Shown one piece after another: positions 1 through 48,635 of a stretch of DNA of 48,635 nucleotides. The stretch lies in assembly GCA_027315225.1 (NCBI GenBank), contig DAHUYJ010000005.1:1-48635 (forward strand), in the 5' to 3' direction. The first letter of the stretch is position 1. Each line of letters begins with the position of its first letter. The stretch comes from Candidatus Saccharimonadota bacterium. Its GTDB lineage: Bacteria > Patescibacteriota > Saccharimonadia > Saccharimonadales > UBA4665. The notes below the pieces were generated by a model. It was not told the DNA's origin, ran no database searches, and worked only from the letters and a program-made list of their open reading frames with translations. The translations under genes and the position numbers were made by a program.

Positions 1-470
1 TTAGTGGTGGTGTTGTTGCTATCTTTGGTGTTGTAGCTACCCGTGATGTTCGTAGTGTCTGTAGTGTTAGAGGTATTGGTTTCGGTGTTGTAGCTGTCGA
101 TTACGCCACCGCCAGAGAAGCCTCTGAACAGAGGTGCCAGGCCGCTGCCGGTTGAGACGGAAACGCCTGAGCCGCTCGAGCCTGAGGTGCCCGAGACGCT
201 CGGGCCGCCGATAGAGTTAGACTGTGTAACCGGCTGGCTGCAGCTGCTGGTGTTGCCGCTGGCAGAGCTGTTGTTAGTGGTGACATCGGCAGTAGGCAGA
301 ACCTGGGACAGCTCTTTATATACGCTGCTGTTCATCTGCGTCATGTCTGAGCGCATAATGGAGCCGACGATAGCCGCAGTCGCGATCACGGTTGCGACAC
401 CACCTAGAAAGAAGGCCGCAAAAGTAAACATTAGTGTTGGTTGATACATTTGGTCGTTTGTTCGTACCAT
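1..470 (-). CDS. Membrane-anchored Ser/Thr/Asn-rich surface protein (3' end off the window)
   Basis: An open frame begins at an ATG at 470, preceded by a strong AGGAGG five bases upstream, and stays open to the left edge, so about 156 residues are visible and the C-terminus is missing. Residues 12-38 form one hydrophobic segment (TFAAFFLGG, then ATVIATAAIVGS), best read as a signal anchor. The rest is low-complexity: an STN/G-rich linker with one Cys near residue 78, a short hydrophobic patch (LAPLFRGFSGGG), then an Asn/Thr-rich tail in which SYNT recurs. The composition is typical of exported, wall-exposed or stalk-like proteins. I do not recognise a family. The frame shows in-frame start, RBS and codon structure but no homology support. 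Confidence 0.65.
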   Translation of the reverse strand, partial: MVRTNDQMYQPTLMFTFAAFFLGGVATVIATAAIVGSIMRSDMTQMNSSVYKELSQVLPTADVTTNNSSASGNTSSCSQPVTQSNSIGGPSVSGTSGSSGSGVSVSTGSGLAPLFRGFSGGGVIDSYNTETNTSNTTDTTNITGSYNTKDSNNTTT

Positions 471-844
471 AACATCCTCCTGACGTTAATTGCCTTATAT
501 AACGCCCACCTCACAAATTCATATTTTTGTTGATGCTATAATAGAATTTGTTTTACTAAAAATAAATAATATTACATAAACATTAACGCTTTGCCGCTCA
601 TACTTATACACCGTTCTATCTGCAACAGGGCATTGTTAATTTTGCTATAAGAAATCAGCCAATATGCATAAGCACATCTGTAAAATTGCACCCGGCCTTA
701 TGCTGCACACGAAGCCAACAATTATCCTAGTCAGTGATACTTATAGAGACGGCAGCCTCCTGGGTCGGCTTCGCGATTAAAGCGCTAGGGCATCACTCCG
801 GATATAGCATTCAGCTCTCTTATCGGTTCTCTGCAAACCCGGGC
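471..844. other. 374-bp intergenic region, no gene seen
   Basis: This is the 5' region of the surface protein on the minus strand plus the 3' flank of the dedA-like gene. The part at 530-600 is very AT-rich and holds TATAAT on the plus strand at 537-542, read as TATTAT on the minus strand, a plausible -10 for the leftward gene with a leader of about 60 nt. I see no credible ORF, RNA gene or terminator stem. Confidence 0.5.
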
Positions 845-1474
845 TTAGTCCATTGCGTCAGCATGTACGGCAGCGTTGCGCCGCTTGATGTACCATCGAA
901 CGATGAAGGCAATGATAATAAGCGCGAATATTACACTGATTGGCGTTGAGGCTTTGGACACGGATTGCCAATTGGCGGCCAGCGCCTTGCCCAAGTAGGC
1001 CAGGGCAAATGTCCACGGCAAGCTGCCAATAAGTGTCAACAGGCTAAACTTTAATATGGGCATTTCGGCAATGCCCGCCGGAAAACTAATAAACGTACGC
1101 ACCACGGGCAACACCCTGCCGATTAGTACCGCCAACTGGCCGCGGTGAGCAAAAAACACTTCAGCCCTGTCTAAATCGTGGTGGCGAATGAGTACGTATT
1201 TGCCCCATCTTTCGACAATAGCACGGCCGCCGGTACGCCCGACAGCGTAAGCAACCCATGAACCGAGCAGGTTGCCAAGTGCTCCCGCAACGGCAACGGC
1301 TACAATATTTAGGTGGAGGGAAACGCCCGCTATGACAACGCCCGAAGCCAAAGCACCTCCGAACACCATAACCACCTCGCTTGGCACCGGTATACAGGCC
1401 GATTCTAGTGTCATTAGCAAAAAAATGGCGAGATAACCGTGTTTGCTTATTTCGGAGACAAGAAAGTGTTCCAT
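845..1474 (-). CDS. DedA-family membrane protein
   Basis: A 209-residue polytopic membrane protein of the DedA/SNARE-associated family, whose members act in lipid scrambling and envelope homeostasis. Family marks are the early E-S-A-x-I-P-V-P-S-E segment after the first hydrophobic stretch, the glycine-rich G-A-L-G-N-L-L-G-S segment, the R-T-G-G-R helix start and the conserved G-R-V-L-P-V-V-R-T-F-I-S-F-P-A-G motif near residue 140. I chose ATG 1474 over a TTG eight codons upstream because the TTG lies within or before a TACAAT -10-like box (10 nt before the ATG). It follows the unknown gene at 1513-2214 by 38 bp on the same strand and may be co-transcribed with it. The family is clear; the transported lipid cannot be told. 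Confidence 0.9.
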   Translation of the reverse strand: MEHFLVSEISKHGYLAIFLLMTLESACIPVPSEVVMVFGGALASGVVIAGVSLHLNIVAVAVAGALGNLLGSWVAYAVGRTGGRAIVERWGKYVLIRHHDLDRAEVFFAHRGQLAVLIGRVLPVVRTFISFPAGIAEMPILKFSLLTLIGSLPWTFALAYLGKALAANWQSVSKASTPISVIFALIIIAFIVRWYIKRRNAAVHADAMD

Positions 1475-1512
1475 TGGCTCATAATATTGTACCAGCAATA
1501 TAGTTATTCTTA

Positions 1513-2214
1513 TTACTCCGGCCTTTCCAGCCTGCCATTGATTTGCTCAACGTCAAACGGAAAGAAGTCTTGGTTTTCAGCGCAAGTGGCAATAGTCAAT
1601 CGCCATATATTTTTTAGCATGCCCCCTGATGCAGGGCATCTCCCTACCGTGGGCAACTCACGATCAAGTCCATATTCAAGTTCTCTTGCTGCTAAGTAAA
1701 AGCTGCTAGGCGAAGGTGTTAAAACAGGCGAAACAGTCCTGCCATCAGATATAATTGTGAACGGCAGATCTTCATACCCTGGCAAGTAAGAAGAGCCGAG
1801 ACCAAACGCTTGTTCCAGGACTTTATTTCTCTCGTTACCGACTGAGCTGAATGTAGTAACAGCAGGCCTATAACTCGCAGCGAGGATGGCTTGTAGCTCC
1901 TCAATGGTAGCTCCGGTATGGCGCTGACGTACAAATTCTTCGTACGCCCTAGTGCCCCACATGGCTAGTCGTGCAGCCACGCAAAATCCATGAATAGCAC
2001 CACCCGAATGAAAGCGTGAATCCGGTGTCTGCTGCCTAAACTTCTGGTAGAGGGTCTCTCCTATATACTCATACTTTTCGGGGCGACCAGGACTCGGAGG
2101 GGTTACTTGAGGAGGCTCTAGCTCAAAATTTTTTGCAAGTTCGGCAAGTCTCAGTGCGGCATCTTCATACCTAGCCTTGAAAGCTGGAGGAACAGACGTT
2201 TCTGAAAATGCCAT
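1513..2214 (-). CDS. Uncharacterised soluble protein, 233 residues
   Basis: No family is recognised. The product has no signal peptide or membrane segment. Its N-terminal third is charged and proline-rich (PPQVTPPSPGRPEKYEY), followed by a helical region with a HSGGAIHGFCVAARLAMWG stretch, and two Cys near the C-terminus. The start is set by an excellent promoter: TTGACC, 17 bp, TAAAAT, then 6 nt to the ATG, with no Shine-Dalgarno, which predicts a leaderless mRNA. Its -35 lies inside the last codons of ribD, so it is transcribed in the same direction as the rib operon but can be switched on separately. Read-through from ribD is also possible because only 18 bp separate them. Confidence 0.7.
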   Translation of the reverse strand: MAFSETSVPPAFKARYEDAALRLAELAKNFELEPPQVTPPSPGRPEKYEYIGETLYQKFRQQTPDSRFHSGGAIHGFCVAARLAMWGTRAYEEFVRQRHTGATIEELQAILAASYRPAVTTFSSVGNERNKVLEQAFGLGSSYLPGYEDLPFTIISDGRTVSPVLTPSPSSFYLAARELEYGLDRELPTVGRCPASGGMLKNIWRLTIATCAENQDFFPFDVEQINGRLERPE

Positions 2215-2220
2215 TGCACT

Positions 2221-2249
2221 ATTTTACAATATTTAAGAATTTTGGTCAA
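2221..2249 (-). promoter_or_regulatory. Leaderless promoter of the 233-residue gene
   Basis: Minus strand: TTGACC (2249-2244), spacer exactly 17 bp, TAAAAT (2226-2221), then AGTGCA and the ATG at 2214. The expected transcription start falls on or next to the start codon. The -35 overlaps the 3' end of ribD. Confidence 0.75.
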
Positions 2250-3339
2250 TAACATAATGGGGGGTACCTGTAATAAGGATATTGTCTTGGAAACGCTTGG
2301 TTGATATCCTGTCCAGGTCCAGGGAGCCCTGGATCTGGCCGGCACCTTGGCCGCTGATTGAAACGGCGTCCTGGCCGCCGATGAGAAGCGGCGCATAAAA
2401 CGCATAGACCTTGTCCGCAAGCTTTTGGTCAATGAAGTTTCCAAGGACTGTGCCCCCGCCTTCTACCAGGAGACTGATGATTTCAGCTTGTCTAAGCTTA
2501 ACCATAAGCTTGCCTAGAGGCACTTCGCCACCGTCAAATACCAGCACCTCTATGCCTCGGCGTTTTAGCGCATACAATTTGTCGGCCGGCGCCCGGGAGG
2601 TTGTAGCAACTATGGCATTTGAATCACGCAAGACTTGTGCTTGCAGCGGTATGCGCAACCGCGAGTCCAGGATAATGCGTTTTGGATCGGGCTTGCGGGC
2701 CGAGCGCGTTCCGAGATGCGGATCATCATGCAGCACGGTGCCTATACCGACCAAAATGGCCTGGTACCTGGCCCGCAAGCTCCTGGCGTAGGTTCGGGCG
2801 GCGTCATTAGTAATCCACTTGGAATCGTTGGTACGGGTCGCCAGTTTGCCGTCGAGACTGGCGGCAAACTTAAGGGCTACAAACGGCCGGTGCTTTTCAT
2901 GATAGGTGAAATACGCTTCATTAAGCGCCCGGGCGGCTTCTTTTTGCGAGCCGACTGAAACGCGAATACCGGCGCGCTTCAACCTGGCTACGCCCCGGCC
3001 GGCTACTTGCGGGTTCGGGTCGAGCGTGGAACACACCACGTGCTTAATGCCTGCCCGGATAATGGCATCAGCGCAGGGCGGCGTCCTGCCGTAGTGTACG
3101 CAAGGTTCCAGGTTGACATACAAGGCGGCACCAGCGAGGTTGGTACGGGCACTTTGCATAGCTTCGATTTCTGCGTGCGGCCGGCCGGCGCGCTTGTGAT
3201 AACCTCTGCCTAGCACCTTGCCATCTTTGACCAGTAGGGCCCCAACCATTGGGTTTGGGCTAGTCCGGCCGGCCGCACGCCTGGCCAGTTTGAGGGTTTG
3301 TCCTATACATTGTTCATCAGACAGACTTGCCGCGTCCAT
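2233..3339 (-). CDS. ribD: Bifunctional riboflavin deaminase/reductase RibD
   Basis: This 368-residue cytosolic enzyme performs steps 2 and 3 of riboflavin synthesis: deamination of the pyrimidine 5'-phosphate made by GTP cyclohydrolase II, then NADPH-dependent reduction of the ribosyl side chain. Residues 1-145 are the zinc deaminase domain with H55-A-E57 and P-C80 ... C89 as metal and catalytic residues. Residues about 150-360 are the RibD_C reductase, containing DSRLRIPL, a VEGGG nucleotide-binding segment and APLLIGG. It starts 3 bp after the ribBA stop and shares its riboswitch transcript. Length is normal. Riboflavin synthase and lumazine synthase, usually in this operon, are not next to it. 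Confidence 0.96.
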   Translation of the reverse strand: MDAASLSDEQCIGQTLKLARRAAGRTSPNPMVGALLVKDGKVLGRGYHKRAGRPHAEIEAMQSARTNLAGAALYVNLEPCVHYGRTPPCADAIIRAGIKHVVCSTLDPNPQVAGRGVARLKRAGIRVSVGSQKEAARALNEAYFTYHEKHRPFVALKFAASLDGKLATRTNDSKWITNDAARTYARSLRARYQAILVGIGTVLHDDPHLGTRSARKPDPKRIILDSRLRIPLQAQVLRDSNAIVATTSRAPADKLYALKRRGIEVLVFDGGEVPLGKLMVKLRQAEIISLLVEGGGTVLGNFIDQKLADKVYAFYAPLLIGGQDAVSISGQGAGQIQGSLDLDRISTKRFQDNILITGTPHYVIDQNS

Positions 3340-3342
3340 GTT

Positions 3343-4572
3343 CTAAACACCGTTCAGCCGGTGGTTGAGCCGACGCTTTTTGGCAACTAGATACTTCATG
3401 TTGAAATCATTCGGCGGAATTTCCAGAGGAACTGTTTGGCGAATACTGATTCCGAGTTCCGCTATCTGCTGCTCCTTGGCAGGGTTGTTGGTCAGAAGAT
3501 CGATCTCACGAATGCCCAGATAACTCAGCATGTCAGCTGCGGCCTGGTAGTCTCTGGCGTCGGCTGGCAAACCGAGCTGGTGGTTAGCTTCGACCGTGTC
3601 CAGTCCTTTGTCTTGCAAAGCGTACGCCTTGATCTTATTGCCAAGCCCGATACCGCGGCCTTCTTGGGCCAGGTACACGACAACCCCGCGGCCGCGCTCG
3701 CGGATCATGTCGAGACTCTTGTGCAACTGGGCGTTGCAATCACAGCGTAGCGACCCGAATGTATCGCCAGTCAGGCACTGGGAGTGAACCCGAGTCAGCA
3801 CAGGCTCGTCCTCAGACAGCTCGCCGAGCGACAGGGCAGTGTGCTCGCGGCCGTCGATGATCGACTTATAGATGTCTATCCTGAATCTGCCGTACGCAGT
3901 CGGCAATGACGAGGTAGCCGTCTGCTGGACAATCGCATTCGAGCCCGTTTCCTTCGTGTGCGTTTTGCGGTATGCCACTAGATCGGCAATCGCAACTATG
4001 CCTACGTTATATTTTTCGGCGAAACGCTTGAGTTCGTTCAGGCCAGCCGGCTTGCCCTTGTCGGTCAGGATTTCGCAAATAACGCCGACTGGCGGCAAGC
4101 CGGCCAGCTCGGCCAGCTCGGTAGCCGCTTCTGTATGGCCTTGACGCTCCAGAATGCCTCCCGGGCGGGCCAGCAGCGGGAAGACATGTCCGGGCCGCAC
4201 CAGGTCGGCCGGGCGGGCCATCTTATCCGCCAGCGTCCGGATAGTCTTAGTCCGGTCTTCTGCCGAAATGCCGAAAGCAGTAACGTCCCGCGCATCAACC
4301 GACACCGTAAAGCCGACTCCTGTCGCCTCAGTGCTCAGGCTGGGCTCGACCATGAGCGGCAGTTCAAGCTGCCGGGCGTAATCACGGGTCAGCGGCACGC
4401 AAATCAAGCCCCGGCAGGCCTGCATCATCAGGTTTACCTTGGCAACATCAGCCGTAGCCGCCGGAAAAAACAGGTCGCCCTGGTTCTCGCGCCCTGGATC
4501 ATCAATAACAATCAGCGGCCGGCCGGCCTTAATGGCTGCAATGGCATGCGGAATCGTACTATCGCTAGACAT
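3343..4572 (-). CDS. ribBA: RibBA: DHBP synthase / GTP cyclohydrolase II
   Basis: A 409-residue fusion providing both entry steps of riboflavin synthesis. Residues 1-205 are the 3,4-dihydroxy-2-butanone-4-phosphate synthase domain: RPGHVFPL, RQGHTEA and GVICEI are intact. The acidic loop usually read as DDEDRENEGD is here D24-D-P-G-R-E-N-Q-G-D33, so one loop Glu is Gln and two acids are gone. Residues about 215-405 are GTP cyclohydrolase II with all three zinc Cys (SQC, then SLRCDC) and the QEGRGIGL arginine loop. ATG 4572 is chosen because it lies 8 nt after the GGGG/GAGAGG Shine-Dalgarno; a longer frame would run into the riboswitch. Translation is controlled by the upstream FMN riboswitch. 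Confidence 0.95.
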   Translation of the reverse strand: MSSDSTIPHAIAAIKAGRPLIVIDDPGRENQGDLFFPAATADVAKVNLMMQACRGLICVPLTRDYARQLELPLMVEPSLSTEATGVGFTVSVDARDVTAFGISAEDRTKTIRTLADKMARPADLVRPGHVFPLLARPGGILERQGHTEAATELAELAGLPPVGVICEILTDKGKPAGLNELKRFAEKYNVGIVAIADLVAYRKTHTKETGSNAIVQQTATSSLPTAYGRFRIDIYKSIIDGREHTALSLGELSEDEPVLTRVHSQCLTGDTFGSLRCDCNAQLHKSLDMIRERGRGVVVYLAQEGRGIGLGNKIKAYALQDKGLDTVEANHQLGLPADARDYQAAADMLSYLGIREIDLLTNNPAKEQQIAELGISIRQTVPLEIPPNDFNMKYLVAKKRRLNHRLNGV

Positions 4573-4580
4573 AAATAAAT

Positions 4581-4594
4581 CCCCTCTCTCGGGG
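4581..4594 (-). promoter_or_regulatory. Ribosome-binding-site hairpin of the FMN riboswitch
   Basis: On the minus strand CCCC-GAGAGA-GGGG folds into a 4-bp stem whose 3' arm and loop contain the GAGAGGGG ribosome-binding site 8 nt before the ribBA ATG. This looks like the expression platform of a translation-controlling riboswitch. No U-tract follows, so it is not an intrinsic terminator. Confidence 0.6.
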
Positions 4595-4621
4595 ACTTGA
4601 GGCCGTCGCCAAACCAGGCAA

Positions 4622-4746
4622 AGGCTCCTTTCTTTCATCCCGACTATACGGTCGGCCCTGGAGTTTCACCAGATCATGCCACATTCTTGCGGCTCGTGGG
4701 CTATAACCACCGATTAGGACTTTCACCAAACCCCGAAAGGAATACC
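4622..4746 (-). ncRNA. FMN riboswitch (RFN element)
   Basis: The minus-strand leader carries the hallmark RFN blocks in order: CCTTTCGGGG, GGTGAAAGTCC, a CGGTGGTTATAGCCC block, GATCTGGTGAAACTCC, GGCCGACCGTATAGTC, and GGATGAAAGAAAGGAG closing the basal stem with CCTTTC. It binds FMN and, in the known class, represses the downstream riboflavin genes when FMN is plentiful. The predicted transcription start is directly at the 5' side of the aptamer, so the aptamer begins the mRNA. Confidence 0.93.
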
Positions 4747-4750
4747 CTTT

Positions 4751-4756
4751 AGTATA
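4751..4756 (-). promoter_or_regulatory. -10 element of the riboflavin operon
   Basis: Minus strand TATACT followed by AAAGGG at the 5' edge of the aptamer. A GAGACA hexamer 17 bp further upstream is a weak -35. It lies about 55 bp from the opposing promoter of the VOC gene. Confidence 0.5.
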
Positions 4757-4810
4757 CAGCAACAACGCGCCGGTGTCTCCCAGTTACCAAAATGCACTCT
4801 TGGACTTTGC

Positions 4811-4816
4811 TATGAT
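4811..4816 (+). promoter_or_regulatory. Leaderless -10 element of the VOC gene
   Basis: TATGAT preceded by TGC (an extended -10, TGN) and followed by 6 nt and the GTG start at 4823. No Shine-Dalgarno is present and the -35 is poor. Confidence 0.55.
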
Positions 4817-4822
4817 TGGTGG

Positions 4823-5266
4823 GTGAGCGACGACACCCAAAACCGGCTACAGCTAGAACTGCATGTGCCTAACTTTACAATCGCCGAAGAGTTTTATGGC
4901 AAGCTGGGCTTTGCAGTCGTTTGGAAGCATCGGGAAGGCGGTGCTGGCGACTACCTGGTCATGGACCGAAAGGGGACTATCATTAACTTCTGGCCGGGCA
5001 ATGACCAAGTTTGGGAGCAGCCTTATTTTAAGAACTTCCCAAAAGACACCAAGCGCGGCTACGGCGTTGAGATAGTATTCGGCGTAGATGACATTCAGCA
5101 GTATTATGGCAAGGTTAAGACATTTGCCAAGATCGTTGAGCCATTGCAGAAGCAACCATGGGGGCTATACGACTTCCGTCTGGAAGACCCCTTCGGGTTT
5201 TATCTGCGTATCAGCGAACCCCGCAATATACTAATAGAACCCTCGCGCGCTGTACCCGACGCATAG
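4823..5266 (+). CDS. VOC/glyoxalase-fold protein
   Basis: A 147-residue cytosolic protein of the vicinal-oxygen-chelate superfamily, which includes glyoxalase I and bleomycin-binding proteins. The order is typical: an N-terminal LELHVPNF strand (position 14 is His), AEEFYGKLGF helix and turn, a central YLVMDRKGTIINFWP strand pair, VEIVFGVDDIQQYY, and a final DFRLEDPFGFYLRISEP with the common DP-x-G-x-x-L-x-I ending. The pattern resembles bleomycin-resistance-like members without showing a substrate. GTG start is chosen from the -10 box 6 nt upstream. It sits divergently from the rib operon. Confidence 0.85.
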   Translation: MSDDTQNRLQLELHVPNFTIAEEFYGKLGFAVVWKHREGGAGDYLVMDRKGTIINFWPGNDQVWEQPYFKNFPKDTKRGYGVEIVFGVDDIQQYYGKVKTFAKIVEPLQKQPWGLYDFRLEDPFGFYLRISEPRNILIEPSRAVPDA

Positions 5267-5314
5267 TCGCCGAAATCACATACAAACCGGAGCGTGCCGT
5301 CTTACAGTTATGTC

Positions 5315-6322
5315 ATGAGGACAGCAACGCATATCGAGGATTACGGATTGTTCAGCAGTGACATCGTTGACACCCTGAATGGTGTAGCCGAGAGGCTGGG
5401 ACAGTTGTCGTATGGGCAGGCAATCAAAGAATTCAAGGTTCCAGAGCCTAGGATTTTTCAGCCTGCCGGTTTCAGACCTATAGAAGTCTTAGACGTCATA
5501 CCTTCTGGCGGGTACGATCAGGCTCTGGTTATCCAGGCCGAGATGACCAGCGGGATTGACCCATCTTTAGTCATGCATCTTATCCCGATTATCGGCAGTC
5601 TCCCGATGACCCGCATCGTTGTCAGTGGCAAACCGACTCGTTGGGGCAATAGCTACAACCTTCTGACAGCGGAGCAGGCCAGGAAAGTCTCAAGCGGAGA
5701 CTTTAGCCCTCTGGCAATACCAACGTTGCAATACCTCCACTCAAACCCCTACGAACCAGTCACCAGCGCTATACACGCCGGGTTCTCGTTGGGAGGAGAT
5801 GTAGTCCCGGAGATCCCTAGGCACGCCGCTGATTACGGACATCAGGTGCAGGCAGTCATATCTGTCGATGGCGTAACTGGCATCGCCAGGCCGCTGTCAC
5901 AGTTAGGACATGACTTTTTGAGAGCGCAAAGAGCCTGGCGATCGTATGCACATGAGGTAGAGAATCCGGCATATGCCGAAGCAAGAAGAGGCGGCCATAA
6001 TAACAGCGTCCTCTTTGTCCTCACTTCCTTGTTGAGGAGGAGCAGCCTGGCCATAGCGTCCGGTTTGTCAAAAGGCGGTATGGAAAGGCGGCTGCGAGAC
6101 AGCTTGGCAGCCGTTCCAAGCATGAAGGCCATTATTTTCAACCTGGGGGATAGCGAACTGTCGGATAATATTGCCATGAACGAAATCAGACAGAGGCTGC
6201 AGTCTACGTTCGGCCCAAGAGTCTTAGGCAAGGCCCTGGGTCACCTAAAACACGGCGTCAATGATCAGATATATGCTAACGCCGCTATCATGCTTCAAGG
6301 TTTAAAGCTAACGAAGGGTTAG
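5315..6322 (+). CDS. Putative alpha/beta-hydrolase-fold protein
   Basis: A 335-residue soluble protein. Residues 156-161 read G-F-S158-L-G-G, a classic nucleophile-elbow motif of alpha/beta hydrolases, after a strand-like segment (EPVTSAIHA). A preceding strand IRIVVSGKP-like segment near 100 and a late N-x-K/H-G (LKHGVND) near 318 could supply the catalytic His. No specific family is recognised. I chose ATG 5315 rather than GTG 5294 because a TACAGT box lies exactly 6 nt before it, the spacing seen at other leaderless genes here. It ends convergently with the enolase-superfamily gene, sharing 4 bp. The hydrolase call is inference from one motif and the fold order. Confidence 0.6.
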   Translation: MRTATHIEDYGLFSSDIVDTLNGVAERLGQLSYGQAIKEFKVPEPRIFQPAGFRPIEVLDVIPSGGYDQALVIQAEMTSGIDPSLVMHLIPIIGSLPMTRIVVSGKPTRWGNSYNLLTAEQARKVSSGDFSPLAIPTLQYLHSNPYEPVTSAIHAGFSLGGDVVPEIPRHAADYGHQVQAVISVDGVTGIARPLSQLGHDFLRAQRAWRSYAHEVENPAYAEARRGGHNNSVLFVLTSLLRRSSLAIASGLSKGGMERRLRDSLAAVPSMKAIIFNLGDSELSDNIAMNEIRQRLQSTFGPRVLGKALGHLKHGVNDQIYANAAIMLQGLKLTKG

Positions 6323-7398
6323 CGGCTTTGCGCCCCAGCATCGAGCCCAAATCCGATAGGCTTGGGCTTGAGCGTCAGGGGGCTAGTTGGCAGTTCGGCG
6401 CTGTCATCGGCTGAGTTGTAGGCTGCCGGGGCGATGTCGTTCGGGGCGTCCGGATGAAAAAGGGCCGAGAGGTACTGCACCTGGCCGCGGCCCGGCCCGA
6501 CCTCCGTTTGGCCGCCGCTATACATTTTGATCTTGCGTTCCTGGCAATAATCGTACGCGGCAAACAGCTCGCTAATCGCGCCAAACCGCGACGGTTTGAT
6601 GTTGACTGCCTTTGGCATGAAAGGCTGGGCGCCGATACTCACCACATCATGAATCGGAAAGTCCCAAGTCACCCGATTGGCGTGCGACGCCAGAATGGGA
6701 CGGGTTTCATCAGTAATGTCCGGGTCTTCCAGCAAAGCCTCAGGGAACTTGGTGACGATACTTTGGTACAACACCGGGTCAGTAGCCACATCAACCGGCG
6801 TACCCTTATAAAAGCCTTTGAAGTCCATAACATCGACAGCATCAGTTTGCGCCAACCGGTCAATCAACTCGTCGCTCCAATCACTGAACGGATCAAGCTT
6901 GAACCGCATGGCCGGATATTTTTCCAGCCGCTGACGGATCGGTTCAAAAGATGACGGTTTGCCGAGGCGAAGAGAAGCCACAAACCGTAAAGGTTTGAGA
7001 TTGCGCCCTAGGACTTCAGCTAGGTTGGTAGTGTTCTGCTGCAAAGCCAAATCAAGGGCCGCGCTTTCAATCGCCCAACGCCTGTAGTTGGGAAAAGTAT
7101 CGTGGAATAAACCCTCCGGCGCGTCCGGGAACCAATCGAGCGTACCTAAAGATTTTGAAAACTCATCAAACGTATACGTACCCATTAGCGGCAAGACCGG
7201 TCCGCGCTTTAATAAAGATGTTAGAAGCTCCGGGAAGTAGGTTACGTCTTCGCCAACACCGGCGCAGCCCAAACCATGGAGTTCAAAGAGCACAGTTTTA
7301 CGGTCGCCCACTTCACCGCCGACCCGCAGGCTCAACGGCTTTAGCGAATATGAATCAACCGTGAGTGGCAGCTTGCGTATACGGTCATACGTACCCAT
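6319..7398 (-). CDS. Enolase-superfamily enzyme (MLE/MR-like)
   Basis: A 359-residue protein of the enolase superfamily, enzymes that abstract a proton alpha to a carboxylate using Mg2+. It shows the N-terminal capping domain with G-V-G-E50, then the barrel: R165-F-K167 at the end of strand 2, the three metal ligands D192 (VDVMDFKG), E224 (LLEDPD) and D246 (TWDFPIH), and K268 (NIKPSRFG), the second catalytic base position. C-terminal SGGQTEVGPGRGQ takes the place of the usual strand-8 motif. Both lysines are present, as in the muconate lactonising/dipeptide epimerase/OSBS branch; substrate cannot be named. Start is set by TATACT 6 nt upstream. Confidence 0.85.
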   Translation of the reverse strand: MGTYDRIRKLPLTVDSYSLKPLSLRVGGEVGDRKTVLFELHGLGCAGVGEDVTYFPELLTSLLKRGPVLPLMGTYTFDEFSKSLGTLDWFPDAPEGLFHDTFPNYRRWAIESAALDLALQQNTTNLAEVLGRNLKPLRFVASLRLGKPSSFEPIRQRLEKYPAMRFKLDPFSDWSDELIDRLAQTDAVDVMDFKGFYKGTPVDVATDPVLYQSIVTKFPEALLEDPDITDETRPILASHANRVTWDFPIHDVVSIGAQPFMPKAVNIKPSRFGAISELFAAYDYCQERKIKMYSGGQTEVGPGRGQVQYLSALFHPDAPNDIAPAAYNSADDSAELPTSPLTLKPKPIGFGLDAGAQSR

Positions 7399-7404
7399 TC
7401 GTAT

Positions 7405-7410
7405 AGTATA
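7405..7410 (-). promoter_or_regulatory. Leaderless -10 element of the enolase-superfamily gene
   Basis: Minus strand TATACT, then ATACGA and the ATG at 7398. No Shine-Dalgarno precedes the ATG. A matching -35 is not obvious. Confidence 0.6.
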
Positions 7411-7435
7411 AACCCTAGGCAGGATGGCGCCGTGT

Positions 7436-7481
7436 TATAATATGAGCCTATCAAGTGCCCTGAATAGGGCGCTGGTAAAAC
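7436..7481 (+). promoter_or_regulatory. Two -10 candidates and a hairpin before the ricin-CHAP gene
   Basis: TATAAT at 7436-7441 would start RNA near 7448. An 8-bp stem follows at 7454-7461 / 7466-7473 (AGTGCCCT-GAAT-AGGGCGCT, one G-U pair). TAAAAC at 7476-7481 lies 7 nt before the ATG and could give a leaderless transcript instead. The hairpin would lie in the leader only for the upstream start. Confidence 0.45.
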
Positions 7482-7488
7482 AAAAATC

Positions 7489-8559
7489 ATGCAACCAACC
7501 CAAGGCTCTAGGTTACGTTCCAGGCGTGTTGTGACAAAACGCGACCGGCATAACCACACCATTGCATATAATCACACTGGGGCAGCGACAAGCCAATCCG
7601 GACTTGTACGCTATGTAATGATCGTGGCACTGGTGACGATATGTGCCGTACTGTTCTGGAGCGTCAAGAGCCACGCGTTCGCGGATACCGTAGAAATAAA
7701 ATCAGGAATAAGCGGTTACTGTCTGGACGTACACAGCAATGGCGCAACAGCCGGCACAGTTGCGGACAGCTGGCGATGCAACGATACTGATGCCCAGGAC
7801 TGGAGAGTAATAGGGGTTAGCATCGAGCATGGCAATAATTTATGCCTGAGCGTTGCCAATAACGCAATCGCGGGCGGCAGCTCGGTCGTGTTAGGCCCGT
7901 GTGACGAGGCCGCGGGACAAGTTTGGCTTCGTGACAAAAGTGGTTACCAAAACCCTAATAGCGGCCTATGCCTCGCTGTACCGTCGGCGCAAACCGACAA
8001 GCAGCTGGTGCTTGCTGACTGTGCAAGGCTTTCCGATCCTGGAGAGACATGGGCACCCAAAACACAGGCTGGAACCCAGGAAAGCCCGGTTTGCAGCGGC
8101 ACAGAGCCACAGAAAGTCACCTGCTACGCCGAGCAAGACTGGAGCCAGTGGCAAACCGGCTCGCCCTCCCACGAGACCTTACTTACTTACTACACCGATG
8201 GAGCCCCTTACGAAGAATGGTGCGCCGACTTCGTGAGCTATGTGTATAAACAGGCTGGCCATCCCTTCACGCACGGGGAAACTAACCGTTGGGACGAAAA
8301 CGTGGCCGGGCGCATCCAGTACATGGGGTTTACCAAGCATGATGCAGCCGGATACACGCCCCGTCCAGGCGACATCGCGTACTTTGACTACCCTGGAGGA
8401 CATGTAGAAATCGTGGTGAGCGGCGGCCATAAGCCCACGTTTATTTATGGCAATTCAGCAAAAGTCGATCCTGCCACCGGCAACGGCGAAATGGAGGCAA
8501 ACACTATCACGAACACTGCGTACGGCCGCGTAATATATTACTTGTCCCCCGACCGTTAG
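7489..8559 (+). CDS. Secreted ricin-lectin / CHAP peptidoglycan hydrolase
   Basis: A 356-residue exported enzyme. Residues 1-37 are cytosolic and basic, 39-57 form a single membrane or signal segment, and about 66-190 are a ricin-type beta-trefoil with Q-D-W (103-105), Q-V-W (144-146) and paired Cys, expected to bind carbohydrate. From about 202 follows a CHAP amidase/endopeptidase domain with nucleophile C245 (EEWCADFVS), H305 (GGHVEIV) and N322 (YGNS). Other family members cleave peptidoglycan cross-links or stems, so this is a cell-wall remodelling or competitor-lysing enzyme held at the outer face of the membrane. The lectin-first order is uncommon but not unique. No partner gene is adjacent. 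Confidence 0.9.
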   Translation: MQPTQGSRLRSRRVVTKRDRHNHTIAYNHTGAATSQSGLVRYVMIVALVTICAVLFWSVKSHAFADTVEIKSGISGYCLDVHSNGATAGTVADSWRCNDTDAQDWRVIGVSIEHGNNLCLSVANNAIAGGSSVVLGPCDEAAGQVWLRDKSGYQNPNSGLCLAVPSAQTDKQLVLADCARLSDPGETWAPKTQAGTQESPVCSGTEPQKVTCYAEQDWSQWQTGSPSHETLLTYYTDGAPYEEWCADFVSYVYKQAGHPFTHGETNRWDENVAGRIQYMGFTKHDAAGYTPRPGDIAYFDYPGGHVEIVVSGGHKPTFIYGNSAKVDPATGNGEMEANTITNTAYGRVIYYLSPDR

Positions 8560-8589
8560 GTAACGAGCGCGTACTTCAGCGGGCCTTGA

Positions 8590-8618
8590 TTGTCTGCAAC
8601 GACCATAAACTTTACAAT
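8590..8618 (+). promoter_or_regulatory. Leaderless promoter of the TauE-like gene
   Basis: TTGTCT (8590-8595), 17-bp spacer, TACAAT (8613-8618), 6 nt, then ATG 8625. This fixes the start 13 codons inside the longest reading frame. Confidence 0.75.
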
Positions 8619-8624
8619 AAGCTC

Positions 8625-9461
8625 ATGTCTCCGCTGGACTTCGTTATTTCCCTCAGTGTAGCTTCGTTTGCAGCGGGATTGCTAGGATCGTTAGCCGGTC
8701 TGGGCGGCGGTGTTATTATTGTGCCCGTCCTCACGCTTCTGTATCACGTGGATATCCGTCTCGCCATAGGGGCCTCCATTTTATCAGTTATAGCCACTTC
8801 ATCCGGCGCAGCAGTGACCTACGTGCGCGAACGATTGGCTAACCTGCGGGCCGGCATGTTCCTGGAAGTGGCCACAACGATCGGCGCGCTCACCGGAGCT
8901 TACATAACAACCCTAGTCCCAAGCAGCGTATTGTTCGTTTTGTTTTCTGCCGTATTGGCTTACTCAGCCTTTGCGATGTTCCACAAACGTCACGGAGTAT
9001 CCGTGCTGTCTGCATCAAATGACCGTTTGGCTAACTTTTTCCATCTGCACGGCTCATATTATGACCAGAGCGAGCATCGGGAAATAACATATAAGGTCAC
9101 GGGTACTAAATTGGGGCTGGCCCTAATGTACATTGCCGGCAATATTTCAGCATTGCTTGGCGTAGGTTCCGGCGCACTAAAGGTACCGGCTATGGACATG
9201 GCTATGCACATACCAATCAAAGCGTCTGCAGCAACAAGCGACTTTATGATCGGCGTAACCGCCGCAGCCAGCGCGGGAGCCTACTTTGCCAGAGGGCAAA
9301 TAAATCCTTTTATAGCCGCACCCGTAGCGATAGGCGTGCTGGTCGGAGCCGTAGTCGGCTCCCGCTTACTCAACCGTATAACCCCCAGATATATACAAGC
9401 CTTGTTCGTGGTGGTTCTCATAGTAGTGGCAATAGAAATGTTGCAACGAGGTATCACATGA
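8625..9461 (+). CDS. TauE/SafE-family anion exporter
   Basis: A 278-residue membrane protein with eight or so hydrophobic segments and the internal duplication typical of TauE/SafE (DUF81) transporters: the first repeat has GLLGSLAGLGGGVIIVPVL, the second ISALLGVGSGALKVPAM. Studied members export sulfite, sulfoacetate or related organic anions. It overlaps DUF1634 by 4 bp (ATGA), a pairing often seen with this transporter family. The gene has its own leaderless promoter. Substrate is inferred only; sulfite would fit with the UDP-sulfoquinovose synthase 12 kb downstream, which consumes sulfite, but there is no direct link. Confidence 0.88.
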   Translation: MSPLDFVISLSVASFAAGLLGSLAGLGGGVIIVPVLTLLYHVDIRLAIGASILSVIATSSGAAVTYVRERLANLRAGMFLEVATTIGALTGAYITTLVPSSVLFVLFSAVLAYSAFAMFHKRHGVSVLSASNDRLANFFHLHGSYYDQSEHREITYKVTGTKLGLALMYIAGNISALLGVGSGALKVPAMDMAMHIPIKASAATSDFMIGVTAAASAGAYFARGQINPFIAAPVAIGVLVGAVVGSRLLNRITPRYIQALFVVVLIVVAIEMLQRGIT

Positions 9462-9859
9462 AGCCCAGGTCCGTAAAGAGTATAGAGCTGGTTATCAGTC
9501 TGGTGCTGCAAATCGGTGTAGTTGTTAGCTCAGGCATCATTTTAATCGGCCTAGTACTTTTCTTTTATCAACACGGCCAAACCAAAAGCCCGCTGAATGT
9601 GCCTGATTATCACCGCTACACCTCCGCCAGCTACTTCTTCCCGCATAGTTTTAAGGCCATGAAAGCCTCCCTCAGGGCCGGCCAGGGAATTGGCCTTATG
9701 ACGCTCGGCATTTTGCTGCTTGTACTTACTCCTATCCTAAGGGTGTCGACTTCAATCCTATTGTTTTTACGCCAAAGAGACAGGCCAATGACTTTAGTGA
9801 CCTTGGTCGTGCTGCTGGTGTTGGCTGGTTCGTTTTTCCTGGGCGTAGCCATCCAATAG
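9458..9859 (+). CDS. DUF1634 membrane protein
   Basis: A 133-residue protein with three hydrophobic segments (about 10-35, 73-97, 107-131) and a soluble loop holding HSFKAMKASLRAGQGIGLMTLGILLLVLTP-type residues, which matches DUF1634. The start ATGA overlaps the TauE-like stop, so the two are translationally coupled. DUF1634 proteins commonly accompany TauE/SafE transporters and may be an accessory subunit; function is unproven. Confidence 0.82.
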   Translation: MKPRSVKSIELVISLVLQIGVVVSSGIILIGLVLFFYQHGQTKSPLNVPDYHRYTSASYFFPHSFKAMKASLRAGQGIGLMTLGILLLVLTPILRVSTSILLFLRQRDRPMTLVTLVVLLVLAGSFFLGVAIQ

Positions 9860-9932
9860 GCTTATGCCAGCTCCGAAGCGCCAGATATGCCAGATGTTCC
9901 GTGAACTTTTAAGGTAAAAGCAAGGTTACGCG

Positions 9933-9938
9933 TATAAT
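9933..9938 (+). promoter_or_regulatory. -10 element of the ABC transporter operon
   Basis: A perfect TATAAT 8 nt before the ATG at 9947. The -35 (TAAGGT at 17 bp) is poor. The leader is 0-2 nt. Confidence 0.6.
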
Positions 9939-9946
9939 ACATAGTT

Positions 9947-10633
9947 ATGCCCGAATCAAAAACGTCCTTGATTGCAGCCACAGACCTCCGCAAAACCTAC
10001 GGTAAGAAGTCCAACGTGTATGAAGCGCTGCGCGGCATCAACCTGTCCATCAAGCCGGGCGAGAGCATGGCCATCGTTGGCAAATCGGGCTCCGGCAAGT
10101 CAACTCTGATGCACCTGCTGGCCGGTCTTGACCATCCCAGTTCGGGTAAGATCATATGGAACGGCCAAGCGTTAACAGACATGAACGAAGGACAACTTAC
10201 CAGCCTGCGCAATACCAGGGTCGGTTTTATTTTCCAACAATTCTTTCTGCAGCCCACCTTAACCGTCATGGAAAACACCTACTTGCCCCTTAAAATAGCT
10301 GGGGTAAGTCCGGGGAAACGAAAGCAGCTTGCCAGCGAAGCGCTACAAGCTGTCGACCTGCTCGATAAGGCCGACAACCGGGCGACGGACCTGTCCGGCG
10401 GCCAGCGCCAACGTGTAGCGATCGCCCGCGCACTTATCAATAAACCTGATGTCATTTTTGCAGACGAACCGACCGGTAACCTCGATAGCGAGACTGGGCA
10501 GCAAGTAATAAACTTGCTGTTTGAACTACAGAAAAAGCACAATATAACGTTGGTTATCGTTACTCACGACGAAGATCTAGCCAAGCGATGTGACCAAACC
10601 ATCAACATACGCGACGGAAAGGTTGTGAAATAA
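9947..10633 (+). CDS. ABC transporter ATPase, LolD/MacB type
   Basis: A 228-residue ATPase with Walker A GKSGSGKST near residue 45, Q-loop FQQFF, signature LSGGQRQRVAIARAL, Walker B VIFADEPTGNLD and H-switch VIVTHD. The EPTGNLDS and long MENTYLPL region are typical of the MacB/LolD/FtsE-like group that powers mechanotransmission rather than substrate passage through the membrane. The partner permease starts 1 bp after its stop. Confidence 0.95.
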   Translation: MPESKTSLIAATDLRKTYGKKSNVYEALRGINLSIKPGESMAIVGKSGSGKSTLMHLLAGLDHPSSGKIIWNGQALTDMNEGQLTSLRNTRVGFIFQQFFLQPTLTVMENTYLPLKIAGVSPGKRKQLASEALQAVDLLDKADNRATDLSGGQRQRVAIARALINKPDVIFADEPTGNLDSETGQQVINLLFELQKKHNITLVIVTHDEDLAKRCDQTINIRDGKVVK

Positions 10634-10634
10634 T

Positions 10635-11927
10635 ATGCGACTGCCGGACTACATTGCCACGGCGCAGACAAACCTGCTGCGAACCAAGGTCCGTACTTTT
10701 CTAACAGTACTGGCCTTTGTTATTGGAACATTTACGTTAGCCATGGTGACCGCATTTAGCCAAGGCTTGCGATCCTATGTCAACACCCAGCTCAACGCCT
10801 ACGGACAACCGAACGTTATAAGGGTCAGCTTGGGATCCACTCCCAGCCAGGCCAGTTCTTCTGGCGTGCCGTACTACCAGTCTAATCGTCAGGCGACTGT
10901 TACTGGCGGCGGCGGACCCCATGATGGAAAAACCGCTAGCTACACGCTAGGCCAGAGTGACCTTAGTAAAGTGAAAGCCACTCCCGGTATCGTAGCTGCC
11001 TACCCTGATTACTCAACACTTAATATTGACTACGTGCAATACCAAAACACCCATAAGTACGTTATGCAAGTGCAGGGAGCCTATCCAACAGAGACCATAG
11101 CGCTTTCAGCCGGCTCATTTCCGGCCGCGAACCAGCCCGATGGTATTGTTATACCGTACTCTTATGTCGAAGCTTTCGGCGCCAGCTCGCCAACCCAGCT
11201 GCTCGGTAAAACTGTTTCTATCCAGGTAAGCTCTGTGCAGCCGGTTCAAACACATATCTATACCGCCACGATTACGGGCGTTTTGCCGGACACCGCACAC
11301 CAGCCTGCCGCGTACCTTGCCAACCAGCTTATTGCTAGAATGGTACAGTTCCAGACCGGAAGCACTACCCAGTTCAGCGGCATAACCGCGCTGGCCCGCA
11401 ATAACGTTGCCAAGTCCGAACGTGCGCAGATCAAGTCGGCCCTGCAATCAAAGGGATACAAAGCCGAAACATATGATGACCTTATAGCTAACTTCAATAA
11501 GCCATTGACTGTCGTGAGTGCCGGCTTGACAGGCTTCGCGGCCATAGCGTTGCTTGCCGCAACCATAGGTATAGTCAACACTTTGCTGATGGCCGTGCTG
11601 GAGCGCACGCAAGAGATCGGGCTATTAAAAGCACTGGGCATGCGCAAGAAAGGCATTACTTTTATTTACCTCGTAGAGGCAGCCAGTATAGGCTTTTGGG
11701 GCGGCGTTATTGGCGTGGCCTTGGCCATGATTGTCGGTCTAGTTGCCAACCCTATACTCAACCGGACTGTCTTCACAGGCATTGGCTCTACACATATACT
11801 CGCGTACCCTCTATCATATATGGCGGGTATAATTATAGGCGCCATGATAATCGGCCTGCTGGCCGGCACGCTTCCCGCCGTACGCGCCGGCAGGCTTGAC
11901 CCTATTGAAGCGCTGCGCAGGGAATAA
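10635..11927 (+). CDS. MacB-like ABC permease (FtsX fold)
   Basis: A 430-residue permease: an N-terminal membrane segment (residues about 18-40), a large extracytoplasmic MacB periplasmic-core domain (about 45-275), then three C-terminal membrane segments of the FtsX domain with TIGIVNTLLMAVLERTQEIGLLKALGMRKKGI-type coupling sequence and the final AVRAGRLDPIEALRRE. Such pairs export peptides, lipopeptides or toxins or sense envelope stress in monoderms. It is the second gene of a two-gene operon. No adjacent membrane-fusion protein is seen, consistent with a one-membrane cell. The extracytoplasmic domain is rich in Ser, Gly and Tyr. Confidence 0.93.
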   Translation: MRLPDYIATAQTNLLRTKVRTFLTVLAFVIGTFTLAMVTAFSQGLRSYVNTQLNAYGQPNVIRVSLGSTPSQASSSGVPYYQSNRQATVTGGGGPHDGKTASYTLGQSDLSKVKATPGIVAAYPDYSTLNIDYVQYQNTHKYVMQVQGAYPTETIALSAGSFPAANQPDGIVIPYSYVEAFGASSPTQLLGKTVSIQVSSVQPVQTHIYTATITGVLPDTAHQPAAYLANQLIARMVQFQTGSTTQFSGITALARNNVAKSERAQIKSALQSKGYKAETYDDLIANFNKPLTVVSAGLTGFAAIALLAATIGIVNTLLMAVLERTQEIGLLKALGMRKKGITFIYLVEAASIGFWGGVIGVALAMIVGLVANPILNRTVFTGIGSTHILAYPLSYMAGIIIGAMIIGLLAGTLPAVRAGRLDPIEALRRE

Positions 11928-11949
11928 TAGATAAATAATGCCAGCGGAG

Positions 11950-12624
11950 CTACGACGGGGCGGAATGTGTTCTGTTGTGCGACGTCCCTGGCTTCTGACC
12001 TGCTGATTTAATATTCAACCCTATAACGGCTATGGCAAGCCCTGATAGTATAAGGAACGCGTACTGGGTGCGGTGCGCGCTTCTACTCTCCGTAAGGGCG
12101 GCTGACACAAACACCAGGCCGCTTACCGCCCAACCAGCTAAAGTGACCCGTGTCAGGTACCGTAAGTTTGCCGATCGTCCGGACAGGCCAAAGCTTACTA
12201 AGCTCAGTAGTAATCCGGCTGCCGCTACGCTGCTGGTGGCAGCGTCCAGTCCGAGGCCATGCCCATGGTCGGCACCACACCTCAGTAAAGGCGTGACCGT
12301 ACATTCTGACGGCAATAGCGCACAGACCATAGTAAAAACCCCGAATAACGCAAGCCCTAAACAAGCAAGCGCCCAGGATTTGGAGTGCGAAGAGTTCATC
12401 TTAAAATACATGACCCAGCTTACGAGTAATAGCACCAGGCCTGTGGCAACATCGCCTAGGATAAACAACCAATAATACGGATGTCCGGCTAATTCCAGAT
12501 CGCTAGCCAAGCCGCTCCTGGCGGTTGGTGCGTCCAGCACATATCCAAGAGGCCAGGAATTATATAGAAGACCAGCTGCAAGGCAGAGAGCAAGGATGAG
12601 ACGTCTGTAATTTTGTTTTGGCAT
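11950..12624 (-). CDS. DUF998 six-helix membrane protein
   Basis: A 224-residue protein with six predicted membrane helices, a HPYYWLFILGDVATG segment, and a CTVTPLLRCGADHGHGLG loop between helices 3 and 4 in the pattern of DUF998 proteins. It converges on the ABC permease with 22 bp between stops. ATG 12624 is chosen because TACAGT lies 5 nt upstream; the frame continues 15 codons further upstream without a better signal. Function unknown. Confidence 0.78.
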   Translation of the reverse strand: MPKQNYRRLILALCLAAGLLYNSWPLGYVLDAPTARSGLASDLELAGHPYYWLFILGDVATGLVLLLVSWVMYFKMNSSHSKSWALACLGLALFGVFTMVCALLPSECTVTPLLRCGADHGHGLGLDAATSSVAAAGLLLSLVSFGLSGRSANLRYLTRVTLAGWAVSGLVFVSAALTESRSAHRTQYAFLILSGLAIAVIGLNIKSAGQKPGTSHNRTHSAPS

Positions 12625-12700
12625 AAGTGACTGTACTATACCTGCGCCGGGGCCAGGGCACAAGACCAAGCCCGTGGGCGAAGAACGCGAACCTACAGTT

Positions 12701-13270
12701 TCACCCTAGGCTAGCGGCCCATTCTTCGGCCGTCAGCACGTTGGCCTGGCGCGGAAAGACCTTCTCTAGCAATACTCTGTGTACCTCGCTGTCCTGATCA
12801 GCACAGCAATCACCCAGTACCTTTAACCGGTAATCCTTGTCAGCCGCGTAACGCAGGGTGCTGAGCACCACGCCGCTGGTCGCAATGCCCGAGAGCACCA
12901 GCTCGGTAATGCCTTGCGCCCTCAGGATCATCTCAAGGTCACTGCCGGCAAAAGCGCTGACGCGTTTTTTGGCGATCACCAGGTCACCTTCGCGCGGTTC
13001 GATGACAGGTTGCGTGGCAAGGCTGTCGCCATCCAGGGAAACGTCTTTGAAACGTTCGCGAATAGCAGAGAACATCTTGTTGGCAGGACTCACCTCAGGG
13101 TAGCCCTTACGAAAACGCACCACTACAAACATGACCGGTATATCAGCCTTATGCGCCGCGGCCACCGCCCGTTCAACATTCTTAAGATAAGTCTGCGCCT
13201 CTTCGCCAAGGCCCTGGACTATGCTGTGTTGCACATCCATAACTAAAAGTGCTGGCTGCTTCTGGCTCAT
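12701..13270 (-). CDS. Isochorismatase-like hydrolase lacking the catalytic Cys
   Basis: A 189-residue alpha/beta protein of the isochorismatase/cysteine-hydrolase superfamily. D12 (LLVMDVQ) and K101 (VIAKKRVSAF) of the usual Asp-Lys-Cys triad are present, and the nucleophile-loop sequence is G-I-A-T-S-G-V134-V, so the Cys found in nicotinamidase-like members is Val. This variant may follow a different, possibly Cys-independent, reaction as isochorismatases themselves do. The start at 13270 has AGGAGG 4 nt upstream; a TATAAT lies about 33 bp before it. Substrate not known. Confidence 0.85.
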   Translation of the reverse strand: MSQKQPALLVMDVQHSIVQGLGEEAQTYLKNVERAVAAAHKADIPVMFVVVRFRKGYPEVSPANKMFSAIRERFKDVSLDGDSLATQPVIEPREGDLVIAKKRVSAFAGSDLEMILRAQGITELVLSGIATSGVVLSTLRYAADKDYRLKVLGDCCADQDSEVHRVLLEKVFPRQANVLTAEEWAASLG

Positions 13271-13406
13271 GTGCCCTCCTAAAGGATTACGTACATACCC
13301 GATTATAGAATACTCAGCCATTGTAAGCGGTTTTACTGCAGCTGCATATTAAAAGGCCCACAATGGTAATTACTGTTAAGCACGTTTTCGTGCGGGGAGG
13401 TGAGCA

Positions 13407-13673
13407 ATGGTATATAACAAGAAGCTCCCGCCGGTCCGTCAACTGTTAAGTCTCGCACAGCACACTAGATTCCCGGCAACGCGCGCTGCAGCGGTTCAAG
13501 TTGCAAATGGGCTTGGTTCGCCGCAAACAGTCATAGATTTTCTGAAACTATTTCCTTCAGAAGAGACATTTGCAAGCCGCGACGAATTTATGACGCGGTG
13601 CGAAGAGCTGGAGCTTTTAATAGGGCAGGAGCGGGCAATGCCCACAGAAGTTTTGCGAAGCCCTCAGGATTAG
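13407..13673 (+). CDS. DUF2795-like small protein (paralogue 1)
   Basis: An 88-residue protein with the DUF2795-like order: FPATR near residue 25, a short helix, VIDFLKLFPSEETFASRDEFMTRCEELELL. It is a paralogue of the 89-residue protein at 40682-40951: both begin MVYN, share IDFL/LDFL-x-L-F-P, F-x-S-R and RCEELELL, and end SPQD or SLQD. It has a strong GGGAGG 7 nt before the start. DUF2795 proteins are small, soluble and of unknown role. It faces the peroxiredoxin gene and has no operon partner. Confidence 0.82.
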   Translation: MVYNKKLPPVRQLLSLAQHTRFPATRAAAVQVANGLGSPQTVIDFLKLFPSEETFASRDEFMTRCEELELLIGQERAMPTEVLRSPQD

Positions 13674-13694
13674 CCTCGCGTGCGCTGTTTCATA

Positions 13695-14156
13695 TCACCG
13701 CAAAGACAGACTCTTCAAGTCCGTAATGATCTGGTCGGCATGAGTTTGCGGATTGACGCCTTTGTATTCCTTGGCAATGGTGCCGTCAGGGCCAATAATA
13801 AACGTATTGCGCTCGGTACCCAGAAACTCACGACCCATGAGCCTGCGCGGCTTCCAGGAACCATATGCGCCGATAACTTCGTGCTCGGGATCGCTCAGTA
13901 GAGTAAAGTCGAGGTGGTATTTATCGGCAAATTTCTTGTGGGACGCGGACGAATCCGTGCTCACGCCGACGATCTCGACGTTATCGAGTTCGGCAATGTC
14001 TGCGCGGGCATCACGAAAACTGCAGGCCTCGGCCGTACATCCGAGAGTATCGTCCTTGGGATAAAAATATAGGACCAACCATTTGCCTTGGTAATCCGCA
14101 AGCGAGTGCGTGGTGCCGTTTTGATCAAACAGATTAAAGTCAGGGGCTTTTGGCAT
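13695..14156 (-). CDS. bcp: Thiol peroxidase, BCP/PrxQ type
   Basis: A 153-residue thioredoxin-fold peroxiredoxin that reduces hydroperoxides. Peroxidatic C40 lies in P33-K-D-D-T-L-G-C, keeping the P-x-x-x-T-x-x-C motif although the usual Pro before Gly is Leu. C45 is the likely resolving Cys of the BCP subgroup. R at position 114-115 and the ERNTFIIGPDG strand complete the site. The start has GAAGGA upstream and a TATAAT 35 bp away. It converges on the DUF2795-like gene with 21 bp between stops. Confidence 0.94.
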   Translation of the reverse strand: MPKAPDFNLFDQNGTTHSLADYQGKWLVLYFYPKDDTLGCTAEACSFRDARADIAELDNVEIVGVSTDSSASHKKFADKYHLDFTLLSDPEHEVIGAYGSWKPRRLMGREFLGTERNTFIIGPDGTIAKEYKGVNPQTHADQIITDLKSLSLR

Positions 14157-14227
14157 GATTTTCCTTCGCTTCTTCAACAACAATTATACTCCAGGCACTC
14201 AACCTTAGCGTCATTACGGAGAGGACG

Positions 14228-15184
14228 CTACACGCCTGGCAGGTGTAGCTTTTGCAATTTATTGCTTCGCAAGAACTCCGCCAGGCGCCGCGGGTTGGCA
14301 TCCATAAACCGCTGGACTTGCTCAAGCGAGGGCAGGGCCTCTACGCCGCGAGCGCTGCCGCCGATCCCCATAAGCTTGAACGCTGCATACAGCACGCCGA
14401 ATGCCCCGGCCTCGCGGACGTCATGCGTACGCGTATACTGCCAGACAAAAGCCGCCGCACACGAATCGCCGGCGCCGGTCGAACTTAATTTCTCTCCTCG
14501 CCTCATATAAAAGGCGTTAATATCTATAGGCTCTGCGCCGCGCCGATAAACCGTTAGCCCTGCCTTGCCGCGCGTTATCACTACCAGAGGACACAACTCC
14601 TGTATATGCTCCGATAATGCTTCGTCCATGGAACCATTAAACGTCAGGTCTTCGTCGCTCAGTATGACCAGCTCTGCATGCTGCAGACTGTCTACCGCCT
14701 GCCACGGGTGTTGCCGTACATGCCCGTCTTCTCCAACCCGGCGAAAGTATCCTTGCGGCAAAACTGCCAGATATTTGTCATGTGCAAACGCCGGAAATAG
14801 CTCGGGGTCAACCTCGTCAAGCACTGGAGCCACCAGCACGATTGATCCATCTGGAATGTCCGGAAAGTCAGGAAGGTCGCCGATACCGATCCTGTTATCT
14901 ATGTCGCGGACAACCTGATGTCTGTAGCCGGCTTCATCATAATAGTTCTCGAATGACGGTATGCCGGACATACCCTTACCTCCGGTTTCAGACAGCCTTT
15001 CCACGTCTATACCAAATGCCGATAAGGCCTCGAGGTAGGCATGCTCAGGCGGAGCCTTGGTTATTATATGCGCGCCCATACCGAGCCTAACTGCCGCCAC
15101 CCCCGCATACGCTACGGCTCCCCCTACATGGGACGAAGGCTGCAGGTCCTCTGTAATCTGCCCGACGGCATACATCTCTTCCAT
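14228..15184 (-). CDS. PfkB-family sugar/nucleoside kinase
   Basis: A protein of about 318 residues with the ribokinase/PfkB signatures: an N-terminal GGAVAYAGVAAVRLGM glycine motif, VILSDEDL, and the C-terminal S-S-T-G-A-G-D-S-C-A-A-A-F signature with the catalytic Asp of GAGD. The substrate loop (FENYYDEAGYRHQVVRD) is unlike ribokinase or fructokinase, so substrate cannot be named. The start could be ATG 15184 or ATG 15175, which lies after a GGAAGAG that could serve as a ribosome site; a longer frame starts at 15220. It is monocistronic on the minus strand. Confidence 0.85.
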   Translation of the reverse strand: MEEMYAVGQITEDLQPSSHVGGAVAYAGVAAVRLGMGAHIITKAPPEHAYLEALSAFGIDVERLSETGGKGMSGIPSFENYYDEAGYRHQVVRDIDNRIGIGDLPDFPDIPDGSIVLVAPVLDEVDPELFPAFAHDKYLAVLPQGYFRRVGEDGHVRQHPWQAVDSLQHAELVILSDEDLTFNGSMDEALSEHIQELCPLVVITRGKAGLTVYRRGAEPIDINAFYMRRGEKLSSTGAGDSCAAAFVWQYTRTHDVREAGAFGVLYAAFKLMGIGGSARGVEALPSLEQVQRFMDANPRRLAEFLRSNKLQKLHLPGV

Positions 15185-15263
15185 ACCTATATAATTACTG
15201 CTTTTCCGCCGCGAACGCATTGACTGCCATCACAAATAGATAAACACACGGGGGCACGAGTTA

Positions 15264-15743
15264 TTAGTGGGCTTTTGGCAGATTATGCAAAGACTTGTGG
15301 TCATGGGCAGGGGAGCGCCCATTGGAAGCGGCGGCTCGCCAGGCGTACCTGTCGCGCATAAGTTGCAGCTCTTCGGCCACGCTCGGACGATCGTATTCTA
15401 GCGCGGCAATAAGATAGCCTACTCCGGTTATGAGCATGAGGAATAGGTTGACAGGCCGGACAAACTGCTGCAGTAGGCCGAAGTACGTGGGGTCAAGGAT
15501 GCCCACAATGGCCGCAGCGACCAATCCTATACCCAGCAGGCCAAACCCCGCCTTATATCCGGATTTTCGGAAGTGTCCGGCCACGCTGAAATGCATAAGT
15601 ACAAGCGATAGGAGCAGTGCCGTGAAGGCGTATGCGCCACCAGGCAAAAGAAAGGTAAGAGAAGTGAGCGACCTAGGCACAATAAGACCCAGGGCGCTTA
15701 TGGCTGCTACGACTAAACCAGAATAAAATACCGTTCTATACAT
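15264..15743 (-). CDS. Uncharacterised four-helix membrane protein
   Basis: A 159-residue protein with four hydrophobic segments at about 5-25, 28-52, 66-88 and 92-113 followed by a charged, cytoplasmic C-terminus (YDRPSVAEELQLMRDRY ...). I do not recognise a named family. TACAAT lies 8 nt before the ATG, giving a near-leaderless start. The nearest genes are a PfkB kinase downstream and the MarP-like protease upstream, all on the minus strand with gaps of 57-79 bp. Confidence 0.7.
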   Translation of the reverse strand: MYRTVFYSGLVVAAISALGLIVPRSLTSLTFLLPGGAYAFTALLLSLVLMHFSVAGHFRKSGYKAGFGLLGIGLVAAAIVGILDPTYFGLLQQFVRPVNLFLMLITGVGYLIAALEYDRPSVAEELQLMRDRYAWRAAASNGRSPAHDHKSLHNLPKAH

Positions 15744-15800
15744 TACCGGATATTGTAGTGTAGGAACCTTGAAATTTGCTGTAAAAAAATTATGTCGATA

Positions 15801-16988
15801 TTAGTGATTCGAAGCACAAATACCCGTGCCAACACGGTTAGTAGATTGTTTGGCTTGTTGCAATTTAACGAGCAAGCCCGATGAGGCCAGGGCATAGCCA
15901 AAGCCATTGGCCGAGCTGTCCTTGGCAAAAATTATCCCCGCCACGCGGCCATCGGCCAGGATCATCGGACTCCCCGAACTGCCATTTTCAATGGCGGCCT
16001 CTATTCCATATATCTGCCGCTCAAAGGAACCGACACCGTAAATGTTAGGGCTGAGATCTGGTTGCTCGGCCGCCACTACTCCTGGCAAAACCGTATAATC
16101 GTTTTCCGGGTATCCCAGCACCCCTACAGCTGTACCGACCATGACGTCCCCTCCGAAAAACTGCAAGGGCTTAGCGTGCAGACGCGGAACCCGCAATGCA
16201 GCAAGGTCCAAAGAAGAATCAAAGAACACCGGTACGCCTACGTAACTTTGGGTGCCGTATTTGATTATGGGGCGGTGAATTCCAGCAATCACGTGCGCGT
16301 CGGTTATAACGAGGTCGGGCTCTGCCGCGAATCCCGACCCGGACAGGATGCCGCCGCACCCGAAACCGGTGATGCGCACAATGGCACTCTCATCCTCGGC
16401 TGCGGCGGCCTTTATTGCCGGCGAGCTGATAGGTACGTACCGTTCAACCTGGGCACTCGTCTTTAGGAAGATGTCATGGGGGCCGTTATAGTTAACCTGC
16501 CGGTAAAATTCGGCTACAACTGCCGGGACCGGAGGCAAGTTACGGTCAAGTGTCTGAACAATCAACGAGTCATTGGCGCTGTTGCTGAACCCTTCAAAGG
16601 GAAGACTCCCGATCATAGCGGCAAGCAGCCAGACACCCAGCAGGCCAAAAACTACACTGAATAATACGCTTAGGTAACTCTCCATCTGGTGCAACCACCC
16701 TTTGCCAAACAAGATGTGCAGGTACCTTCCCAGCCTGAACCCAAAAAACCCGGCCACGATCGCAAAAGCGATCACCAGGTTGCCGCTGATAATGGCCCTC
16801 AGGTTCTTGTCGGGAATGGCTATCAGATGCGGAAACAGCCAACCGCCCAGGAAGAGGCCGCCGAAGAATCCAGCATTTGCCAGGACCTGTGTTGCCAACC
16901 CGTCCTTTATACCCCGCCAGATAAGAACTGCCAGGACAAGTACGATAACCAGGTCAAACCAGTTTATGTGCGTGCCAACCATATCCAT
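15801..16988 (-). CDS. MarP-like membrane serine protease (CvpA + trypsin fold)
   Basis: A 395-residue protein joining four membrane helices of a CvpA-like domain (residues 8-130) to an extracytoplasmic chymotrypsin-like protease. The triad is H232 (VITDAHVIAG), D261 (SLDLAALRV) and S338 (NGSSGSP). This layout is that of mycobacterial MarP, which responds to acid and oxidative stress by processing a cell-wall hydrolase. C211 and a C-terminal Cys could form a disulfide, as in MarP. The start at 16988 follows TTGTTA-17-TATAGT by 4 nt; ATG 16982 is the alternative. It is divergent from the 107-residue gene at 17051. Confidence 0.86.
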   Translation of the reverse strand: MDMVGTHINWFDLVIVLVLAVLIWRGIKDGLATQVLANAGFFGGLFLGGWLFPHLIAIPDKNLRAIISGNLVIAFAIVAGFFGFRLGRYLHILFGKGWLHQMESYLSVLFSVVFGLLGVWLLAAMIGSLPFEGFSNSANDSLIVQTLDRNLPPVPAVVAEFYRQVNYNGPHDIFLKTSAQVERYVPISSPAIKAAAAEDESAIVRITGFGCGGILSGSGFAAEPDLVITDAHVIAGIHRPIIKYGTQSYVGVPVFFDSSLDLAALRVPRLHAKPLQFFGGDVMVGTAVGVLGYPENDYTVLPGVVAAEQPDLSPNIYGVGSFERQIYGIEAAIENGSSGSPMILADGRVAGIIFAKDSSANGFGYALASSGLLVKLQQAKQSTNRVGTGICASNH

Positions 16989-16992
16989 AAGC

Positions 16993-17021
16993 ACTATACC
17001 CCTGGTGACGATCTATAACAA
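16993..17021 (-). promoter_or_regulatory. Promoter of the MarP-like gene
   Basis: Minus strand TTGTTA (17021-17016), 17-bp spacer, TATAGT (16998-16993), 4 nt, ATG 16988. An in-frame GTG upstream overlaps the -10 and so is not the start. Confidence 0.7.
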
Positions 17022-17038
17022 AATTTGAAAGCGTGGGA

Positions 17039-17044
17039 TATAAT
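17039..17044 (+). promoter_or_regulatory. Leaderless -10 element of the 107-residue gene
   Basis: A perfect TATAAT, then ATATAC and ATG 17051. It lies only 18 bp from the opposing -35, so this promoter and the MarP promoter cannot be filled at once. Confidence 0.65.
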
Positions 17045-17050
17045 ATATAC

Positions 17051-17374
17051 ATGGATCCGAAACACTTTGAGCAGCCTCTGCCTTCGAAGCCCAACGAGGA
17101 GGAATCGAAGGCTATAAAGGCTTTGACCGACGAGCAGCGTGAAATGGCTGGATTTCTCCTTGAGAAGAGCGGGCTGCAACGGTTTGCCTACGTGCTGATA
17201 AGTCCACCGGAGGAACCAGAAGGGTCACGGCGTGAAGGGCATAGTAACGAACAACCGGTCAGCGTCCTACGTACGCTTGCCACTTGCACCCATTTTTGGG
17301 ACATGCCGCCATCTCTTGTCAGCGAAGGTATTATGCTGAAGTTAGAGTCCCAGGTACAAGAGCAGGGATCGTAA
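17051..17374 (+). CDS. Uncharacterised 107-residue soluble protein
   Basis: A charged soluble protein: a helical N-terminal half (EEESKAIKALTDEQREMAGFLLEKSGLQRFAYVLIS), then a Pro/Glu loop and a helix with one Cys and a THFWDMPPSLVSEG segment. No family is recognised. The start is fixed by TATAAT 6 nt before the ATG; there is no Shine-Dalgarno. The gene ends 15 bp before the stop of the convergent 605-residue gene; GTAAAG ... CTTTAC around 17370-17393 could form a weak stem at the junction. Confidence 0.65.
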   Translation: MDPKHFEQPLPSKPNEEESKAIKALTDEQREMAGFLLEKSGLQRFAYVLISPPEEPEGSRREGHSNEQPVSVLRTLATCTHFWDMPPSLVSEGIMLKLESQVQEQGS

Positions 17375-17388
17375 AGCTCTACTGGACT

Positions 17389-19206
17389 TTACGCACCTGA
17401 TGGAGCGGCAGCTATCGGTTGGCTGGCATGCGCGAGCATGTACCGGCCGAGTTCAATTAAGCGCTCAACCCTCTGGCTAACCGAGTCAATAACGTGAGCC
17501 CGTAAAACAGCCGCCAGGGACGCTTTGTATTCATGCGTGCCGCGCTTCGTCAACTCTTCTGTGCTAAACGACTGGGTTTGGTCTTGTAAGCTATGTGTAC
17601 TAGCCGGGGGTTCAGCAGCCGCCAGTACGTCCATAACGAACCTACGAACAGCTTCTTTGTTGGGGCCAGTAGTAATATTAATATGGTCAAAGAACCGCGT
17701 ACAGGCGTCTTCAAGGCACTGTACGTCAGCCTTCTCATCAACAAGCTCGTTTCCTGACTGTATTTTAGCTGCAATCCGGGTAATCTCCTCGAGTGTACCA
17801 AGCGCCTCACTTTTGGCGCTTGCCGTATCCTTGATAATTCCTAAACCAGATGCTTCGGATGACCCTTCCTCCGCGGCCGATATCTCCCCAACTTCAACCG
17901 CTACGTCATACAAGACCTGATCGAACATAGCCTCCACCGCTTCCGCTGACAAAGGGTCCGGGTCAGCTACGGACTCATATAAGCCATTGGGCTCGTCGGC
18001 TAGCCACTCTTCCATCAGCTCTTCGAATGCAGCCATATATTCCGCCTGCTGTTCTGGCATCGGTTGCGCCTCCTCGCCGGCAGACTGCACGACCACACTT
18101 TCTACAGCCTCTTCGTACTCGCGGTTATTAACTGCAGGGGACTCCCAGGCCGGCTCCCAGGCCGGCGCCGCCGGAATGTCTTGAAAAACGTCAGTCCTTA
18201 CGCCAATCTCATCAGGCGGCGTTTCGACTATCGTTATTGCGTCCGCCAGTGCTGGCCGAGGTTCAAATTCAACGGCCTCGAATTCAAAGATTTGCGCCGG
18301 TTCCAGGTGCATATCTCCGGCCAAAGCCGGTATCAGGGCTATCCTTGCAACTTTGTCCCGGCCGGCTTTAGAACCGCCCCTATCAGCTGCCGGTGCTTTC
18401 ACTACGTCCGGAGGTGATTTAGCGACAGTGGCAGTGTCATCCCTATCCGCTTCTATTGCGTACCGCGCCACATGTTCTCGCATCTCGCCCATTACGTGGT
18501 GCGCGGCCTGCGAGTCGGTGTCTTCCGGTTCGGCATGCTCTTCTTCCACAGTGCGCTCTTCCGTCATACGCCGCATTTCGAGTTCGGGCTGGGGATTACT
18601 GCCGTACGTCTGGGCAGCACTGGCCCTTTCGGCCAGGGAAGGGGCTACCGGTTCCGGAAAGTCAGCGGTTTGCGCCTTCGTCGCCAGGGCTTCAAGAATC
18701 TCTTCCCGCATAGGGGCGGCCTGCAGGCTCATCGACTCTGCGTGTTTGGCAGTTTGCAAAGGGCGGGGATCTGCCGCGGAATCTCTTTCTTCGGCAGGAG
18801 CTGGCTTCACTTCAGGTGCGCGATCCGTCTTGTCCTGCTGTCGTTGGGCGCGTCTTTCGGCCATCAATTCGCGGGCTGTCTTTTCCCGGTTGGGGTCGTT
18901 TCTGGCCGCTTCTACCTCCTTCGCCCATCTGATACCGGACTCTCCCATGGACTTTAAGTAGGGGCATTGACCGGGATCACGGCCGTGCTGGTTAGTATGG
19001 GCTTCGAAGCCGCCAACTTTTGCTATTGCTTGATCAAAGTCAAGGTTGGCAGCGCCACTCGTTTGCCTTGTATTAGTCTCAGGGGCGACGAGTTGATCGG
19101 TCACCAGACCAAGCTCACCTACCACGTTATGCCCGCCGGGTATACCTGCGTCCTGTACGGGCGCCTCAACTTGCAATGTTAGCGCTTCTTGTGCGGCATC
19201 ACCCAT
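17389..19206 (-). CDS. Large acidic low-complexity protein, 605 residues
   Basis: A soluble, Ala/Glu-rich acidic protein with no membrane segment. Residues 80-125 hold a short cysteine-containing motif (DPGQCPYLKSMGESG) and a basic helix (EKTARELMAERRAQRQQDKTDR). Residues 130-420 are mostly disordered, Pro/Ala/Glu-rich, with a PAWEPAWE duplication. Residues about 455-595 look folded and helical, with two Cys (VQCLEDACTRFFDHINI) and a final helix pair (SQRVERLIELGRYMLAHA). I do not recognise a family. The start is fixed by TTGCTA-18-TAACAT-7-ATG. Divergent from the cytochrome b gene. A scaffold role is possible but unsupported. Confidence 0.65.
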   Translation of the reverse strand: MGDAAQEALTLQVEAPVQDAGIPGGHNVVGELGLVTDQLVAPETNTRQTSGAANLDFDQAIAKVGGFEAHTNQHGRDPGQCPYLKSMGESGIRWAKEVEAARNDPNREKTARELMAERRAQRQQDKTDRAPEVKPAPAEERDSAADPRPLQTAKHAESMSLQAAPMREEILEALATKAQTADFPEPVAPSLAERASAAQTYGSNPQPELEMRRMTEERTVEEEHAEPEDTDSQAAHHVMGEMREHVARYAIEADRDDTATVAKSPPDVVKAPAADRGGSKAGRDKVARIALIPALAGDMHLEPAQIFEFEAVEFEPRPALADAITIVETPPDEIGVRTDVFQDIPAAPAWEPAWESPAVNNREYEEAVESVVVQSAGEEAQPMPEQQAEYMAAFEELMEEWLADEPNGLYESVADPDPLSAEAVEAMFDQVLYDVAVEVGEISAAEEGSSEASGLGIIKDTASAKSEALGTLEEITRIAAKIQSGNELVDEKADVQCLEDACTRFFDHINITTGPNKEAVRRFVMDVLAAAEPPASTHSLQDQTQSFSTEELTKRGTHEYKASLAAVLRAHVIDSVSQRVERLIELGRYMLAHASQPIAAAPSGA

Positions 19207-19213
19207 ACTGCTT

Positions 19214-19243
19214 ATGTTACTAGAGCGGCGTGCCTGCTAGCAA
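19214..19243 (-). promoter_or_regulatory. Leaderless promoter of the 605-residue gene
   Basis: Minus strand TTGCTA (19243-19238), 18-bp spacer, TAACAT (19219-19214), 7 nt, ATG 19206. It sits 22 bp from the opposing cytochrome b promoter. Confidence 0.6.
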
Positions 19244-19265
19244 ATCTGCTACTCCCAGGTTCCGC

Positions 19266-19294
19266 TTGTCCTTATAGGCTAATGACGTTACTAT
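19266..19294 (+). promoter_or_regulatory. Promoter of the cytochrome b gene
   Basis: TTGTCC (19266-19271), 17-bp spacer, TACTAT (19289-19294), 4 nt, ATG 19299. Little or no leader is left for a ribosome site other than AAGG directly before the ATG. Confidence 0.65.
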
Positions 19295-19298
19295 AAGG

Positions 19299-21116
19299 AT
19301 GGAACTCGCTGAAACCCATAACATACACGCGATGAACATTCTATCTGTAGTAATAGCCGCGCTGAACAGCCCCGGCCATTATGTGCATTGGTCAATCTTT
19401 ACGATCTCGCTCGCTAATATAATCATCGTTGCCGTCATGGTGGTCATATTCGGTCTGGCGGTGTTGTTGCCATTTCCAAAAGGCCGCCGTGACGAAGAAT
19501 TGGAGCGGCCCGGGTATGACGATTCTGGGGAGCATATACGGCCGCACTCCGGGCACCGCGCCAATGACAAGATGTGGACGGCGCGCCTGCGGAACTTCGC
19601 CCTCAGGATCCTGCCCCCCGGAAAACTAATGCCGGACAGACAGCCGGCCTATGTCGCCTCATGGATTTATGTCTTCGGCGTGGCCACGCTGGCGGCACTC
19701 GGCATGGTCGTTGTTTCCGGCATAGTGCTTGCTATCGGCGGCGTGGACTGGTGGCATCAAAGCGCATTCGGACATTTTGTGAACAGCATACATTTGTGGG
19801 GCGTGGAGCTCTTCATGGCGTTCATGGTTATCCACTTGTGGGGAAAGTTCTGGATGGCAGCCTGGCGCGGAAAGCGCGCCTTGACGTGGATGACAGGCGT
19901 GCTGTCGTTCGCCGTCTCCATTCTGGCTTGCTTTACAGGGTATCTCTCACAGCAGAACTTCGATTCGCAATGGATCGCTACCAATGGCAAAGACGCTATT
20001 AATACGACCGGGTTAGGCTCTTTCTTTAATCTCATGAACTTTGGCCAAATGCTGACCTGGCATATAGTCATCATACCGCTCATCCTGCTGGCGATGGTCG
20101 TGATCCATGTACTTTTGGTACGCATCCGCGGCGTGTCACATCCGATGACCAAACGCGGCCGCAGCCGTGCCGAGCGCCGTGCTATCAAGGCTGCTGAGGC
20201 GGCGGACTGGAAAGGACCGACCAGGCGCTACGATATCCTAAAAGAAGCTGCGATTGCCACAGCAATCGTGCTTGTCCTGGTGCTGGCCCTGGCCGGAACG
20301 CTGTCATCACCGGACGAACCGCCTGTTACCGTAGCGACATGGTCCAAAATAGCTCCCGCCGATTTCATGGCGACAACTGCCAGTGAATTGGCAGGCACCA
20401 GTGAGACCGCTATGTATGGCCCTCCGTACAATAACGGCTCCTCGAGCGTCCAAAGCCTTGGCGGCATCTCCTGGCAGAAACTGACCGGCGTACATCAGCA
20501 TATCAACGCGGCCAAGACATTCGTACTGTCGCCGCTCTCCAAAATCGCGCCCGCCAACCCCCAACTGGCAAAGGCTCTCAAGCAATACGAAAGCGCCCCG
20601 GGCGTCCAACAGAAGTCCTGGGACAATGCCTATTTAAAAGCTGTTGACGGCGTAACTTTCAAAGCAAATGTTCCGGCTGTGCCGAAAACCAAGGACGGCC
20701 CCGTCCCGACCATGGTCGCCAGCGAGCTTACTATGGCGCAAAGCGGCGCGATTGACACGGACCTGCTGGCTCAGCAACCGTTTTATGGCACGAACTATAC
20801 CAAACCTCTCCTGTTCTTGGAGGACGGCAATTATTTTGCGTCAAAAGCCCAAGCCCAACACCTTACCGGTGAACAGTGGGGCGTCATGAACGAGACGGGC
20901 TCCTACCCGGGGCAGCCCTGGTTATGGCTGTATACGCTCTGGTACCAGATACCCAGCTTAAGCGCGTCGGCCAATATCGACCTGATCGCTATTTATCTGA
21001 CCGGCTTGGCGACCGTGCTGCTATTATTGGTCCCGTTTTTGCCAGGTATACGCGATGTACCGAGACTCATACCCATACACCGATTAATCTGGCGGCGATG
21101 GAGTCGCAACGGATAA
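19299..21116 (+). CDS. Cytochrome b (bc1/b6f type) with large C-terminal domain
   Basis: A 605-residue membrane protein. An extra N-terminal helix at 33-58 is followed by a soluble segment, then a four-helix cytochrome b core at about 120-275. The four heme ligands are visible: H165 and H179 (13 residues between) in helix B and H255 and H270 (14 between) in helix D, the latter spacing being that of b6 and some actinobacterial proteins. Two b hemes are therefore expected. After a helix near 312-332 comes a roughly 235-residue extracytoplasmic domain of unknown type and one last helix at about 570-590. No Rieske protein, cytochrome c or subunit IV is adjacent, so the partner is not apparent. 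Normal bc complexes carry quinol oxidation at the Qo site. Confidence 0.86.
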   Translation: MELAETHNIHAMNILSVVIAALNSPGHYVHWSIFTISLANIIIVAVMVVIFGLAVLLPFPKGRRDEELERPGYDDSGEHIRPHSGHRANDKMWTARLRNFALRILPPGKLMPDRQPAYVASWIYVFGVATLAALGMVVVSGIVLAIGGVDWWHQSAFGHFVNSIHLWGVELFMAFMVIHLWGKFWMAAWRGKRALTWMTGVLSFAVSILACFTGYLSQQNFDSQWIATNGKDAINTTGLGSFFNLMNFGQMLTWHIVIIPLILLAMVVIHVLLVRIRGVSHPMTKRGRSRAERRAIKAAEAADWKGPTRRYDILKEAAIATAIVLVLVLALAGTLSSPDEPPVTVATWSKIAPADFMATTASELAGTSETAMYGPPYNNGSSSVQSLGGISWQKLTGVHQHINAAKTFVLSPLSKIAPANPQLAKALKQYESAPGVQQKSWDNAYLKAVDGVTFKANVPAVPKTKDGPVPTMVASELTMAQSGAIDTDLLAQQPFYGTNYTKPLLFLEDGNYFASKAQAQHLTGEQWGVMNETGSYPGQPWLWLYTLWYQIPSLSASANIDLIAIYLTGLATVLLLLVPFLPGIRDVPRLIPIHRLIWRRWSRNG

Positions 21117-21241
21117 ATGCACGTGCAGGCGCGACTGGCATGCCAAGCGTAGATTTGTTATATTCATTTGTATTCAGCAAATTCACAGTATAGCGGATTA
21201 TATACTATACTGTAACGTAATGCCTGGAAGGAGCGCGAGCC

Positions 21242-22510
21242 ATTAAGATTCTTGTACTAGGAGGAGACGGTTTTTGCGGATGGCCGACGTCTCTCCATCT
21301 ATCCGACGCAGGCCATGACGTAGTAATCGTCGACAACCTGAGTCGGCGCCGAATTGACCGGGAGCTGGGCATTGAGTCGCTTACACCCATATCCTCCATT
21401 GATACCCGTATCGCCACCTGGGAGAAAGTCTCAGGCAACAAGATGGCGTTCGAGCTGGTCGACATTGCCCAGGAATACGACAAACTGGTCCAAGTACTTC
21501 GCAAGCATAAGCCTGACGCCATTGTCCACTTTGCTGAGCAGCGCGCAGCGCCATACTCCATGAAATCCCCGACAACCAAGCGCTACACCGTAGACAATAA
21601 CATCAACGCGACCCACAATTTGCTGTGTGCTCTAGTAGAGAGCGACGTTAACGCCCATGTCGTGCATCTGGGAACCATGGGTGTCTACGGCTACGGCTGG
21701 ACCGGCACGGCTCCGATTCCCGAAGGCTACCTGGAAGTTAAGATCGATACGCCGGCGGGAGAGGTCAGACGGGAAATCCTTCACCCGGCCAACGCCGGTT
21801 CGGTGTATCACATGACCAAGACGCTCGATCAGCTGATGTTCGCCTTTTACGCCAAGAACGACGAGCTCCGTATCACCGACCTTCACCAGGGAATCGTGTG
21901 GGGAACGCAAACGCCGCAAACCGTTCGCGACGAAAAACTCATTAACCGCTTCGACTATGACGGCGACTATGGTACGGTTTTGAACCGGTTCCTGATGGAA
22001 GCGGCAATCGGCTATCCGCTGACGGTGTACGGTAAAGGCGGCCAAACCAGGGCGTTCATCCATATTCGCGACACCGTCCGCTGCATCGAACTGGCCATCC
22101 AAAACCCGCCCGCCAAAGGCGAAAAACCGGTTATCTTCAACCAGGTCACCGAGACGCACCGCGTAAAAGACCTGGCCGAGCTGGTAGCGCGTATTGCCAA
22201 AGCCAAGATCGATTACTTGCCCAACCCCCGGGTTGAGGCAGAACAGAACGAGCTGGTCGTTGAGAACCGTAACTTCATCAGTCTGGGGTTGGAGCCGACC
22301 ACGCTCATACAAGGCCTTCTGGAGGAGGTCCAGAGCATCGCCAAAAAGTACGTCACACGTATCGACCAGTCGATGATACCGCCGCATTCCACCTGGCGAA
22401 CGCAAAAGCCGCCATCTAATCCCATAAAAAGCCTCAAAAGACAAAGCAAGAAGACCCTTCAACGCCCTGCAAAAAAGTCCGCTGGCACTAAGAGCAAAGT
22501 AAGCATCTAA
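21242..22510 (+). CDS. UDP-sulfoquinovose synthase (SQD1 family), ATT start
   Basis: A 422-residue SDR-type enzyme that in known members makes UDP-sulfoquinovose from UDP-glucose and sulfite. The Rossmann motif G7-G-D-G-F-C-G13, T145 in LGTMGVYG, Y189-H-M-T-K193, HFAEQRAAPYSM and LTVYGKGGQTRAF all match SQD1, and NPRVEAEQNE near the end is a family hallmark. The only in-frame ATG is at 21443, which would delete the NAD-binding motif. An ATT at 21242 has AAGGAG 8 nt upstream and opens directly with the conserved N-terminus; no ATG, GTG or TTG exists between the previous in-frame stop and 21443. The Lys/Pro-rich tail is extra. Neighbours suggest a sulfonated surface glycan. Confidence 0.9.
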   Translation: MKILVLGGDGFCGWPTSLHLSDAGHDVVIVDNLSRRRIDRELGIESLTPISSIDTRIATWEKVSGNKMAFELVDIAQEYDKLVQVLRKHKPDAIVHFAEQRAAPYSMKSPTTKRYTVDNNINATHNLLCALVESDVNAHVVHLGTMGVYGYGWTGTAPIPEGYLEVKIDTPAGEVRREILHPANAGSVYHMTKTLDQLMFAFYAKNDELRITDLHQGIVWGTQTPQTVRDEKLINRFDYDGDYGTVLNRFLMEAAIGYPLTVYGKGGQTRAFIHIRDTVRCIELAIQNPPAKGEKPVIFNQVTETHRVKDLAELVARIAKAKIDYLPNPRVEAEQNELVVENRNFISLGLEPTTLIQGLLEEVQSIAKKYVTRIDQSMIPPHSTWRTQKPPSNPIKSLKRQSKKTLQRPAKKSAGTKSKVSI

Positions 22511-22589
22511 GGGTGCTGCCAGCCATCCGCGGGTAGCAATCAGCGGCCGTTTAGGTTAAAATTGTGAAGACTGTTACGGAGAGCAATAC

Positions 22590-23567
22590 ATGAAGCTGGT
22601 TATTATGATCCCGTGCCTCAACGAAGAGGCGACGCTGCCCCTCGTATTCGACACCATACCCAAGAAGATACCTGGCATCGACAGCATAGAGACGCTTGTT
22701 ATTAATGATGGGTCAACAGATAAGACGGTCGAAGTCGCTAAGAAGCTTGGAGTTAAGCATTTTATCCATCATGCCCGTAACCGCGGGCTGGCGCTTTCGT
22801 TGCGCGACGGCTTTCGCGGCGCGCTGGAGATGGGTGCGGACATCGTCGTGCTAACCGACGGAGATAACCAATACCCTCAGGAGCGCATACCCGATCTTAT
22901 AAGGCCGATTCTGGAAGGCCGGGCCGATACGGTTATTGCCGACCGACAAATTGACAATATTGAGCACTTCAGCCCGATCAAAAAGTTCCTGCAAAAGTTC
23001 GGCACGGCCGTCCTGAACACGGCTGCCGGCAGCGACCTCCCCGACAGCACTAGTGGTTTCCGGGCTTTTTCGAGAGAAGCGGCTATTAAGCTCAATTTGG
23101 TTGGGCGCTTCAACTTCGCCATGGAGATGAACCTGCAGACCAGCTATAAGCGCCTATCCATCGAAACTATTAAGATTGATACCAATCCCAAAACCCGCGA
23201 GTCGAGACTCTTCAACTCAATATGGGAGCATGTTAGGAAGTCCGCGGTCGCGCTCATGAACGCTTACGTCATGTACCGTTCAACCATGGTATTCATGACT
23301 CTGGGGACTATCTTGTTAATAGGCGGGTTAATCCCTTACGTGCATTACATATACATCTACTTCACACAGCACAAAGACGTGTTTGGGCCGCATCACCTGC
23401 AGTTCCTGATGATCGGCGCAGTGTTGCTCAACGCCTCTTTTATTTCGTTCACTCTTGGCATAGTCGCCAACCTTATACGTATCAATCGTTCACTGATCGA
23501 AGATATTCTGGAAGAGCAACGGCGTAGCCGCTACAGCATGCACGTCGGGGAATCGAAGTCCGAATAA
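22590..23567 (+). CDS. Family 2 glycosyltransferase, dolichyl-P-mannose-synthase-like
   Basis: A 325-residue GT2 enzyme with IPCLNEEATLP at the N-terminus, a DGSTDKT nucleotide-sugar segment, and VLTDGDNQYPQERIP where the central Asp pair binds the metal. GT2 A-fold ends near residue 220; two C-terminal membrane helices (about 232-256 and 272-295) anchor it. DPM1/DPMS-like members with such helices load a sugar on a polyprenyl phosphate carrier. GGAGAG lies 6 nt upstream of the ATG. It is 79 bp after the sulfoquinovose synthase on the same strand, so an UDP-sulfoquinovose or hexose-lipid link is possible. Confidence 0.9.
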   Translation: MKLVIMIPCLNEEATLPLVFDTIPKKIPGIDSIETLVINDGSTDKTVEVAKKLGVKHFIHHARNRGLALSLRDGFRGALEMGADIVVLTDGDNQYPQERIPDLIRPILEGRADTVIADRQIDNIEHFSPIKKFLQKFGTAVLNTAAGSDLPDSTSGFRAFSREAAIKLNLVGRFNFAMEMNLQTSYKRLSIETIKIDTNPKTRESRLFNSIWEHVRKSAVALMNAYVMYRSTMVFMTLGTILLIGGLIPYVHYIYIYFTQHKDVFGPHHLQFLMIGAVLLNASFISFTLGIVANLIRINRSLIEDILEEQRRSRYSMHVGESKSE

Positions 23568-23578
23568 CCCTCAACCGG

Positions 23579-23595
23579 GCGGCGCTTATCGCCGC
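23579..23595. terminator. Hairpin at the convergent gene junction
   Basis: GCGGCG-CTTAT-CGCCGC makes a perfect 6-bp GC stem that includes the stop codon of the leftward gene and follows the rightward stop by 11 bp. There is no U-tract on either strand, so termination may be weak or Rho-dependent. Confidence 0.4.
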
Positions 23596-25115
23596 TTATC
23601 CCCGACAATTACCGGCTTAATTATCCTGCGCGCAACATTATTTACCTTGATTACTGTGGTATTCGGCCAGTACCAGCTCTTGTCGCTGCGAACTATGAAT
23701 GAGAAAACGCCGCCGCCGTCCAGAAACAGGACTAATACCGCCACAGCTATAAAGGCCTTGCTGAGGCTGGCCTTTGAGCCGCGATAACTACGAAACCAAA
23801 GGCTGAGGGCCCGGCCAGCCATAGCAGCTACCAGAAGCAATATAGGTACCAGGTAGCGTCCGTTCATATTTTCCAAAACGGCAGTGTGCTTGTACGTAGC
23901 GTACCCTTTGATAAACAGGGAAACCAGGTAGACCGCGCACGTCAGGAGCAAAAAGTTGAGATACGGGTTACGGAACAGCCTTTTGTGCCACCGTATTATC
24001 GCCAGGCTGCCGACAATAGCTATCGCTGCCGCTGCATAGCTGGGAAGCGGCAGCGGCGGGTAATTCATGAATCGTATTGTAGAACCGATCATAGCGGGGC
24101 CGTTAATAGTGAAGAACAGGCGGTACCACATCCAGTAAAACCACTTCCAGGTGTACGAGACTATATTATACTGAGGTGTTTTTGCACCGCTGAGAACCTG
24201 GCGATGATTCTTATAGTTGTAATACCATGGGCTGTAAGCGGAACATTGCTTGACGCTTAAGATTTTGGCACAGTCCGGTACGGCCGCATGGTACTGGACC
24301 AGGTTTACGCCGGCCCGCTGCATAAACATCCCGGTGCTGATGATGAATAGCAGCGGCAGAGTTATTTTTATTGTCCGGGACTGCCTGCGAAAATCTTTCG
24401 TCAGCGAGCGCCATAAACCTTTCAGATCGTGCCAGTACACCCTATATGCTAACACCAGCAAGAACACCACCACGCTGAAAAAGAACGGCAAAAAAGCATA
24501 TTTTTCCAAACTGGCCAACAAACAGACAATGGCCAAAACAGTTAGCGTCTTAAACGAAGGCCGTTTGCGTCGCAATTCATCCATAGCCTGAAATGTCTGC
24601 AGGCATACCCATGCCACGAGCGGAAAGAGCAAGTCGTCATAGCTGACTTGCGCAGCCAATTGCGGCACGATCGGGACCAGGGCAAGCAAAAGGATGCTGA
24701 CATTTGCGAACGCCGGCGAAACGTTAACCCGCAACAGTACGCGGCGGAAGAGCACCAATCCTAAACTAAAAAAGCCAATGTCTATAAACCGCAGCAGGAT
24801 TACCTGGACGGTTTGGCTATGCGTAAAGAGGGCGATAAATCTATAAGGGAAGCTCATCAGGTAGTGATAGAGATAGGAAGGGTCCCGGGCTACCGCGCCA
24901 TAGGCGTCGGCATGGGGCGGCTGGCCACTCAGGAAGGGAAGCCAGTAGTGCGAATACACCTTTATAAGACCGAAGTGGAAGTTCTCGTCGAACGCTTGCG
25001 GGTAAAGCGCCGATAAGGCAATCCAGCCAGACTCCAGTACGAAAAATACCAGGACAAAAACAAAAAAGCGCCTGGAACTCAATAAGGAAATGATTGTATC
25101 ATTGACAGTCCGCAT
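23586..25115 (-). CDS. Polytopic glycosyltransferase-like membrane protein (GT-C-like)
   Basis: A protein of about 509 residues with an N-terminal membrane segment, a short extracytoplasmic loop with P-Q-A-F-D-E-N-F-H (the D-E-x-F-H-type acidic loop typical of GT-C enzymes that use lipid-linked sugars), then ten or more membrane helices and a further loop with paired Cys. No named family can be assigned. ATG 25115 is chosen because TATAAT lies 12 nt upstream; ATG 25190 would give 534 residues. It is convergent with the DPM-like gene and divergent from the flippase-like gene, the expected company for lipid-linked glycan transfer. Confidence 0.75.
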   Translation of the reverse strand: MRTVNDTIISLLSSRRFFVFVLVFFVLESGWIALSALYPQAFDENFHFGLIKVYSHYWLPFLSGQPPHADAYGAVARDPSYLYHYLMSFPYRFIALFTHSQTVQVILLRFIDIGFFSLGLVLFRRVLLRVNVSPAFANVSILLLALVPIVPQLAAQVSYDDLLFPLVAWVCLQTFQAMDELRRKRPSFKTLTVLAIVCLLASLEKYAFLPFFFSVVVFLLVLAYRVYWHDLKGLWRSLTKDFRRQSRTIKITLPLLFIISTGMFMQRAGVNLVQYHAAVPDCAKILSVKQCSAYSPWYYNYKNHRQVLSGAKTPQYNIVSYTWKWFYWMWYRLFFTINGPAMIGSTIRFMNYPPLPLPSYAAAAIAIVGSLAIIRWHKRLFRNPYLNFLLLTCAVYLVSLFIKGYATYKHTAVLENMNGRYLVPILLLVAAMAGRALSLWFRSYRGSKASLSKAFIAVAVLVLFLDGGGVFSFIVRSDKSWYWPNTTVIKVNNVARRIIKPVIVGDKRR

Positions 25116-25188
25116 GCTTACCCGGCAATTATACAGATTATCGCCGCTCTTGTCTTTAATCACAGCGCGGCTGGTCGCTGGACGCGTC

Positions 25189-25217
25189 ATGACCGAGCAG
25201 TCTATATAGTGTAAAAT
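25189..25217 (+). promoter_or_regulatory. Promoter of the flippase-like gene
   Basis: ATGACC (25189-25194), 17-bp spacer, TAAAAT (25212-25217). The ATG at 25220 is too close to be in the transcript, so ATG 25229 with a leader of about 4 nt is preferred. Confidence 0.55.
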
Positions 25218-25228
25218 CAATGTTAACA

Positions 25229-26143
25229 ATGCGCAGAAGACTTCGGCCTATTATCAGTTTGTTCCTGTTGTTCGTGGCGATATCTGTGGGCGTTTATTAT
25301 TTGGCGCACCACAAGAACCTTGTGGACCAGCTGGGCAACACACCCCTTCTTACCACATCCACCGTGCTGCTCCTCTACCTTGGTATATTCGGGGCGCTCC
25401 TACTGATCCTGAGTGCCAGCATCAGGATCTGCAATAGACAGTTCGGGCGGAAAGAGAACGTGCTGCTTAACGCCCATTCGCTATTTATTAATTTTTTCAT
25501 ACCAGGGCAGGGAGGACCGGCATACCGGGGGATCTACTTTTATAAACGTCACGGCTTGAAAGTCCGCAACTATGCCGTGGTCACGCTACTGTACTATGCC
25601 TTTTACGCCGTCATCAGCGTCTTCTTGTTGCTATTGTATGTCAGGCCGCTTTGGCAGACGCTCCTGGGAGTAATTCTGATTGCCGGGGCCTGTATGGTAA
25701 TAATTAAAAAATATTCGAGCCGCGCCAAAATCCATAAAGACGACTTAAACCTGAGCGGCCGTAACGTACTGTATCTGTTGCTGGCCACTGGCCTGCAAAT
25801 AATTATATTTATCGCTATTTATGGCACAGAACTGCACAGCGTTAACAAGCATATAGCGCTCAGCCAAGTAATAACGTACACCGGAACCGCCAACCTAGCT
25901 CTCTTCGTGTCGCTTACGCCTGGTGCTATCGGGATTCGCGAGTCGTTCCTGATTTTTACCGAGCATCTCAACCACATAAGCAGCGCCAATATAGTAATAG
26001 CGAATGTGATTGACCGCTCTGTTTACCTGGCCTTTTTGTTATTGCTGATGGTCCTGACGGTCGTGTTACACCTAAAAGGCCGGCTGCAATTGAAGAAATT
26101 GCCGCTGCTAATAAAACAAAGTCTCAAACAACCTGATGCTTGA
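25229..26143 (+). CDS. UPF0104/LPG-synthase-TM-type (AglD-like) membrane protein
   Basis: A 304-residue membrane protein with eight or so helices and the lysylphosphatidylglycerol-synthase transmembrane (UPF0104) pattern: SIRICNRQFG, LINFFIPGQGGPAYRGIYFYKRHG, and GAIGIRESFL near residue 230. The family includes bacterial LPG flippases and archaeal AglD, which transfers the last sugar of an N-glycan. No soluble synthetase domain is attached. Context with DPM-like and GT-C-like genes favours a role in lipid-linked glycan assembly. ATG 25229 is preferred over 25220 from the -10 position. Confidence 0.82.
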   Translation: MRRRLRPIISLFLLFVAISVGVYYLAHHKNLVDQLGNTPLLTTSTVLLLYLGIFGALLLILSASIRICNRQFGRKENVLLNAHSLFINFFIPGQGGPAYRGIYFYKRHGLKVRNYAVVTLLYYAFYAVISVFLLLLYVRPLWQTLLGVILIAGACMVIIKKYSSRAKIHKDDLNLSGRNVLYLLLATGLQIIIFIAIYGTELHSVNKHIALSQVITYTGTANLALFVSLTPGAIGIRESFLIFTEHLNHISSANIVIANVIDRSVYLAFLLLLMVLTVVLHLKGRLQLKKLPLLIKQSLKQPDA

Positions 26144-26194
26144 GCCTCGGGAAGGGTACTGATGGTGCCTGCCGCCACTCCACTTACAGGAATA

Positions 26195-26228
26195 AACTAG
26201 AGGACTCTTGTTATAGAGTCCTCTAGTT
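26195..26228. terminator. Perfect 14-bp inverted repeat between convergent genes
   Basis: Arms 26195-26208 and 26215-26228 are exact reverse complements (AACTAGAGGACTCT), with loop TGTTAT. It lies 51 bp after the flippase-like stop and 29 bp from the stop of the opposing SPW gene. No U-run follows on either strand. It is the strongest hairpin I found outside the riboswitch, probably a bidirectional end or mRNA 3' cap. Confidence 0.65.
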
Positions 26229-26256
26229 CGAGTAGGCCCGTAGGCCGTGCGCTGTT

Positions 26257-26610
26257 TTAGGCACCTGCATGATGCTCGCGTTGGACTTCGCTAATTTCTA
26301 CGCCGTCCCACGTAGCAAGGATGAAGGCAACCACTGCAAAGATAGCCTGGTTCCAAGCTGCAGCAGTGCTAACGGTAAACGCGAACGCTGCTATAAAGAG
26401 CCATATAGCTGCCAGTGCGGTCACCCAGCTTGGGAATGTGTTAGTCCAGAACAACTGCACTAAGCCCGCTACCGCCATTACGCCGCCGACTATTAATATA
26501 TTAACCAATGCGGCGCCGGTTATCGAGATAGCCAGTGGCGACAGGAGCAACCAAGCTCCGACGACTATAGTAAGCACGCTTGCTACTCTTGACTGAGATA
26601 GACTTTGCAT
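26257..26610 (-). CDS. SPW-repeat membrane protein
   Basis: A 117-residue protein with four short hydrophobic helices arranged as two two-helix repeats, each with LLLSP... or W-x-x-A-L-A-A-I-W type residues, and Trp-containing turns (FPSWVTAL, AAAWNQAI). This matches SPW-repeat proteins, whose function is not known. AAGGGGG lies 6 nt before the ATG and TACAAT 26 nt upstream. It converges on the flippase-like gene across the 14-bp inverted repeat. Confidence 0.82.
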   Translation of the reverse strand: MQSLSQSRVASVLTIVVGAWLLLSPLAISITGAALVNILIVGGVMAVAGLVQLFWTNTFPSWVTALAAIWLFIAAFAFTVSTAAAWNQAIFAVVAFILATWDGVEISEVQREHHAGA

Positions 26611-26716
26611 AAATCCCCCTTAGATTTAATTGTAGCGTTACTTTTAATAATTAATTCCGCTTAAGACCCATACCTCCTTTCTGGTACCTATCTTAGCCAA
26701 CCGGCTGTTTTCACAC

Positions 26717-26732
26717 TATGAAAACGATCACA
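26717..26732 (+). promoter_or_regulatory. Crp-like operator before the site-2 protease
   Basis: TATGA-N6-TCACA matches eight of ten bases of the CRP consensus TGTGA-N6-TCACA. It overlaps another dyad, TTTTCA-CACTA-TGAAAA, and a TTCACA-17-GAATAA promoter-like pair. One or both may be operators for the two Crp/Fnr regulators in this window. Confidence 0.4.
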
Positions 26733-26803
26733 GAATAATCGTGCGCTACTCGGTTATTATTCCTTTACTGACAGCCCCCGACAGGCAAGACAAGGAGCTC
26801 GAT

Positions 26804-27928
26804 ATGGGCAGAAAATATTTCGTAGTGGGGACGTTCTTTGGCATTCAATTGCGTATTGATTATTCGTGGTTTGTCATATTCGCACTAATAGCGTGGACGG
26901 TTATTACGGGCTATTTACCTTCGTACTGGAAGGGGCTCTCCGCATGGGAACTGGTCGTAGCCGGGTTGGCTGTGACTGTTATTTTCTTCGCTTCCGTTGT
27001 CGCTCATGAGTATGCCCACTCTTTAGTTGCTAACCGTCGAGGCCTACGGATACGGCGCATCACACTATTTATATTCGGCGGGGCTTCGGAACTGCAGCAT
27101 GAGCCGGAAGACGCCCGTACCGAACTGCTTATGACCGTTGCGGGCCCGCTGACCAGCCTGGTGATCGCCGGTTTATCCGCACTGCTGTGGTTACTAGCGC
27201 GCCACTGGCACATAACGGCTCTGGAAATAGTGAGCCAACCAGTGGCAGTATTAAACCTCGTAGTCGGCTTGTTCAACCTGGTACCGGCCTACCCCCTGGA
27301 CGGTGGCCGTATCCTACGGTCAACTATCTGGCTTATCCGCAAGGACTTTCTGTCAGCGACCCGGACGGCCACGAGTGCGGGGCTGGTTTTCTCATATGCC
27401 ATGATGGCCACCGGCGTAATCGAAATTATTAGCGGATACCTTATCAATGGACTTTGGATAATTATTATCGCTTACTTCTTGAACCAGTCGACGCGTTTCA
27501 GTTACGCCCAGGCGCTGCATGAAAAAATCCTGGCCAAGGTCCGGGTCAGCAGTCTGTTAAGTGATCGTTTTGTAACTGTGCCGGCGGGCATCTCCGTGGA
27601 TACTTTCCTTAACGACTTCGTTCTGAAGTACAAGCTTTATGATTTCCTGGTGACTGACGAGCATGGTGACGTTACTGGAATTATTGAATTTTCGCGGGTT
27701 AGCCAGTTAAATAACTCGAGGTTGCGTACGCATATAGACAATTACGTCCAGCCGCTGACAAAGGCCCTGGTTCTTAAGCCTGACGACTTGGCCGTCAAGG
27801 CGTTCCGTATCATGCAATCGCACAACCTGGACATCCTGCCGGTTATGTCTGGCGACAAGTTGCTCGGGATTGTTATAAGAAGGTATCTAGACGACTATTT
27901 GTTAGTACATAAACTGCAGCACCAGTAA
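26804..27928 (+). CDS. Site-2 protease (M50) with CBS module
   Basis: A 374-residue intramembrane zinc metalloprotease. H68-E-Y-A-H72 gives two zinc ligands and the catalytic Glu; N-L-V-P-A-Y-P-L-D-G-G-R near residue 175 gives the third ligand. About six membrane helices end near residue 225, followed by two CBS repeats (about 245-300 and 310-365) that bind adenine nucleotides in relatives. Site-2 proteases release membrane-bound regulators or clear signal-peptide remnants. Start ATG 26804 is preferred over 26741 because AAGGAG lies 6 nt upstream. The CCA-adding enzyme follows 21 bp later. Confidence 0.93.
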   Translation: MGRKYFVVGTFFGIQLRIDYSWFVIFALIAWTVITGYLPSYWKGLSAWELVVAGLAVTVIFFASVVAHEYAHSLVANRRGLRIRRITLFIFGGASELQHEPEDARTELLMTVAGPLTSLVIAGLSALLWLLARHWHITALEIVSQPVAVLNLVVGLFNLVPAYPLDGGRILRSTIWLIRKDFLSATRTATSAGLVFSYAMMATGVIEIISGYLINGLWIIIIAYFLNQSTRFSYAQALHEKILAKVRVSSLLSDRFVTVPAGISVDTFLNDFVLKYKLYDFLVTDEHGDVTGIIEFSRVSQLNNSRLRTHIDNYVQPLTKALVLKPDDLAVKAFRIMQSHNLDILPVMSGDKLLGIVIRRYLDDYLLVHKLQHQ

Positions 27929-27949
27929 CCATGTTATGCAGGGCCATTC

Positions 27950-29389
27950 ATGAGTGATGATTATGATTTAGCACAATACGCGTCAGAAATACTCGGGAAA
28001 AACGGGTTCGAGGCATATATTGTCGGCGGTGCAGTCAGGGACTTGTGGCTGGGACTGCAGCCTAAGGATTTCGACCTGGCTACTGATGCCCAGCCCCTCC
28101 AGGTTATGGCTATAGAGGAATTCAGGCAGTCTATGCACAAGGACACGGCCCAAGCATTTGGTATCACCAGAGTGCGCCTCTCGCATGGCAGGCTGCACGG
28201 CGAACTGGAGATCGCAACGTTCAGGAAAGACCTTGAGGCGCATCGCGGCAGGAAGGCAACCAGGGTCGCTTTTGCCGGCCTGAAAGATGATGTCCTGCGC
28301 CGTGACCTTACTATTAATGCGTTGGCCCTTAACCCCGTTACCGGGCAGCTTATCGACTACGTCAACGGTGTGGATGATCTCCGCGCCAAGCTTATCCGCT
28401 TTATCGGCAATCCCGGACAACGTATCCGTGAAGACCCGCTTCGCATTATGCGGGCCATACGGTTCAAAACTCACCTAGGGTTCACCTACGAACCGGCCAC
28501 GGCCAGGGCTATCAGGAAAGCCGTAAAGCAGGGATGCATAGAAGTCATTGCGACCGACCGGCTTCGGGATGAACTTACCAGGCTTTTGATACACTCTAGC
28601 CGATACCAGGCGGTGTTGGATCTTGACGCACTTGGTATTTTGGAACGGGTTTTGCCGGAGGTCACGGCAGGCAAGGGAGTCAAGCAACCTCCGCAATTCC
28701 ACACCGAGGGGGACGTCTGGCAGCACCAACTGATGGTGCTCGGCTATTTGCCGCCAGACCCAAGCAAGCGGCTGGCCTGGGCTGCCCTGTTACATGATAT
28801 AGGCAAGCCACCCACCGCTACTGAACCGCATGACTCCGGTGACCGCATACGGTTTAACAGACACTATGCCGTTGGGGCAGAGATAGCTAAGACAGCCTTG
28901 CGAAGGCTGCGGTTCTCCAACCGCGATATTAGCGATATCGCCTGGATGGTCTACAACCATATGGCCATTGACGACTTGCCAGTTATGAGACCCGGACACC
29001 AGAGGCGCATGTTAGGGCACCCCGCTTTTAAAGACCTCATGGAATTGCATAGGGCCGATGCGGCCGCCAGCTGGCGTCCCGGCCAGACACGTCACGATAA
29101 AAAACCCCGCTTTCCGGATATCGAACGGCTTTGGCGGGAGTACCGCGCAAAGACACCCCGGCATCGTCAGCCCTCGCTCAAGCGTGATATGGGTATTGAC
29201 GGCCAATGGTTAATGCAAAAATTCGGCACGGAGTTCGGCCTGTCTCCGGGGCCGCTAGTCGGAAGGATCCTGGAGTCGTTAGAAGAATGGTACCAGGACG
29301 AAGGCGTCCGTGATAAGAAAACCTACCTGGCCAAAGCCCGTCAATTGTTGCAAAAAGAAACGGGCCGCCCAAGCCCCCGCTCCTTGTAG
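27950..29389 (+). CDS. CCA-adding enzyme / PcnB-like nucleotidyltransferase with HD domain
   Basis: A 479-residue protein with a class II nucleotidyltransferase head: GGAVRDLWLGLQPKDFDLATD holds the catalytic D-x-D, RRDLTINALA and REDPLRIMRAIRF mark the neck, and an HD domain follows near residues 275-340 with LLHDIGKP. This layout fits bacterial CCA tRNA nucleotidyltransferases with an HD phosphohydrolase, or poly(A) polymerases; the two cannot be told apart by eye, though CCA addition would be essential here if no other copy exists. The basic tail after 400 is extra. It is 21 bp after the site-2 protease and converges on the Crp-like gene. Confidence 0.9.
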   Translation: MSDDYDLAQYASEILGKNGFEAYIVGGAVRDLWLGLQPKDFDLATDAQPLQVMAIEEFRQSMHKDTAQAFGITRVRLSHGRLHGELEIATFRKDLEAHRGRKATRVAFAGLKDDVLRRDLTINALALNPVTGQLIDYVNGVDDLRAKLIRFIGNPGQRIREDPLRIMRAIRFKTHLGFTYEPATARAIRKAVKQGCIEVIATDRLRDELTRLLIHSSRYQAVLDLDALGILERVLPEVTAGKGVKQPPQFHTEGDVWQHQLMVLGYLPPDPSKRLAWAALLHDIGKPPTATEPHDSGDRIRFNRHYAVGAEIAKTALRRLRFSNRDISDIAWMVYNHMAIDDLPVMRPGHQRRMLGHPAFKDLMELHRADAAASWRPGQTRHDKKPRFPDIERLWREYRAKTPRHRQPSLKRDMGIDGQWLMQKFGTEFGLSPGPLVGRILESLEEWYQDEGVRDKKTYLAKARQLLQKETGRPSPRSL

Positions 29390-29390
29390 C

Positions 29391-30038
29391 TTACTGGCTA
29401 TTACTAAGTTCTTCTTCGATGCTGGACAGATTCCGTACGACAATGCTCTTGTGCGTAATGCTCACCAGGCCCTTGCTTTTGAGCTTGTGCAATTCCCGGC
29501 TGATGGTCTCGCGCGATAAGCCGGCCCGGGCAGCCAATTCGGTCTCCGAAAGTTCAAGTGCATACCCTGACGGCCCTTTCTTGCCAAAGCGGCGGCAAGC
29601 CACAATGAGCTCGAAGATAGTTCTGGTCCGGGCGGATCCGCCCATCAGCAACGCCATGCGTCGCAACAGCCCGTCTGTCCCCATGTAGACGCGGCTCAGC
29701 AGGTCGTACAGGACGTCATGGTTGGCCTTCAGGAAATCAATCGTGTCAGAGGCGGGCGCCTGTCTCAAAGACACGTCCGTTATTGCCTCGAAGAAGTACT
29801 CGTTCGGTGTCCCATTAATGGCCCAATTCATAGGGAAAAAAGCCGGCGGCTTGAAGACGTTCACAACAATCTCGTCGCCATGTTTTGTGATATCGTATTG
29901 ACTGACGTCTCCCTCAATAAGGTGAAATATCCCGGTTGGAGGATCACCTTGATAAATCAGGATCTGCCCTCTTTTGAAGTGTCTCAAAGGGTACTGTGCA
30001 AAAAAGTTTTCTATCTCCCGTGCAACACCGACCTTCAT
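29391..30038 (-). CDS. Crp/Fnr-family regulator A
   Basis: A 215-residue regulator: cyclic-nucleotide-binding-like beta roll (residues 12-115), long dimerisation helix (about 118-145) and winged helix-turn-helix. The recognition helix L-S-R-E-T-I-S-R-E-L-H-K-L carries Arg-Glu-x-x-x-Arg as in CRP and Glu-x-x-Ser-Arg as in FNR. The cAMP phosphate-binding GE-loop is replaced by AFFPMNWAI, and there are no clustered Cys for an Fe-S cluster, so the signal is unknown. It is a paralogue of regulator B at 33517. Divergent promoter region with a CRP-like dyad at 30098-30113. Confidence 0.9.
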   Translation of the reverse strand: MKVGVAREIENFFAQYPLRHFKRGQILIYQGDPPTGIFHLIEGDVSQYDITKHGDEIVVNVFKPPAFFPMNWAINGTPNEYFFEAITDVSLRQAPASDTIDFLKANHDVLYDLLSRVYMGTDGLLRRMALLMGGSARTRTIFELIVACRRFGKKGPSGYALELSETELAARAGLSRETISRELHKLKSKGLVSITHKSIVVRNLSSIEEELSNSQ

Positions 30039-30097
30039 AGTGGACTGTCTCTCCCTGATTACATCGATAATAACACCAATGGCCGGTATTGGGTGAG

Positions 30098-30113
30098 TGT
30101 GATTTGCTACACA
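30098..30113 (+). promoter_or_regulatory. CRP-consensus-like dyad
   Basis: TGTGA-TTTGCT-ACACA matches nine of ten bases of TGTGA-N6-TCACA. It lies between the Crp-like gene A (leftward, start 30038) and the phosphoribosyltransferase (rightward), so it may be an autoregulatory or shared operator. Confidence 0.55.
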
Positions 30114-30192
30114 GGGACTTTTTGCGCCGATTCACCGACATACGTAAATAAACGTGACTTAATAGTTAGTGAAGGCTGGTAGGGCCAGACGA

Positions 30193-30204
30193 TGATATTT
30201 ATCG
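30193..30204 (+). promoter_or_regulatory. FNR-like box TGAT-ATTT-ATCG before the PRTase
   Basis: TGAT-N4-ATCG matches the Crp/Fnr half-site pattern TGA-Y-N4-R-TCA with one change. The same central ATTT is found in the boxes at 33427 and 40571. It ends 30 bp before the start of the phosphoribosyltransferase gene. Confidence 0.45.
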
Positions 30205-30234
30205 AACCGTTATCGGCCGAAAGAGGTAAGAGCC

Positions 30235-30879
30235 ATGGTATATGATAATCGTCAGGACAGCGGACGGCGACTCGGACACCTATTGTGCCGCTTCAGGCAC
30301 GAGGTAGTGGTCGTGCTGGCGTTGCCGCGTGGAGGCGTGGTTATCGGAGCGGAAGTGGCGCGCATGCTGCTTGCACCCCTAGGCCTGGTGCTGGTGCGCA
30401 AGGTCGGCCACCCCGGCAATCCGGAATACGCTATTGGCGCCATAGCCGAGGACGGCCCCGCCGTATACAACGAAAACGAGGTCTCGCTCGTCGACGCAGC
30501 ATGGCTCAAGCACGCTGAAGCGGCTGCCCGCAAACTGATTGCAGATCGTCGTAAGATCTATTATGGCAGCGACTTTACGCCGCCAACCATCGAGGATAAG
30601 ACGATCATTATAGTAGACGACGGGATAGCTACAGGGTTGACGATGGAGGCCGCTTTGCGGGCTGTCAGGCTGCATCATCCGCGCAAAATTATAGCCGCCG
30701 CGCCTGTTGCGCCGCAGGATAGTATTGATATGCTGGCAGAGCTCGCCGATGAAATTGTCATAGCCGACAGCCCAAAGCATTTTCTGGGATCGGTCGGTGC
30801 CCACTACCGGCAATTTGAGCAAGTTGATGACGAAGAGGTCAAAAAGTTACTGAGGGAGGTTCAGGATGAACTGCTCTGA
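30235..30879 (+). CDS. Phosphoribosyltransferase-domain protein
   Basis: A 214-residue type I phosphoribosyltransferase-fold protein with the PRPP-binding loop T-I-I-I-V-D-D-G-I-A-T-G near residue 125, an early LPRGGV segment and VRKVGHP. Such stand-alone PRTases are common in stress or dormancy regulons (for instance beside DosR-regulated genes in mycobacteria) and their substrate is mostly unknown. AGAGGT lies before the ATG. It is 12 bp upstream of the baeRF gene, so the two form an operon probably under the Crp-like or FNR-like boxes. Confidence 0.88.
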   Translation: MVYDNRQDSGRRLGHLLCRFRHEVVVVLALPRGGVVIGAEVARMLLAPLGLVLVRKVGHPGNPEYAIGAIAEDGPAVYNENEVSLVDAAWLKHAEAAARKLIADRRKIYYGSDFTPPTIEDKTIIIVDDGIATGLTMEAALRAVRLHHPRKIIAAAPVAPQDSIDMLAELADEIVIADSPKHFLGSVGAHYRQFEQVDDEEVKKLLREVQDELL

Positions 30880-30891
30880 ACGGGGGTTGGT

Positions 30892-31755
30892 ATGATTCGT
30901 CTGCCGACCAAGTCTGATTACGAAAAATTGCAGGGCTTTGATGGGCTGTTCTGCGTTTCTGTATATGTGCCCTACATAGAACCTGATACGGATACTGCGG
31001 CAAACCCCAATAGGATCAGGCTAAAAAACCTGCTGAAGGAGACCAGGACGGCACTCAAGTCCGCAGGGGTTAAGGAGCGGGATATAAGTGCGACGGTCAA
31101 ACCGGCTCAAGCACTGGTTAAGCGGCGGGGGTTCTGGCCTCCGTTGCGCCACGAGAGTATCGTCCTATTCATGCATCCACGGATGTTCCGCTACTATTAC
31201 CTTCCTGCCGGGACCACGCCATACCTCATGACGGTCCAGAAGGGTTTTAACCTTAGGCCTTTACGCCGGGTGCTGGAAAACAATCGGCAGTATTTCGTCC
31301 TGGCCTTAAGCCATAAAAACGTCCGTCTTTACAGGGGCGACCGTTATGGTGTGCAGCTTATACGCCTTAAAAATATGCCGACTGACCTCAAAGAGACTTT
31401 GGGAATTGATGAATATCCCAAGTGGCACGAGACCCACACTATCGCACCGGTTAACCATGGAAGGGTGTCAGAAGCCCACCATGGCCAATATAATGTTTCC
31501 CAGACCGACAAGGAAATGCTGCTGGCGTTCTTTCGCCGCATAGACAACCGGGTGAGTTCGTTCCTGTCAAAAGGCCACCAGGGGGCGCCATTGATCATAG
31601 CCGGAGTGGATTATTTGCTGCCCATCTACCGACGTATTAATACTTATCCGGGTCTTTTTCACAGCAGCATTACCGGAAACCTGGAACGAATGCGCCATCA
31701 GGCAATAAGGCAGAAGGCCTGGGCATTAATCAGCAGCAAAAGCACCCCAGCTTAA
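30892..31755 (+). CDS. baeRF-like protein (archaeo-eukaryotic release-factor fold)
   Basis: A 287-residue soluble protein with the bacterial aeRF1-like layout: CVSVYVPY near residue 23, NRIRLKNLLKE, a VLFMHPRMFRYYYLPAG block near 95, and YFVLALSHKNVRLYRGDRYG near 140, then a helix-rich C-terminal part with a DYLLPIYRRI segment. These are marks of baeRF families, ribosome-associated or ribosome-rescue-like proteins often linked with hibernation. GGGGG is 5 nt before the ATG. It pairs with the PRTase and faces the PH-PNPOx gene with a 2-bp gap. Confidence 0.82.
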   Translation: MIRLPTKSDYEKLQGFDGLFCVSVYVPYIEPDTDTAANPNRIRLKNLLKETRTALKSAGVKERDISATVKPAQALVKRRGFWPPLRHESIVLFMHPRMFRYYYLPAGTTPYLMTVQKGFNLRPLRRVLENNRQYFVLALSHKNVRLYRGDRYGVQLIRLKNMPTDLKETLGIDEYPKWHETHTIAPVNHGRVSEAHHGQYNVSQTDKEMLLAFFRRIDNRVSSFLSKGHQGAPLIIAGVDYLLPIYRRINTYPGLFHSSITGNLERMRHQAIRQKAWALISSKSTPA

Positions 31756-31757
31756 AC

Positions 31758-32666
31758 CTACGTACCTGGAGCGTGGCCTGTTTCCGCTGCATAGTCATGG
31801 AATTTAGCGGCCGTGGGCGTGATGCGAATTATCATGAAATCACCTTTCGCCAGTTCCGTGACTGGCGGCGCGTGCACTCCTTCCTTATAGTTCCGCGCCC
31901 TGACCAGAAGCGCGAACATTTCGCTCCTGGTTTCCTGGTCTGTTTCAACCTCTGCCGTGCCCTGCAACTGCACCGTCTTCATGGTGCCTGGCTCATGGAC
32001 GGTGACCGCAACTTGGTTATGCGCATAAATATTACGGCCTTTGGTTGTCTCGGACCTGGTCAGAACATACACGGAGCCCCGATAGTTAACGGCATAGTAG
32101 ACGACCGCCCCGTACACGTTGCCAGTCCGGTCAACCGTGGAAAGGACTGCTAGTTCATGCCGTCTAAGAAAATCAAGGGCTTCCTGGCTGAATTTCGCGC
32201 CGGGCGGCAACGGCCCGCCCGAAGCAAGCCGTTGACTAGATTTGTCTCTTGGGCCGTCATAGTTGTAGGTTTTGCCGGCTATACGCTTGGTCTCTACATA
32301 GCGCATAAATATACGAGCGGAGGCAGAATTGACAAAGTTAATAACATAATCGTGAATCCGGGTATGTAGCGTCACCGAAACGAACAGCCCGGCCCGCGTT
32401 GTCGTCACGCCGGAAACGATGTCATAAGTCAATTCATCAAAAGTTAAGAATAGCGGCTTGCGGTCCAGGAATATGACGCGCTCGTCAGTAGCCACCAGCC
32501 ACGCCAGGCCGCCCGGATATGACCCATACACAACACCGCCAATGTGCTCATTCGGGTTGATTATTTTAACCAGCTCCCTACTCTCCGGCGTCCGGCGGCC
32601 GATCACTCCCGCCCCGACCGTTTTCAACTCGTTGCGTATACGCTTGGCATGCTCCTTATTGTCCAT
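31758..32666 (-). CDS. Bacterial PH domain fused to PNPOx-like flavoprotein domain
   Basis: A 302-residue fusion. Residues 25-130 read as a bacterial pleckstrin-homology (YokE-like) domain: GGVVYGSYPGGLAWLVATDERVIFLDRKPLF ... SVTLHT. Residues about 160-300 read as a pyridoxamine-5'-phosphate-oxidase-like split barrel with LAVLSTVDRTGNVYGAVVYYA, which in relatives binds FMN or F420. The enzyme substrate is not known. It is convergent with baeRF, 2 bp apart. TATTAT lies 6 nt before the ATG, again without a Shine-Dalgarno. Confidence 0.83.
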   Translation of the reverse strand: MDNKEHAKRIRNELKTVGAGVIGRRTPESRELVKIINPNEHIGGVVYGSYPGGLAWLVATDERVIFLDRKPLFLTFDELTYDIVSGVTTTRAGLFVSVTLHTRIHDYVINFVNSASARIFMRYVETKRIAGKTYNYDGPRDKSSQRLASGGPLPPGAKFSQEALDFLRRHELAVLSTVDRTGNVYGAVVYYAVNYRGSVYVLTRSETTKGRNIYAHNQVAVTVHEPGTMKTVQLQGTAEVETDQETRSEMFALLVRARNYKEGVHAPPVTELAKGDFMIIRITPTAAKFHDYAAETGHAPGT

Positions 32667-32672
32667 GCGGTA

Positions 32673-32678
32673 ATAATA
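32673..32678 (-). promoter_or_regulatory. Leaderless -10 element of the PH-PNPOx gene
   Basis: Minus strand TATTAT, TACCGC, ATG 32666. The -35 is not convincing. Confidence 0.55.
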
Positions 32679-32815
32679 GGCTCCTGGTGCCCCGAAAGAC
32701 TATGATCCCTGCCACTTAAATCCAGTTGCTGCCAGATTTCTCACTGAACCCGCACGGCTTTCTATCTTACAATAGACCGGCGTAACAAAGGTAATACCAA
32801 AGGAGGGTACGTTTA

Positions 32816-33064
32816 ATGGCAGGCCAGCAACTGCGTAACGACTCTAGGAATCGTTCACTTGATGACGTACTGGAAGAGGAACGGCCGGGAAAATTGGCGA
32901 GAGACGTGGAGCAGGAGCCGTTGCCAGAAGATAACGACAGCCCGGCAGCACCAGCGCGCAACCTGCACGCCTCTTCTACGCCCGAGGATCATCCTTTGAC
33001 CGACTTTGCGGATCAGGACCAGGCATACGAAGAAGGCAGCGACCCCGTAGAGCAGTGGGTGTGA
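32816..33064 (+). CDS. Small acidic protein of unknown function
   Basis: An 82-residue, strongly acidic, Pro/Asp/Glu-rich protein with no membrane segment, probably unstructured. A strong AAGGAGG precedes the ATG by 9 nt and TACAAT lies further upstream. It overlaps the DUF3175 frame by 4 bp (GTGA), so the two are translationally coupled. Its acidity suggests a partner role for a basic protein such as the neighbour, but that is guesswork. Confidence 0.65.
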   Translation: MAGQQLRNDSRNRSLDDVLEEERPGKLARDVEQEPLPEDNDSPAAPARNLHASSTPEDHPLTDFADQDQAYEEGSDPVEQWV

Positions 33065-33342
33065 ATAAGACCATGCCTAAGTGGTCTAAGCACGTCACCG
33101 ATACGAGCAATGCCCTTGACCTGGAAAAAGGCGTATTTACCTGGAAAAACCCGGAACGGATCGCTATCTCCATCAAGCAATCAGCTGAGCGCAGTACGCG
33201 CCGGAAAAGTTCGGTGCACCAATCGGCCATGTCTATGCTGAATTTTTACATCAATAGGGCGGGGAGCCAGATCACCGACGAGCAAAAAGCAATTCTTCAA
33301 AAAACCAAACAGGAATTACGCAAGCTCTTTAATGACCCGTAA
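33061..33342 (+). CDS. DUF3175 protein
   Basis: A protein of about 93 residues matching DUF3175: KWSKHVTDTSNALDLEKGVF near the start, then SIKQSAERSTRRKSS and SAMSMLNFYINRAG. The start is either GTG 33061, overlapping the previous stop (GTGA), or ATG 33073. The protein is basic, in contrast with the acidic protein before it. DUF3175 has no known biochemical role; it is common in soil bacteria and often near stress genes. Confidence 0.85.
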   Translation: MNKTMPKWSKHVTDTSNALDLEKGVFTWKNPERIAISIKQSAERSTRRKSSVHQSAMSMLNFYINRAGSQITDEQKAILQKTKQELRKLFNDP

Positions 33343-33426
33343 CGAGCAGCGCATTATTACAATTGACGTTATTGGTGTCCGTTTGCAGCTGTTCTTCTGC
33401 GCAATGATTTTTCTGTGTGGGGATCA

Positions 33427-33468
33427 TGACATTTATCACCATTCGCAATGATTTAATAACTATTTAAT
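33427..33468 (+). promoter_or_regulatory. FNR-like box and aligned promoter of regulator B
   Basis: TGAC-ATTT-ATCA at 33427-33438 is an FNR-type palindrome. A -10 candidate TTTAAT lies at 33463-33468, which would put the box centre about 42 bp before the transcription start, the place for a class II activator. The 13-mer TGACATTTATCAC recurs exactly at 40571. Regulator B may control itself, or regulator A may act here. Confidence 0.6.
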
Positions 33469-33516
33469 AAACAAGGCTTATTTTGGTTTGGTAAGAAGAC
33501 GGCAACAGGAGCTTTT

Positions 33517-34197
33517 ATGGGAGCTGCACCGCCACAATCAGGGCTTAGGCAACTATTCAATCGCGGACGTGAGCTTGCGTACCAAAAAGACGATATCATA
33601 ATCCGGCCCGGCGATACCCCGTCGGGAGTGTATTACATAGTCTCTGGCTGGGTGAAAGTCTATACTTTGTGCCGCGATGGTGAACCGAATATCATCATGT
33701 CCCTCGGCGCCGGAGAGGCTTTCCCTATGGCCTGGGCAGTAAGCGGCATCCAAAGGGACATTGGTTTCGCCGCCTTGGACAGCACTAAGGTCCGTCGCAT
33801 TTCACAGCAGGATTTCACGCAAGCACTTAAGTTTGACTCATCTATAACGAACGACGTACTGCGAGTCCTGGCTGGCTATTTCTTCGCGCTTGCAAGCGAA
33901 GTTGACAATTTGCAATACCGCAGCGCCCGTGAAAAGGTCGTTTTTCGACTGGTCTTTTTAGCCAATAACTTCGGTAGAAAGGATGGTTCCAGGATAATCA
34001 TCGCCACTCGTGTCACAAATGATTACATCGCTCGCTCAACCAATATGACTCGCGAAACGGCAAGCCGGGAATTAAGCCGTCTAAGCCGCAAACAGCTTAT
34101 CAGGAGCATGAGCGGCCAGATTATAATTCCGGACCTGGGACGGCTATGTAACGAGATCAGTCGCCACTTCAACCCCTCAACGCTTAGCCTGGACTGA
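33517..34197 (+). CDS. Crp/Fnr-family regulator B
   Basis: A 226-residue regulator with an N-terminal beta roll (PGDTPSGVYYIVSGWVKVY, then ITMSLGAGEAFPMAWAV), a dimerisation helix and a winged helix-turn-helix with recognition segment M-T-R-E-T-A-S-R-E-L. It shares FPM-x-W-A with regulator A in place of the cAMP-binding loop, so the two are paralogues sensing an unknown signal, likely neither cAMP nor an Fe-S state (no Cys set). CAGGAG lies 5 nt before the ATG. It sits upstream of the two-component genes with a 93-111 bp gap. Confidence 0.9.
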   Translation: MGAAPPQSGLRQLFNRGRELAYQKDDIIIRPGDTPSGVYYIVSGWVKVYTLCRDGEPNIIMSLGAGEAFPMAWAVSGIQRDIGFAALDSTKVRRISQQDFTQALKFDSSITNDVLRVLAGYFFALASEVDNLQYRSAREKVVFRLVFLANNFGRKDGSRIIIATRVTNDYIARSTNMTRETASRELSRLSRKQLIRSMSGQIIIPDLGRLCNEISRHFNPSTLSLD

Positions 34198-34308
34198 TTA
34201 TCACGGATCCGGGTATGAGTACGTTTGCCCCGTAACAAAAACTGTGTATAACTTTTAATATGGATTTAATAATTGGTCTGTTAAATACAGGTGAAGCGTA
34301 CGAGCCAT

Positions 34309-35025
34309 ATGAAGTTATTACTCATTGATGACAACACCTCCCTCACCAAGAGCATAGCAGGCTTCTTAGAGAGTACGTGGGATGTTACCGCTGCTTATAG
34401 CGGCGAAGACGGGATAAAGCTTGCCCGGAGCGGCAATTACGACGTCATTGTGCTGGATTTAAACTTGCCCGACGTAAGCGGCAATTCCGTATGTCGAAGT
34501 TTGCGCAGGTTCGGAGTGACAGCGCCTATATTGGTATTGAGCGGCATAACAGAGTTGAACTCTAAAATCAGCCTGCTGCAGTCCGGGGCCGACGACTATG
34601 TAACCAAGCCTTTTGATATCAGCGAACTACAAGCTCGCCTATTGGCTTTGTTGCGCCGGGGACGCCTGGATGACCCAAAGGCGCCGTACCTGCTCAAAGC
34701 CGACAACTTGGTGCTCGACCCGCTCAAGAGGCGCGTCGAGCGAAGCGGCCGCACCATTACATTACGCCGTAAAGAGTTCGACATCTTGGAATACCTACTA
34801 CGTAACCAAGGGCGAGTCGTGACTCGCGGGATGATTATGGATAACGTCTGGGACGCTGATAGCGATTCGTGGAATAACACCGTCGACGTGCACATAAAGT
34901 CATTACGGGACAAGGTTGACCGTCCCTTTAAACGGCAACTCATAACCACTGCTTACGGGTTGGGCTATACGATTAATGAACGGTATGGCCGGCGAGTAAA
35001 ATCAAGGGAAAGGAGGAGCTCATGA
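34309..35025 (+). CDS. OmpR-family response regulator
   Basis: A 238-residue regulator: receiver with phospho-acceptor D50 (VIVLDLNLPD), D7-D8 acidic pair and K100 (YVTKPFD); a C-terminal winged helix of the Trans_reg_C type ends the protein (EFDILEYLLRNQGRVVTR ... TTAYGLGYTI). I chose ATG 34309, which opens with the conserved receiver strand, over GTG 34291, which lies 4 nt after TTAAAT and could be a leaderless start. Its stop overlaps the 39-codon ORF (ATGA), and the sensor kinase follows. Probable target is its own operon including the terpene genes, from context only. Confidence 0.93.
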   Translation: MKLLLIDDNTSLTKSIAGFLESTWDVTAAYSGEDGIKLARSGNYDVIVLDLNLPDVSGNSVCRSLRRFGVTAPILVLSGITELNSKISLLQSGADDYVTKPFDISELQARLLALLRRGRLDDPKAPYLLKADNLVLDPLKRRVERSGRTITLRRKEFDILEYLLRNQGRVVTRGMIMDNVWDADSDSWNNTVDVHIKSLRDKVDRPFKRQLITTAYGLGYTINERYGRRVKSRERRSS

Positions 35026-35141
35026 AAACCGTCATTACTAGTATACTGACTGATCCCAGTGTGCGCGACGACACCGCTGTTGAAGCCGCGTTGCTGAAGC
35101 AAACCGTGGCTATTCCATGGGATAGTGCGCCAACCAACTGA
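35022..35141 (+). CDS. 39-residue peptide between response regulator and kinase
   Basis: ATG 35022 overlaps the response-regulator stop (ATGA) and has a perfect AAAGGAGGAG ribosome site ending 3 nt upstream, the strongest in the region. The product (first residues MKTVITSILTDPSV, last DSAPTN) is a soluble helix-like peptide with one Trp and no membrane or signal segment. The kinase starts 82 bp after its stop. I do not know the family. The ribosome site and exact coupling support translation. Confidence 0.6.
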   Translation: MKTVITSILTDPSVRDDTAVEAALLKQTVAIPWDSAPTN

Positions 35142-35222
35142 ATTCTTGCACCGCCTAAAGACGCTTTGGACGTCAAGCATTGCTTGGTATGCTGTGTTTA
35201 AGTATATTTCGTGAGGGACCTG

Positions 35223-36605
35223 GTGAATACTCGTAGTATATATCAAGCTTTGATCGCGCCCCGGTCTGCAGATCCAAATACCCAGAATCAGGAGATAGTC
35301 CTTAATTGGTTATTAGTAGCGTCACTAGGTTTGACGCTGGCCGCATTTGTTAGCACGGTCGCTGACTACATAAGTTTGCAAGCCGATTATCTCCTGGACA
35401 GATTGTTTATTTTGTGCGGGGTGTTTGTATTTTTTGGCCTATTGCTACTTTTATCAAGGCAACGGCAGCAGCGAATAGTCCCATCGTTAATTTTAGTAGC
35501 TATCTTCTTTATCGCCGCGTCTTTGATAATCTTTCGCTGGGATATTAGCAACCCTTTCGGTGTTTTATTATTCAGTGTTGCAATAGTAATAGCAGGAATT
35601 TTGCTGAGTGCCCGCTTCTCGTTATATACAGCCCTCTTGACTATTCTCGCGCTCAGCGTCTACATGTGGGGTAAAACCCACGGCATTTGGTCGCCCAACC
35701 TGTCATGGATACGTCAGCCAAGCCGTGCAGCCGACGTGGCAAGTTTCAGTGCCATTTATGCAGTGCTGGCCTTAACTACCTGGCTATTCAATCGGCAAAT
35801 GGAAACGGCGCTAAGCAGGGCAAACCGCTCCGAAAGGGCCCTTAAGCGCCAGAAAGATCTGCTCGAGATAAAAGTCGAACAGCGAACGCGGGAGTTACAG
35901 GCCGCGCAACTGGAACAGGTCCAACAGTTCTACCGGCTTGCCGAACTTGGACGTCTGAGCACGGCGCTCTTTCACGACTTAGCTAATCATGTCATGAGTG
36001 TCAGCATTGATATAGAAGGGCTGCAGAAACGGCAACAATCCGATATGCTGGCCCGGATAAAGGAGAACATTCACCACATCGACGGCGTTGTAAGGCGGGT
36101 CCGCCGGCAAATAGGCGGCAAAAACGAGATAGAGCGCTTCAATGTCATTGAAGAGATACGTGAAGTCATATCTATGTTAACTTACTTTGGTGACCGAAGG
36201 CGGGTTTCTATAGAACTACGAGAACTACCATCGCGTAAGCCTATACCGTTTCGCGGAGACCTGACGCGTTTTCGGCAGTTGGTCATTAACCTGCTTTCTA
36301 ATGCAATTGAAGCATACCCCGCGGTCAGGAGCGGGCGAAAACAGCGGCCTGTGATTATAAGCGTCTCGCGGCCTCCAGGCACGTTAATTATCGAGGTGGC
36401 GGATTGCGGGGAGGGTATTCGCCCGGCCATGAAGGCTAAGGTTTTCGAGCCGTTTTACAGTACAAAAGACACGGGCACCGGCATTGGCTTGTTTATTGTC
36501 AAGAAAATCGTTGAGGAAGATCTGGGCGGTACTATTAGCGTAACCAGTGATAAGCGAACAGGGACAACATTTACCGTAACATTGCCTCTTAAACATCATG
36601 GATAA
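35223..36605 (+). CDS. Membrane histidine kinase
   Basis: A sensor kinase of about 460 residues: six membrane helices (residues about 25-190) without a large sensor loop, a coiled coil (200-235), an H-box with phospho-acceptor H251 (ALFHDLANH), and a HATPase with N box (NLLSNAIEAY), DCGEGI, and GTGIGLFIVKK. Most helices lie next to each other, so it probably senses a membrane or internal signal. Start GTG 35223 has GAGGG 5 nt upstream; GTG 35211 is the other candidate. Its final codons overlap the terpene-synthase start by 8 bp, so the kinase and terpene gene are one translation unit. Confidence 0.92.
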   Translation: MNTRSIYQALIAPRSADPNTQNQEIVLNWLLVASLGLTLAAFVSTVADYISLQADYLLDRLFILCGVFVFFGLLLLLSRQRQQRIVPSLILVAIFFIAASLIIFRWDISNPFGVLLFSVAIVIAGILLSARFSLYTALLTILALSVYMWGKTHGIWSPNLSWIRQPSRAADVASFSAIYAVLALTTWLFNRQMETALSRANRSERALKRQKDLLEIKVEQRTRELQAAQLEQVQQFYRLAELGRLSTALFHDLANHVMSVSIDIEGLQKRQQSDMLARIKENIHHIDGVVRRVRRQIGGKNEIERFNVIEEIREVISMLTYFGDRRRVSIELRELPSRKPIPFRGDLTRFRQLVINLLSNAIEAYPAVRSGRKQRPVIISVSRPPGTLIIEVADCGEGIRPAMKAKVFEPFYSTKDTGTGIGLFIVKKIVEEDLGGTISVTSDKRTGTTFTVTLPLKHHG

Positions 36606-38583
36606 ACGCAGCGGCCTGCCCTCGAAAGATATTGAGGTTGCTCTCAATAAGGGCATATCCTATTTGGCAAGCGTCCAACACGCCGACGGAGGCTTTGACA
36701 GCTTCTCCAGCCCCTCAAGGGTCCGGTTCAAAAAAGCCTACGCGTATAGGACAACGTTTGTGCCGTCTTTGATTCTGGCTGCGTTAAGCGGTCTGGAGGC
36801 GTCGGCCGGGCGCAGTATGCGTCAAAAACTATTCAAGTTCGTACGCGCCCAAAGAAGCCCAAGTTGGTCATTCAACTATTGGGCGTTGCGGTCCTGGGAG
36901 CGCAAACAACTGCCATACCCGGATGACTTGGATGATACTTGCTGCGCACTCATAGGATTAGCGCTTCATAATAAGGTATCGATAGGCCCGGCCACTCTGG
37001 CCGCTATGGTCAAGCTACTGGTCGCCACGGAGACGCAACCGGGTGGACCTTACCGTACCTGGCTAGTGCCACCTGATGGCCCTGCACAGTGGCAGGATAT
37101 CGACCTGGCTGTTAATGCCAACGTCGCCTATCTATTGTCATTGGTGAGTGAGCCCCTGCCAAACATAACAAGCTTTTTAGAAAAAGCTATCCGTAACCGC
37201 CGGTTGGTTTCACCATATTACGCCTCGGAGTATCCGTTGCTTTACTATGTGTCCCGCGGCTACCAGGGTTCACGGTCCGAAGACTTACGGACGATCGCCA
37301 AACGATTACGTAATCAAAACAAGGCTCTTGGCCCTTTGGAGAATGCCACTTTGCTCACTTCATTGTTGCGATTGAACGATCCGGATGTAGAGCTTTTGGC
37401 ATCACGCTTATTAGACACCCAACGCCAGGACGGCTCCTGGACGGCTGGAGCTTTTTGCCTGGATCCAGCCCGCAGCGGGAAGAAATACTACCATGGCAGC
37501 GAAAGCCTAACTACCGCCCTAGCACTGGAGGCGCTTAATCTTTATCGGGAAAGGGCTGGCCGTTCGGCGATAGAACGCCAGCCACAAGACTACGTGCCCG
37601 CCTTTGGTACGCAGGCAGGGCAAGTATTGGGTGCCGTAGGGGAAAAAAGCAGTCATCTTGGCCCAGAACTGCGCGGCGCCCTACGCAATTACATGCAGCG
37701 TACCGTGCATTCCCCCAATGGCACGGAAATAATATCCTTGGCACAGCGCTTTAACTGCTCGCTAACGCATCCTCTTGGCCATAACCACCCGGCCTTGATG
37801 CGGCTTGGCTTGGCAAACGCTTACGGCTGGGCAGCATACACCATTTTTGACGATTTTATGGACGAAGAGGGACGAACACGGTTGCTGCCGGTAGCAGTAG
37901 CGGCGTTGCGATACTCGCTTTCAACCTTTGAAGGGGTACTCCCTGAAGACGCTAGTTTCCATACATATATCCACCAAGTATTTGATGCCATCGATGCCGC
38001 CAATGCGTGGGAACTGGCCCATTGCCGCTTCCTGGTCAGCGATAGGGCCATCACAATTAAGAAACTGCCTGGATACAGCGACGCGTCACGGTTGGCCGAG
38101 CGTTCCCTAGGGCATGCACTTGGGCCTTTGTCCTTGCTCCACCTGAACGGAGCGGGATTTGATGGGAACCTGATGCGCAGCGTGCGTCAGGCCTTCATAC
38201 ATTACCTGGCGGCCCGCCAACTGAATGATGACCTCCATGACTGGCAGACAGACCTAGCCAAAGGCCACATTACGCTTGTAGTAGCCCGTATACTGGAAGA
38301 CCTGCAGCTCAAACCCGGCCTCCATGATCTGGAAGCCATAATGCCGGTTGCGGGGCGTCAGTTTTGGAACCACAGCATAATTGCACTTTGCCGTACCGTT
38401 CAGGAGCAAACTGTACTTAGCCGACAAAACCTCGGCAACTTGCCACAATTAAAGCGCCCCAACTTCATCACTGAGCTGCTGGACCGTATAGACACCTCGT
38501 TGCAGGAGACTCTCACTAGCCAGGACCAGGCCCGGCGTTTCTTGAGGCACTACAGCCGCAAAGTCCCGAAAGGAACGAGGTGA
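36598..38583 (+). CDS. Fused class II terpene-cyclase-like / class I isoprenoid-synthase protein
   Basis: A 661-residue two-part protein. Residues 1-320 form an alpha-barrel prenyltransferase/squalene-cyclase-repeat domain with glycine-rich turns (HADGGFDSF, RQDGSWTAGAF) and D110-L-D-D113-T, the DxDD acid motif of class II terpene cyclases. Residues about 345-655 form an isoprenoid-synthase-like helical domain with D418-D-F-M-D422 (DDxxD) and N543-D-D-L-H-D548, the two metal-binding motifs. Together this resembles bifunctional class II/class I diterpene synthases, but is not a close match to a group I can name. The start overlaps the kinase by 8 bp; the stop overlaps the prenyl-diphosphate synthase by GTGA. 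Product unknown. Confidence 0.87.
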   Translation: MDKRSGLPSKDIEVALNKGISYLASVQHADGGFDSFSSPSRVRFKKAYAYRTTFVPSLILAALSGLEASAGRSMRQKLFKFVRAQRSPSWSFNYWALRSWERKQLPYPDDLDDTCCALIGLALHNKVSIGPATLAAMVKLLVATETQPGGPYRTWLVPPDGPAQWQDIDLAVNANVAYLLSLVSEPLPNITSFLEKAIRNRRLVSPYYASEYPLLYYVSRGYQGSRSEDLRTIAKRLRNQNKALGPLENATLLTSLLRLNDPDVELLASRLLDTQRQDGSWTAGAFCLDPARSGKKYYHGSESLTTALALEALNLYRERAGRSAIERQPQDYVPAFGTQAGQVLGAVGEKSSHLGPELRGALRNYMQRTVHSPNGTEIISLAQRFNCSLTHPLGHNHPALMRLGLANAYGWAAYTIFDDFMDEEGRTRLLPVAVAALRYSLSTFEGVLPEDASFHTYIHQVFDAIDAANAWELAHCRFLVSDRAITIKKLPGYSDASRLAERSLGHALGPLSLLHLNGAGFDGNLMRSVRQAFIHYLAARQLNDDLHDWQTDLAKGHITLVVARILEDLQLKPGLHDLEAIMPVAGRQFWNHSIIALCRTVQEQTVLSRQNLGNLPQLKRPNFITELLDRIDTSLQETLTSQDQARRFLRHYSRKVPKGTR

Positions 38584-39659
38584 TATCTCAAGCTGGGGCA
38601 GTTCTCCGGTACCGACCCGACGTGTCAGGCCGCATGGAGACATTCCTAGCCAGCCAGCTTAAGTCGGCTAGCGGCGGTCCGGCATGGAAGGCTGATGTCA
38701 TTAGGCGTTTGAACCGGTTTGTTCGCGGCGGTAAATTGTTGCGAAGCAGCTTGGTATGTTACAGCTACAGGCTTTTTGAGCAGGAGCAGTCCGATTCGCT
38801 ACCGGGGGCCATTCTAGACGTCGCCATAGCAACGGAATTATTGCACGCCGCACTATTGATTCATGATGACATCATCGATGACGATGACGTACGCCGTGGC
38901 CAGCCGGCTATCCACAGGCAATACAGCGACCTTATGCAGAAACGTCCAGCAGCGGCTGACCACTTCGGAACAAGCATGGCTCTCTGTGCCGGAGATATGG
39001 TGCTGTCTATGTCCTTCGGGCTGCTTGCCGGGGCTGACAGCATAAGGCCGGGCACAGTTGGAAAACTCAACAACCTGTTTGCTGACACATTAGTCACTAC
39101 CGCGGCCGGCCAAATGCAGGATATCAACCTAGGTGCATTGGCGAACCGCCCGGACAAACGTCAGATCTACGAGGTTATGAGAGCAAAAACCGCTATGTAT
39201 TCAGTAGCATTGCCGCTAATAGCTGGAGCAATCACAGCCGGGCAGCCCTCCGCTTTGTACCGCCAGTTGCAAGGCCTGGGGCTGATAATCGGAACCATAT
39301 TCCAGATCCGGGACGACGAATTAGGAGTGTACGCCAAGACCGAAACAACAGGTAAGCCTGTCGGCTCTGATATCCGGGAGGGAAAGAAAACATTGCTACA
39401 CTACTACGTATGGCGGGCCGCCAGCCCGCAGGAGCAGGAACGGTTGAGTAACGCCTTCGGCAACCCGGATGCCAGCGCTTCAGACATCGCTGCAGTTCGA
39501 AAAATAATGACGCGGCATCAGGTGAGAAAGCACTTGCAACTAGATGTCGACACGCTTGAACGCCGTGCCCGTCAGCACATAGACCGCATCGCTATGGATC
39601 GGGCGGCCAAACAAGAGCTATGCAGACTGGTTGCCTACTGCAGCCGCAGAAAAGCATAA
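38580..39659 (+). CDS. Polyprenyl (probably geranylgeranyl) diphosphate synthase
   Basis: A 359-residue trans-prenyltransferase. First Asp-rich motif D96-D-I-I-D100 (LLIHDDIIDDDD), GGKLLR basic motif near 51, second motif near D245-D246 (QIRDDELG, third Asp replaced by Gly as in many relatives), and GSDIREGKKT. The residue five before the first motif is Ala and four before is Leu; FPP synthases usually have an aromatic there, so C20 or longer is likely. GTG start overlaps the terpene-synthase stop (GTGA), with AAAGGA upstream. It would feed the adjacent cyclase. Confidence 0.93.
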   Translation: MISQAGAVLRYRPDVSGRMETFLASQLKSASGGPAWKADVIRRLNRFVRGGKLLRSSLVCYSYRLFEQEQSDSLPGAILDVAIATELLHAALLIHDDIIDDDDVRRGQPAIHRQYSDLMQKRPAAADHFGTSMALCAGDMVLSMSFGLLAGADSIRPGTVGKLNNLFADTLVTTAAGQMQDINLGALANRPDKRQIYEVMRAKTAMYSVALPLIAGAITAGQPSALYRQLQGLGLIIGTIFQIRDDELGVYAKTETTGKPVGSDIREGKKTLLHYYVWRAASPQEQERLSNAFGNPDASASDIAAVRKIMTRHQVRKHLQLDVDTLERRARQHIDRIAMDRAAKQELCRLVAYCSRRKA

Positions 39660-39697
39660 CGCAGAGCAGATTCGCATATTTGTTATATCATGTGGCT

Positions 39698-40573
39698 ATG
39701 GATAGGGCTGGGTTTTCCGGGCTAAGCCGTTTGTTTGAGAGCAGACGGGCTTCAAGCCATAAGTACAATTTTGGTCATGTACTGGTGATAGGCGGCGCGC
39801 CAGGCATGGTCGGTGCGCCGCTGCTAACAGCACGCGCCGCTTTGCGGACCGGCGCCGGCCTAGTTACCATTGCTTCCTCGGACAACGTCGTAGACAAGCT
39901 GGAAAAACGGGTCGAAGAGGTGATGACGCTCCGTCTGCCGGATAATACCGCCCAAGCCGTAAAAGCAATAAGGGAATTCGCAAATGCCCGCAAAGTAACG
40001 GCTCTGGCTATCGGCCCCGGCCTGGCCGCATCCAGGATCGCACTGATAAAAGCGCTTCTCCCCAAGCTACAGCTGCCAACTATGTTAGATGCCGGAGGCT
40101 TGGACGCCTATAGCGGCGATCCGGCAGCGTTAGGGGAAGCCAACTCCCGCAATCCGGACGTTATTATATCGCCGCACCAGGGAGAATTTGCACGCTTCGT
40201 AGGCCGGCCATTGCCGTCTAACCGCAGCGTCCTCAAGAAGCTGACAGCGGAAACCGCCCGGGCAGCCCGCACCGTTATCATACTCAAAGGGCATCGGACC
40301 CTGGTTATTGACCCGGACGGACAGGAATATGACAACGTGAGCGGAAACCCAGGCTTAGCTACAGCTGGTACCGGTGATGTCCTAACCGGTATGGTGTCAG
40401 GGCTTCTGGCGCAGCGCTTCAAGACCTTTGAGGCAGCCAAATACGGTGTATACCTGCACGGCCTGGCAGGTGACCTGGCCGCGGCTTCCAAGACCCAGCC
40501 GGGATTGGTTGCTTCGGACATTATAGATTATATTCCCGAAGCCCTTAAGCATGTCCGTAAAAGTCTAACGTGA
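39698..40573 (+). CDS. nnrD: ADP-dependent NAD(P)H-hydrate dehydratase
   Basis: A 291-residue ribokinase-fold repair enzyme that dehydrates the 6-hydroxy forms of NADH and NADPH. Seen: GHVLVIGGAPGMVGAPLLTARAALRTGAGLVT, ALAIGPGL, ISPHQGEFARF, and the ATP-site N-P-G-L-A-T-A-G-T-G-D-V-L-T-G-M. Length is normal for the stand-alone dehydratase without the epimerase. The start is ATG 39698 after a TATAT-rich box; 38 bp separate it from the prenyl synthase. The last codon stop overlaps an FNR-like box. It may be part of the terpene transcript. Confidence 0.92.
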   Translation: MDRAGFSGLSRLFESRRASSHKYNFGHVLVIGGAPGMVGAPLLTARAALRTGAGLVTIASSDNVVDKLEKRVEEVMTLRLPDNTAQAVKAIREFANARKVTALAIGPGLAASRIALIKALLPKLQLPTMLDAGGLDAYSGDPAALGEANSRNPDVIISPHQGEFARFVGRPLPSNRSVLKKLTAETARAARTVIILKGHRTLVIDPDGQEYDNVSGNPGLATAGTGDVLTGMVSGLLAQRFKTFEAAKYGVYLHGLAGDLAAASKTQPGLVASDIIDYIPEALKHVRKSLT

Positions 40574-40582
40574 CATTTATCA
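40571..40582 (+). promoter_or_regulatory. FNR-like box before the second DUF2795-like gene
   Basis: TGAC-ATTT-ATCA, followed by C, identical over 13 bp to the box at 33427. It overlaps the nnrD stop codon and lies 99 bp before the DUF2795-like start. A TAACTG at about 40603 gives a candidate promoter with the box near -39; TATATT at 40653 is the other candidate -10. Confidence 0.5.
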
Positions 40583-40681
40583 CTATCTCTGCGTAACAAA
40601 AATAACTGTTCGCGCGCGGCAGGTGGCACACAATTGCCCATAGGTGGTCAATTATATTAAAGAGAAGGGAGGTGCTTCACC

Positions 40682-40951
40682 ATGGTGTATAACAATCCGC
40701 TGCCACGCATAGACAACATTCTCTGGTTGGCAAGGCTATCGTTACCTTTCCCAGCTACCGCAGGGGATATTTATGAAGTCGCGGAGATGTGGCGCTTCAA
40801 TAAGAGCACTCTAGATTTTTTACGGCTTTTCCCGACTGACGAAGTATTCACCAGCCGAGAAAACTTCCTTAGGCGTTGCGAAGAATTGGAGCTACTGCTC
40901 CGCGAAGAACGTCCCGCGACGATAGACACGATATTGAGCCTTCAGGATTAG
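40682..40951 (+). CDS. DUF2795-like small protein (paralogue 2)
   Basis: An 89-residue protein with FPAT near residue 23, STLDFLRLFPTDEVFTSRENFLRRCEELELL, and an SLQD ending, the same plan as the gene at 13407. AAGGGAGG lies 10 nt before the ATG. The exact FNR-like box upstream suggests regulation with the stress block. Function is unknown; the pair indicates a small family in this genome. Confidence 0.83.
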   Translation: MVYNNPLPRIDNILWLARLSLPFPATAGDIYEVAEMWRFNKSTLDFLRLFPTDEVFTSRENFLRRCEELELLLREERPATIDTILSLQD

Positions 40952-40996
40952 TAGTAGAAGTTGTCGGCAGGTAGTGCTACAGTGAGGGTAGCAAAC

Positions 40997-41236
40997 ATGA
41001 ATCATCATATATCAAACGTCTGGCTTACTGTTATCGCGATAGCGGCAATATGGGATCTTGTTTGGCGCGGCATTGCCTTATGGCGAGCTGGCCGCAGAGG
41101 GCAACAATGGTGGTTTATCTTTCTGCTCGTCATCAACAGTGTCGGCATCTTGCCGATCATTTACCTGCTTACCCATCCGGGTCGGGATAACCCGGGCGGT
41201 ACAGCCGCAACGCCAGCGCCAAAAGAAACGGGATAG
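40997..41236 (+). CDS. DUF5652 two-helix membrane protein
   Basis: A 79-residue protein with two membrane helices (about 7-25 and 33-55), a central W-R-G-I-A-L-W-R-A-G-R-R basic link and ILPIIYLLTHP, matching DUF5652, a family often seen in Patescibacteria. The start ATG 40997 is preferred over an earlier in-frame GTG because it has GAGGG 9 nt upstream and opens directly before helix 1. It ends 5 bp before the SDR gene and may be co-transcribed with it. Confidence 0.82.
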   Translation: MNHHISNVWLTVIAIAAIWDLVWRGIALWRAGRRGQQWWFIFLLVINSVGILPIIYLLTHPGRDNPGGTAATPAPKETG

Positions 41237-41241
41237 TATAT

Positions 41242-42051
41242 ATGTCCGTCAAACCTTTGGATGATTTACTGAACCTCAAGGGAAAACGGGCCATTGTAAC
41301 CGGCGGGGCGGTAGGGATCGGCTTCGGCATCAGCTACCGTTTGGCCGAAGCAGGGGCCCAAGTCCTGATCGCTGATATTAGCCAAGGCAACCTGGAAGAG
41401 GCCAAGAAAAATCTTGGAAGCCGCAAGTGGGACGTAGGATACGTACTAACTGACGTCGCCAAGCAGGCTGACATTGGGCACATGGTCAAGGTCGCCGTGA
41501 AACGTTTTGGCGGAGTAGACATCCTGGTCAATAATGCCGGCATATACCCTAACGCACCCGTGATGGAAATGGGGCAAAAAGGCTTTGACCGGGTGCTGGC
41601 AGTCAATCTAAGAAGTGTTTTTATGGCCACTAAGGCAGTGTCAGAGCAAATGATCCGACAAGCCCAAGGCGGACGGATTATAAACATTACATCGATAGAT
41701 GCCTTGCACCCTTCTTCGGTCGGATTGGCCCATTATGACGCCTCCAAGCATGGTGTATGGGGATTCACCAAAAACGTTGCCTTGGAGCTGGCCCCTCACA
41801 AAATCTGGGTTAACGCCATCGCGCCTGGCGGTATCAGTACGCCCGGTACCCGGACGGCCCAAGAACCTACAAAAGCTTCCGCCGGTATTGATATGAGCAA
41901 GGTAATGGAGGCCTTCTTGCAACGCATACCGATGCGCCGTATGGGCGAACCGGACGATATCGGCAAAGCGGTGCTGTTCCTGGCATCGGACATGGCGTCA
42001 TATATGACCGGCACTCAAATCGTGGTGGACGGTGGGGTATTACTGGCGTAG
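41242..42051 (+). CDS. Short-chain dehydrogenase/reductase
   Basis: A 269-residue NAD(P)-dependent oxidoreductase. T-G-G-A-V-G-I-G-F-G-I cofactor motif, D-V (TDVAKQADI), N-N-A-G, catalytic S in NITSIDALHP, and Y-D-A-S-K are all present, with GGISTPGTR and a DGGVLLA end. It belongs to the classical SDR group with 3-oxoacyl-ACP reductase or glucose dehydrogenase-like members; a substrate is not evident. An Asp after the second strand (LIADIS) favours NAD over NADP. Confidence 0.93.
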   Translation: MSVKPLDDLLNLKGKRAIVTGGAVGIGFGISYRLAEAGAQVLIADISQGNLEEAKKNLGSRKWDVGYVLTDVAKQADIGHMVKVAVKRFGGVDILVNNAGIYPNAPVMEMGQKGFDRVLAVNLRSVFMATKAVSEQMIRQAQGGRIINITSIDALHPSSVGLAHYDASKHGVWGFTKNVALELAPHKIWVNAIAPGGISTPGTRTAQEPTKASAGIDMSKVMEAFLQRIPMRRMGEPDDIGKAVLFLASDMASYMTGTQIVVDGGVLLA

Positions 42052-42075
42052 CGCGCAGCATGACAGGATTAATAA

Positions 42076-43281
42076 TCAGGTCTTGCTTCGGCCAACAATA
42101 GCACCTAAACCGGCAGCCAAGATAGCCGCTCCGCCGCCGACCAATAGGCCAACTCTCGGGTTGGTGTGGTCGGCTATGGCACCGATAATGGGGCCGCCGA
42201 TCGGAGTTGAACCCAGAAAGGCGATTGACCAAAAAGACATAACCCGGCCACGCATCGATGAGCGGCTGGTAAGCTGCAGCGTGGTATTACCCAAAGCGAT
42301 GAACAGCACCAACACCAAGCCAACGAAGACCAACACGACAAGAACACTAAAGAGCGTAGGCATAATAGCTGCTACCAATAGGCTCAATCCAAACATCAGA
42401 GCTGCTTGGATAAGTTGCCGTTGCGAAGGCGCGCTGCGTCCTGCCGTGTACAGGGCGCCGACAATAGCGCCAAGTCCCATGGCGGCCGTCATTGCGGAAT
42501 AGGTTGCCGCGTTGCCATGCAGGGTCACCGTAGCAAACAGCGGTAGAATCACCGGAAACTCATACGTAAATGTACCTATTATGAACATCATCAGCAACGT
42601 AGACCGCAGGCGTGGAGTTTGCCTGACATAGCGCAATCCGGCCCTGATTTGGCCAGATTGCCTTTCCACCGGCGGTTGCGAGTGGAGCTCTTTGTCCCGC
42701 ATGAATAGCAGCGCGCTCAATACAGCCACGTATGTAGCAGAGTTGATCAGAAAGCACGGTCCTATGCCGACGGTCACTATTAATACGCCCGCTATGGACG
42801 GTCCGACGATACGCGCAACATTGGTAAGCGTTGAGTTCAAGGTAACAGCGTTACGCAGCAACTTCGGTCCGACCATCTCTATAACAAAAGATTGGCGAGT
42901 CGGGCTATCGGCAACTTGGCTTAGACCCAGGCCTGCGGCCAGTGCATATACCATCCAGACCTGGATGCTATGCGTGACTACCAACAGGCCGAGTACGAGC
43001 GCCAGCAACCCGGCTGTGGATTGCGTAACATACAATATGCGGCGCTTGACATACCGGTCGGCAACCACACCTCCCCATGCCCCGAAAAGCAATACCGGCA
43101 AAAACTGTGCCGCCACCACCAAACCCAACTGCGTCCCCGAATGCGTTAACTGCAGTACCAGCCAGGACATGGCGATAGTTTGCATCCAGGTGCCGCTTAA
43201 CGATACGCCCTGGCCAAAAAAATACAGTCGAAAATTTCGAACCGAAAATGATGCGAACGTGCGTCGCGCCGCTGTCTCCAT
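42076..43281 (-). CDS. MFS exporter (EntS/MFS_3-like)
   Basis: A 401-residue transporter with 12 predicted helices, starting FASFSVRNFRLYFFGQGVSLSGTWMQ, with GAWGGVVADRYVKRRILYVTQ, the loop 2-3 signature, and DSPTRQSFVIEMV. This is typical for the enterobactin exporter-like MFS_3 group. Substrate unknown. The ATG has AAAAAGGGA upstream and a TATAAT 40-45 bp away. It is convergent with the SDR (24 bp between stops) and divergent from purH. Confidence 0.93.
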   Translation of the reverse strand: METAARRTFASFSVRNFRLYFFGQGVSLSGTWMQTIAMSWLVLQLTHSGTQLGLVVAAQFLPVLLFGAWGGVVADRYVKRRILYVTQSTAGLLALVLGLLVVTHSIQVWMVYALAAGLGLSQVADSPTRQSFVIEMVGPKLLRNAVTLNSTLTNVARIVGPSIAGVLIVTVGIGPCFLINSATYVAVLSALLFMRDKELHSQPPVERQSGQIRAGLRYVRQTPRLRSTLLMMFIIGTFTYEFPVILPLFATVTLHGNAATYSAMTAAMGLGAIVGALYTAGRSAPSQRQLIQAALMFGLSLLVAAIMPTLFSVLVVLVFVGLVLVLFIALGNTTLQLTSRSSMRGRVMSFWSIAFLGSTPIGGPIIGAIADHTNPRVGLLVGGGAAILAAGLGAIVGRSKT

Positions 43282-43407
43282 TCAGATCCCTTTTTATATT
43301 GTGGCCTAATCCAATTATATAGTATAGCGACTTGTCCTGCTTTGGGATTTATACGATACTAGGGGTATCAAAAAGCGTGCTCTTAAGCGTACGACGAAGG
43401 GAACCCC

Positions 43408-45078
43408 ATGAGCGACCATGCCGGCGTAGCCTTGCTCTCAGTTTATGATAAGACCGGGATTGCGGATTTTGCGCACGGTTTGGCAGATATGGGATGGAAG
43501 ATATTCGCCTCAGGCGGCACGGCCCAAGCCATAGCCGATGCCGGTATTGACGTGCAGGACGTCTCCGACATAGTAGGCGGCGAGGCTATTCTCGGCCACC
43601 GTGTCGTTACGTTATCGCGCGAAATTTCAGCCGGACTGCTGGCGGACAAGTCAAACCCGGACGACATGACCGAGATGGCCAAGCTCAGATTGCCGGTCAT
43701 AGACCTGGTGTGCGTAGACATGTACCCCTTGGAAGAGGCCATTGCCCAGCCCGATTCGACAACGCAGGACGTGATCGATAAGACCGACATCGGCGGCCCG
43801 ACCATGCTCAGAGCCGGCGCCAAAGGCCGGCGTATCGTTCTCTCGCATGCCGGCCAGCGCTCCGAGGTCTTGGGCTGGTTGCAGGCCGGCAAGCCCGACG
43901 AGGCCGCTTTCATTGAGAAGCTGGCCGCCCGGGCCGAGTACGAAGTCGCGCGCTACTGCCTGACGCTCGCCAAGCACCTTGGCGGCAACGAAGTCAGCGG
44001 CTTCGCCGCCCGTCTGAATAGCCGCACCAAATACGGCGAGAATCCGCAACAAGCCGAGGCCGGCTTCTACGCCGATAACCGTGTTGGCGCCGATCCGCTG
44101 GGACTTGATAAGTTTGAACATGTCCAAGGCATGGAACGCAGCTTCATTAACATGACCGATATTGACCGGCTGCTGCAGACCGTCACGCACATTGCCGCCG
44201 GGTTTGACAAGAACTTTGGCAGCGTGCCGGCCGTTGCGGTGGGCGTAAAGCACGGCAACGCCTGCGGGGCCGGCGTTGCCGAGGATCATGTCGAGGCCGT
44301 CAAAAGGATGCTGGAAGGCGATACCCGGGCCATCTTTGGCGGCGTGGTTATGATTAACGGCGAGGTCGACAAGTCCGTGGCCGAGACCCTTATGCGCCAT
44401 GCCATGGACGGCGAACGCAACCGTCTGCTGGACGGCGTCATTGGTGCCAGCGTTACCGACGAGGCCCTGGAGCTGCTCAGCCGCAATAAATTACGGGTCG
44501 TCATCAACCCGGCACTCGCCGGTCTGAACGCGGCATCGCTGGACTCAGCCCGACGTTTGCGCCCGGTTCGCGGCGGCGTGCTGGAACAGCCCAACTACGA
44601 TTTTGTGCTGGACCTGGCAGCCGACTATATGCAATTCCATGGAGAGCTGGCTGACCAGCAAAAACTCGATATGGTCCTGGCTTGGGCCATAGGCGCTACA
44701 TCCAACAGCAATACCATCACCTTAGTCAAAGACGGCCAGTTGATCGGCAACGGAGTCGGCCAGCAGGACCGTGTGGGTGCCGGCCAGTTGGCCCTGACGC
44801 GCACCACTACCGCGTTTCCCGAGCTCATCGACGCCGGCAGCACGCTCACGCTTAAGATCGGCCTCGACAAGGCCAAACTGGCCGGCGCCGCCGCCTACAG
44901 CGACAGCTTCTTCCCATTCCCGGACGGCCCGGAACTACTCGCCAAAGCCGGCATCAAGGCCATCCTGGCCTCCAGCGGTTCCGTCGGCGACGAATCCGTC
45001 ACCAAGACACTGACCGAAGCCGGCGTCAGCCTCGCTATGCTGCCCGATCGTATCGGCCGCGGCTTTTATATGCACTAG
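43408..45078 (+). CDS. purH: Bifunctional AICAR transformylase / IMP cyclohydrolase
   Basis: A 556-residue enzyme giving the last two steps of de novo IMP synthesis. N-terminal MGS-like cyclohydrolase domain (SVYDKTGI, ASGGTA) to about residue 190, then the AICAR transformylase domain with GENPQQ, KHGNACG, the Asn-rich ATSNSNTI motif and YSDSFFPFPDG. A GAAGGG ribosome site precedes the start. Slightly longer than E. coli PurH. It faces the purC-purB-nudix operon. Confidence 0.95.
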   Translation: MSDHAGVALLSVYDKTGIADFAHGLADMGWKIFASGGTAQAIADAGIDVQDVSDIVGGEAILGHRVVTLSREISAGLLADKSNPDDMTEMAKLRLPVIDLVCVDMYPLEEAIAQPDSTTQDVIDKTDIGGPTMLRAGAKGRRIVLSHAGQRSEVLGWLQAGKPDEAAFIEKLAARAEYEVARYCLTLAKHLGGNEVSGFAARLNSRTKYGENPQQAEAGFYADNRVGADPLGLDKFEHVQGMERSFINMTDIDRLLQTVTHIAAGFDKNFGSVPAVAVGVKHGNACGAGVAEDHVEAVKRMLEGDTRAIFGGVVMINGEVDKSVAETLMRHAMDGERNRLLDGVIGASVTDEALELLSRNKLRVVINPALAGLNAASLDSARRLRPVRGGVLEQPNYDFVLDLAADYMQFHGELADQQKLDMVLAWAIGATSNSNTITLVKDGQLIGNGVGQQDRVGAGQLALTRTTTAFPELIDAGSTLTLKIGLDKAKLAGAAAYSDSFFPFPDGPELLAKAGIKAILASSGSVGDESVTKTLTEAGVSLAMLPDRIGRGFYMH

Positions 45079-45086
45079 CTTGATGC

Positions 45087-45557
45087 TTACTGTTTTATGA
45101 CCGGGACAGGCCTGCCAGATATTAGCTTTTTATAAAATTCAATATCTCTCGCATGGTCAAAGGCCATTTTAGCTTTGGCCGGTAAATCATCTAAGCCAAA
45201 CCACTGCCTGTCATCTACCTCCCAGTCGGGGCGGCCAACTTCTTTCAAGGCTTCGCCGAACATCACAAAAGCCACGTTTTGGCGATCTTCTCGTGGCCTA
45301 TCAGGCTGGTCATTAATAGTGAGCAGTGTTAATTCACCGATTTCCCAGCCAGTCTCTTCTAAAACTTCTCGTTTTGCTGCTTCGGCTACTGTCTCATCTC
45401 TCTCTACATAGCCTCCGGCCAAACTCCACTTACCACCTTCTAAAAGTTTGCCGGTTCGTTTAACCAGTAGTATCTTGCCGTCTTTTAAGACAAGTACATC
45501 GACAACTGCGTGTCGCAAAGAGGCCTTATTCCCATCTTCGAAAATACAGGTCAACAT
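45087..45557 (-). CDS. NUDIX hydrolase
   Basis: A 156-residue pyrophosphohydrolase with the Nudix box G-G-Y-V-E-R-D-E-T-V-A-E-A-A-K-R-E-V-L-E-E-T (GX5EX7REUXEEXGU pattern) near residues 47-69. Start ATG 45557 follows the purB stop by 2 bp. Substrate cannot be told; the place at the end of a purine operon makes nucleotide cleaning plausible. Confidence 0.9.
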   Translation of the reverse strand: MLTCIFEDGNKASLRHAVVDVLVLKDGKILLVKRTGKLLEGGKWSLAGGYVERDETVAEAAKREVLEETGWEIGELTLLTINDQPDRPREDRQNVAFVMFGEALKEVGRPDWEVDDRQWFGLDDLPAKAKMAFDHARDIEFYKKLISGRPVPVIKQ

Positions 45558-45559
45558 TT

Positions 45560-46957
45560 TTATACTTCCGCTTGCCACACGTCGTGTATGGCCTTGGTCT
45601 TCTTGGCGGCCAGACCGTTGTAATACTTTTCTGGTTCTTGCAGGATTCGTTTCTCGTCGTCAGTAAATTTGGCGAAGTAATCGGCGATGCCGGGATCGGT
45701 TGAGGCAACTTCGTACAGACTTTTGCCAGCTTCCTGAGCCTGGTGGGCTAGGGCTTTGGCAGTCTCGTGGCCGGTGGTGTGGCCGTACTTTTCTAGCAAA
45801 AGGTACAGCGGTTCGGCCGCGATGGCGCCACCGCTCATGTAGAGGTTGCGCCGCATGTTTTCCTCGTCAACTTCGAGCTTGCCCATGACACGATTGAGCC
45901 GTTCGGCCATCGAAGCTACGCTGGCCAGCGCCACTCCGTAAAACCGGGCTGACGCCGAGTCGGTCAGATCGCGCTGGTGCTCGCTTGAGAGATTGAGGTT
46001 GGCATTAACGCTCTGGGCCGTAACCTGCTTGGACATACTGATGACGTTCTCAAAGTTCCAGGGGTTGCGCTTGTGCGCCATGGTCGAGGAGCCGGTTTGA
46101 CCAGGCTCGAAGGCCTCCCGCACTTCGGCGATCTCCGAGCGCTGCAAATGCCGCATGTCATGACTGAGGTTTGCCATAATACCGGCCGTGATTACCAGTT
46201 CGTCAACCAGCCGGACATAACAATCAGCGGGAATGATCTGTGTAGAGTAGGAAGCCGGCTTAAGGTCAAGGTAGCCGAGCACGGTCTGCTCGAACTTAAG
46301 CGGGTCGTCTACGAATAGACTCAGGGCGTTGTAGGCACCTACGGCGCCGCTGAACTTGCCCGGTAGCAAGCTGCTCAAGTCTTTCAGGCCCTCAATAGAC
46401 CGACCGAGCCGGTCGACGTATTCGGCAATGGCAAAACCGAAAGTGATCGGCACGGCGTGCTGGCCGTGGGTGCGACCGATTTGTACCGTCTCGGTGTATT
46501 TTTCAACCTGGGCAAGCAGCGTCCTCTCGAGGTTGATCAAACGGGGCAGCACCAGTTCATTAACTGCGGTACGTAGTTGCAGGCTTAAGGCCGTGGCTAC
46601 GATGTCATACGAGGTGGCGCCGAAGTGAACGTACGGTTTTGCCTCATCGGACAGACCGGATTTTATAGTGTTGACCAGGGCTTTGACGTCATGCTTGGTG
46701 GTCTTTTCTTCGGCCGCGACGGCCTCGGCCGTCACTTTGGCGGCGGCTTCTTCGATCTGAGAGGCAATCTCGATAGAGCATACGCCGAACTCCGCCAGGG
46801 TATGGCCTAGCGCGGCCTCAACGTAGGCCTGATATGCAATCCGGCTGGCTTCTGACAGGTATCGGGCAATCTCTGGATCATAATATCGTCCGTCCAGCGG
46901 ATCGATGGAGCTATAGTTGGCGTTCGGGGAGGGGTCTGGCAAGCTGATCGGCTTCAT
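45560..46957 (-). CDS. purB: Adenylosuccinate lyase
   Basis: A 465-residue lyase that cleaves SAICAR and adenylosuccinate. Fumarase-family signature S-S-T-M-A-H-K-R-N-P, HFGATSYD, and the catalytic His segment IGRTHGQHAVP. Its N-terminus (SSIDPLDGRYYDPEIARYLSE) resembles E. coli PurB. Start overlaps the purC stop (ATGA) and its stop is 2 bp from the Nudix gene, so three genes form one operon. Confidence 0.95.
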   Translation of the reverse strand: MKPISLPDPSPNANYSSIDPLDGRYYDPEIARYLSEASRIAYQAYVEAALGHTLAEFGVCSIEIASQIEEAAAKVTAEAVAAEEKTTKHDVKALVNTIKSGLSDEAKPYVHFGATSYDIVATALSLQLRTAVNELVLPRLINLERTLLAQVEKYTETVQIGRTHGQHAVPITFGFAIAEYVDRLGRSIEGLKDLSSLLPGKFSGAVGAYNALSLFVDDPLKFEQTVLGYLDLKPASYSTQIIPADCYVRLVDELVITAGIMANLSHDMRHLQRSEIAEVREAFEPGQTGSSTMAHKRNPWNFENVISMSKQVTAQSVNANLNLSSEHQRDLTDSASARFYGVALASVASMAERLNRVMGKLEVDEENMRRNLYMSGGAIAAEPLYLLLEKYGHTTGHETAKALAHQAQEAGKSLYEVASTDPGIADYFAKFTDDEKRILQEPEKYYNGLAAKKTKAIHDVWQAEV

Positions 46958-47916
46958 GCTGTGGTCTCCAGGTAGTTTTTTATGTTGGTTTCTATGCGTT
47001 CCAGCACATTATCGGTCTCGGCTTTAATGAACTTTTGGCCGGTCAGTTCTTCATACAGTTCAATATAGCGTTCCGAGACCTCCGCGACAAACCCGTCGTC
47101 CAACTCCGGCATGGTTTGCCCGGCTTGGCCGCTGAAGTCACGCGCCATCAGCCATTCGCGCACGAACTCTTTGGAGAGGTGCCGGGGCGGCGTAGCACCA
47201 TTGCCGGCTACATACGAATCATAACTATCGGCGTAAAAGTACCTTGAGGAGTCGGGCGTATGAACCTCGTCGATCAGGATAATATCACCGCCAGACAGCT
47301 TGCCAAACTCGTACTTAGTGTCAGCCAGTACCAGGCCGCGGTCCCGGGCCATCTCCTGACCCTTGGCGAACAGTTGCCGGGCGTACACGACAAGCTTGCC
47401 CCAGTCATCGGCGCTCACCAGGCCATGCTTTATGATATCCTCAGCCGAAATGTCTTCGTCGTGGCCCGCATCGGCTTTGGTTGTAGGCGTAATAATCGGT
47501 TCGGGGAAGGAATCGTATTCTTTGAGACCGTCCGGCACAGCGACACCGCTGAGCGAACGCTGGCCATCCCTGTACTCGCGCCAGGCATGTCCTACAAGTA
47601 CACCACGGATTACCATTTCGACCTTAAACGGCTCCGCCCGGGAGCCTATACTGACGTTAGGGTCGGGGACCGCTTGCAGCCAGTTCGGTACGATATCTGA
47701 GGTGGCTTTTAAGAAATACTCAGCTAATTGGTTGAGTACCTGGCCCTTGTAGGGAATCGGCCGCGGCAATATGACGTCAAAGGCCGAGATTCGGTCCGTC
47801 GCCACGGAGACAAGCAAATCATCACCGATGGTATATACATCGCGGACCTTGCCATGATACAGGCCGGTTTGAGCCGGAAACTTAAAATCCGTCGACTCGA
47901 TCGCCTGTATATCCAT
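46954..47916 (-). CDS. purC: SAICAR synthetase
   Basis: A 320-residue enzyme that joins CAIR and aspartate. KVRDVYTIGDDLLVSVATDRISAFDV and the SIGSRAEPFKVEMVIRG and DTKYEFG motifs are seen. It belongs to the longer SAICAR synthetase type (over 300 residues) rather than the 237-residue E. coli form. A GGGGG lies 3 nt before the ATG; TATAAT lies 8 nt before, so the leader is very short. Divergent from purK. Confidence 0.95.
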   Translation of the reverse strand: MDIQAIESTDFKFPAQTGLYHGKVRDVYTIGDDLLVSVATDRISAFDVILPRPIPYKGQVLNQLAEYFLKATSDIVPNWLQAVPDPNVSIGSRAEPFKVEMVIRGVLVGHAWREYRDGQRSLSGVAVPDGLKEYDSFPEPIITPTTKADAGHDEDISAEDIIKHGLVSADDWGKLVVYARQLFAKGQEMARDRGLVLADTKYEFGKLSGGDIILIDEVHTPDSSRYFYADSYDSYVAGNGATPPRHLSKEFVREWLMARDFSGQAGQTMPELDDGFVAEVSERYIELYEELTGQKFIKAETDNVLERIETNIKNYLETTA

Positions 47917-47945
47917 TACCCCCTATTATACGGTATTATTGTTGC
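47917..47945. promoter_or_regulatory. Back-to-back purC/purK promoters in 29 bp
   Basis: The minus-strand -10 is TATAAT at 47930-47925, 8 nt before purC (with GGGGG in between). The plus-strand -10 is TATTAT at 47934-47939, 6 nt before purK. The boxes are 3 bp apart, so polymerase on one blocks the other, and each -35 lies in the opposite gene. Confidence 0.65.
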
Positions 47946-48635
47946 ATGAGCCAAACAGGGACAATCGGGATCGTTGGGGGCGGCCAGCTGGGGATGATGT
48001 TGACCGAGGCCGCACAAAAGCTCGGGTTCAAGGTGGTCGTCCTTAACCCCTCGTCCAATTCTCCAGCGGCCCAGGCCGGCGCCCAGGAGATCGTCGGAGA
48101 TTTATATGATGAGGCCGCCTTGGAACAGCTGGCCGAAAAGTCAGATTGTATTACCTTCGAAATCGAACACCTGAACGCCGACTTTATGGTCAAACTGGCG
48201 GAGCACGGCAAGAGTATCAGCCCGCACCCGGAAACCGTTCGCATGATCCAGGACAAATTCGCCCAAAAGCTCTTTCTCCGATCAGTTGCGCCGATTGCCG
48301 AGTTCAAGCAGCTGAGAGACCCGGCGGATGCCGTCGAAGCGTTGCGCTCGTGGGACGGCGCGATGATCATCAAGACCCGACGCGGCGGCTTTGACGGCCG
48401 CGGCAACATGGTCGTAAGGAGCGAACAGGATGTTCATAAAGCCTTCGAACAGTTTAAGGACCAGGAATTATATGCCGAACAACTCGTCAAATTCAAGAAG
48501 GAGCTGTCCGTCATGGTCGCCAGGGATGCCAAAGGCAATGTCGCGACTTATCCGGTGACCGAAACGATTCAAGAACGCAATATTTGCCTCGAAACGCTGA
48601 CGCCAGCCGAGGTTACAGCCGAGACCATAAAATCC
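47946..48635 (+). CDS. purK: N5-carboxyaminoimidazole ribonucleotide synthase (3' end off the window)
   Basis: The first 230 residues of an ATP-grasp enzyme that carboxylates AIR with bicarbonate. GIVGGGQLGMML at the N-terminus, FEIEHLN, HPETVRMIQDK and KTRRGGFDGRG are typical of PurK. The frame is open to the right edge, so roughly a third is missing. The start is leaderless by the -10 position. purE, which completes the step, is not in the window; it may be next on the right. Confidence 0.93.
   Translation, partial: MSQTGTIGIVGGGQLGMMLTEAAQKLGFKVVVLNPSSNSPAAQAGAQEIVGDLYDEAALEQLAEKSDCITFEIEHLNADFMVKLAEHGKSISPHPETVRMIQDKFAQKLFLRSVAPIAEFKQLRDPADAVEALRSWDGAMIIKTRRGGFDGRGNMVVRSEQDVHKAFEQFKDQELYAEQLVKFKKELSVMVARDAKGNVATYPVTETIQERNICLETLTPAEVTAETIKS

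What the first reader, a model, noticed from the sequence alone, without database searches (positions are those of the whole stretch)
36598..39659. Bifunctional class II-class I terpene synthase with its own prenyl diphosphate synthase
One 661-residue protein carries D110-L-D-D113 (class II, proton-initiated cyclisation), D418-D-F-M-D422 and N543-D-D-L-H-D (class I metal motifs), and the next gene, overlapping by GTGA, is a prenyl diphosphate synthase whose Ala and Leu before the first Asp-rich motif suggest C20 or longer product. Seen: motifs, order and overlaps. Known: class II plus class I domains together make cyclic diterpenes such as abietadiene in plants. Inference: a dedicated diterpenoid or longer-chain cyclic terpene, in a lineage where I know of no such system.
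Basis: partly seen in the sequence, partly recalled or inferred. Interest (0 to 1): 0.92.

Follow-up and report, generated by a model that had tools for sequence, protein, structure and literature searches.

The report
Terpene-tagged peptide signalling gene module
What looked like a plant-style terpene synthase in a tiny host-dependent type of bacterium is most likely an enzyme that attaches and folds up a terpene on the tryptophan of a 39-residue peptide encoded two genes away, in a peptide, sensor-kinase and regulator module found across the Patescibacteria, which suggests that these bacteria signal with lipid-tagged peptides.

Summary
In detail: one continuous 661-aa ORF carries DxDD, DDxxD and a second Asp-rich motif, and overlaps a polyprenyl synthase gene. 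AlphaFold2 and Foldseek give one class II cyclase beta-barrel plus an isoprenyl-diphosphate-synthase-fold domain, with no gamma domain.

The 'diterpene synthase' reading is probably wrong. In 393 class genomes this peptide family hits 22 of 23 genomes that have the enzyme and none convincingly of the 370 that lack it. It stays beside the enzyme where the kinase is gone, and is absent where the kinase remains but the enzyme is gone. An invariant Gln precedes the second Asp-rich motif (42/42), a hallmark of peptide-tryptophan prenyltransferases (ComQ, PalQ, ChrPC).

Best explanation: a ChrPC-like prenyltransferase-cyclase puts a cyclised terpene on Trp33 of a pheromone precursor read by the adjacent two-component system (ComQXPA-like). 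The host is a Saccharibacterium with no detected isoprenoid-precursor pathway; the module recurs across Patescibacteria. Activity and signalling are inferred, not shown.

The parts
34291..35025 (+). Response regulator, OmpR/PhoB type (receiver plus winged-helix DNA-binding domain)
   Evidence: Pfam Response_reg 4.2e-23 and Trans_reg_C 2.5e-24; orthologue in the same place in most homologous loci
35022..35141 (+). Precursor peptide, 39 aa: MKTVITSILTDPSVRDDTAVEAALLKQTVAIPWDSAPTN; ATGA overlap with the regulator's stop; Shine-Dalgarno aaaggaggag just upstream
   Evidence: leave-one-out profile E 3.8e-11; genome-wide hit E 1.2e-15; pS well above pN in relatives
35118..35120 (+). Codon of Trp33, the proposed acceptor of the terpene group
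   Evidence: Invariant Trp, preceded by Pro in 90% or more, in alignment A5
35211..36605 (+). Histidine kinase with an N-terminal membrane sensor domain (5-6 predicted TM helices), proposed receptor
   Evidence: HATPase_c 1.4e-25; alignment A2 with invariant His255; hydropathy
36598..38583 (+). Two-domain prenyltransferase-cyclase, 661 aa; start overlaps the kinase gene by 8 nt
36622..37572 (+). Class II cyclase (beta) domain, residues 9-325, single alpha6/alpha6 barrel, no gamma domain
   Evidence: AlphaFold2 pLDDT 88; Foldseek best hit drimenol synthase 9mhs E 5e-11, then monodomain cyclases 8pak/8paj/6sbb; profile hit to 9mhs E 4.6e-13
36925..36936 (+). DxDD motif (D110-L-D-D113), proposed proton donor for tail cyclisation
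37597..38556 (+). C-terminal prenyltransferase-like (alpha) domain, residues 334-653, isoprenyl diphosphate synthase fold
   Evidence: AlphaFold2 of the domain alone pLDDT 92.7, pTM 0.90; all of the top 50 Foldseek hits are isoprenyl diphosphate synthases
37849..37863 (+). First Asp-rich motif D418-D-F-M-D422 (FARM)
38218..38253 (+). Q541 plus second Asp-rich motif D544-D-L-H-D548-W-Q-T-D552 (SARM); Gln proposed to hold the indole NH of Trp
   Evidence: Q541, D544, D545, D548, W549, D552 in 42 of 42 homologues covering the site; role of this Gln in PalQ and relatives: PMC13290415, PMC10853753
38580..39659 (+). Polyprenyl diphosphate synthase, proposed maker of the prenyl donor; the only PF00348 gene in this genome
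   Evidence: PF00348 3.5e-53; one genome-wide match

Best explanation
The locus is a peptide-pheromone module. (1) The 39-aa precursor is made in front of the kinase gene. (2) The polyprenyl synthase makes a C15-C20 or longer allylic diphosphate from C5 units that this genome seems unable to make and so must obtain from outside. (3) The C-terminal domain of the 661-aa enzyme, a ComQ/PalQ/ChrPC-type peptide prenyltransferase, binds the donor at D418-x-x-x-D422 and the indole of Trp33 near Q541/D544, and transfers the prenyl group to Trp. (4) The N-terminal class II domain protonates the far end of the chain with the DxDD Asp and closes rings, leaving a polycyclic terpene on the peptide. (5) The peptide is trimmed and exported by unknown enzymes and sensed by the membrane kinase, which phosphorylates the regulator. 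Shown by sequence: genes, motifs, domain folds (predicted), conserved linkage, coding status of the peptide, peptide-enzyme co-occurrence. Inferred: steps 2-5, including chain length, site of attachment and the signalling role. In relatives that lost DxDD the tag would stay linear, as in ComX.
For: Peptide-enzyme coupling: a profile of the peptide over 393 class genomes hits 22 of the 23 genomes with the enzyme, once each; the one missed (G308) has a run of N inside the peptide; the only other hits (E 7e-4 to 4e-3) lie in long unrelated frames of enzyme-less genomes. All 39 two-domain loci with upstream DNA have it (in G002 the peptide is on the kinase's contig, L094, split from the enzyme's), including L074, L076 and L077 where the kinase is missing; none of 14 regulator-kinase loci without the enzyme has it. 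The peptide is a real gene: leave-one-out profile E 3.8e-11 for the window, pS 0.62-0.90 against pN 0.18-0.44, invariant Leu9, Arg15, Trp33. Enzyme: Q541 before the SARM in 42/42, the Gln reported as the Trp-recognition mark of trans-IDS-like peptide prenyltransferases; prenyl-synthase fold; cyclase domain like AsDMS/MstE. Precedents: ChrPC and NctPC are peptide-Trp prenyltransferase plus class II cyclase fusions; [quoted passage not shown] ComQXPA. Kinase directly upstream of the enzyme in 35 of 40 loci, 30 overlapping, also outside the class.
Against: No activity is measured. The peptide is not detected by the ComX or any other Pfam/NCBIfam model, and I had no ComQ, PalQ or ChrPC sequence to compare with the C-terminal domain. 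The order and regulator class differ from ComQXPA. No exporter or processing protease is conserved next to the module. The sensor domain also occurs in genomes without peptide or enzyme, so it may have another ligand. Co-evolution of enzyme and sensor is only modestly stronger than with the kinase domain.
Confidence: 0.72

Rival explanations
1. One reading: a bifunctional cyclase-synthase that turns GGPP or a longer prenyl diphosphate into a free cyclic terpene (protonation at DxDD, then ionisation at DDxxD); the two-component system only regulates it.
For: DxDD, DDxxD and a second metal motif with NSE-like spacing; adjacent prenyl synthase; bacterial fusions of this logic make ent-kaurene and sandaracopimaradiene (PMC11469919).
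Against: No gamma domain; C-terminal domain closest to prenyl diphosphate synthases, not class I cyclases. Does not explain the peptide in 22/23 enzyme genomes and none convincingly of 370 others, nor the Gln-before-SARM signature. No conserved tailoring genes downstream.
Confidence: 0.08
2. Terpenoid signal: the enzyme makes a free cyclic terpenoid that the membrane kinase senses, and the 39-aa product is an accessory small protein or a leader ORF acting on kinase or enzyme.
For: Kinase and enzyme genes overlap or abut in 35 of 40 loci; membrane-embedded sensor suits a hydrophobic ligand; enzyme and sensor trees broadly agree.
Against: The peptide stays with the enzyme, not the kinase, when the pair is split; its only invariant residues are Leu9, Arg15 and a C-terminal Trp, which fits a leader plus modified core rather than an attenuator.
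Confidence: 0.1
3. A terpenylated peptide that is an antimicrobial or host-directed molecule rather than a pheromone; the two-component system controls its production or immunity.
For: Same gene and motif evidence as the best explanation; many peptide-modification clusters carry two-component regulators (established knowledge).
Against: No conserved exporter or immunity gene next to it; linkage of peptide, membrane kinase and regulator with no other cargo is the layout of self-sensing systems such as ComQXPA and resembles the PalP-PalX-PalQ cluster.
Confidence: 0.1

Closest known systems
ChrPC and NctPC (peptide prenyltransferase-cyclase fusions; Hubrich et al. 2024, described in PMC13290415)
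   Same: One protein joins a peptide-Trp prenyltransferase domain (trans-IDS-like in ChrPC) to a class II cyclase domain (MstE-like in NctPC) that cyclises the chain on Trp.
   Different: Here the cyclase is N-terminal, the precursor is a family of about 35-40 aa with no library match, the genes belong to a two-component module, and the lineage is Patescibacteria. The original paper was not available, so domain order and taxonomic reach of ChrPC relatives are unchecked.
ComQXPA of Bacillus
   Same: Prenyltransferase of isoprenoid-synthase fold, small precursor with a Trp near the C-terminus, membrane kinase, response regulator (PMC5331326).
   Different: Regulator is OmpR/PhoB type; order is regulator-peptide-kinase-enzyme; precursor does not match Pfam ComX; enzyme carries a fused class II cyclase and an intact DDxxD-type SARM.
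PalQ-PalX-PalP of Paenibacillus
   Same: Kinase, precursor and trans-IDS-like Trp prenyltransferase together; enzyme earlier annotated as a terpene synthase; Gln next to SARM (PMC10853753).
   Different: PalX is a nitrile-hydratase-leader type precursor with a C-terminal Trp; no cyclase domain is described.
HAD-type drimenol synthases (AsDMS, AstC)
   Same: Best sequence and fold match to the N-terminal cyclase domain: a lone beta barrel that cyclises without a gamma domain (PMC13244436).
   Different: Their partner is a HAD phosphatase domain, not a prenyltransferase.
Bacterial gamma-beta-alpha diterpene cyclase/synthases (CseDCS, ChjDCS, StrDCS)
   Same: Class II and class I folds in one chain (PMC11469919).
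   Different: They have a gamma domain and an N-terminal part of 506-540 aa; ours has about 330 aa before the C-terminal domain and no gamma domain.

Membership tests
trans-IDS-like peptide-Trp prenyltransferase (ComQ/PalQ/ChrPC P domain) | Isoprenoid synthase (isoprenyl diphosphate synthase) fold | tested here: met
   Domain model pLDDT 92.7; all of the top 50 PDB hits are isoprenyl diphosphate synthases
trans-IDS-like peptide-Trp prenyltransferase (ComQ/PalQ/ChrPC P domain) | First Asp-rich motif (FARM) | tested here: met
   D418 in 42 and D422 in 43 of 45 homologues; the others are gaps or one Glu
trans-IDS-like peptide-Trp prenyltransferase (ComQ/PalQ/ChrPC P domain) | Conserved Gln just upstream of the second Asp-rich motif | tested here: met
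   Q541 in 42/42; feature as described in PMC13290415 and PMC10853753
trans-IDS-like peptide-Trp prenyltransferase (ComQ/PalQ/ChrPC P domain) | Small precursor peptide with a Trp encoded next to the enzyme | tested here: met
   39/39 loci; invariant Trp in A5
trans-IDS-like peptide-Trp prenyltransferase (ComQ/PalQ/ChrPC P domain) | Direct sequence homology to ComQ, PalQ or ChrPC | not tested
   No sequences of these proteins at hand
trans-IDS-like peptide-Trp prenyltransferase (ComQ/PalQ/ChrPC P domain) | Prenyl transfer to Trp | not testable with these tools
   Needs biochemistry
Class II terpene cyclase, monodomain type | DxDD acid motif | tested here: met
   D110-L-D-D113; lost in about a third of homologues
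Class II terpene cyclase, monodomain type | Single alpha6/alpha6 barrel resembling AsDMS/MstE | tested here: met
Bacterial/plant gamma-beta-alpha bifunctional diterpene synthase | gamma domain making a gamma-beta class II active site | tested here: not met
   Only one barrel before residue 330
Bacterial/plant gamma-beta-alpha bifunctional diterpene synthase | Class I NSE motif (N/D)Dxx(S/T/G)xxx(E/D) | tested here: inconclusive
   Spacing fits but the S/T/G position is Asp548 in 42/42
Chain-elongating isoprenyl diphosphate synthase (the 661-aa enzyme) | IPP-site motifs: GGKxR before FARM and RRG after it | tested here: not met
   Absent from alignments A1 and A4, read by eye
ComQXPA quorum-sensing system | ComX-family precursor | tested here: not met
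   No Pfam or NCBIfam match for five members
ComQXPA quorum-sensing system | Gene order comQ-comX-comP-comA | tested here: not met
   Order is regulator-peptide-kinase-enzyme
ComQXPA quorum-sensing system | Membrane kinase and response regulator linked to peptide and modifying enzyme | tested here: met
   regulator here is OmpR/PhoB type

The most novel reading that the evidence does not exclude
A phylum-wide pheromone system of Patescibacteria in which cells with no isoprenoid-precursor synthesis of their own use host-derived prenyl units to put a polycyclic terpene on a ribosomal peptide, so that the signal reports both kin density and host supply; it would be the first peptide quorum-sensing system recognised in the candidate phyla radiation and the first in which the pheromone carries an enzymatically cyclised terpene.
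Probability: 0.45. Interest if true: 0.93.

Novelty: new variant of a known kind. Interest (0 to 1): 0.86.

Why it matters
Patescibacteria make up a large part of bacterial diversity and live mostly as small host-dependent cells; how they coordinate or sense kin is largely unknown. A conserved peptide, modifying enzyme, membrane kinase and regulator give a concrete candidate that can be tested with synthetic genes in E. coli. The window enzyme matches no Pfam family above cut-off, and its peptide has no Pfam or NCBIfam match, so annotation pipelines that rely on these models would probably miss both. Natural members that lost DxDD offer built-in controls for what the cyclase domain adds. The apparent absence of precursor synthesis makes the source of the prenyl group a direct question about what is taken from the host.

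Tried and rejected
Frame error or fused genes: rejected, homologues of similar length in many genera. SQHop_cyclase_C in the own genome: no hit. Viral or plasmid origin: no plasmid match; two viral-collection contigs hold relatives, one with the whole module, more likely mis-sorted Patescibacteria DNA; viral fold library gave only generic prenyltransferases. Simple terpenoid-signal idea (enzyme product sensed by kinase, no peptide) was my leading view until the regulator-kinase gaps were read and is now a rival. Direct repeats for regulator binding in those gaps: nothing convincing. Mantel tests: enzyme distances follow the kinase sensor somewhat more than the kinase core (partial r 0.36, 1 of 2000 permutations), but the cyclase-domain signal disappears when only DxDD-bearing members are used, and part of that script returned NaN; not used as proof. 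A hairpin after the peptide gene is strong in several relatives (z -4 to -7) but absent in the window (z 0.15).

Full report
OBSERVATION. The reading at 36598-39659 is correct in every detail that can be checked. The 661-aa ORF is continuous, starts 8 nt inside the end of a histidine kinase gene and ends in a GTGA overlap with a polyprenyl diphosphate synthase gene (PF00348, E 3.5e-53). DxDD (110-113), DDFMD (418-422) and NDDLHDWQTD (543-552) are present. Pfam gives no significant family for the 661-aa protein; one relative hits SQHop_cyclase_C at 5e-5.

LINEAGE. The genome is 0.97 Mb, 97% complete. Its 16S gene matches four Saccharibacteria (TM7) primer/probe sequences without mismatch (probe sequences from memory), so the organism is a Saccharibacterium.

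FAMILY. 17 of 119 close relatives, 23 of 393 genomes of the class and 18 further genomes among 380 sampled from the phylum (a few weak) carry homologues. In 45 aligned members the C-terminal motifs are nearly invariant (Q541, D544, D545, D548, W549, D552: 42 of 42), while DxDD is present in about 60% and lost in a related group mainly of Saccharimonadia. The enzyme was probably ancestrally two-domain, with loss of the cyclase site at least once and probably several times.

STRUCTURE. AlphaFold2 on the 17-row alignment gave pLDDT 88. Residues 9-325 form a single alpha6/alpha6 barrel; 334-653 form a second helical domain. Foldseek matches the first to bacterial HAD-type drimenol synthase (E 5e-11) and to monodomain class II cyclases; a profile search agrees (E 4.6e-13). 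The second domain modelled alone (pLDDT 92.7) matches isoprenyl diphosphate synthases throughout the top 50. There is no gamma domain, unlike the bacterial bifunctional diterpene synthases of PMC11469919. The domain lacks the GGKxR and RRG motifs that chain-elongating synthases use for IPP (alignments, read by eye).

NEIGHBOURHOOD. In 35 of 40 loci with upstream DNA, a histidine kinase with the same membrane sensor domain lies directly upstream on the same strand, in 30 cases overlapping. An OmpR-type regulator precedes it in most. The link holds in Patescibacteria outside the class. Some Saccharimonadia keep regulator and kinase without the enzyme.

THE PEPTIDE. Reading the regulator-kinase gaps showed a small ORF in each locus with the enzyme. 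In the window it is 35022-35141, ATGA-coupled to the regulator, with a strong ribosome-binding site, MKTVITSILTDPSVRDDTAVEAALLKQTVAIPWDSAPTN. A profile finds members in loci not used to build it, including three where the kinase is gone but the peptide still precedes the enzyme (L074 E 7e-12, L076 1e-7, L077 weak because of masked bases). Leave-one-out recovers 33 of 35 (window E 3.8e-11), and synonymous differences far exceed non-synonymous ones. It is absent from all 14 regulator-kinase loci without the enzyme; L080, from a genus whose other members have the enzyme, seems by eye to keep a decayed copy. Over 393 genomes the peptide profile hits 22 of 23 enzyme-bearing genomes once each at E 2e-5 or better; three hits at E 7e-4 to 4e-3 in other genomes lie within long frames and look like chance. 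The peptide therefore follows the enzyme, not the kinase.

FUNCTION. A dedicated small peptide with an invariant C-terminal Trp, beside a prenyltransferase-fold enzyme, is the arrangement of ComQ-ComX and PalQ-PalX. A review (PMC13290415) reports that these enzymes share a Gln just upstream of the second Asp-rich motif which, with the first Asp, contacts the indole NH; that is Q541 here. It also describes ChrPC and NctPC, in which a peptide-Trp prenyltransferase is joined to a class II cyclase (MstE-like in NctPC) that cyclises the chain on Trp. [quoted passage not shown] In ComX the modified Trp lies near the C-terminus and the kinase ComP is the receptor (PMC5331326). The simplest reading of the window is thus a ChrPC-like prenyltransferase-cyclase that tags a pheromone precursor sensed by the neighbouring kinase. 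Prenylation site, chain length, cyclisation order, export and sensing are inferred.

PRECURSOR SUPPLY. Neither HMG-CoA reductase nor mevalonate kinase nor IspH passes its cut-off in any of 42 genomes tested, including this one, whereas polyprenyl synthases occur in 31; in this genome the only one is the gene next to the enzyme. C5 units or allylic diphosphates are presumably taken up, which fits a host-dependent life. Genome incompleteness is an unlikely cause, since 41 of the 42 pass the tool's quality tally (at least 90% complete). Other pathway steps were not searched.

CO-EVOLUTION. Trees of sensor domain and enzyme are broadly alike and depart from taxonomy together, and DxDD status needs two changes on the sensor tree against three on the kinase, regulator and enzyme trees. 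This fits inheritance as a unit; the excess of sensor over kinase core is modest.

LIMITS. All functional claims rest on sequence, predicted structure and gene context. The key prior paper on PC fusions was not readable here, so novelty against it is open: 'new variant of a known kind' is the cautious label. No earlier report of such a system in Saccharibacteria or Patescibacteria turned up in the full-text searches made, which cover only open-licence papers.

Noticed in passing
L080 (G040:C8), upstream of the kinase at 6580-7974: Apparent decayed copy of the precursor peptide (...VTDPPSHTVAGPIGDKSLAEQFGPWP...) where the enzyme is gone, in a genus whose other members have both.
   Followed up: partly
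L080-L093: Fourteen regulator plus kinase pairs with the same sensor domain but neither peptide nor enzyme (one of them a second copy in G177); possible orphan receptors or a different ligand.
   Followed up: partly
L022, L024, L025, L026 gap between peptide and kinase: Strong hairpins (z -4 to -7) after the peptide gene, possibly letting the peptide be made in excess; not seen in the window.
   Followed up: yes
L125:7654-8676: A stand-alone 340-aa class II cyclase-like protein with DLDD in another Patescibacteria genome, without the second domain, peptide or kinase.
   Followed up: no
L111 (IMGVR_UViG_3300025012_001675): A contig filed as viral holds the complete regulator, peptide, kinase and enzyme set (no DxDD); probably mis-sorted Patescibacteria DNA.
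   Followed up: partly
G000 and 41 relatives: No HMG-CoA reductase, mevalonate kinase or IspH over cut-off although a polyprenyl synthase is common.
   Followed up: yes
window 4623-4744 (-): FMN riboswitch (104 bits) ahead of riboflavin-like genes on the minus strand in a small-genome Saccharibacterium.
   Followed up: no
window 29391-30038 (-) and 33517-34197 (+): Two related Crp/Fnr-type regulators flank the region; a relative of them precedes the module in L022 as well.
   Followed up: no
window 19299-21116: A 605-aa multi-helix ORF that looks like a cytochrome b/b6-type protein, by eye only.
   Followed up: no
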